Origin: Candidatus Falkowiibacteriota bacterium
GTDB lineage: Bacteria; Patescibacteriota; Patescibacteriia; Patescibacteriales; UBA12465
DNA: 34,158 bases
Assembly: GCA_903847415.1 (NCBI GenBank)
Contig: CAINDR010000040.1
Span: 1 to 34,158 of the forward strand
Reading direction: 5' to 3'
In this document: positions 1 through 34,158 of the stretch, one piece after another
Layout of the letters: every line of letters begins with the position of its first letter
How positions within the stretch are numbered: position 1 is the stretch's first letter
The notes under the pieces: model-generated
What the model was told of the DNA's origin: nothing
Seen by the model: only the letters and a program-made list of their open reading frames with translations
The model's database searches: none
Made by a program: the position numbers and the translations under genes

Positions 1-624
1 TATTTTTTTATTGCCCTAGTAGCAGCACTTTGGTTTTATTACAAACTTGATTGGACGGTTTTTCATTTACCATTTCTTGGTAGTTTTGAAATTGGTTGGT
101 GGTATATTCCTGTTTTTATTTTTATTATTGTTGCCACTTCTTTTTCAGTTAACGAGACCGACGGTTTGGATGGTTTAGCAGGGGGAACTTTGATGATTGC
201 CTATGGCTCTTTTGGTTTAATTGCTTTTATTCTTGGTCGTTATGATTTGGCAGTTTTTTGTGGTGTTATTATTGGCGCTCTTCTATCTTTTTTGTGGTTT
301 AATATTCCGCCAGCTCGTTTTTATTTGGGTGATACCGGTTCAATGAGCTTGGGCGTAACCCTAGGAGTGATTGCGATGCTCACCAATAGCGCACTTCTTT
401 TAATTCCAATTGGCTTTATTTTTTTAATTGAATCGTTATCAGTAATTATTCAGGTAATTTCAAAAAAAATATTTGCCAAAAAAGTTTTTCGTTCAGCACC
501 AATTCACCATCATTTTCAAGCGCTTGGTTGGTCAGAGGCAAAAATTGTGATGCGTTTTTGGTTAGTAGCCGCTGTCTCTTCGGCACTTGGATTAATGATC
601 TTTATTTTAGATAAAAATTTTTAA
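1..624 (+). CDS. mraY: Phospho-N-acetylmuramoyl-pentapeptide-transferase (MraY), 5' end outside window
   Basis: Frame 1 is open from base 1; contains NETDGLDGLAGG and a C-terminal APIHHHFQALGW motif, both typical of MraY. The track's start at 166 is an internal TTG; the gene continues upstream of the window. Confidence 0.93.
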   Translation, partial: YFFIALVAALWFYYKLDWTVFHLPFLGSFEIGWWYIPVFIFIIVATSFSVNETDGLDGLAGGTLMIAYGSFGLIAFILGRYDLAVFCGVIIGALLSFLWFNIPPARFYLGDTGSMSLGVTLGVIAMLTNSALLLIPIGFIFLIESLSVIIQVISKKIFAKKVFRSAPIHHHFQALGWSEAKIVMRFWLVAAVSSALGLMIFILDKNF

Positions 625-628
625 CAGC

Positions 629-1819
629 ATGCTTCAAAAAATACAAAAACTCTTTGCCCCGTTAAAAGGTGAACATCTTCCTGATCAAAAATTAATTGTT
701 GCTCTAGTCGCAATTCTACTTTTTGGTTTAGTAATGCTTTCTAGCGCTTCTTCGGTGGTTAGTTACATGAAAAATCAAAATAGTTATTATTATTTTAATC
801 ACCAATTAATTGCAATTATCCTCGGATCCCTGTCTTGTTATTTGATTTCTCGAGTAGACTATCATCGCTGGCAAAAGTTTGCCCTTTTTTTCTTATTTGC
901 ATCAATTGGTTTATTGATTTTGGTTTTTGTTCCTGGTTTGCGCTCAGAATACGGGTCAGCTCGTAGTTGGATTATTATTTTTGGACAATCTATTCAGCCA
1001 TCGGAGTTTGTGAAATTAGCCTTTTTGTTTTATTTGGCAGCCTGGCTGGAGGTTAAAAAAAATCAGCTAAATGATTATTCTCAAGGTATTTTGCCATTTT
1101 TAGCTATTTTGTTTTTGATTAGTTTTTTAATGTATTTACAGCCAGATTTAGGCACTTTGTTAATTTTAATCTCCACTTCAATTGCCGTTTTTTTTGTGGG
1201 CGGTGGTAATTTTAAGCACATTTTGCTAGTTTGTTTGTTGGGTGTAGTTGCCATCTTTCTTTTTTATCAAGTCTCAAATCGACCGATCGAGGGTGGAAGT
1301 GGTAAGTCCGATTATAAAGCTAGTCGTTTTCAATGTTTAAAAAATCCAAATGATGAAAAAACTAGACTTAATGAGTGTTATCAGGTGAATCAATCTTTAA
1401 TTGCTGTTGGTTCTGGTGGAATGTTCGGTCGTGGTCTTGGTCAAAGTCGTCAGAAATTCAATTATTTGCCAGAAGTTTATGGTGATGCAATTTTTCCAAT
1501 TATTTCTGAAGAAATTGGTTTTATTTTTAATCTTGCTTTTTTATTTTTGTTTGGTTTTATTTTTTATCGAGGTTATTTAATTGCTAAAAAGGCGCCAGAT
1601 GGCTTTGGTCGTAATCTAGCAATTGGTGTCGTTTTTTGGATAATTATTCAGACTTTTTTTAATGTCGGTGGAATGATTAACTTGATTCCAATGACTGGAG
1701 TGCCTCTGCCTTTTGTCAGTTATGGAGGAACAGCAATTATTTCTTTGATGATGGCGATGGGTCTGTTGATTAATATTAGTAAACAAACCAGGGAAGGATT
1801 AGGGGTAAAAAAACATTAA
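629..1819 (+). CDS. ftsW: SEDS family cell-division/peptidoglycan polymerase FtsW
   Basis: 396 aa polytopic protein; QPSEFVKLA, QPDLGTLLI, EEIGFI and GVPLPFVSYGGTA motifs; located between mraY and murG. Confidence 0.92.
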   Translation: MLQKIQKLFAPLKGEHLPDQKLIVALVAILLFGLVMLSSASSVVSYMKNQNSYYYFNHQLIAIILGSLSCYLISRVDYHRWQKFALFFLFASIGLLILVFVPGLRSEYGSARSWIIIFGQSIQPSEFVKLAFLFYLAAWLEVKKNQLNDYSQGILPFLAILFLISFLMYLQPDLGTLLILISTSIAVFFVGGGNFKHILLVCLLGVVAIFLFYQVSNRPIEGGSGKSDYKASRFQCLKNPNDEKTRLNECYQVNQSLIAVGSGGMFGRGLGQSRQKFNYLPEVYGDAIFPIISEEIGFIFNLAFLFLFGFIFYRGYLIAKKAPDGFGRNLAIGVVFWIIIQTFFNVGGMINLIPMTGVPLPFVSYGGTAIISLMMAMGLLINISKQTREGLGVKKH

Positions 1820-1821
1820 TC

Positions 1822-2928
1822 ATGATTATGGCAAAAAAATCAAAAAAAATTATTATTGCTTTAAGTGGCGGTGGCACTGGCGGACCAGTCATTCCACTTT
1901 TAAATATTCTTCGGGTGATTAAACGTCATCATCCGCAGGTGGAGTTTATTTTTTTTGGAACAATTAATGGTCCAGAGGTGTCTTTGATTGAAGATGAACG
2001 AGAAAATTTAGACATTGATTATCTTAAGATTTATTCAGGAAAGTGGAGGCGTTATCTTTCTTGGCGCAATTTTTTAGATCCCCTGTTGATTATTTTAGCT
2101 TTTTTTCAGTCGCTGTTTTTGTTATTAAAATATCGTCCCAAAGTTTTTTTCTCTGCTGGCGCTTTTGTCGCTGTTCCTCCGGCTTGGGCGGCAAAGTTTT
2201 TAGGAATTCCAGTGTTTATGCACCAGCAAGATTTGCGACCAGGTTTAGCGAATAAGCTAATTGCGCCAATTGCTTCGCTCAAAACTGTAACCTTTGAAAA
2301 ATCTTTAGCGGACTATCCTCAAGCAATTTGGCTTGGCAATCCTGTTAATCAAGAAGAACTGAGTTCTGCAATTTTGGCAAAACAAGATACATTTCGAAAA
2401 TATCATTTAAAAAATAATCTTCCAGTGATTTTAGTGACTGGCGGCAGAACTGGTGCTGATTTTTTTAACAATTTAATTTTAGATAGTTTGAAAAAATTAA
2501 CTCCGAATTTTCAAATCGTTCACTTAAGTGGTGATGGCAAGAAGCGCGGAGGGGAGATGTTGAATTATCAGTCTTATGATTTTTTGGCTCACAGCGAATT
2601 ATTAAAATTAATGGCCGCTAGTGATTTAGTGGTTTCTCGTTGCGGACTAAGCACTCTGACCGAGTTGGCTTTTTTAGGGAAACCAGCAATTTTAATTCCC
2701 ATGCCAAATTCTCATCAGGAAGATAATGCGGAAGTATTTTCTTCAGCCGCTATTATTCTTAAACAACAACAATTAAATGTCGATATTTTTGTTCAAACGA
2801 TTTGCGAGCTTTTTAAGGATCCATCAGAAATATTAAGAATGTCTCAAGAAATTAAAACTTTAATTAAACCAGGCGCTGCTGAGTTTTTGGCAGAAAAAAT
2901 TTATGAATATTCAGGGGAAAAAAATTAA
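1822..2928 (+). CDS. murG: UDP-N-acetylglucosamine--N-acetylmuramyl-(pentapeptide) pyrophosphoryl-undecaprenol GlcNAc transferase (MurG-like)
   Basis: GGGTGG N-terminal loop, AGAFVAVPPAWAAKFLGIPVFMHQQD, SRCGLSTLTELAFLGKPAILIPMPNSHQEDNA; position after ftsW. Confidence 0.9.
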   Translation: MIMAKKSKKIIIALSGGGTGGPVIPLLNILRVIKRHHPQVEFIFFGTINGPEVSLIEDERENLDIDYLKIYSGKWRRYLSWRNFLDPLLIILAFFQSLFLLLKYRPKVFFSAGAFVAVPPAWAAKFLGIPVFMHQQDLRPGLANKLIAPIASLKTVTFEKSLADYPQAIWLGNPVNQEELSSAILAKQDTFRKYHLKNNLPVILVTGGRTGADFFNNLILDSLKKLTPNFQIVHLSGDGKKRGGEMLNYQSYDFLAHSELLKLMAASDLVVSRCGLSTLTELAFLGKPAILIPMPNSHQEDNAEVFSSAAIILKQQQLNVDIFVQTICELFKDPSEILRMSQEIKTLIKPGAAEFLAEKIYEYSGEKN

Positions 2929-4321
2929 AACTGCTTATTTTATTGGTGTTAAGGGTGTCGGGATGACGATGTTGGCACAATTTCTTAGTCAGCATGGCGT
3001 TTTAGTTTCCGGCTCCGATGTTCCGGAAACTTTTATGACTGACCAGGTGCTTAAAAAAGCAGGGGTAAAAATTTTTGCCGGGTTTGATGCCAAACAAGTA
3101 ATTGAAGCCGATTTGATTGTTTATTCAATTGCCTATAACCAGAAAAACAATTGTGAAGTCGCTAATTTGAATCATTTTCAAAAATCTTTAATTCTTAATT
3201 TTTCGGAAGCAGTTGGTGCTGTTTTTAGTGCTCATCATGGAATTGCGGTTTGTGGTAGTCACGGGAAAACAACAACCTCCGCTTGGTTGGGTTATGTTTT
3301 GCAGAAGGCTGGTTTAGAACCAAATGTTTTAGTTGGCGCACGGGTGCCACAATTTAAAGGGAGCGCGATTTCAGGGAAATCTAAGTTGTTTGTTGCTGAG
3401 GCGGATGAATATGGCAATAAATTGCGATACTTCTCACCACAAGGAGTTTTGTTAAATAATATTGACTATGATCATCCAGATTATTTCAAAACTAAAAAAG
3501 CTTATTTTCAAGTGTTTGTTGATTTTATCAAAAAGATTCCAGCAAAAGGATTTTTAGTGGTAAACGTTCAAGATAAGCAAGCGATTGAGGCGGCAAAATT
3601 TTGTCCAGGAAGAGTTTTTCCGTATGCAGTTGTAAATAGTAAAGATGAGGCGGAGTACTGGACTCAAAAAGGAATTTTGACTGGCTATGATGCAATACTT
3701 AAAGATGGACAACAATATTTTAAAATTTTTGGGCAATCTGGCTTATTTAAAATAAAATTATTAGGTGCTCATAATATTGCCAATGCTTTAGCAGTCATTG
3801 CCGGAGCACTTGCCCTAGGCTTAGAAATAAAAGAAATTAAAAAACATTTAGCCACCTTTTCTGGCACCGCAAGACGAGCAGAGTTGCTCGGTGAATTTAA
3901 TGGTGTGAGAATCTTTGATGATTACGCTCATCACCCCTCTGAAGTTCAGGCGACAGTTAAAGCTTTTCGCGAGGCATATCTAGACAAAAAGTTAATTGTC
4001 TTTTTTCATCCCCACACTTTTACTCGCACCAAAGCTCTTTTTGCTGATTTTGTAAAAAGTTTTCCTGGTGTCGATTTTCTCGGTATTTTGGAAATATATG
4101 GTTCGGCTAGAGAAAAGCAGGGAGGAGTTTCCAGTCGTGATTTAGTGAATGTAATTAATAACAAAAATAAACTTGAAAAACGCAGACAAACTGTTCAGTA
4201 TTTCAGAGATTTAAACGAAGCCGAAGTTTATTTGAGGAAAAATCTTCAAGCTGGCGAAGTTTTGTTGTTAATGGGAGCAGGCGACATTTTTCGAATAGGA
4301 GAAAAATTACTGAAAAGTTAA
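2903..4321 (+). CDS. murC: UDP-N-acetylmuramate--L-alanine ligase (MurC); overlaps murG by 26 nt
   Basis: GVKGVGM, CGSHGKTTTSAW, EADEYGNKL, DDYAHHPSEVQAT, FHPHTFTRTKAL motifs of Mur ligases/MurC. Confidence 0.92.
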   Translation: MNIQGKKIKTAYFIGVKGVGMTMLAQFLSQHGVLVSGSDVPETFMTDQVLKKAGVKIFAGFDAKQVIEADLIVYSIAYNQKNNCEVANLNHFQKSLILNFSEAVGAVFSAHHGIAVCGSHGKTTTSAWLGYVLQKAGLEPNVLVGARVPQFKGSAISGKSKLFVAEADEYGNKLRYFSPQGVLLNNIDYDHPDYFKTKKAYFQVFVDFIKKIPAKGFLVVNVQDKQAIEAAKFCPGRVFPYAVVNSKDEAEYWTQKGILTGYDAILKDGQQYFKIFGQSGLFKIKLLGAHNIANALAVIAGALALGLEIKEIKKHLATFSGTARRAELLGEFNGVRIFDDYAHHPSEVQATVKAFREAYLDKKLIVFFHPHTFTRTKALFADFVKSFPGVDFLGILEIYGSAREKQGGVSSRDLVNVINNKNKLEKRRQTVQYFRDLNEAEVYLRKNLQAGEVLLLMGAGDIFRIGEKLLKS

Positions 4322-4361
4322 GCTTATCTCCTTTTTTGTAATATTGTTAAAATAAAAATAG

Positions 4362-4390
4362 CCTGTTATTCGCCAAATAGCAGGTTTTTT
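4362..4390 (+). terminator. Rho-independent terminator downstream of murC
   Basis: CCTGTTATT-cgcca-AATAGCAGG (9 bp, one G-U) followed by TTTTTT. Confidence 0.82.
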
Positions 4391-4465
4391 GTAATTTTCT
4401 TTCGCTTTCTTCGTATTCATTATATAGTGTTTAGTAGATAAACCAGTTTTTTAGTTTAGTTTTAT

Positions 4466-6256
4466 ATGAAAAATCAAGAAAAATTAGAAAAACCAGAAGA
4501 AACAATCAGCTGGCAACGTTTTTGGCTGGCTTTGTGGGACTTATTTAGCGATTTTCATCGGCAGATTTTTGTTTTGTTCGGTATTGCCGCCTTTACTGCT
4601 GGTTTAGATCTGATTCAGCCATATATTTTGAAATTTGTTGTTGATGGTTTAATTAATTTTAGTCAGACAGGGATTAGTCATTTACTCTGGTTAATTGCTT
4701 TTTATTTAGCTGCCAATGAAACTCGTTCGTTGATTCAATATTTTAGTGATCGAAAGATACTTCGTTTTTTAGTAGATATTGAATATTTTCTAGCAATTAA
4801 AGCGCAGCAAAAATTGACTTATCTCAGTCTAGGTTATCACGAAAAGGAAAATACTGGCGCTAAAATAGTCAAGATTGAAAGGGGAATTGATCGCATTTCT
4901 CAATTTTGTGGTAACGCTTTGTGGGAGATTTTTCCAACAATTATTCAGTTAATCTTTACGAGTATCATTTTGTTTTTGAATGACTGGCGAATTGGTTCCT
5001 CATTTTTATTGTTTGCACCGCTATTTATTTTTATTACCTATTGGTCGAACAAAAAAATGTATCCAGTGCGTAAGCAATTATACAAAGATTATGAAATGGC
5101 CTCCGGAAAAACAGCTCAATCAATTATCAATATCAATGCTGTTCAATCTTTTGTTCAAGAAAAACGAGAACTAAAAGAAATTGATCAGATTAAAATGAGA
5201 ATCAAGGAGAATGATAATCGTCAGTTTGGCTGGATGATGAAGATTGGTTTGTATCGTAATGCAATTGTTGACCTCGGTCGAGCTGCCGTCTTGTTTTTAG
5301 GAGTCTATTTAGTTTATTCAGGAGCACTAAGTGTTGGTTCTTTGATTTTTGTATTCACTCTCAGTGAGAAAGCCTATGGTTCTCTTTATCGTTTATCTCG
5401 CTTTTATGACAAAATGGAAGAAGGTCGTGAAGGGATTAATCGTTTATTAAAGCTATTTAACACCCCGAGAGATATTGCTAATAAACCAAATGCTTCAAAG
5501 CCAAATAAAATTAATGGTGATTTGGAATTTAAAAATGTTTCATTTTTTTACTCAGAAAATTCTAGTCCAGCGATTAGTAATTTAAATTGTAAAATTCCTG
5601 CTGGTGCGGTGACTGCTTTAGTTGGTCCTTCCGGTGGTGGGAAAACGACAATTGCTCGTTTGTTGTATCGTCATTACGATCCGCAACAGGGGGCGGTTTT
5701 ATTGGATGGAAAAGATTTGAAAGATTTTGATCTATATTCTTTTCGTAAATTTTTTGCCATTGTCCCACAAGAGGTAGAAATTTTTGATCTATCCATTAAA
5801 GAAAATATTGCCTATGCTAAGCCAGGAGCATCTTTTCAGGAAATTAAGGCTGCTGCACGGATTGCTAATGCTGAGGAATTTATTGATAAGCTCGATAAGA
5901 AATATGACACCATGGTTGGTGAGAGAGGAATTAAGCTTTCTGGCGGACAACGACAACGACTCGGGATTGCTCGAGCAATTTTGGCTAATCCAAAAGTTTT
6001 AATTTTTGATGAGGCAACTTCTAATCTTGATAGTCAGAGCGAAAGATTAATTCAGGATGCAATGGATAAAATTAGTAAAGGACGCACAATGATTATTATT
6101 GCTCATCGCTTAAGTACCATTAGAAAAGCCGACAAGATTATTGTTTTGGAGGGTGGAAAATTAGCAGAAAGTGGCAGTCATCAAGAATTAGCGAGAATTA
6201 ACGGTGGCTTGTATTCAAAGTTGATTAAATTGCAGGAGTTAGGAGAGGTCAAATAA
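4466..6256 (+). CDS. ABC exporter, fused transmembrane and ATPase domains (MsbA/lipid-exporter-like)
   Basis: 596 aa; N-terminal TM domain, Walker A GPSGGGKTT, signature LSGGQRQRLGIARAI, Walker B VLIFDEATSNLD, H-loop AHRLSTI. Confidence 0.92.
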   Translation: MKNQEKLEKPEETISWQRFWLALWDLFSDFHRQIFVLFGIAAFTAGLDLIQPYILKFVVDGLINFSQTGISHLLWLIAFYLAANETRSLIQYFSDRKILRFLVDIEYFLAIKAQQKLTYLSLGYHEKENTGAKIVKIERGIDRISQFCGNALWEIFPTIIQLIFTSIILFLNDWRIGSSFLLFAPLFIFITYWSNKKMYPVRKQLYKDYEMASGKTAQSIININAVQSFVQEKRELKEIDQIKMRIKENDNRQFGWMMKIGLYRNAIVDLGRAAVLFLGVYLVYSGALSVGSLIFVFTLSEKAYGSLYRLSRFYDKMEEGREGINRLLKLFNTPRDIANKPNASKPNKINGDLEFKNVSFFYSENSSPAISNLNCKIPAGAVTALVGPSGGGKTTIARLLYRHYDPQQGAVLLDGKDLKDFDLYSFRKFFAIVPQEVEIFDLSIKENIAYAKPGASFQEIKAAARIANAEEFIDKLDKKYDTMVGERGIKLSGGQRQRLGIARAILANPKVLIFDEATSNLDSQSERLIQDAMDKISKGRTMIIIAHRLSTIRKADKIIVLEGGKLAESGSHQELARINGGLYSKLIKLQELGEVK

Positions 6257-6296
6257 ATCTCTGGAAAATTATTGAAAATAGCAGTAGAATATCAAT

Positions 6297-7313
6297 ATGT
6301 TACATATCGAAAAAAACTTTGAACTCCAAAAACTTAATACCCTCAAGCTTGCAGCAAAGGCAGAGTTTTTTGCCGTTGTTTCCAATAAAGAAGAGCTTTT
6401 GGGAGCGATTTCCTGGTCGAAAGCAAAAAATGTGCCAATCTTTGTTTTGGGTGGTGGTTCTAATATTCTAATTAGCAAAAAGATTAAGGGTTTAGTTTTG
6501 AAGAATGAAATTAAAGGAACAGGAATATTAGCAGAAGATCGGGAGTCAGTTACTTTTTCCGCTTTATCTGGTGAGAACTGGACTCACTTTGTTCATTTAG
6601 CTGCAGAGAATGGTTGGTATGGGGTGGAAAATCTCTATTTAGTGCCTGGCACCGTTGGGGCAGCCCCAGTGCAAAATATTGGCGCCTATGGTGTTGAGTT
6701 GAAAGATACTTTTGATCATTTAGTTGCTATCAATTTGGAAACCGGTAAAGAAAAAATTTTTACAATCAAAGATTGCCACTTTGCCTATCGCAATAGTATT
6801 TTTAAGAATAAGTTAAAAGGAAAATATTTTATTTATTCCGTTGCCTTGCGTTTAAATAAAAAAGCCAGTTTAAAATTGGATTATGGTGATATTCGGGTTA
6901 AGTTGTTAGAAAAGGGAATCAAGAAGCCAAATTTGAAGCAAGTAGTTTCTGTGATTCAGGAGATTCGCAACAGCAAGTTGCCTTCGCCAGCAGTCTTGGC
7001 TAATGCCGGTTCTTTCTTTAAGAATCCAGAAATCAGTATCTCGGAGTTTAGAAAATTAGAAACATCATTTCCTGATATCAAAAGCTTTCCGACTGGGAAG
7101 AAAGTTAAGATTCCAGCTGGATGGTTAATTGAGAAAGCAGGCTTTAAGGGTAAAAAATTTGGTTCGGTTGGTGTGTATGAAAAACAAGCTTTAATTCTTG
7201 TTAATTATGGCGGGGCAACAGCAAGAGATTTATTGGCTTTAGTTAAAGATATTAAAAAAACCGTGAAGAAGTTATTTACTATTGATTTGGAGGAGGAAGT
7301 TAATATAATATAA
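6297..7313 (+). CDS. murB: UDP-N-acetylenolpyruvoylglucosamine reductase (MurB)
   Basis: FVLGGGSNILIS, PGTVGAAPVQNIGAYGVE, YRNSIFK, NAGSFFKNP, AGWLIEKAGFKG motifs. Confidence 0.95.
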   Translation: MLHIEKNFELQKLNTLKLAAKAEFFAVVSNKEELLGAISWSKAKNVPIFVLGGGSNILISKKIKGLVLKNEIKGTGILAEDRESVTFSALSGENWTHFVHLAAENGWYGVENLYLVPGTVGAAPVQNIGAYGVELKDTFDHLVAINLETGKEKIFTIKDCHFAYRNSIFKNKLKGKYFIYSVALRLNKKASLKLDYGDIRVKLLEKGIKKPNLKQVVSVIQEIRNSKLPSPAVLANAGSFFKNPEISISEFRKLETSFPDIKSFPTGKKVKIPAGWLIEKAGFKGKKFGSVGVYEKQALILVNYGGATARDLLALVKDIKKTVKKLFTIDLEEEVNII

Positions 7314-7338
7314 AGAAATAATTTTTATTGATAAATAT

Positions 7339-9138
7339 ATGACCGCAACTGAACTACGTCAAAAATATTTAGATTTTTTTCGCTCAAAGAATCACGCAGT
7401 GATTAGGAGCGCTTCTTTGTTGCCAGAAAATGATGCAACAGTGCTATTTAATACTGCCGGTATGCAGCCTTTAGTGCCATATCTTTTGGGAGAAAAACAC
7501 CCAGGTGGTGCGCGACTAGCCAGCGCTCAGAAGTGTGTGCGAACCGATGATATCGATGAAGTTGGCGATGAAACGCATCATACCTTTTTCGAAATGATGG
7601 GCAATTGGTCTTTGGGAGATTATTTTAAAGATGAATCAATCGCTTGGAGTTGGGAATTATTAACCTCTCCGGAGTGGCTGAATCTTGATCCAAAGCTTTT
7701 GGCCGTTTCGGTTTTTGAGGGTGATAAGGATGCACCTTTTGATGAAGAATCTTTTAATCTCTGGCGATCACTCGGGGTGCCAGTCGAACGGATTGCTAAA
7801 TTACCAAAAAAGAATAATTGGTGGGGTCCAGCTGGGGCGACTGGTCCTTGTGGTCCGGACACCGAAATTTTTTATTGGACTGGTGATATTAATGAAGTGC
7901 CAAGTTCATTTAATGATGATCACGAGAAATGGGTAGAAATTTGGAACAATGTTTTCATGCAATATAACAAACAGGCTGATGGCTCATTTGAATTGTTAAG
8001 CCAGCAGAATGTTGATACTGGTCTTGGCCTCGAGCGAGTTACTGCGGTTTTAAATCATTGTGATAATTATCAGACGGATTTATTTAAAAATATAATTTCT
8101 AAAATCGAAGAGTTATCCGGAAAAAAATATAATGATAGTAACGAAATAAAAAAAGCGATGCGCGTCATTGCTGACCACGTCAAAGCCTCAACGATGATTA
8201 TCGGGGATGAGAAGGGAGTTGCTCCAAGCAATACCGATCAAGGATATATTGTTCGCCGTTTACTTCGTCGAGCAATGCGTTTTGCTCGTCAATTAGAAAT
8301 AAATAAGACAAACTGGCTAAAAGAATTAGCGATGGCGGTTATTAATGATTATGAAAAAATTTATCCAGAGCTAAGAACTAATGAAAATTTTGTTTACTTG
8401 GAATTAGATAAAGAAGAAGAAAAATTTAGCCGTACTTTAGAAAAAGGCTTGTTGGAATTCAATAAGTTGGGTGGCGCCTCTATTGATGGTGTTTCCGCTT
8501 TTAATTTGTACCAGAGTTACGGTTTCCCCCTCGAGATCACGGAAGAACTAGCTAAGGAGAAGGGAATGACTGTCGATAAAAAGGGTTTTGATCTTGAATT
8601 GGAAAAACATCAAGAACTATCTCGCACCGCTTCCGCTGGTAAATTTAAGGGTGGATTAGCCGATAACAGTGAGGAAACCACCAAGCTTCATACTGCAGCT
8701 CATTTATTACTAGCAGCCCTGAGGAGAGTTTTGGGAGAAGGGGTTACTCAGAAAGGTAGTAACATTACTGCTGAGCGTTTGCGCTTCGATTTTTCGTATC
8801 CAGAGAAAATGACTAGTGAACAGGTTACTGAAGTTGAAAAATTGGTAAATCAAGCAATTAGCGACAAGTTAGAGGTTGGTTGCGAAGAATTGTCACTAGA
8901 TGAGGCAAAAAATACGGGAGCAATGGGAGTTTTTGATTCCAAGTACGGGGAGAAGGTTAAGGTTTATACGGCTGGTATTAATAATGAAGAAAGTCCATCG
9001 AAATGGGAGGGCGTCTTTTCTCGTGAAATTTGCGGGGGACCACATGTCAAAAATACTGGCGAATTAGGTCATTTTAAGATTCAAAAAGAGGAATCTTCTA
9101 GCTCTGGCGTGAGGAGAATTAAGGCGATTTTGGAGTAG
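7339..9138 (+). CDS. alaS: Alanyl-tRNA synthetase, short form ending after the editing domain
   Basis: MTATELRQKYLDFFRSKNH...FNTAGMQPLVPYLLG, class II core; editing-domain zinc motifs HTAAH and CGGPH; 599 aa. Confidence 0.95.
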   Translation: MTATELRQKYLDFFRSKNHAVIRSASLLPENDATVLFNTAGMQPLVPYLLGEKHPGGARLASAQKCVRTDDIDEVGDETHHTFFEMMGNWSLGDYFKDESIAWSWELLTSPEWLNLDPKLLAVSVFEGDKDAPFDEESFNLWRSLGVPVERIAKLPKKNNWWGPAGATGPCGPDTEIFYWTGDINEVPSSFNDDHEKWVEIWNNVFMQYNKQADGSFELLSQQNVDTGLGLERVTAVLNHCDNYQTDLFKNIISKIEELSGKKYNDSNEIKKAMRVIADHVKASTMIIGDEKGVAPSNTDQGYIVRRLLRRAMRFARQLEINKTNWLKELAMAVINDYEKIYPELRTNENFVYLELDKEEEKFSRTLEKGLLEFNKLGGASIDGVSAFNLYQSYGFPLEITEELAKEKGMTVDKKGFDLELEKHQELSRTASAGKFKGGLADNSEETTKLHTAAHLLLAALRRVLGEGVTQKGSNITAERLRFDFSYPEKMTSEQVTEVEKLVNQAISDKLEVGCEELSLDEAKNTGAMGVFDSKYGEKVKVYTAGINNEESPSKWEGVFSREICGGPHVKNTGELGHFKIQKEESSSSGVRRIKAILE

Positions 9139-9161
9139 ATTATTTTTTCTCGTCAAGACTA

Positions 9162-9190
9162 TTGACATCACTGCGCGTTTCCCATATAAT
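9162..9190 (+). promoter_or_regulatory. Consensus sigma70-type promoter for the infA/alpha operon
   Basis: TTGACA (9162-9167), 17-nt spacer, TATAAT (9185-9190), both perfect consensus; ~90 nt upstream of infA. Confidence 0.88.
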
Positions 9191-9281
9191 GTAGCTATAT
9201 TAAATTTAAACAAGCTAACTTGTTTTATATTTTGAAGATTTTGATAAAATCGCTTTGTTTTTATCAAATTTTTTTGTGTTA

Positions 9282-9548
9282 ATGTCAAAGGCAAAACGAA
9301 AGACTAAGGAAAAGGTAGAGACTGGTGATACTTTAAACGCCAAAGATTTTATTGAAATGCAGGGCGAAGTATTAGAATTAATGCCAGCCGCCACATTTCG
9401 CGTCGCTATCGCTGGCGGCCATGAAATTTTGGCTCATTTATCAGGTCGAATGAGAATGAATAAAATTCGTTTGCTTCCAGGCGACAAAGTGAAGCTTCAA
9501 ATTAGTCCCTATGATTTGACCAAAGGTCGAATCACTTACCGACTCTAG
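9282..9548 (+). CDS. infA: Translation initiation factor IF-1
   Basis: [60 protein letters not shown]; internal ATG at 9282 preferred to the track start 9255. Confidence 0.93.
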
Positions 9549-9596
9549 TCATTAAAGGTTCAGTAGAAATTATCAAGATATTAATTTAGATTTTAT

Positions 9597-9710
9597 ATGA
9601 AAGTAAGAGCGAGTGCGAAGAAAATTTGTAAAGACTGCAAGGTGGTTCGTCGCAAAGGACGAGTCCATGTTATTTGTGAAAACCCTAAGCACAAGCAAAG
9701 ACAAGGGTAA
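9597..9710 (+). CDS. rpmJ: 50S ribosomal protein L36, zinc-binding (C+) form; too short for the ORF track
   Basis: Manual translation: [37 protein letters not shown]; between infA and rpsM as expected. Confidence 0.95.
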
Positions 9711-9735
9711 TTTTATTATTTTGTAATTATTTTGT

Positions 9736-10128
9736 ATGGCTATTAGAATCGCAGGAGTAAACATTCCTATTGAAAAACGCGCACACGTCGCCTTGACTTA
9801 TATTTACGGCGTCGGAATTACTCGCGCTCACAAAATTTTAGAAAAAGCAAAGGTAGATCCAGAAACAAAAATGAAGGATTTTTCTGAAGCAGAAGTCAAT
9901 TTGATTCGTGAAATCGTTGAAAAACAACACACTGTTGAAGGTGACTTGCGCCGTGAAGTGCAGAGCAATATTAAACGCTTGAAGGATATCGGTTGTTACC
10001 GTGGTTCACGTCATGCTAAGAATTTGCCAGCTCGCGGACAGAGAACCAAGACCAATAGCCGCACCGTTCGTGGTAATAAGCGAATGACCGCTGGATCTGG
10101 AAAAGTTAAGTCTGGCTTGAAGACTTAG
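9736..10128 (+). CDS. rpsM: 30S ribosomal protein S13
   Basis: [27 protein letters not shown]...[27 protein letters not shown]. Confidence 0.97.
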
Positions 10129-10176
10129 TCAATAAAAATCAGATTTGTTTAAATAATAAAGATTCAAATATAATTT

Positions 10177-10758
10177 ATGTCTGAAGAGAATAAGAAAATT
10201 GAAGAAGAAGCCTTAGTTCCAGTCGCTCCACTTGTTGCACCAGTTGCACCAGTTGAAGAAGATGATGATGAGGATTTAAAATTTTCCACTTTGTCTGCCG
10301 CTGACGAAGAGTTGCCTGAAGAAATCAAGCAGAAACTTGAAAAAAACAAGCAAGCTCGCGCCAAGAAAAAGCTAGTTAAGAAAAAAAAGAAAAAAGCTGG
10401 AGCAAAGGTGGTGAAAATTGGTCGCGCTTATATTAACGCAACCTATAACAACACCATGATTTCTCTGACTGACACTAATGGTGATGTAATTTCTTGGGCT
10501 AGTGCTGGAATGGCAGGGTTTAAGGGGGCCAAAAAAGCAACTCCTTATGCCGCTCAAATTATTACCAAGATCGCTTCCCAGAAAGCTCGTGAAGAATATG
10601 GTTTGGAAGAAGTTAGCGTTTTTGTTTCCGGTGTTGGTACTGGTCGTGAAGCCGCTATTCGTGCTTTGAACGCTAATGGCTTGAATGTTAGCTCAATCAA
10701 GGATGTTACTCCGGTGCCACACAATGGTTGTCGTCCAAAGAAGCCAAGACGAGTGTAA
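10177..10758 (+). CDS. rpsK: 30S ribosomal protein S11 with long acidic/lysine-rich N-terminal extension
   Basis: Core [31 protein letters not shown]...[18 protein letters not shown]; ~75 aa low-complexity N-terminus. Confidence 0.96.
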
Positions 10759-10786
10759 TTAATTAGAAATTTTTCAAAATATTGAT

Positions 10787-11410
10787 ATGGGTAGAAATTT
10801 AGAACCAAAATGCAAACAGTGCCGCCGTCTTGGTGAAAAACTGTTTTTGAAAGGAGATCGCTGCAGCACTGCTAAATGCGGAATGGTTAAGCGTAATTTT
10901 GCTCCTGGCTTTCATGGCCCGAAGGGTCGCAAACGTTTGAGTGATTACGGTTTGCAGTTAGCTGAAAAACAGAAAGCAAAAAAATTCTATAATTTAATGG
11001 AAAAGCAATTCCGCGCTACTTTTGTGGTTGCTCAGAAAAAAACTGGTGACGCCGGTAAAAATTTCTTCCGTTTATTAGAAATGCGCCTAGACAATGTTGT
11101 TTATCGTTTAGGTTTAGCTGCTTCCCGCACTCAAGCTAGACAATTAGTAAACCATGGCCACTTCACAGTTAATGCTCGCAAAGCAAGCACTCCATCTTTT
11201 GTTGTTAAGGTTGGTGATGTCATCGCTTTAAAGAAAACTAGTGAAAAAAGCCGTTTTTTCCGCGATGGAAATCAAGCTAAAAAATCTGAATTGCCAAGTT
11301 GGTTAAATAAAGAAAAAGATAATAGCGCCAAAGTTCTTCACGAACCACATGATAACGATTTGCCTCAGAATTTCAATGTCCAAATGATCATTGAACATTA
11401 CTCAAAATAA
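10787..11410 (+). CDS. rpsD: 30S ribosomal protein S4 (cysteine-containing form)
   Basis: MGRNLEPKCKQCRRLGEKLFLKGDRC...RRLSDYG-like region, RLDNVVYRLGLAASRTQARQLVNHGHFTVN. Confidence 0.96.
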   Translation: MGRNLEPKCKQCRRLGEKLFLKGDRCSTAKCGMVKRNFAPGFHGPKGRKRLSDYGLQLAEKQKAKKFYNLMEKQFRATFVVAQKKTGDAGKNFFRLLEMRLDNVVYRLGLAASRTQARQLVNHGHFTVNARKASTPSFVVKVGDVIALKKTSEKSRFFRDGNQAKKSELPSWLNKEKDNSAKVLHEPHDNDLPQNFNVQMIIEHYSK

Positions 11411-11457
11411 TTAAGTGTTTATCTTGACTTTAATAGTCAGGAGCAACGCATCTTATT

Positions 11458-12252
11458 ATGCAAAACATCGCTTTAGCAAAAAAAATTGAATTTAAACCAG
11501 GGAAAGATCAAAACGAAGGATCAATTATTGTTGAACCTTTGTATCCGGGCTATGGAATGACTCTTGGAAATTCTCTTCGTCGAGTTTTGTTATCTTCTCT
11601 TCCTGGCGCAGCTGTCGTTGGGGTTAAGATTAAAGGAATTAGCCATGAATTTATGGCAATGCCAAACGTGAAAGAAGATGTGTTGGAAATAATTTTAAAT
11701 TTAAAACAGTTAAGATTGAAAATTCACACCGAAGAAGAAGTAAAATTAGAAATCCACGTTAAAGGTGCCAAAAAGATTACCGCAGCAGATATCGAAAAAA
11801 ATAGTAACGTTGAAATTGCTAATCCAGATCTTTTTTTAGCAGAAACTACCGCTCCAACAGCAACTCTTGATCTCGAGATTTATGTTAACGAAGGTCGTGG
11901 TTATCGAATGGTTGAAGGAAACAAGAAAGATGGTCGAGATATCGGTTATATTGAAATTGATTCTATTTTCTCACCAGTTTTAATTGTTAGTATTGATGTT
12001 GAGAATACTCGTGTTGGTAAGATGACCAACTGGGATAAATTAGTTTTAAATTTAAAAACTGATGGCACAATCACTCCAATGGAAGCTTTTGAACAATCAG
12101 TTAATATTTTAGTTGATCAGTTCAGTGTTTTATTGCCTGGCGGAATGAATAACGATCAGGAAGTAGAATTGGAAAATATTGATGAACAAGAGACAACAGA
12201 TTTGCCTGAAGAAGAGGAGAAACCTGTTAAAAAAGCAAAAAAGATAAAATAA
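11458..12252 (+). CDS. rpoA: DNA-directed RNA polymerase subunit alpha, N-terminal domain only
   Basis: GYGMTLGNSLRRVLLSSLPGAAV, GTITPMEAFEQSVNILVDQF; C-terminus is an acidic/lysine tail with no CTD. Confidence 0.96.
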   Translation: MQNIALAKKIEFKPGKDQNEGSIIVEPLYPGYGMTLGNSLRRVLLSSLPGAAVVGVKIKGISHEFMAMPNVKEDVLEIILNLKQLRLKIHTEEEVKLEIHVKGAKKITAADIEKNSNVEIANPDLFLAETTAPTATLDLEIYVNEGRGYRMVEGNKKDGRDIGYIEIDSIFSPVLIVSIDVENTRVGKMTNWDKLVLNLKTDGTITPMEAFEQSVNILVDQFSVLLPGGMNNDQEVELENIDEQETTDLPEEEEKPVKKAKKIK

Positions 12253-12285
12253 TTTTTTAAATAACGAAATTTTCACTCCGATTAT

Positions 12286-12636
12286 ATGAGACACGGTAAT
12301 GCAAATAAAACTTTAGATCGCAAAAAAGCTCCACGCGAATTAATGCTTCGCAACATGGCTTCGAGTATTATAATTTACGAAAAAGTAAAAACCACTGAAG
12401 CTAAGGCTAAAGTTGTTCGTTCTTTGGTTGAAAAAATGATCACCGTTGCTAAGGCTGGTACTTTGGCAGCAAGAAGAGAACTAATCGCTACTTTGCCACA
12501 GGAAAATGCGGTTAAAAAATTAATTGAAGTTTTAGCTGCTCGTTATCAAGATCGTCAGGGCGGTTATACTCGAATTACCAAATTAGGTAATCGTCAAGGT
12601 GACGGTGCTGAAATGGCGATAATTGAATTGGTATAA
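12286..12636 (+). CDS. rplQ: 50S ribosomal protein L17
   Basis: [53 protein letters not shown]. Confidence 0.96.
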
Positions 12637-12655
12637 ATCCTGTTATAATAATTAT

Positions 12656-13012
12656 ATGATCAAAGTAGAAAGAAAATTACACAAAATTGATGCTACCGAT
12701 AAAACTGTTGGCCGTTTAGCAACAAATATCGCCACTATTTTGCGTGGTAAAAACAAGCCAGAATATCAACCTCATCTTGATTTCGGTGATATTGTTGAGG
12801 TTTCAAATATCGATGGCTTGAAGTTTACTGGTAAAAAAGCAGATCAGAAAAAATATTTTAGTTATTCCGGTTATCTCGGTGGTTTAAAAACTAAAAAGAT
12901 TTCTGAAATTCTTGCAGTTAATCCTGGTGATGTTTTGCGAAGAGCAGTTCGCGAAATGCTTCCTGACACCAAAATGCGCGTCGCTATGCTTAAGCGTTTA
13001 ATCATCAAATAA
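12656..13012 (+). CDS. rplM: 50S ribosomal protein L13
   Basis: HKIDATDKTVGRLATNIATILRGKNKPEYQPHLDFGDIVEVSN; ATG at 12656 (after rplQ stop) preferred to 12623. Confidence 0.95.
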   Translation: MIKVERKLHKIDATDKTVGRLATNIATILRGKNKPEYQPHLDFGDIVEVSNIDGLKFTGKKADQKKYFSYSGYLGGLKTKKISEILAVNPGDVLRRAVREMLPDTKMRVAMLKRLIIK

Positions 13013-13022
13013 TTTAGATATT

Positions 13023-13559
13023 ATGCCAGAAAAGAAAACAATTACAGAAAAAGAAGTAAAAAAAGCCCCAAAAAAATCTCCTGTTGTTGCAGAAGAAGTT
13101 GTTTTGGCGGATGAAGATTTGGAGGGTGATGAGGTCGTTTTTGAGAAGACCCCAGAAACTGCAGACTTCTCCGGTGAATACTTAAAGGCTGTTGGTCGTC
13201 GAAAGACTTCAGCTGCCCAGGTTCGTCTTTTTAAGAATGGTAAAGGAGTAATCATTGTTAATGGCAAGAAAGCTTCTCAGTATTTTCCTGGTGAAATGAT
13301 TAATATCTTAACTCAACCACTTAAAGCTTCTGGACACATTCGTGATTTAAATTTTTCCATTATTGTTCGCGGTGGTGGAGTTAGTGGTCAAGTAGAAGCA
13401 GTTCGTCATGGTATTTCTCGTGCTTTATTCGCCTTCGATGAAGCTTTAAAAGAGCAATTGAAAGCTAATGGCTGGTTAACTCGTGATCGTCGTGCTAAAG
13501 AAAGAAAAAAACCAGGTTTGAAGGGCGCCAGAAAGAGACCACAATGGTCCAAGCGTTAA
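13023..13559 (+). CDS. rpsI: 30S ribosomal protein S9 with acidic N-terminal extension
   Basis: AVGRRKTSAAQVRLFKNGKGVIIVNGK...GVSGQVEAVRHGISRAL...LTRDRRAKERKKPGLKGARKRPQWSKR. Confidence 0.96.
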   Translation: MPEKKTITEKEVKKAPKKSPVVAEEVVLADEDLEGDEVVFEKTPETADFSGEYLKAVGRRKTSAAQVRLFKNGKGVIIVNGKKASQYFPGEMINILTQPLKASGHIRDLNFSIIVRGGGVSGQVEAVRHGISRALFAFDEALKEQLKANGWLTRDRRAKERKKPGLKGARKRPQWSKR

Positions 13560-13581
13560 ACCAATATATATACATTTCAAG

Positions 13582-13607
13582 AATCCTCCTTTGGGGGATT
13601 TTTGTTT
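13582..13607 (+). terminator. Rho-independent terminator after rpsI
   Basis: AATCCTCC-ttt-GGGGGATT (8 bp, one wobble) followed by TTTTGTTT. Confidence 0.78.
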
Positions 13608-13629
13608 ATGGGTAGTCTAAATTTATCTA

Positions 13630-13656
13630 TTGACATTTTTATATATCTGTGATAGT
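13630..13656 (+). promoter_or_regulatory. Candidate promoter for the orphan membrane gene
   Basis: TTGACA (13630-13635) and extended -10 TGtGATAGT (13648-13656). Confidence 0.55.
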
Positions 13657-13664
13657 AATAACTT

Positions 13665-13745
13665 ATTGGTGCGGTTAGCAGGTGGCACCGAAAAGTCATG
13701 AAAATGACCAAGCACGATTAAAAGTGTGGGAATACGCCTGATTGT
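13665..13745 (+). ncRNA. Candidate structured 5' leader of the orphan membrane gene
   Basis: GGTGC(13668)/GCACC(13689) stem, perfect GTCAT-GAAA-ATGAC tetraloop hairpin (13695-13708), GCAC/GTGT hairpin (13712-13727); lies between promoter and ORF. Confidence 0.4.
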
Positions 13746-13766
13746 TAATTAAAAAAATTATAAAAA

Positions 13767-14516
13767 ATGAAAAAGAAAAAGAAAAAGAGTAATTTGGGTT
13801 ATCTAAGTAATCCTAAGGTTTTAGTTGTAGCATTAGTGTTGGTAGCATTTGTCGTAGCAATTGCAAATGCCCCTAGTCCAGATGTGATGATGCAGTTATT
13901 AATTGGTCTGGCCAATGCTATTTTAAAAACTTTTGATCTCTTCGTTGGGATTTTGTTATCAGAAATAATCCTCGGGATTCAATTCTGGAAAATTTCTCTT
14001 GGTGTTATAGTTGTTTTAAGCACCTTCGTGACAATTTTGGGTCTTATTAAAAAACAACAAGAAACATCACGGAAGCTGGAGGCGCAACTGGCTTTAAAAA
14101 AGCGAGAAGAGGAGGAAAAGCAAGAAGTCCAAAAAGCGATTGAATCATTTGAGGTTAATACAGCGACAGAATGGGAAACCATTTTAATGGTAGTAAGTTA
14201 TTTTCGGAATGATAGTCGTAAGTATCCAGACTCGTTAATCAAAAAAATGTTAACAACGCCATTAGTTTCGATCATTAATATCTCTTCAATTAAAAAACAA
14301 ATTGTATGGGATGGTCGCCTCACTAGTGCTTTCATTATTTTGGAAATCTTGGCAAGGAAGTCTTATCTGGACCAAGACTTGCGCCTTTTGGCAAAACAAA
14401 TAATAGACCTGAAAGAGGGAATAAAACCGTATGAAAAATACGACGGCTACTCAACGCTTATTCAGCGAATCGATTTTTACTGCCCAACTATTATGACAGT
14501 AATAAAAGATCTTTAG
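13767..14516 (+). CDS. Hypothetical membrane-anchored protein
   Basis: 249 aa, Lys-rich N-terminus, 2-3 hydrophobic segments, charged coiled-coil-like stretch (EAQLALKKREEEEKQEVQKAIESFE), then a soluble domain; monocistronic with its own promoter and terminator. Confidence 0.8.
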   Translation: MKKKKKKSNLGYLSNPKVLVVALVLVAFVVAIANAPSPDVMMQLLIGLANAILKTFDLFVGILLSEIILGIQFWKISLGVIVVLSTFVTILGLIKKQQETSRKLEAQLALKKREEEEKQEVQKAIESFEVNTATEWETILMVVSYFRNDSRKYPDSLIKKMLTTPLVSIINISSIKKQIVWDGRLTSAFIILEILARKSYLDQDLRLLAKQIIDLKEGIKPYEKYDGYSTLIQRIDFYCPTIMTVIKDL

Positions 14517-14525
14517 TAAATAACA

Positions 14526-14555
14526 AACCTCGGACAAAAGTTCGAGGTTTTTTAA
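14526..14555 (+). terminator. Rho-independent terminator
   Basis: AACCTCGGAC-aaaa-GTTCGAGGTT (10 bp, one wobble) then TTTTT. Confidence 0.88.
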
Positions 14556-14566
14556 TAAGACCTTTT

Positions 14567-14595
14567 TTGTTTATTGCCATTTTTTGAGTTATACT
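14567..14595 (+). promoter_or_regulatory. Candidate promoter of prfB
   Basis: TTGTTT, 17-nt spacer, TATACT. Confidence 0.55.
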
Positions 14596-14628
14596 ATATT
14601 TTATAAGTACTATTAATTATCTAAGAAA

Positions 14629-15720
14629 ATGGCAAATTTATCTCATCTTATTGAATTAGGGGGCAAATTTGAAGAACTAAAAGAGCTTCTTGCTTACAAT
14701 AAAAAAAGAAGTCGTCTTTTAGAATTAAAATTATTAATGAGTGAGCCTGATTTTTGGCAAAATCAGTTAGTTGCCACAAATGTTAGTAGGGAAGCGGAGC
14801 GTTTACAAGTTGAGCTTCAATCGCTTGATGATATTGAAAAAGAATTGATCAGCACCGATGAAATGATGAGTATGTCTATTTCCGAAAACGATCAAACTCT
14901 CGATGAGGAGTTAGTGACTAAAGTTGCTGAGCTGGAGAAGGAACTTGCTGAATTAGAATTTTATTCTTTATTAAGTGATGATCACGATGATTTGCCGGCT
15001 ATCTTATCTATTCACGCTGGTGTTGGTGGCGTTGATGCCCAAGATTGGGCAATGATGTTAGAGCGAATGTATTTGCGTTTTGCGGAAAGAAAGGGTTTTA
15101 AGGTGGAAATTATTGATCGTTTGTTAGCTAATGAAGCGGGGATTAAAAGTGTTTCCTTGAGAATGTCTGGGTCATATGCTTTTGGTTATTTGAAGAGTGA
15201 AAATGGCGTTCATCGCTTGGCACGTATTTCTCCTTTTGATGGAGAAAGTTTGCGTCAAACCTCCTTTGCTTTAGTGGAGGTTATTCCGGAGTTGCCCGAA
15301 AATGATGAAGTGATAATTAAAGATGAAGATTTGCGAGTGGATTTATTTCGTTCTAGCGGACCGGGTGGTCAAAATGTGAACAAGACGGAGTCAGCAATTC
15401 GCTTAACCCATCTTCCCACTGGGATTGTAGTTGCTTGCCAAAGTGAGAGATCACAGCATCAGAATCGTGAAAATGCTTTGAAAATTTTGAAAGGAAAAAT
15501 ATTTCAACTCGAGCAAGAAAAAAGGGAAGCGGCTGAAAAACAACTGAAGGGAGGAGTAGTTAAGGCGGAATGGGGTCGTCAAATTCGTTCCTATATCCTG
15601 TATGGAGCACGTTTAGTCAAGGATCATCGCACAAACCATGAAACTACCGAAGTCGATCGAGTTTTGGATGGGGACTTACTTGCTTTTATGGAAGCCTATT
15701 TAAAGTGGCGAAAGATCTAG
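14629..15720 (+). CDS. prfB: Peptide chain release factor 2
   Basis: GGQ motif (SGPGGQNVNKTES), RF2-type SPF motif (VHRLARISPFDGESLRQTSF), LMSEPDFWQ N-terminal signature; one continuous frame without the programmed frameshift. Confidence 0.92.
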   Translation: MANLSHLIELGGKFEELKELLAYNKKRSRLLELKLLMSEPDFWQNQLVATNVSREAERLQVELQSLDDIEKELISTDEMMSMSISENDQTLDEELVTKVAELEKELAELEFYSLLSDDHDDLPAILSIHAGVGGVDAQDWAMMLERMYLRFAERKGFKVEIIDRLLANEAGIKSVSLRMSGSYAFGYLKSENGVHRLARISPFDGESLRQTSFALVEVIPELPENDEVIIKDEDLRVDLFRSSGPGGQNVNKTESAIRLTHLPTGIVVACQSERSQHQNRENALKILKGKIFQLEQEKREAAEKQLKGGVVKAEWGRQIRSYILYGARLVKDHRTNHETTEVDRVLDGDLLAFMEAYLKWRKI

Positions 15721-17223
15721 TTGATAATTGCTAAATCATTTTTTTATCCTCTATCCTATAAAATTACCCGAATGACTAAGGGTAATTTTTTATTATTTTT
15801 TTGTGGAGGTGCTTTGAGCGCTTTTGTTTTAGTTTCTTTTCTTTCGACTAGAGCTTTGCTTTTCTTGGTTTTAATTATTTTTATTTTATTACTTGTTTCC
15901 CAAATTATCTTTAAAAAAATAAAGGTTTATCGTGCTGGTTTTATAATATTTATTTTTGCTTTTATTTTGGCATTGACTCGTTATTTGGGAAATTTACCAG
16001 TTAAAGAAAAAATAAACAATTTTAATTCTCACTTTTCTGGATTAGTTTTTGTGTGTGAAAATTCTGAGCGCAATGGCACCTTTCGTAATTTAATTCTCTG
16101 TGATAATGCTGGTCGCTATATCTCAAAAACTTCTGCCTATCCTGAATATCGTTATGGTGATTGTTTGTTGGCAGAGGGGATCTTGGAGCTTCCAGGGGTG
16201 ATTGAAGATTTTCGTTATGACAGATATTTGGCAAAGCAAAAAATATATTTTATGCTTCGGCAGGCTCGTTTTCAGAAAAGTGAAAATTGTAATAATCTCC
16301 AAAATTTCGGCACCCCAAAGATGCGATTAATGTCTAAATTATTTTGGTTTAGGGATTATTTAATGAATCGAATTAACCAATCTATTCCCGAGCCGGATGC
16401 TGGATTGGCGACAGCACTTTTGTTGGGATATAACAAAACAATTGGACCAATTCAACAAGAATGGTTTTCAAAGTCAGGTCTAAGTCATTTAATTGCAATT
16501 TCTGGCTCTCATATCACCTTGATTGCTGCGCTCTTATCTCGTTTAGCTTCTAATTTAAACCTAAAAAGAAAATCAGCTTTGATTTTTTCGAGTTCTTTGG
16601 CAATTTTTTATGTTATTTTTTCTGGGGCGGCTCCGTCCGCAATTCGGGCGGGCGTGATGGCATTTCTCACCTTTTTGGCTTTATTTTTCGGAAGAGAAAA
16701 TAATGCCTGGCGAGCTTTGCTTTTTGCTGGCACTATTATGTTATTTATTAATCCAGCCCTTCTTCGTGATGATATTGGCTTCCAATTATCTTTTGCTGCT
16801 TTCACCGGTCTGCTTTTATCGGCGCCATTATTTCAAAAACATTTATCTTGGTGGAAGGAAGCGTTTTTAGTTACTTTGATTTGCCAATTATTTACTTGGC
16901 CGATTAGTTCTTATTATTTCGGGGTCATTTCTTTAATTGCTCCTTTGGCAAATCTTTTGTCTGCTTGGATTTTTGCGCCTCTGTTTATTATTTTACCAGT
17001 AGCAATTGTCTTTTCGTTTTTGGGAAATTTTATTGGTCTTTTGTTTTTCTGGCCCGCCTATTTATTGACGAGATATTTATTAACTGTAGCCAGAATTTGC
17101 GCAAGTCTGCCTTTTGCGGCAGTGGATTATAAAATCGGTGCGTGGGTAGTTTTTGTTTATTATTTTTTATTGATTTGTTTATTCTTATTTACAAATCAAC
17201 GAAAAAAGAAACGGGAAAAATAA
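15721..17223 (+). CDS. comEC: ComEC/Rec2-type DNA uptake channel protein without metallo-beta-lactamase domain
   Basis: LSHLIAISGSHITLIAALLSRL, SGAAPSAIRAGVMAFLTFLA, NPALLRDDIGFQLSFAAFTGLLL motifs; start may be TTG 15721 or ATG 15772. Confidence 0.88.
   Translation: MIIAKSFFYPLSYKITRMTKGNFLLFFCGGALSAFVLVSFLSTRALLFLVLIIFILLLVSQIIFKKIKVYRAGFIIFIFAFILALTRYLGNLPVKEKINNFNSHFSGLVFVCENSERNGTFRNLILCDNAGRYISKTSAYPEYRYGDCLLAEGILELPGVIEDFRYDRYLAKQKIYFMLRQARFQKSENCNNLQNFGTPKMRLMSKLFWFRDYLMNRINQSIPEPDAGLATALLLGYNKTIGPIQQEWFSKSGLSHLIAISGSHITLIAALLSRLASNLNLKRKSALIFSSSLAIFYVIFSGAAPSAIRAGVMAFLTFLALFFGRENNAWRALLFAGTIMLFINPALLRDDIGFQLSFAAFTGLLLSAPLFQKHLSWWKEAFLVTLICQLFTWPISSYYFGVISLIAPLANLLSAWIFAPLFIILPVAIVFSFLGNFIGLLFFWPAYLLTRYLLTVARICASLPFAAVDYKIGAWVVFVYYFLLICLFLFTNQRKKKREK
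15760..15794 (+). terminator. Terminator-like hairpin at prfB/comEC junction
   Basis: Perfect 10-bp AAAATTACCC (15760-15769) / GGGTAATTTT (15780-15789), then T-rich; 10-nt loop contains ATG 15772-15774. Confidence 0.65.
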
Positions 17224-17273
17224 AAAAGAAGGATTGCTAGTCCCTCTTTCTGATTTTTTTAATTGGAAGATTG

Positions 17274-18251
17274 CTAATTATAGAAAGTTATTGCGCGAGA
17301 AATATCATTGACACTTCTCCTGTCATCTTTATCAATGGCGTTATTAAGCAGCTCTTCGAGCTGTTTCTTTGTTAGACTTGAGACGTCGGGTTTATACTCT
17401 TTAGCAGCGTCGTAGTTACCGTTTTTCATGGCAGTTTCAAATATTTCCAGTTTTAGAGTGTGTTTCCTGCTTGAAAGATGTTGATGGGCGAAAAGATAGG
17501 CCCCATCGTAGTCAGCGTTAGAAAGAAACTGCCTGAATATCTTTAGACTAGCTTCTTCATTCCAATCAATGCCAAGATCGCTTGCAATTAACGTGCAAAT
17601 TTTTTGGTCGATACCGTCTTTAGTTAGTCTCCAAAGTTCGCCTAGAAGTAGTTTTTTTGTTTCCGCGTTATCTATTAATGTGGTGATATCTCGGGCGCGA
17701 TAATAATTTTTGTCAGCTAATTCTTTTTTAAAAAGTCGGCGCCATTTTTTTATTCCGAACTGTTTTAATCCTAGGTCGCTTAGCATTCCAGGAATGTCCA
17801 AGTAGCATTTTTCATCAAGTGAATACTTGATGATTGTGCCTTTTTCCTGATCGTTTAGTGGGCGATTAGCAAGGATACTAATTAGAGTAGGAGCTTTCAC
17901 CCCTGTTTTAAGAGAGGAGGGCAGTAGCTTTTCACAGTAAGCATTGCGTTCATTTTCCGGAAGCTTCTCTATTAGGTCGATTAATTCATATACATTATTA
18001 TTTGATGAAGTAAACCTGACGTCAAATAACTTTTTAGCTTCTTCTGGGCTTAATGAACAGTCCAATGATTTTAATATGCCATTAATTTCATTGGAACATT
18101 CAATTTCTGCGCTATGTTCTATAAACGCCGCTAGTAGGAATTTTAAAGCGTTTTCTTTTTCTACGCCTTCTAGCATTTCTGCGAGAATAATACTACTTCT
18201 AATGCCACCACGTATAAATTCCTGGCGAACTTTTTCTAGTCCATTTTTCAT
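17274..18251 (-). CDS. Hypothetical protein, probably alpha-helical (repeat/solenoid-like)
   Basis: Long ORF on minus strand (track 18296 uses TTG; ATG at 18251 agrees with the candidate promoter); helix-rich sequence, no recognised motif. Confidence 0.72.
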   Translation of the reverse strand: MKNGLEKVRQEFIRGGIRSSIILAEMLEGVEKENALKFLLAAFIEHSAEIECSNEINGILKSLDCSLSPEEAKKLFDVRFTSSNNNVYELIDLIEKLPENERNAYCEKLLPSSLKTGVKAPTLISILANRPLNDQEKGTIIKYSLDEKCYLDIPGMLSDLGLKQFGIKKWRRLFKKELADKNYYRARDITTLIDNAETKKLLLGELWRLTKDGIDQKICTLIASDLGIDWNEEASLKIFRQFLSNADYDGAYLFAHQHLSSRKHTLKLEIFETAMKNGNYDAAKEYKPDVSSLTKKQLEELLNNAIDKDDRRSVNDISRAITFYN

Positions 18252-18295
18252 TTTATTGATTTTGTTAATGAATACTAATATTTTCTTGTACGACA

Positions 18296-18324
18296 ACCTT
18301 AATATATTTATAGTTTTTAGTCAA
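18296..18324 (-). promoter_or_regulatory. Candidate promoter of the minus-strand orphan
   Basis: Minus strand TTGACT (18324-18319), 17-nt spacer, TAAGGT (18301-18296). Confidence 0.5.
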
Positions 18325-18344
18325 TTCGATGACAGTGAAACACA

Positions 18345-18370
18345 AAAAAACTGCCTCCCAGCAGTTTTTT
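18345..18370 (-). terminator. Terminator of rpmB (symmetrical, could act on both strands)
   Basis: AAAAAACTGC-ctccca-GCAGTTTTTT perfect 10-bp stem flanked by A/T tracts. Confidence 0.8.
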
Positions 18371-18397
18371 GTATTTTTGATACTTTAAAATCTAAGG

Positions 18398-18574
18398 TTA
18401 TTTTTCTTCCTTTTTTGAAGTTCTCAAGCAACTTGTGCAGACTTTTAGTTTCATCTCGCCAATGTTTTTGGTCTGAAGATTGATATTCTGTCTTTTGAGG
18501 GTTTTTACCTTGGAGTGGGAGCGAGTAGCGCCTTTTGTGGAGCCGCGTCCGCATAAATCACATTTCTTGGCCAT
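18398..18574 (-). CDS. rpmB: 50S ribosomal protein L28 (cysteine-containing form)
   Basis: MAKKCDLCGRGSTKGATRSHSKVKTLKRQNINLQ...LKVCTSCLRTSKKEEK; ATG at 18574. Confidence 0.93.
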   Translation of the reverse strand: MAKKCDLCGRGSTKGATRSHSKVKTLKRQNINLQTKNIGEMKLKVCTSCLRTSKKEEK

Positions 18575-18605
18575 ACAATGAAAATAATTATTTTTTACTA
18601 GGCTC

Positions 18606-18647
18606 ACTTTATCATGTTTTGAAAAAAGAATCAAGCTATGCTACAAT
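18606..18647. promoter_or_regulatory. Overlapping divergent promoters for rpmB (-) and the M50 protease (+)
   Basis: Plus: TTGAAA 18619-18624, 17 nt, TACAAT 18642-18647. Minus: TTGATT (18634-18629), 17 nt, TAAAGT (18611-18606). Confidence 0.65.
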
Positions 18648-18679
18648 GGCTCTAGAATTTTAGAATTTAAACATTACTT

Positions 18680-19282
18680 ATGGAAATTTTATTTCAAATT
18701 ATTATTTTAATTTTTTCAGCTATTCTTCATGAATACTCCCATGGGGCAATGGCTTACTCACTGGGTGACCCAACTGCCAAGAACGCTGGTCGTCTTACGC
18801 TTAATCCAATGGCACATCTTGATTGGTTCGGATCAGTGCTTTTACCAGCGGTGATGGTGATTAGCCAACTACCTTTTGTTTTTGGCTGGGCAAAACCAGT
18901 CCCTTATAATCCATATCTGCTCAGGGATCGTCGTTTTGGTGATGCTAAAGTGGCAATTGCTGGTCCAGCTGCCAACTTAGCCATCGCTGTGGCTCTCGGA
19001 TTAGTTATTCGTTTTATCCCTCTGTCGATTGCCTTTGTTAATTTATTAGAGATTGCAGTCATAATTAACATTGTTTTAGCTATTTTTAATCTTGTCCCTC
19101 TGCCACCTCTTGATGGTTCAAAGATTTTAGCTTCTTTTTTGAGCGAAAAATGGCGAACTAAATTTTTAAGCCTAGAGCGCTTTGGTTTTGTTTTGGTAAT
19201 TTTATTTGTAATGTTTGGCATTAGTATTATTTATCCTCTTGTTTTTGCTCTATTTCGCCTGATTACCGGCTCTAGTATCTAG
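18680..19282 (+). CDS. M50/site-2-protease-like membrane zinc metalloprotease
   Basis: HEYSH (HExxH) in first TM segment, GDPTAKNAGRLTLNPMAHLDWFGSVLLPA, NLVPLPPLDGSKIL second motif. Confidence 0.93.
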   Translation: MEILFQIIILIFSAILHEYSHGAMAYSLGDPTAKNAGRLTLNPMAHLDWFGSVLLPAVMVISQLPFVFGWAKPVPYNPYLLRDRRFGDAKVAIAGPAANLAIAVALGLVIRFIPLSIAFVNLLEIAVIINIVLAIFNLVPLPPLDGSKILASFLSEKWRTKFLSLERFGFVLVILFVMFGISIIYPLVFALFRLITGSSI

Positions 19283-19311
19283 TTGACTTTTTTTGTGTTA
19301 CGTGTTAAATT
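19283..19311 (+). promoter_or_regulatory. Candidate promoter of the following orphan
   Basis: TTGACT, 17-nt spacer, TAAATT; implies transcription start near 19318, i.e. after the track start at 19293. Confidence 0.6.
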
Positions 19312-19349
19312 ATTCTTGTTCTTTAAATAATCACCAAAAAAAAGAAAAA

Positions 19350-19877
19350 ATGGAAGCAATCAATGAGCAAAAAATCGCTAAAATCGCTGAAATCGAAGCG
19401 AGCACCTTAGAAATTAAATTTTTATATGGCTCACCATCCATCTCTTTTAGCCCTCAAATATTTTCTGGTTACATTGACCCCGATGTGCGAAACAATGATT
19501 TAAGTCAAAGTAGTATAATCACTGAAGCCAGTTCTGTTTTTTTTCGGGTTGTCAATCGGGCTCGTTTCTTAGAAGCATTTGCTGAAATTAAAACATCTTG
19601 GGAGGGTAAATGTTTAACAGAGGCGCAAATTGTGGAATTAGCACAAAGTTTACCCAAGGTCATTAAAGACCAAAAGAGCGCTCTTGTTACTTTTCTTTGT
19701 AAAAAAAATATTTTTTTACCAATTGAAGATCAGGCGCCCTGGAAAAATGTTTCAGTGATTGCCATTGATTTTAATTCTCCCGGAAACCCTGTCTATTCTT
19801 GGAGGCTTAATTATCTCGAGCGAATTACTAAATTTATTATAGTATGTCCGACATTTCCGGGCTATTATAACTTTTAA
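19350..19877 (+). CDS. Hypothetical protein
   Basis: ORF with ATG at 19350 (MEAINEQKIAKIAEIEAST...); own promoter and terminator; no recognised motif. Confidence 0.7.
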   Translation: MEAINEQKIAKIAEIEASTLEIKFLYGSPSISFSPQIFSGYIDPDVRNNDLSQSSIITEASSVFFRVVNRARFLEAFAEIKTSWEGKCLTEAQIVELAQSLPKVIKDQKSALVTFLCKKNIFLPIEDQAPWKNVSVIAIDFNSPGNPVYSWRLNYLERITKFIIVCPTFPGYYNF

Positions 19878-19886
19878 TTATCTTCT

Positions 19887-19920
19887 CACCTCAACGTTTC
19901 ATGCGTTGGGGTGTTTTTTA
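19887..19920 (+). terminator. Rho-independent terminator
   Basis: CACCTCAACG-tttcatg-CGTTGGGGTG (10 bp, one wobble) then TTTTTT. Confidence 0.9.
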
Positions 19921-19933
19921 AACAATTTAAGCC

Positions 19934-19962
19934 TTGACTTCTTTTTTCTATTTTGTTAAAGT
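19934..19962 (+). promoter_or_regulatory. Candidate promoter of the str operon
   Basis: TTGACT, 17-nt spacer, TAAAGT. Confidence 0.65.
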
Positions 19963-20075
19963 AACAACAAAGAATAAAAAATATCCTTGAAATCAGGGGA
20001 TTATTTTAAGATTAAATTATGAAAACGAATTTTTTTGAAAGTTCGTAATTTGTAGTTTGCTATCGTAATTTATTT

Positions 20076-20522
20076 ATGCCAACAATCAATCAGCTGGTCA
20101 GAAAAGGCCGCACTCCGAAAACTGGGCGAAAAAAATCACTGGCACTTCATGTCAGCCTTGATTCTTTGCATCGCAAGAAAAAAGACGTGGCCAAAGGAGC
20201 TCCTTTTAAACAGGGGGTTTGCCTAAAGGTAACAACTACTACTCCAAAAAAACCAAACTCCGCTCTTCGAAAGATTGCTAGGGTTCGTTTGTCTAATGGA
20301 ATGGAAGTTACTGCTTATATCCCAGGAATGGGCCACAACTTGCAGGAACACTCAATCGTTTTAATCAAGGGTGGAAAAACCAAGGATCTTCCAGGTGTTC
20401 GCTACAAGATTGTTCGTGGTGTTTTTGATGCTTCCGGTGTTGAAGCTCGTCGCCAAGGACGAAGTTGCTATGGTGCAAAACGTCCAAAAGCAGGCGCCGC
20501 TGTTGCTGCTAAGAAAAAATAA
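20076..20522 (+). CDS. rpsL: 30S ribosomal protein S12
   Basis: [12 protein letters not shown]...[46 protein letters not shown]. Confidence 0.97.
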
Positions 20523-20596
20523 AATTTAGTTTAATTTAGAATTTCTATAATTTAGCCGTGGATTATGAAATAGCTGATAATCTATAGCACACATTT

Positions 20597-21064
20597 ATGA
20601 GAGGTAAACAAGCTCCAAAAAGAGATATCGAAGGTGACGCAAAATACAACGACAAAACAATTGCCAAGTTTATTAACTATGTTATGGAACGTGGCAAAAA
20701 AAGTGTTGCTGAAGCAATCGTTTATGATGCTTTTGAAATCATCAAACAAAAAACCAAACAGGATCCTCGCCATATTTTTAATAAGGCAGTGAAAAAAGTA
20801 TCCCCCTTGGTTGAAGTGCGTGGCAAACGTGTTGGTGGTGCAAACTATCAAGTTCCATTTCAAGTTCGTGGCGAACGTCGTTATTTTTTGGGTTGCAATT
20901 GGGTAATTAATGCTGCTTTGTCTCGCAAAGGCGCTGCAATGGCTGAAAAATTAGCTACCGAAATTCTTGATGCTAGCAATGGCGAAGGGGCAGCAGTTAG
21001 AAAACGTGAAGCAGTGCACAAGATGGCTGAGTCCAACAAAGCTTTTGCTCATTTTTCTAGATAA
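20597..21064 (+). CDS. rpsG: 30S ribosomal protein S7
   Basis: MRGKQAPKRDIEGDAKYNDKTIAKFINYVMERGKK...VRGKRVGGANYQVPFQV...KREAVHKMAESNKAFAHFSR. Confidence 0.97.
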   Translation: MRGKQAPKRDIEGDAKYNDKTIAKFINYVMERGKKSVAEAIVYDAFEIIKQKTKQDPRHIFNKAVKKVSPLVEVRGKRVGGANYQVPFQVRGERRYFLGCNWVINAALSRKGAAMAEKLATEILDASNGEGAAVRKREAVHKMAESNKAFAHFSR

Positions 21065-21180
21065 ACTTCTATTTTTGGCGAACTTCGTCGTCGAAATTTG
21101 TTCATGATCGCTCACCGTACGCTTAGTACGGCTCGCTCCGCTCACAATTTCTTCCTAGAATTTCCTCCAAAAATATAAGT
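21065..21180. repeat. 116-nt imperfect palindrome (possible MITE/REP-like element) in rpsG-fusA spacer
   Basis: Ends ACTTCTATTTTTGG / CCAAAAATATAAGT (13/14 complementary), inner complementary GAAATTTG/CAATTTC, centre CCGTAC-GCTTA-GTACGG (21115-21131). Confidence 0.6.
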
Positions 21181-21189
21181 TTTCATCTT

Positions 21190-21285
21190 TGGTCGAAGAT
21201 TTTATTCTTCATCCAAAAATGCAACCCTTATTTATCAGGACGGTTACATTTTCACCTCAACATAAAACCCTAATTTTTAGGTTCT
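21190..21285 (+). promoter_or_regulatory. Hairpin-rich fusA leader
   Basis: TTGG..GAAG-attttatt-CTTC..CCAA (about 21190-21217); ATGCAACC..GGTTACAT; AACCCTAA-ttt-TTAGGTT; successive dyads before fusA. Confidence 0.35.
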
Positions 21286-21322
21286 CATTTTTCTCAATAA
21301 TTTATTTTATTAATATATATTT

Positions 21323-23404
21323 ATGCCTCGAGATTATTCTTTAGACAAGATCAGAAATATCGGTATCATGGCTCACATTGATGCTGGAAAAACTACTTTC
21401 ACTGAACGTGTTTTATTTTACACTGGTAAAAAACACAAAATTGGTGAAGTTCATGAAGGCGCTGCTGAAATGGACTGGATGGAACAAGAAAAAGAGCGTG
21501 GCATCACAATTACCTCTGCCGCGACTACTTGTTTCTGGAAAGGAAATAAAATTAATATTATTGATACCCCTGGACACGTGGACTTTACTGTTGAAGTAGA
21601 GCGTTCTTTGCGTGTTTTGGATGGTGCTGTGGCTGTTTTTGATGGCCAAGCTGGTGTTGAACCACAATCAGAAACTGTTTGGCGCCAAGCAGACAAATAT
21701 CACGTTCCACGTCTTTGTTTCGTGAACAAAATGGATAAAATGGGTGCCGATTTCTACATGAGTTTAGCATCTATTCGTGATCGTTTGAGCCCAAAAGCAG
21801 TAGCTGCTCAATTGCCAATTGGCGCTGAGGATCGTCTTTTGGGTGTTGTAGATTTATTAGATCAAAAGGCTTACGAGTTTAAAGGGCAAAATGGTGAGAA
21901 TATTATTGAAATTCCAATCCCTGAAGATTTAAAAGCTAATGTTGAAAAATATCGCGCTGAATTGGTGGAAAAGGCAGTAGAATGCGACGAGGAGTTAATG
22001 GAAAAATATTTAAACGGTGAAGAAATTAGTGTTGTAGAATTAAAAAAAGCAATGCACAAGGGAGTAATTGGTAATCATATTTATCCAGTTTTCTGTGGGA
22101 CTGCTTTGCAAAATATTGGTGTTCAGTTGATGCTTGATGCGGTTAATGATTATTTGCCATCACCACTTGAAACTCCAGAAATTGAAGGTATTGACGTTGA
22201 TGATCCAGAAAAAACCTATAAAGTTTTAGCAGACGATAGTCAACCTTTTGCCGGACTTGCTTTCAAAATTGCTACTGATCCTTTTGTTGGAAAACTTTGT
22301 TTCGTTCGGGTCTATAGTGGAGTATTAGCCGCTGGCTCTTATATTGTGAATTCCAAGACTGGAAATAAAGAGCGAGTTGGCCGCTTGGTTCGCATGCATG
22401 CTAATCATCGCGAAGAAGTTAAAGAAGTTTATGCTGGTGATATTGCCGCCGTTATTGGTTTGAAAAACACAACCACTGGTAACACTTTGTGTGATGAATC
22501 TCGCCAAATGTTTTTAGAAAATATTATTTTCCCAGAACCTGTAATCAAGATTGCTGTTGAACCAAAGACTAAAGTTGATCAAGAAAAAATGGGAGTTGCT
22601 CTTCAACGTTTAGCTGAAGAAGATCCAACCTTCCGAGTTGAAACTGATGAGGAAACCAATCAAGTTTTAATTTCTGGAATGGGTGAACTTCACCTTGATA
22701 TTATCGTTGATCGTATGAAGCGTGAATTTGGTGTTGAAGCTAACGTCGGTAATCCTCAGGTTTCTTATCGTGAAACAATCACTAAAATTGCTGAAGCTGA
22801 ACATAAATATATTAAACAATCTGGTGGAAAAGGTCAGTATGGTCATTGTTCGTTGAGAGTTGAGCCACAGGAGACTGGCAAGGGATATGAATTTGTTGAC
22901 GAGGTAAAAGGTGGGGTTATTCCAAAAGAATATATTCCAGCGATTGAAAAGGGTGTTCGTGAGGCTCTTCAGAGTGGTGTTGTTGCCGGTTATCCAATTG
23001 TTGACGTGAAGGTTGCTGTTTATTACGGTTCTTATCATGAAGTTGATTCTTCCGAACTCGCTTTTAAAATGGCCGGAATCTTTGCTTTCAAAGATGCTTG
23101 TCAAAAGGCAGGGGCAGTTTTACTAGAACCAATGATGAAAGTTGAAGTGTCCACTCCGGAAGATTATATGGGAAATATTATTGGTGATCTAAACTCCAAG
23201 AGAGGTCAGATTGAAGAAATGAATGATCGTCCAAATAAGATTAAGTTGATTCACGCCAAAGTTCCGTTAGCAGAAATGTTTGGTTATGCAACCTCATTAC
23301 GATCGATGTCTCAGGGACGAGCTAACTATTCGATGGAATTTTCTCATTATAGCGAAGTGCCAAGAAATATTTTGGAAACTATCAAAACTAAGAGTTCAAG
23401 ATAA
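21323..23404 (+). CDS. fusA: Elongation factor G
   Basis: [58 protein letters not shown]; 693 aa. Confidence 0.98.
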
Positions 23405-23406
23405 TT

Positions 23407-24039
23407 ATGCATAATTTTGAACAGCTAAGTGGTTTAGATAAAAAGACAGAAGATTTTTTTGGTTTAGCTGGAGAGAGAATTTTGAGTGAAGAACAGAAGA
23501 AAAAATTGCCAGCCCTTTTGGAGTTTGCAGAAGAATTTGGCAATAAAATTAAAATTGAAAAACCAGGAATTCAGTTAAAAGATTTTCAATCAGAAACAGA
23601 GGCAGAGGAGTTGTTGCAAGAGTTTATTGGAAATCCGATGTTGAGTGATTCTTTTGATCAAGATAATTCTAGTCGACGCGAATGGGAAAAAGAATGTCTT
23701 TTTCTTCAAGATCAATCATTAATTGATATTTATCAAAAAAATAAATTAGCCAAATCTCGTAGTCAGAATATTGTTGCCAACTTTTTATTACTGTATGAAG
23801 GTGAAAAAGACGTTTCCGAAGATTTATCTGAAAGCATTAGTGCTATTATTGATAATCTTGAAGACTATAAAAATTCAGAGGAGTATTCAAATGCGAGTTT
23901 TGAAGAGAAATGGAAAACGATTGATCCATATGATCAATTGACAACAGGGGGAAAGATGGAATTTATGGAAAGATACGAACAAGCAGCCTTAAAAATCCTA
24001 TCCCTCATTAAGCAAGAGCGTTTTCAGTCCAAGGAGTAA
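23407..24039 (+). CDS. Hypothetical protein between fusA and tuf
   Basis: 210 aa soluble acidic helical protein starting 2 nt after the fusA stop; no recognised motif. Confidence 0.78.
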   Translation: MHNFEQLSGLDKKTEDFFGLAGERILSEEQKKKLPALLEFAEEFGNKIKIEKPGIQLKDFQSETEAEELLQEFIGNPMLSDSFDQDNSSRREWEKECLFLQDQSLIDIYQKNKLAKSRSQNIVANFLLLYEGEKDVSEDLSESISAIIDNLEDYKNSEEYSNASFEEKWKTIDPYDQLTTGGKMEFMERYEQAALKILSLIKQERFQSKE

Positions 24040-24051
24040 GTAAATAAATAT

Positions 24052-24426
24052 ATGGACGAGAATTTTCAGCGGATTATCCGCTTAATCAAAAAAACTGGCG
24101 ATAAAATGATTTTTTTTGACAGCCAGCAACCAGAAAATTCTTTTGTGATGTTTCCGCTAGAAGTTTACGAAAGGGAAGTGGATGCCGATAGTCAGATTAA
24201 CAAAGTTCCAGCCCTACCACTAGATTTGACAGAAGGAGGTTTAGCTGATAAAATAAACTCTGATTTAGTTGCTTGGAAAAATGAGATAAATCCAGAATTT
24301 TTAGCCGAAGAAGTTCAAATTGGTGGCCAGTACTTTGTTCAGGGGCCTCAAAAAACAACGGAAAAGATTAAAAATTGGCAGATTCCAGAACCAATCAAGC
24401 ACGCAGCAGAGGAAGTTGTTGAATAA
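24052..24426 (+). CDS. Small hypothetical protein between fusA and tuf
   Basis: 124 aa; MDENFQRIIRLIKKTGDKMIFFDSQQPENSFVMFPLEVYE; ATG 12 nt after previous stop. Confidence 0.78.
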   Translation: MDENFQRIIRLIKKTGDKMIFFDSQQPENSFVMFPLEVYEREVDADSQINKVPALPLDLTEGGLADKINSDLVAWKNEINPEFLAEEVQIGGQYFVQGPQKTTEKIKNWQIPEPIKHAAEEVVE

Positions 24427-24457
24427 AAGTTTGAAAAATTTATAAATAATTAATAAC

Positions 24458-24507
24458 TACGACTGGTTTCCCAAGTGGAAAGAAACCTCATTAAATTGAG
24501 GGTCGTA
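24458..24507 (+). ncRNA. Candidate three-way-junction RNA in tuf 5' leader
   Basis: Outer stem TACGAC (24458-24463)/GTCGTA (24502-24507); inner GGTTTC (24465)/GAAACC (24487) or TTTCC/GGAAA; inner CCTCA-ttaaat-TGAGG (24486-24501). Confidence 0.5.
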
Positions 24508-24518
24508 AAAATAAACAA

Positions 24519-25706
24519 ATGGCAGAAAAATTTGACCGTTCGAAACCTCACGTTAACATTGGTACTATTGGCCACGTTGACCACGGGAAAACAACCTTGA
24601 CCGCCGCTATGTTGGCAGTTTTTGGTGCTAATGGAATGAGCGCTTCGAAAAAAGGCGTTAACGAAATTGACTCCGCTCCAGAAGAAAAAGCTCGTGGTAT
24701 TACCATTGCTACTGCTCACGTTGAGTATGAATCAGCAACTCGCCACTATGCTCACGTTGATTGTCCAGGACACGCTGACTATGTTAAAAACATGATCACC
24801 GGTGCTGCTCAAATGGATGGTGCTATTTTGGTAGTTTCCGCAACTGACGGCCCTATGCCTCAGACTCGCGAACACATCTTACTTGCTAAACAAGTTGGTG
24901 TTCCTTATATCGTTGTTTTCTTAAACAAATGCGATATGGTTGAGGATGTTGAGTTGATCGACCTTGTTGAAGAAGAAGTTCGTGATCTTTTAAAGAAATG
25001 GGATTTCCCAGGTGATACAACTCCAATTATTCGTGGTAGCGCTTTGAAGGCTTTGGAAAATCCAACTGGCCCAGACGCTGAACCAGTGATGAAGTTGATG
25101 GAAGCTATTGATTCCTATATCCCAACTCCAGCTCGTGATGTTGATCATCCTTTCTTGATGCCAGTTGAAGATATCTTCTCAATTGAAGGTCGTGGAACAG
25201 TAGTTACTGGTAGAATTGAACGCGGTATCATTAAAGTTGGTGAAGAAGTTGAAATCGTTGGTTTGATGGATACTAAAAAGACCACAGTTACTGGTGTTGA
25301 AATGTTTAACAAGCAGTTAGATCAAGGTCAAGCTGGTGATAACGCTGGTTTACTTCTTCGCGGTACTAAGAAAAATGAAATTGAACGCGGACAAGTTCTT
25401 TGTAAACCAGGTTCAATCACTCCTCATTCTGAGTTTGAAGCTGAAGTTTACATTTTGGGTAAAGATGAAGGTGGTCGTCACAAACCTTTCTTTAAGGGTT
25501 ATAAACCACAATTCTATATCCGTACTACCGATGTTACTGGTGAAATCGAATTGCCAGCAGGTGTCGAAATGGTAATGCCAGGAGATACTGCTAATTTGAA
25601 GATCAAATTGATCTCCCCAGTTGCTCTAGAAGAGAAACAGAGATTTGCTATTCGTGAAGGTGGTCGCACTGTCGGCGCCGGCGTGGTAACAAAAATTCAA
25701 AAATAA
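24519..25706 (+). CDS. tuf: Elongation factor Tu
   Basis: [65 protein letters not shown]; 395 aa. Confidence 0.99.
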
Positions 25707-25713
25707 ACACTTG

Positions 25714-25758
25714 AGCCCGCTTTGTGTAAAAGCATAAGGCGGGCTAGTTGTGTTTGTT
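25714..25758 (+). terminator. Terminator-like hairpin after tuf
   Basis: AGCCCGC (25714-25720) / GCGGGCT (25739-25745), then T-rich. Confidence 0.65.
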
Positions 25759-25795
25759 TTAAATAAAAATATTTATAAACTAGTTCATTATTTCT

Positions 25796-26131
25796 ATGCC
25801 AGAGAAAAAAGAAGACAAAGATTTTAAACAGAGAATCAGAATCAAAATCAAAGCTTTTGATCACAAAATTATTGATCAATCTACCAAGACCATTGTAGAT
25901 ACAATCGAAAGAAGTGATGCTCAATTTTTTGGTCCAATTCCATTGCCAACCGAAAAAAGAAAGTATACTGTTAATCGCTCAACTTTTGTCCATAAAGACT
26001 CTCGTGATCAATTTGAAATGCGTGTTCATAAGAGGATTATTGACATCGTTGACCCATCCGCAAAGACCATCGAAGACTTAACAAATTTAAATCTTCCAGC
26101 AGGGGTTGACTTGGAGATTAAAATGCAGTAA
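25796..26131 (+). CDS. rpsJ: 30S ribosomal protein S10
   Basis: [71 protein letters not shown]. Confidence 0.97.
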
Positions 26132-26134
26132 AAT
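26106..26134 (+). promoter_or_regulatory. Candidate promoter inside 3' end of rpsJ
   Basis: TTGACT (26106-26111), 17-nt spacer, TAAAAT (26129-26134); the -10 overlaps the rpsJ TAA stop. Confidence 0.6.
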
Positions 26135-26149
26135 AGTATTGTTAGATTA

Positions 26150-26338
26150 AAATTTTTAAGCGTCCGAAAATGACTCGCATAACTCCCCTAATATTACAGG
26201 AGAAAGTGTGCAAGTAGAATTCGTTTACGCAATCGGAGGTAAAACCGCCAAACAATAAGAACTAAAAATTAAAGTATTCTGGTTAGTATTCATCTTTTTG
26301 ATTTTTGTTTTTAAGGCTGGTTTCCGACCAGTTTTTTA
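26150..26338 (+). promoter_or_regulatory. Candidate structured leader/attenuator upstream of rplC
   Basis: 212-nt rpsJ-rplC gap; hairpins CTCC..GGAG, TGC(AA)GTA..TACGCA, GGAGGT-aaa-ACCGCC; terminator-like CTGGT-ttccg-ACCAG-TTTTTT (26317-26337) just before ATG 26344. Confidence 0.5.
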
Positions 26339-26343
26339 TTTAT

Positions 26344-27126
26344 ATGAAGTTTATCTTAGGAAAAAAATTAACCATGACACAGATTTGGGAAGGTGACCGC
26401 GTGATTGCTGTGACTCCAGTTTCTGCTGGCCCATGCGTTGTGACTCAAGTCAAAAATGAAAAGAGTGATGGTTACTCTGCCTTACAAATCGGTTTTGGCT
26501 GGAGAAAGAATAAAAATATTGCCAAACCACAACTTGGTCATTTGAAAAATGCGAATGCCTTGGCTCCAGAAAAACACAGTGTTAGAAATCTAAAAGAATT
26601 TAGAATCACAGATGTTTACGCTGAAGTTGGCGATTTGATTCTTGCAAATATTTTTGAAAAGGGTGAAAAAATTAAAGTAACAGCTACTTCCAAGGGTAAA
26701 GGTTTTCAGGGTGTTGTTAAACGTCATCATTTCCAAGGTGGTAGAAAGAGTCATGGTAACAAAGACCAACTCCGAATGCCTGGATCAATTGGTCCAAAAG
26801 GTCCAGCTCATGTTTTTAAAGGAACTAGAATGGCTGGTCAGATGGGTAATGAACAAGTCACAATCACTAACTTATCCATTGCTGCTATTGATGAAGAGAA
26901 AGGAATTATTTATATTAAAGGTGCTATTCCTGGACCAATTTCTGGATTAATTTCAATTAAGGCTGACGGTGATTTAAAACTAGTTAAAGAATTGCCAAAG
27001 TTAGAAGAAGTAAAAGTAATTGAACCTGAAGTCGTTGAAGCTGTTGAAGAGGAAGTAATCACTAAAGAAGTTGTCGCTGAAGAAGTTTCACCTGAAACTC
27101 CAGCCGAAGAAGCGAAACAAGAATAA
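26344..27126 (+). CDS. rplC: 50S ribosomal protein L3 with acidic C-terminal tail
   Basis: MKFILGKKLTMTQIWEGD...TSKGKGFQGVVKRHHFQGGRKSHGNKDQLRMPGSIG; ATG 26344 preferred to 26305. Confidence 0.95.
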   Translation: MKFILGKKLTMTQIWEGDRVIAVTPVSAGPCVVTQVKNEKSDGYSALQIGFGWRKNKNIAKPQLGHLKNANALAPEKHSVRNLKEFRITDVYAEVGDLILANIFEKGEKIKVTATSKGKGFQGVVKRHHFQGGRKSHGNKDQLRMPGSIGPKGPAHVFKGTRMAGQMGNEQVTITNLSIAAIDEEKGIIYIKGAIPGPISGLISIKADGDLKLVKELPKLEEVKVIEPEVVEAVEEEVITKEVVAEEVSPETPAEEAKQE

Positions 27127-27183
27127 TCTAAGACAGGCTTCACCTGATTAATGTAAATTATCGGTTAAGTCATTACCTATAAG

Positions 27184-27828
27184 ATGAAAATCAAAGTTTA
27201 TAATCAAAGTGCTAAAGAAGTCAGTGAGTTAGAAGTTTCTGATAAAGTTTTCGGTTTGAAAACTAATTCCGAATTAATTCATCAAGCAGTAATTGCTCAG
27301 ATGTCTAACGAAAGACAGGTTTTAGCAGATACCAAGGATCGCAGTGAGGTTCGTGGTGGTGGTAAGAAACCATGGAAACAAAAGGGAACTGGTCGCGCTC
27401 GTGTTGGTTCTAGTCGTTCTCCTTTGTGGCGCGGTGGTGGTGTTATTTTTGGACCAACTAGTGATCGCAACTTCAGTGTTAAAATTAACAAAAAAATGAA
27501 GCAAAAGGCTTTATTAATGTCAATTTCTGACAAAGTTGCTAACGCTAGCTTCGTAGTCTTGGATAAATTAGAATTTCCAGAATTTAAAACTAAAGATTTT
27601 AATACTTTCTTAAGTGCTGTTGAAAAAGAAGTTTTAGCAAATGACCGTCGTAGCGTTTTATTGGTTAATTCCAATAAAGATGAAAAAATCAAATATTCTG
27701 GCAGGAACTTAAAGGGCGTAGAAATTATCAATTTAGAAAACTTAAATATTCTCGACATCTTAAAATATCGCAATTTAATCATGACCGAAGATGCGGTGAA
27801 TAAAATTTCTGAACAATATAGTAAATAA
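27184..27828 (+). CDS. rplD: 50S ribosomal protein L4
   Basis: RSEVRGGGKKPWKQKGTGRARVGSSRSPLWRGGGVIFGP. Confidence 0.96.
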   Translation: MKIKVYNQSAKEVSELEVSDKVFGLKTNSELIHQAVIAQMSNERQVLADTKDRSEVRGGGKKPWKQKGTGRARVGSSRSPLWRGGGVIFGPTSDRNFSVKINKKMKQKALLMSISDKVANASFVVLDKLEFPEFKTKDFNTFLSAVEKEVLANDRRSVLLVNSNKDEKIKYSGRNLKGVEIINLENLNILDILKYRNLIMTEDAVNKISEQYSK

Positions 27829-27854
27829 TTATTGAAAGCAGCATTATTAAACAT

Positions 27855-28277
27855 ATGGCTACAAGTATTACCGAAAAGAAGCTGGTTAAAAAACCAGTGG
27901 ATAAAAAAGAAGCACCGAGCATGAAGGATCTTTATTCTGATCAAACTGCTTCAACTACTAAAACCTCCAAGGCAAAAGTTGGAGAAAAATCTCTTACTGC
28001 TTATCGTGTTTTAGTTAAACCAATGATCACCGAAAAAGCTGCTCATCTTGGTACTGAAAATAAGTATGTTTTCATGGTTAGCCTTGATGCCAATAAAATT
28101 GAAGTTGCGAAGGCTGTTAATTCAATTTACAATGTAAAAGTTGAGAAGGTTAATTTGATCCGTTGTGAAGGTAAAGCTGTGGTTCGCGGTCGCGTTAAGG
28201 GTAAGAGAAAAGACTTCAAAAAAGCCATCGTTACTTTGGCTAAGGGAAATAGCATTAGTATTTACGAAGGAGTCTAA
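27855..28277 (+). CDS. rplW: 50S ribosomal protein L23 with N-terminal extension
   Basis: VLVKPMITEKAAHLGTENKYVFMVSLDANKIEVAKAVNSIYNVKVEKVN; ~50 aa lysine-rich N-terminus. Confidence 0.94.
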   Translation: MATSITEKKLVKKPVDKKEAPSMKDLYSDQTASTTKTSKAKVGEKSLTAYRVLVKPMITEKAAHLGTENKYVFMVSLDANKIEVAKAVNSIYNVKVEKVNLIRCEGKAVVRGRVKGKRKDFKKAIVTLAKGNSISIYEGV

Positions 28278-28301
28278 TAGAAAATATTTTATTGAATACA
28301 T

Positions 28302-29138
28302 ATGGGAATTAAAAAAGTAAAACCAAATACTCCAGGCCGACGCGAAGCTACTTTTGATGATTTTGCGGATGTAACTAGCCGTACTCCGGAAAAAAGTTTA
28401 TTGATTATCAAAAAGAAAACTGGTGGACGCAATGCTCAAGGAAAAATCACTGTTCGTCACATTGGTGGTGGTGCCAAGCAATTTATTCGTACCATTGATT
28501 TCAAACGTGAAAAATATGGTGTTCCAGCAAAAGTAGCGACTATCGAATATGATCCTGGTCGTGGTTCCAGAATTTGTTTACTGCATTATGCCGATGGCGA
28601 AAAGCGCTACATCATCATGCCTCTTGGTCTTAAAGTTGGTGATACCATTGTTAGCTCTAAAGAGTTGATTGAAATTAAGACTGGAAACGCCATGCCTGTT
28701 CAATTTATTCCAGCTGGGATGCCAATCCACAATGTTGAACTTGAACCAGGGAAGGGTGCTCAGATTTGTCGTGGTGCTGGTAATGTTGTTTTCGTGATGG
28801 GTGTTGAGGAAAAATACGCACAATTAAAAATGCCAAGTGGTGAAATTCGCTTAGTAAGAAAAGAATGTCTTTGTACCGTTGGTCAAGTTAGTAATCCAGA
28901 AAAGCGTCATATTATTTTAGGAAAAGCTGGTCGCAGTCGCTTGATGGGTATTCGTCCAACTGTTCGTGGAACAGCAATGAATCCAGTTGACCATCCACAT
29001 GGTGGTGGTGAAGGAAACCAGTCAATTGGTTTACGTCATCCAAAAACCAAATGGGGCAAACCAGCCCTTGGAGTAAAGACCAGAAAGAAACGTCGCTCCA
29101 ATAAAATGATTGTTAAACGTCGCACTAAGAGAAAATAA
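28302..29138 (+). CDS. rplB: 50S ribosomal protein L2
   Basis: [24 protein letters not shown]...[24 protein letters not shown]. Confidence 0.98.
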
Positions 29139-29164
29139 TTATTAAAATTCTCTAAAATAAATTT

Positions 29165-29452
29165 ATGTCAAGAAGTTTGAAAAAAGGACCATACGTCAAT
29201 CCCCGCATTCTCAAAAAAGTCCAAGACGCTAAACCAGGTGATAAAGCAGTAATCAAAGTTTGGGATCGTGCTTGCGCAATTACCCCAGCAATGGTTGGCT
29301 TCACTTTTGGTGTGCACAATGGAAAAATTCATATTCCAGTTTATGTTGTGGAAAATATGGTTGGTCATCGTTTAGGTGAATTTGCTTCTACCAAAAAATT
29401 TGTTAATCATGGTGGTAAAATGGCTAAGACTCAAGCTCAAGCCAAAAAGTAA
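29165..29452 (+). CDS. rpsS: 30S ribosomal protein S19
   Basis: [19 protein letters not shown]...[32 protein letters not shown]. Confidence 0.97.
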
Positions 29453-29479
29453 TTTCTTCTTATATTAATCAAGAATCCT

Positions 29480-30004
29480 ATGGAAATAAAAGCTAGTTTA
29501 AACCAATTAAGGATGTCACCACGCAAAATGCGTTTAGTGACTGACTTGGTTCGAAAAATGCCAATTGATAAGGCAATTAACCAACTCCGTTTTGCAAATA
29601 AACTGGCAGCTGGACCATTGCAAAAATTAATTGAATCAGCAATTGCAAATGCGAATAATCTTTATAGCATTGGTTCAGATAATTTGATGATTAAAGAGGT
29701 AAAAGTCGACGAAGGTCAAACTCTGAAACGCTGGATGCCTCGAGCTCATGGTAGAGCAACGACAATTCGCAAGCGTTCTTGCCACGTCCACCTTACCTTA
29801 AGTGAAATTCGGGAAAGTGGTGCCACTAAAAAGAAGGAAGCAAAAGTTGACGCGCCAATCAAATTAGAAGCAATCGCTGATGAAGCAAAAAAATCTATTA
29901 AAAAATCTGATTCTGAAAAATCCGAGAAAGATACTTCTAAGAAGGGTGAATCAAAAAGTGGTGGTGGTTTCGCTAAAAAAGTTTTTAACCGCAAAGTTGG
30001 TTAA
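29480..30004 (+). CDS. rplV: 50S ribosomal protein L22 with C-terminal extension
   Basis: LRMSPRKMRLVTDLVRKMPIDKAINQLRF...RWMPRAHGRATTIRKRSCHVHLTLSE; ~60 aa K/S/E-rich tail. Confidence 0.95.
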   Translation: MEIKASLNQLRMSPRKMRLVTDLVRKMPIDKAINQLRFANKLAAGPLQKLIESAIANANNLYSIGSDNLMIKEVKVDEGQTLKRWMPRAHGRATTIRKRSCHVHLTLSEIRESGATKKKEAKVDAPIKLEAIADEAKKSIKKSDSEKSEKDTSKKGESKSGGGFAKKVFNRKVG

Positions 30005-30043
30005 TCTTAAATAATCTATTGACTCAAACTAATTACACGATCT

Positions 30044-30724
30044 ATGGGCAGAAAAGTAAATCCAAAAATATTCCGCATGGGCATCACCAAAACTTGGCCT
30101 TCCGTTTGGTTCAAGGCTGGTGAAGGTTATATCAAAGCTATTCAGCAAGATATTGCCGTTCGCAAATACATGATCAAGGAATTTAAGGAAGCGGGAATTG
30201 ATAGGGTGGAAATTATTCGCACTAGCAATAAAATTCAAATTGATATTTGGACAGGTAAGCCTGGTCTGATTATCGGTCGAGGTGGAAATGGCGTTGAAGA
30301 ATTAAAGAAAAAGCTTCACACAAAATTTCTTAAAACTTTCCGTCCCGGTGAAATTAACTTAAATATCAAAGAGGTTTCTCGTCCAAATTTGAGTTCTCAA
30401 ATTTTGATTCAATCGATGATTCTGGAAATTGAAAAACGCGCTCCTTTCCGTAAGGTAATGAAGCAAGCAATTGGTCGCGTTGAAAGAGCTGGTGCTCAGG
30501 GAGTGAAGGTTGTTGTTTCTGGTCGTTTGAATGGCGCTGAAATTGCTCGAACTGAAAAATTAGTGTTCGGAAAAGTTCCTCTTCATACTTTACGTGCCGA
30601 TATTGATTATGCTCGTGGTGCCGCTCACACAACTTATGGAGCAATTGGTATCAAAGCTTGGATCTATCGTGGTGAAATTTTTGAAAAAGATAAAGAGTCC
30701 AAAGGAGAAGTGCTTCAGAATTAA
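30044..30724 (+). CDS. rpsC: 30S ribosomal protein S3
   Basis: [66 protein letters not shown]. Confidence 0.97.
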
Positions 30725-30750
30725 TTAGCTTTTTAAACAAGACAAGAAAT

Positions 30751-31158
30751 ATGTTAATGCCAAAGAAAACTAAATATCGAAAAGATCACAAGCGCCGAAA
30801 AGGCGGTACTGCGACTCGGATGATTAAGGTCAGTTTTGGTGATTTCGGGTTAAAAACCTTAGATGCTCACTGGATCACTGCTCGTCAAATTGAATCTGCT
30901 CGTCGCGTTCTGACTAGATATGTCAAAAAAACCGGAAAAGTTTGGATTAGAATTTTTCCTGATAAACCAGTAACAGTGAAAGGTGGCGAAATTCCGATGG
31001 GAAAAGGTAAGGGGTCTGTTGATCACTACGTTGCCTGTGTTAAACCAGGAACAGTAATGTTTGAAATGAATGGAGTTGAAAGTAGCGTAGCAAAAGAAGC
31101 TCTAGAGCTCGCTAGCCACAAATTACCAGTTAAATGCGCCGTTATCTCTAAAGAGTAA
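30751..31158 (+). CDS. rplP: 50S ribosomal protein L16
   Basis: [21 protein letters not shown]...[24 protein letters not shown]; start may be ATG 30757. Confidence 0.96.
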
Positions 31159-31180
31159 AGCACAATAATATTCAAGTAAT

Positions 31181-31366
31181 ATGGAATTTAAAGAATTACA
31201 ACAAAAGAGTGTCAGTGAATTACACAAGTTACTAGCTGATTCTCGTGATAAATTGCGCGAACTGCGTTTTAAGGACTCTAACAAGCAATTGAAGAATGTC
31301 CGAGAAATTAGAGGAGTGCGAGCTTTTATTGCTCAAGTTTTTACCTTGTTAAATAAACAAAAATAA
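31181..31366 (+). CDS. rpmC: 50S ribosomal protein L29
   Basis: MEFKELQQKSVSELHKLLADSRDKLRELRFKDSNKQLKNVREIRGVRAFIAQVFTLL. Confidence 0.93.
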   Translation: MEFKELQQKSVSELHKLLADSRDKLRELRFKDSNKQLKNVREIRGVRAFIAQVFTLLNKQK

Positions 31367-31374
31367 TCAAACAT

Positions 31375-31716
31375 ATGGCCGAGAAAAAAATCGCCAAGAC
31401 AACCGTTAAAAAAAGTACTACCCAAAAAGAAGTTAAAAAGACTTCTGAAACCAAACGCTTCGCTCCAGTAGCAGATCCAAAAAAGGAAGCGATTCGCAAG
31501 AAATTTAGTGGTGTAGTAGTTAGTGATAAAAATGACAAAACTGTCGTAGTTTTAGTCGAACGAGTTAAGCTTGACCCAAAATATAAAAAAAGATTCACTG
31601 TTAGTAGTCGTTATAAAGTTCATGATGAAAAAAATGAATTTAAAACTGGCGACAAGGTTACTTTTGTTGAATGTCGACCAATGAGTCGCGATAAACGCTG
31701 GAGAGTAATCAAATAA
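31375..31716 (+). CDS. rpsQ: 30S ribosomal protein S17 with N-terminal extension
   Basis: [72 protein letters not shown]. Confidence 0.95.
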
Positions 31717-31726
31717 TTGTAAAGAT

Positions 31727-32101
31727 ATGATTCAAGTACAAACTATATTAAAAGTAGCTGACAATTCTGGCGCTAAAGCAGTGATGTGTATTCGGGTTTC
31801 CGGTGGTTACAAGAAGCGTTATGCTCGCGTTGGTGATATTATTGTCTGTGCAGTTCGCACCGCTGTTCCACACGCAGCAATTAAGAAGGGTGATATTGTA
31901 AAGGCAGTAGTAGTCCGCACCAAAAAAGAAGTTCGTCGCCAAGATGGTTCTTATTTACGTTTCGATGACAACGCTTGCGTTGTGATTACTGACAAAGAAA
32001 AGAAAGATCCAAAAGGAACAAGAATTTTTGGTCCAGTTGCGAGAGAAGTTCGTCGTGCTGGTTTTGTAAAAATCGCATCGCTTGCCCCTGAGGTCTTATA
32101 A
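31727..32101 (+). CDS. rplN: 50S ribosomal protein L14
   Basis: [48 protein letters not shown]...FDDNACVVI...[11 protein letters not shown]. Confidence 0.97.
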
Positions 32102-32132
32102 TTCTTTCGGAGCTTAAAAGTTTTCAAAAAAT

Positions 32133-32459
32133 ATGTCAATCAAAAAAGGAGATAAAGTAAAAATTTTAGCTGGCAAGGATAACGGTAAAACCGGTAAGGT
32201 TTTGCAAGTGATGCCTGAGTCAGGACGAGTGAGTATTGAAGGTTTAAACTTATTAGTTAAACATCTTCGACCACGCCGTGCTGGTGAAAAAGGTCAGCGC
32301 ATTGAATTTCCATCATTTATTAATTCTTCAAATGTGGCCATTGTTTGTCCAAAATGCGGAAAGCAAACCAGATTAGGGGCAAAGATTATTAAAGGAGAAG
32401 ATGGAAAAAAAGACCAAAAATTCCGTATTTGCAAAAAGTGCGGCGAAACTATTGAATAA
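32133..32459 (+). CDS. rplX: 50S ribosomal protein L24 with CxxC...CxxC zinc-ribbon-like C-terminus
   Basis: IKKGDKVKILAGKDNGKTGKVLQVMPESGRVSIEGLN...IVCPKCGKQTRLG...RICKKCGETIE. Confidence 0.95.
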   Translation: MSIKKGDKVKILAGKDNGKTGKVLQVMPESGRVSIEGLNLLVKHLRPRRAGEKGQRIEFPSFINSSNVAIVCPKCGKQTRLGAKIIKGEDGKKDQKFRICKKCGETIE

Positions 32460-32460
32460 T

Positions 32461-33006
32461 ATGATTAATATTAAAGAACAATATAAAAACGTTGCCATCC
32501 CTGGCTTGAAAGAAAAATTTGGTTTTAAAAATCAAGTTTTAGTTCCAAAGATTTCTAAAGTGGTGTTGAATGTTGGTTTTGGTAAGCACACTAAAGAGAA
32601 GGAATTGATCAGCAATATTGAAAAAAGTTTAGAAAAAATTGCCGGTCAAAAACCAATGATGTCTAAGGCAAAGAAATCTATTTCTGCTTTCAAAATTAGA
32701 GAAGGAATGGTGATTGGCTCTACTGTTACTTTGCGTGGCCAAAGAATGAATGATTTTCTGAATAAGCTTGTTAATATTACCTTTCCACGTGTTCGTGACT
32801 TTCGGGGTATTAGCGATCAATCTATTGATAATCGAGGTAATATTACAATCGGTTTCAAAGATCAAAGTTGTTTTCCAGAAATTAGAGCAGAGGATGCTGA
32901 TAATCTCTTCGGTTTAGAAGTATGCATCGCTACTAGCGCTCGAAACAGGGAGGAAGGTCTTGAATTATTCAAGCTTCTCGGTTTCCCTTTCAAAAAGAAC
33001 CAATAA
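32461..33006 (+). CDS. rplE: 50S ribosomal protein L5
   Basis: LVPKISKVVLNVGFGKHTKEKE...SISAFKIREGMVIGSTVTLRGQRM...FPRVRDFRGIS; ATG 32461 just after rplX preferred to 32401. Confidence 0.96.
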   Translation: MINIKEQYKNVAIPGLKEKFGFKNQVLVPKISKVVLNVGFGKHTKEKELISNIEKSLEKIAGQKPMMSKAKKSISAFKIREGMVIGSTVTLRGQRMNDFLNKLVNITFPRVRDFRGISDQSIDNRGNITIGFKDQSCFPEIRAEDADNLFGLEVCIATSARNREEGLELFKLLGFPFKKNQ

Positions 33007-33018
33007 TCATTAATTGAT

Positions 33019-33204
33019 ATGGCAAGAACTGCATTAATTGTAAAAGCAAAAAGAAAACCAAAGTTTTCCACGAGAAAAATCAATCGTTGTTGGCGCTGCG
33101 GCCGCAACCACGGCTATATGCGCGACTTCGGTCTTTGCCGTATTTGTTTTCGTGAATTAGCCAATAACGGTGATTTACCGGGCATCACAAAATCTAGCTG
33201 GTAA
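33019..33204 (+). CDS. rpsN: 30S ribosomal protein S14, zinc-binding type
   Basis: [43 protein letters not shown]. Confidence 0.97.
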
Positions 33205-33250
33205 TTTCCAGTCTTGATTTTAAAGATAAAAATATTATTATAGAAAAAAT

Positions 33251-33661
33251 ATGACAGATCCAATCGCAGACATGTTCACAAGAATCAGAAACGCCTCCGC
33301 TGTTAAAAAAGCGGAAATCGTTCTGCCTTTGAGCAAGCTCAAGCTTGAAATCGCCAAAATTATGGAGCGAGAAGGCTGGGTTAAAAAGGCAGAGATCCTT
33401 TCTCCAAACGTTGTTGGCAAGAAGGCTGGTTTTGATGAATTGCGAATCGTTTTAAAATACCAGAAAAGCGGTCACTCTAGCATTAGTTCAATTAAGCGAA
33501 TTAGTAAGCCTGGCTTGCGAGTTTATGTTGACAAAGATCATGTTCCGACTGTTTTAAACAATTTTGGTATTGCAATTTTGTCGACTTCAAAAGGTTTAAT
33601 GACTAATCGCGAAGCCCGCAAAGAGAAGGTCGGCGGCGAAGTCCTTGGTGAAATCTTCTAA
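33251..33661 (+). CDS. rpsH: 30S ribosomal protein S8
   Basis: MTDPIADMFTRIRNASAVKKAEIVLPLSKLKLEIAKIM...ISTSKGLMTNREARKEKVGGEVLGEIF-type C-terminus. Confidence 0.97.
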   Translation: MTDPIADMFTRIRNASAVKKAEIVLPLSKLKLEIAKIMEREGWVKKAEILSPNVVGKKAGFDELRIVLKYQKSGHSSISSIKRISKPGLRVYVDKDHVPTVLNNFGIAILSTSKGLMTNREARKEKVGGEVLGEIF

Positions 33662-33684
33662 TTACTAAAAAGAATTTTAAATAT

Positions 33685-34158
33685 ATGTCACGATTAGGAA
33701 AATTAGCAATCATTTTGCCAGCAGGCGTCTCCGTTTCTTTTGTTGATAACATTTTAACAGTAAAAGGCCCAAAGGGAGAATTGAAACGCGAAATCAAAAA
33801 ACCAGTGCTTTTAACGATTAATGAAAAAGAAATTTTAGTTTCCGTTGAAGATACTAGTGCCCCAAAACAGAGAGCTTTCTGGGGTTTGTTCCGTGGTTTA
33901 ATTAATAACATGGTTACTGGAGTTAGCGTTGGTTTTGCTAAGAAATTAGAAATCAACGGAGTCGGTTATCGGGCAAGTGTTGCTGGAAGAACTTTGAATT
34001 TAAGTTTAGGATATTCTCACCCAATTGTTTTTGCTTTACCAGAAGGAATTGAAGCTGTTGTTGAGGGTAACGCGATTACAATCAGTGGTATTAGTAATGA
34101 ATTAGTAGGAAATACTGCTTATAAAATTAGAAAATTCCGTAAACCTGAGCCATACAAA
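33685..34158 (+). CDS. rplF: 50S ribosomal protein L6, truncated by window end
   Basis: Manual translation MSRLGKLAIILPAGVSVSFVDNILTVKGPKGELKREI...GVGYRASVAGRTLNLSLGYSHPI...KIRKFRKPEPYK. Confidence 0.95.
   Translation, partial: MSRLGKLAIILPAGVSVSFVDNILTVKGPKGELKREIKKPVLLTINEKEILVSVEDTSAPKQRAFWGLFRGLINNMVTGVSVGFAKKLEINGVGYRASVAGRTLNLSLGYSHPIVFALPEGIEAVVEGNAITISGISNELVGNTAYKIRKFRKPEPYK

Follow-up and report, generated by a model that had tools for sequence, protein, structure and literature searches.

A palindrome between rpsG and fusA is probably an old copy of a MITE-like mobile hairpin family found across Patescibacteria

The pneumococcal repeats RUP and BOX are short, non-coding, palindromic, multicopy and non-autonomous. 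RUP is 107 bp long and is tied to IS630-Spn1 and to TA targets (PMC2229807, PMC3049150), 36 annotated genes take their stop codon from a BOX repeat (PMC3049150), and BOX, RUP and SPRITE are all enriched between convergent genes (PMC3049150). The Rickettsia palindromic elements (RPE), of 105–146 bp, form long stem-loops and have terminal inverted repeats (PMC2229807). ERIC affects mRNA stability in one orientation only (PMC2229807), and NEMIS RNA has been proposed to be an RNase III substrate (PMC2229807, PMC3049150).

By description, the hairpin family that we report here shares the general properties of RUP and BOX, and it has in common with RPE its length, its stem-loop, its terminal inverted repeats and its occurrence in small genomes of host-dependent bacteria. 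It differs from RUP, with its TA target, in that the members we call type C have a 5-bp duplication, and from BOX, RUP and SPRITE at convergent gene ends in that its copies lie mostly between co-directional genes, in sense. Correia/NEMIS and ERIC are likewise MITE-like hairpins co-transcribed with operon genes, although they have other ends and other hosts. As precedents, BOX shows that a repeat can supply stop codons, and ERIC that effects on operon messages can depend on orientation. RPEs are known for inserting inside reading frames, whereas the copies described here are found at gene ends or between genes. Enterobacterial REPs are about 20–40 nt long, are linked to RAYT transposases and make no target duplication; REP/BIME resemble the present family as palindromes behind genes in tandem or mosaic copies, but our elements are about 120 nt long and their young copies carry duplications. 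Integron attC sites are imperfect palindromes past a stop codon, in fixed orientation, with a structure that is kept better than the sequence. The present family is similar in all of these respects, but in the loci read it is flanked by ordinary operon genes (rpsG-fusA, rpsM-rpsK, rpsC-rplP, nrdR and similar), with no cassette array, and target-site duplications are present.

The locus lies in a window of 34,158 nucleotides, by which we mean the whole stretch of DNA that was analysed, from a draft genome assembled into 64 contigs totalling 928 kb. The nearest named relative of its S7 protein is that of a Candidatus Falkowbacteria MAG (Patescibacteria), at 97%, and Pfam matches confirm the identities of S12, S7 and EF-G. 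The features between and around rpsG and fusA are as follows.

20597–21064, + strand: rpsG (ribosomal protein S7), upstream neighbour; Pfam PF00177
21063–21182, + strand: hairpin element, type A copy; inverted repeat, fold and covariance model match
21063–21078, + strand: 5′ outer arm AAACTTCTATTTTTGG, which opens with the final two bases of the rpsG stop codon
21086–21093, + strand: conserved internal loop, 5′ side, CGTCGTCG; family consensus YTTYGTYR, with G-T-C invariant in alignment A1
21115–21131, + strand: apical stem-loop CCGTAC-GCTTA-GTACGG; stem nearly invariant across the family
21152–21158, + strand: conserved internal loop, 3′ side, TTCCTAG; family consensus TTCCTYG, with T-C-C invariant in alignment A1
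21167–21182, + strand: 3′ outer arm CCAAAAATATAAGTTT; inverted repeat
21187–21218, + strand: small hairpin directly 3′ of the element, with the TTTGG-CGAAG/CTTC-CCAAA layout found in the element; fold
21323–23404, + strand: fusA (elongation factor G), downstream neighbour; Pfam PF00009, PF03764 and others

The palindrome described in a sequence-only reading of this window is borne out in its details: arms ACTTCTATTTTTGG and CCAAAAATATAAGT are complementary at 13 of 14 positions, the centre is the apical stem-loop listed above, and CGCTCAC occurs at 21109 and again at 21139. A repeat tool lengthens the arms to 16 nt (21063–21078 against 21167–21182, 94% complementary, with 88 nt between them). 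The element does adjoin the end of rpsG, but does not start right after the stop codon as had been claimed, since the 5′ arm overlaps the TAA at 21062–21064. It lies in sense with both rpsG and fusA. Folded as RNA, positions 21055–21195 give −31.2 kcal/mol (z = −3.7), with none of 200 shuffles as good, and folding 21063–21182 with DNA parameters gives z = −3.9. The hairpin is broken by internal loops, and the same loops are conserved in relatives.

A large, stable hairpin directly past a stop codon might act as a large intrinsic terminator for rpsG, and termination was among the functions first suggested for it. We consider this extremely improbable, given that no T-run follows the 3′ arm, as it would in a classical terminator, that a scan of 19800–24600 gives just a short internal match at 21073–21096, and that most stop-adjacent copies are found between co-directional genes, so that termination would shut off fusA, rpsK or others. 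As a secondary effect, processing or termination at the hairpin is conceivable.

The small hairpin at 21187–21218 occupies the place at which another genome of the family, G009, has a tandem full copy at its own rpsG-fusA site (L056 1632–1746). Together these suggest a local duplication followed by loss of the core, such that the small hairpin would possibly be a homologous, core-deleted second copy. The remaining spacer, 21183–21322, likewise has a fold stronger than chance (z = −3.1) and contains three consecutive small hairpins. Further away, upstream of rpsL, a strong intrinsic-terminator-like hairpin with a T-run lies at 19887–19913 of the window. The rpsG-fusA spacer of G016 (L031) carries another repeat-rich sequence, CAAAGATCTTAT...CAAAGATCTTATC, and from this difference the spacer seems prone to insertion.

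BLASTN of the 116 nt, the check that had been proposed for copy number, finds a single copy in the window's own genome, as well as a 71% copy elsewhere in a same-genus genome, between rpsM and rpsK. Across 31 genomes of the taxonomic family, the rpsG-fusA spacer holds a hairpin of equal length and layout in 9 and none in the other 22, most of which have a plain spacer of about 50–120 nt. Covariance models were used as well; all genomes compared are drafts. Model R1, built from ten sequences aligned by sequence alone and with a 35-pair structure, scores the window copy at 115 bits (106 bits with the refined model R2), and detects a second copy in the same genome at C17:8504–8625, located 3 nt past a stop codon and 16 nt ahead of a gene with a TP_methylase domain that reads as rsmI. 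It also finds three copies in the same-genus genome G002 and five in G009, the latter being a tenth genome with a filled rpsG-fusA site. Plain BLASTN is thus misleading here, because copies diverge to about 65–75% identity and only a structure-aware model connects them. A single copy conserved in all relatives was the pattern that would have spoken for a cis-regulatory hairpin instead, and it is contradicted twice, by the second copy and by the 22 of 31 genomes that lack the hairpin.

With R2, copies are found in at least 79 of 381 genomes of the class, and in at least 37 of 380 genomes of a phylum-wide sample, both counts being lower bounds given that nine candidates were scored per genome; when 113–150 candidates were scored, single genomes gave up to 29 matches. 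Rfam 15 gives zero matches at the gathering threshold and chance matches only at a permissive one, and we found no report of such repeats in Patescibacteria in the open-licence papers searched. A family of mobile hairpin repeats of about 120 bases across Patescibacteria has apparently not been described so far.

The elements fall into three types by their ends. In type A, comprising the window copy and its family, the ends pair, yet their sequence is variable and not conserved between copies. Terminal inverted repeats are kept between copies in type C (TAGGACTTACGCG) and in type B (GAGATGGTTRCAAAA). Type C has the ends TAGGACTT...AAGTCC and, like type A, a length of about 120 bp, whereas type B, with GAGATGGTTRCAAAA as its outer ends, ranges over 33–198 bp, in sizes of about 33, 49, 147 and 176–198 bp. 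Common to all three is a core made of an asymmetric internal loop (YTTYGTYR versus TTCCTYG) and an apical TC..CGTA...TACG stem, so that the same asymmetric core is found in elements with different ends and different duplications.

Several observations on individual genomes may be added here. Type B in G097 (L075, L077–L081, L196–L206) forms a second, clearly MITE-like family with 3-bp duplications, and there are 43 type B ends in this one 0.9-Mb genome. The type B size series of 33, 49, 147 and 176–198 bp looks like stepwise removal of the common core. At L226, three copies in both orientations lie inside 500 nt (1148–1268 −, 1363–1481 +, 1501–1622 −). Some copies at L244, L245 and L247–L251 (G380) carry an extra G+C-rich palindrome (e.g. 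CCTGCCTGCCGGCAGGCAGG) at the apical loop, and are nested repeats.

Evidence for mobility comes primarily from these relatives. Type C shows a 5-bp target-site duplication that is perfect in 19 of 47 cases (0.6 expected), and type B a 3-bp duplication in 32 of 49 (7.6 expected). G431 carries numerous type C copies, almost identical to one another, at different places, and relatives have further copies at unrelated sites. Copies within a genome can exceed orthologous copies in likeness: the rpsG and rpsM copies of G002 are 83% alike, while its rpsG copy and that of the window are 71% alike, despite 88% identity between the rpsG genes themselves; in G009 the rpsG and nrdR copies are 87% alike. 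Sites also differ in occupancy between close relatives. At rpsC-rplP, G009 has an element where the same-genus G016 has an 11-nt spacer, and the window holds an empty site of its own.

10129–10176, + strand: empty rpsM-rpsK spacer of the window genome; site filled in same-genus G001 and G002

The family is thus short, non-coding, multicopy and dispersed, with terminal inverted repeats and target-site duplication, and it works like a MITE in every feature tested except for a known mobiliser. An autonomous element with type C ends was not found in the draft genome G431, nor one with type B ends in the loci read from draft genomes of the order. One type B copy (L079, G097:C52) has an IS110-like transposase gene at a distance of 204 nt, which is probably coincidence; as this is a single case, we do not take the gene for the type B partner. 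An IS630-type TA duplication was tried for the type C ends and rejected, because an offset test gave no TA excess and a strong excess for the outside 5-mer; without a TA dinucleotide duplication, assignment to the RUP/IS630-type MITEs was set aside as well. An IS200/IS605- or REP-type (HUH) element, expected to leave no duplication, was rejected given the duplications of types B and C.

The window palindrome is probably an old, diverged copy of this family. Our overall reading, which we regard as probable, is that it descends from a non-autonomous, MITE-like mobile hairpin of about 120 bp belonging to a Patescibacteria-wide family, in support of the earlier suggestion of a MITE/REP-like mobile or repeated palindrome in a ribosomal operon. 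For the window copy itself, mobility would follow from that of its relatives. No target-site duplication is clearly recognisable at this copy, which fits an old insertion. The lack of a clear duplication counts against the mobile reading, as do the presence of a sole sister copy in the window's own genome and the failure to find an autonomous element with these ends, and the filled rpsG-fusA sites of many family genomes also fit vertical inheritance with losses.

Members of the family sit directly past stop codons, in gene sense, far more frequently than expected at random. Counting an element as stop-adjacent when it starts −6 to +8 nt from a stop, with one entry per orthologous site and reading frames of at least 80 aa called mechanically, 36 of 89 type A/C sites adjoin the stop of a co-oriented upstream frame and 3 are the mirror image, against a null of 3.8% per side from random noncoding points in the same loci. 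The −6 to +8 range was picked after viewing the loci of these 89 sites, hence a hold-out test on 28 later phylum loci, among which 9 are sense stop-adjacent and 0 mirror (null 2.5%). The models were initially trained on stop-adjacent copies and may slightly favour such copies. Type B, which carries this core too and was detected with the same models, has only 2 sense and 2 mirror stop-adjacent sites among 30, and this control and the hold-out set argue against training bias as the cause of the placement. A second kind of gene edge appears at L238, L241, L248 and L281, where several type C-like copies abut an apparent tRNA 5′ end on the other strand, with a D-arm-like GAGCTAC... in the flanking sequence.

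Most stop-adjacent copies are placed between genes of the same direction, and for some the next start is only 9–20 nt away. Within co-directional gene pairs, sense outnumbers antisense by 39 to 3 beside stops and by 28 to 16 elsewhere. The 5-bp target contains a stop triplet in 19 of 26 sense and 12 of 26 antisense cases, so landing in a stop codon can recreate the stop; the target being nearly symmetric, its choice alone fails to account for the orientation. The orientation bias is likely to be caused by selection for insertions that are tolerated or useful, and, with the sense orientation otherwise unexplained, there may be a functional reason beyond harmless insertion.

This placement, directly past stops, in sense and mostly within co-directional gene pairs, is also what one would expect of a cis-acting structured RNA, selected as RNA for intercistronic processing, stability or translation coupling and occasionally duplicated elsewhere. 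Such an RNA would account, too, for the conserved unpaired bases of the core and for the strong covariation. Both-side changes are seen in 26 of the 35 pairs among the ten aligned sequences, and 94.6% of paired cells are complementary, compared with 74.3% when shuffled and under 50% with partners slid by one column. Pairing kept at the RNA level should, however, give G-U clearly in excess of A-C, and at paired positions the counts are 86 and 95 (p = 0.55; 86 non-redundant, mostly type A/C elements). Several of the G-U and A-C cases fall at a small number of positions that appear constitutively unpaired, and the alignment behind the count was fitted to the model, an effect that, if any, should favour G-U. 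In the absence of an excess, pairing is probably at the DNA level, most of it probably kept by transposition needs or by replication correction between the arms rather than by a folded message; the short core may still have a role as RNA. Given also that most relatives have no element at the rpsG-fusA site, that target-site duplications and near-identical multicopy relatives exist, and that type B has the same core yet no stop-codon bias, we think a purely RNA-selected origin unlikely.

A fixed orientation would likewise follow if the hairpin were a strand-specific, single-stranded DNA substrate of a recombinase or HUH-type transposase, attC-like or REP-like. The asymmetric conserved loops within an otherwise near-perfect DNA palindrome, the orientation bias and the stable fold under DNA parameters are all in keeping with this. 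The 3-bp and 5-bp duplications of young copies are what is expected of DDE-type transposition, unlike HUH or site-specific recombination, and ordinary operon genes, rather than cassettes, flank the elements in the loci read, which makes us strongly sceptical of this explanation.

Returning to the MITE-like mobile hairpin, the following course of events may be proposed. A putative transposase acting in trans would recognise the paired ends of the element, and insertion would duplicate an A+T-rich 5-bp target, as it has in young type C relatives. At the very end of a gene, insertion would recreate the stop, since the target often holds a stop triplet, and would do little harm. Sense insertions directly past the stop codon would then be preferentially kept, and the element would become a co-transcribed hairpin between two operon genes, with a putative effect on the rpsG-fusA mRNA. 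During the long residence of the window copy, its ends and duplication would have decayed while the pairing survived. A bolder reading, which we think rather unlikely, is that the asymmetric core makes the hairpin useful or harmless in sense just past a stop, and that a mobile repeat has turned into a widespread intercistronic module; if true, this module would influence how translation terminates, how ribosomes are handed over or how mRNA is processed in operons, core ribosomal ones included.

Although the genomes of Patescibacteria are very small, this hairpin family is phylum-wide and found within core ribosomal operons. It is placed tightly past stop codons in a specific orientation, unlike the pneumococcal repeats considered above with their preference for convergent gene ends, and the covariance model makes the family annotatable. 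The finding raises the question of whether a hairpin beginning within the footprint of the terminating ribosome alters termination, coupling or mRNA decay, or whether the stop codon is simply the sole harmless place to land.
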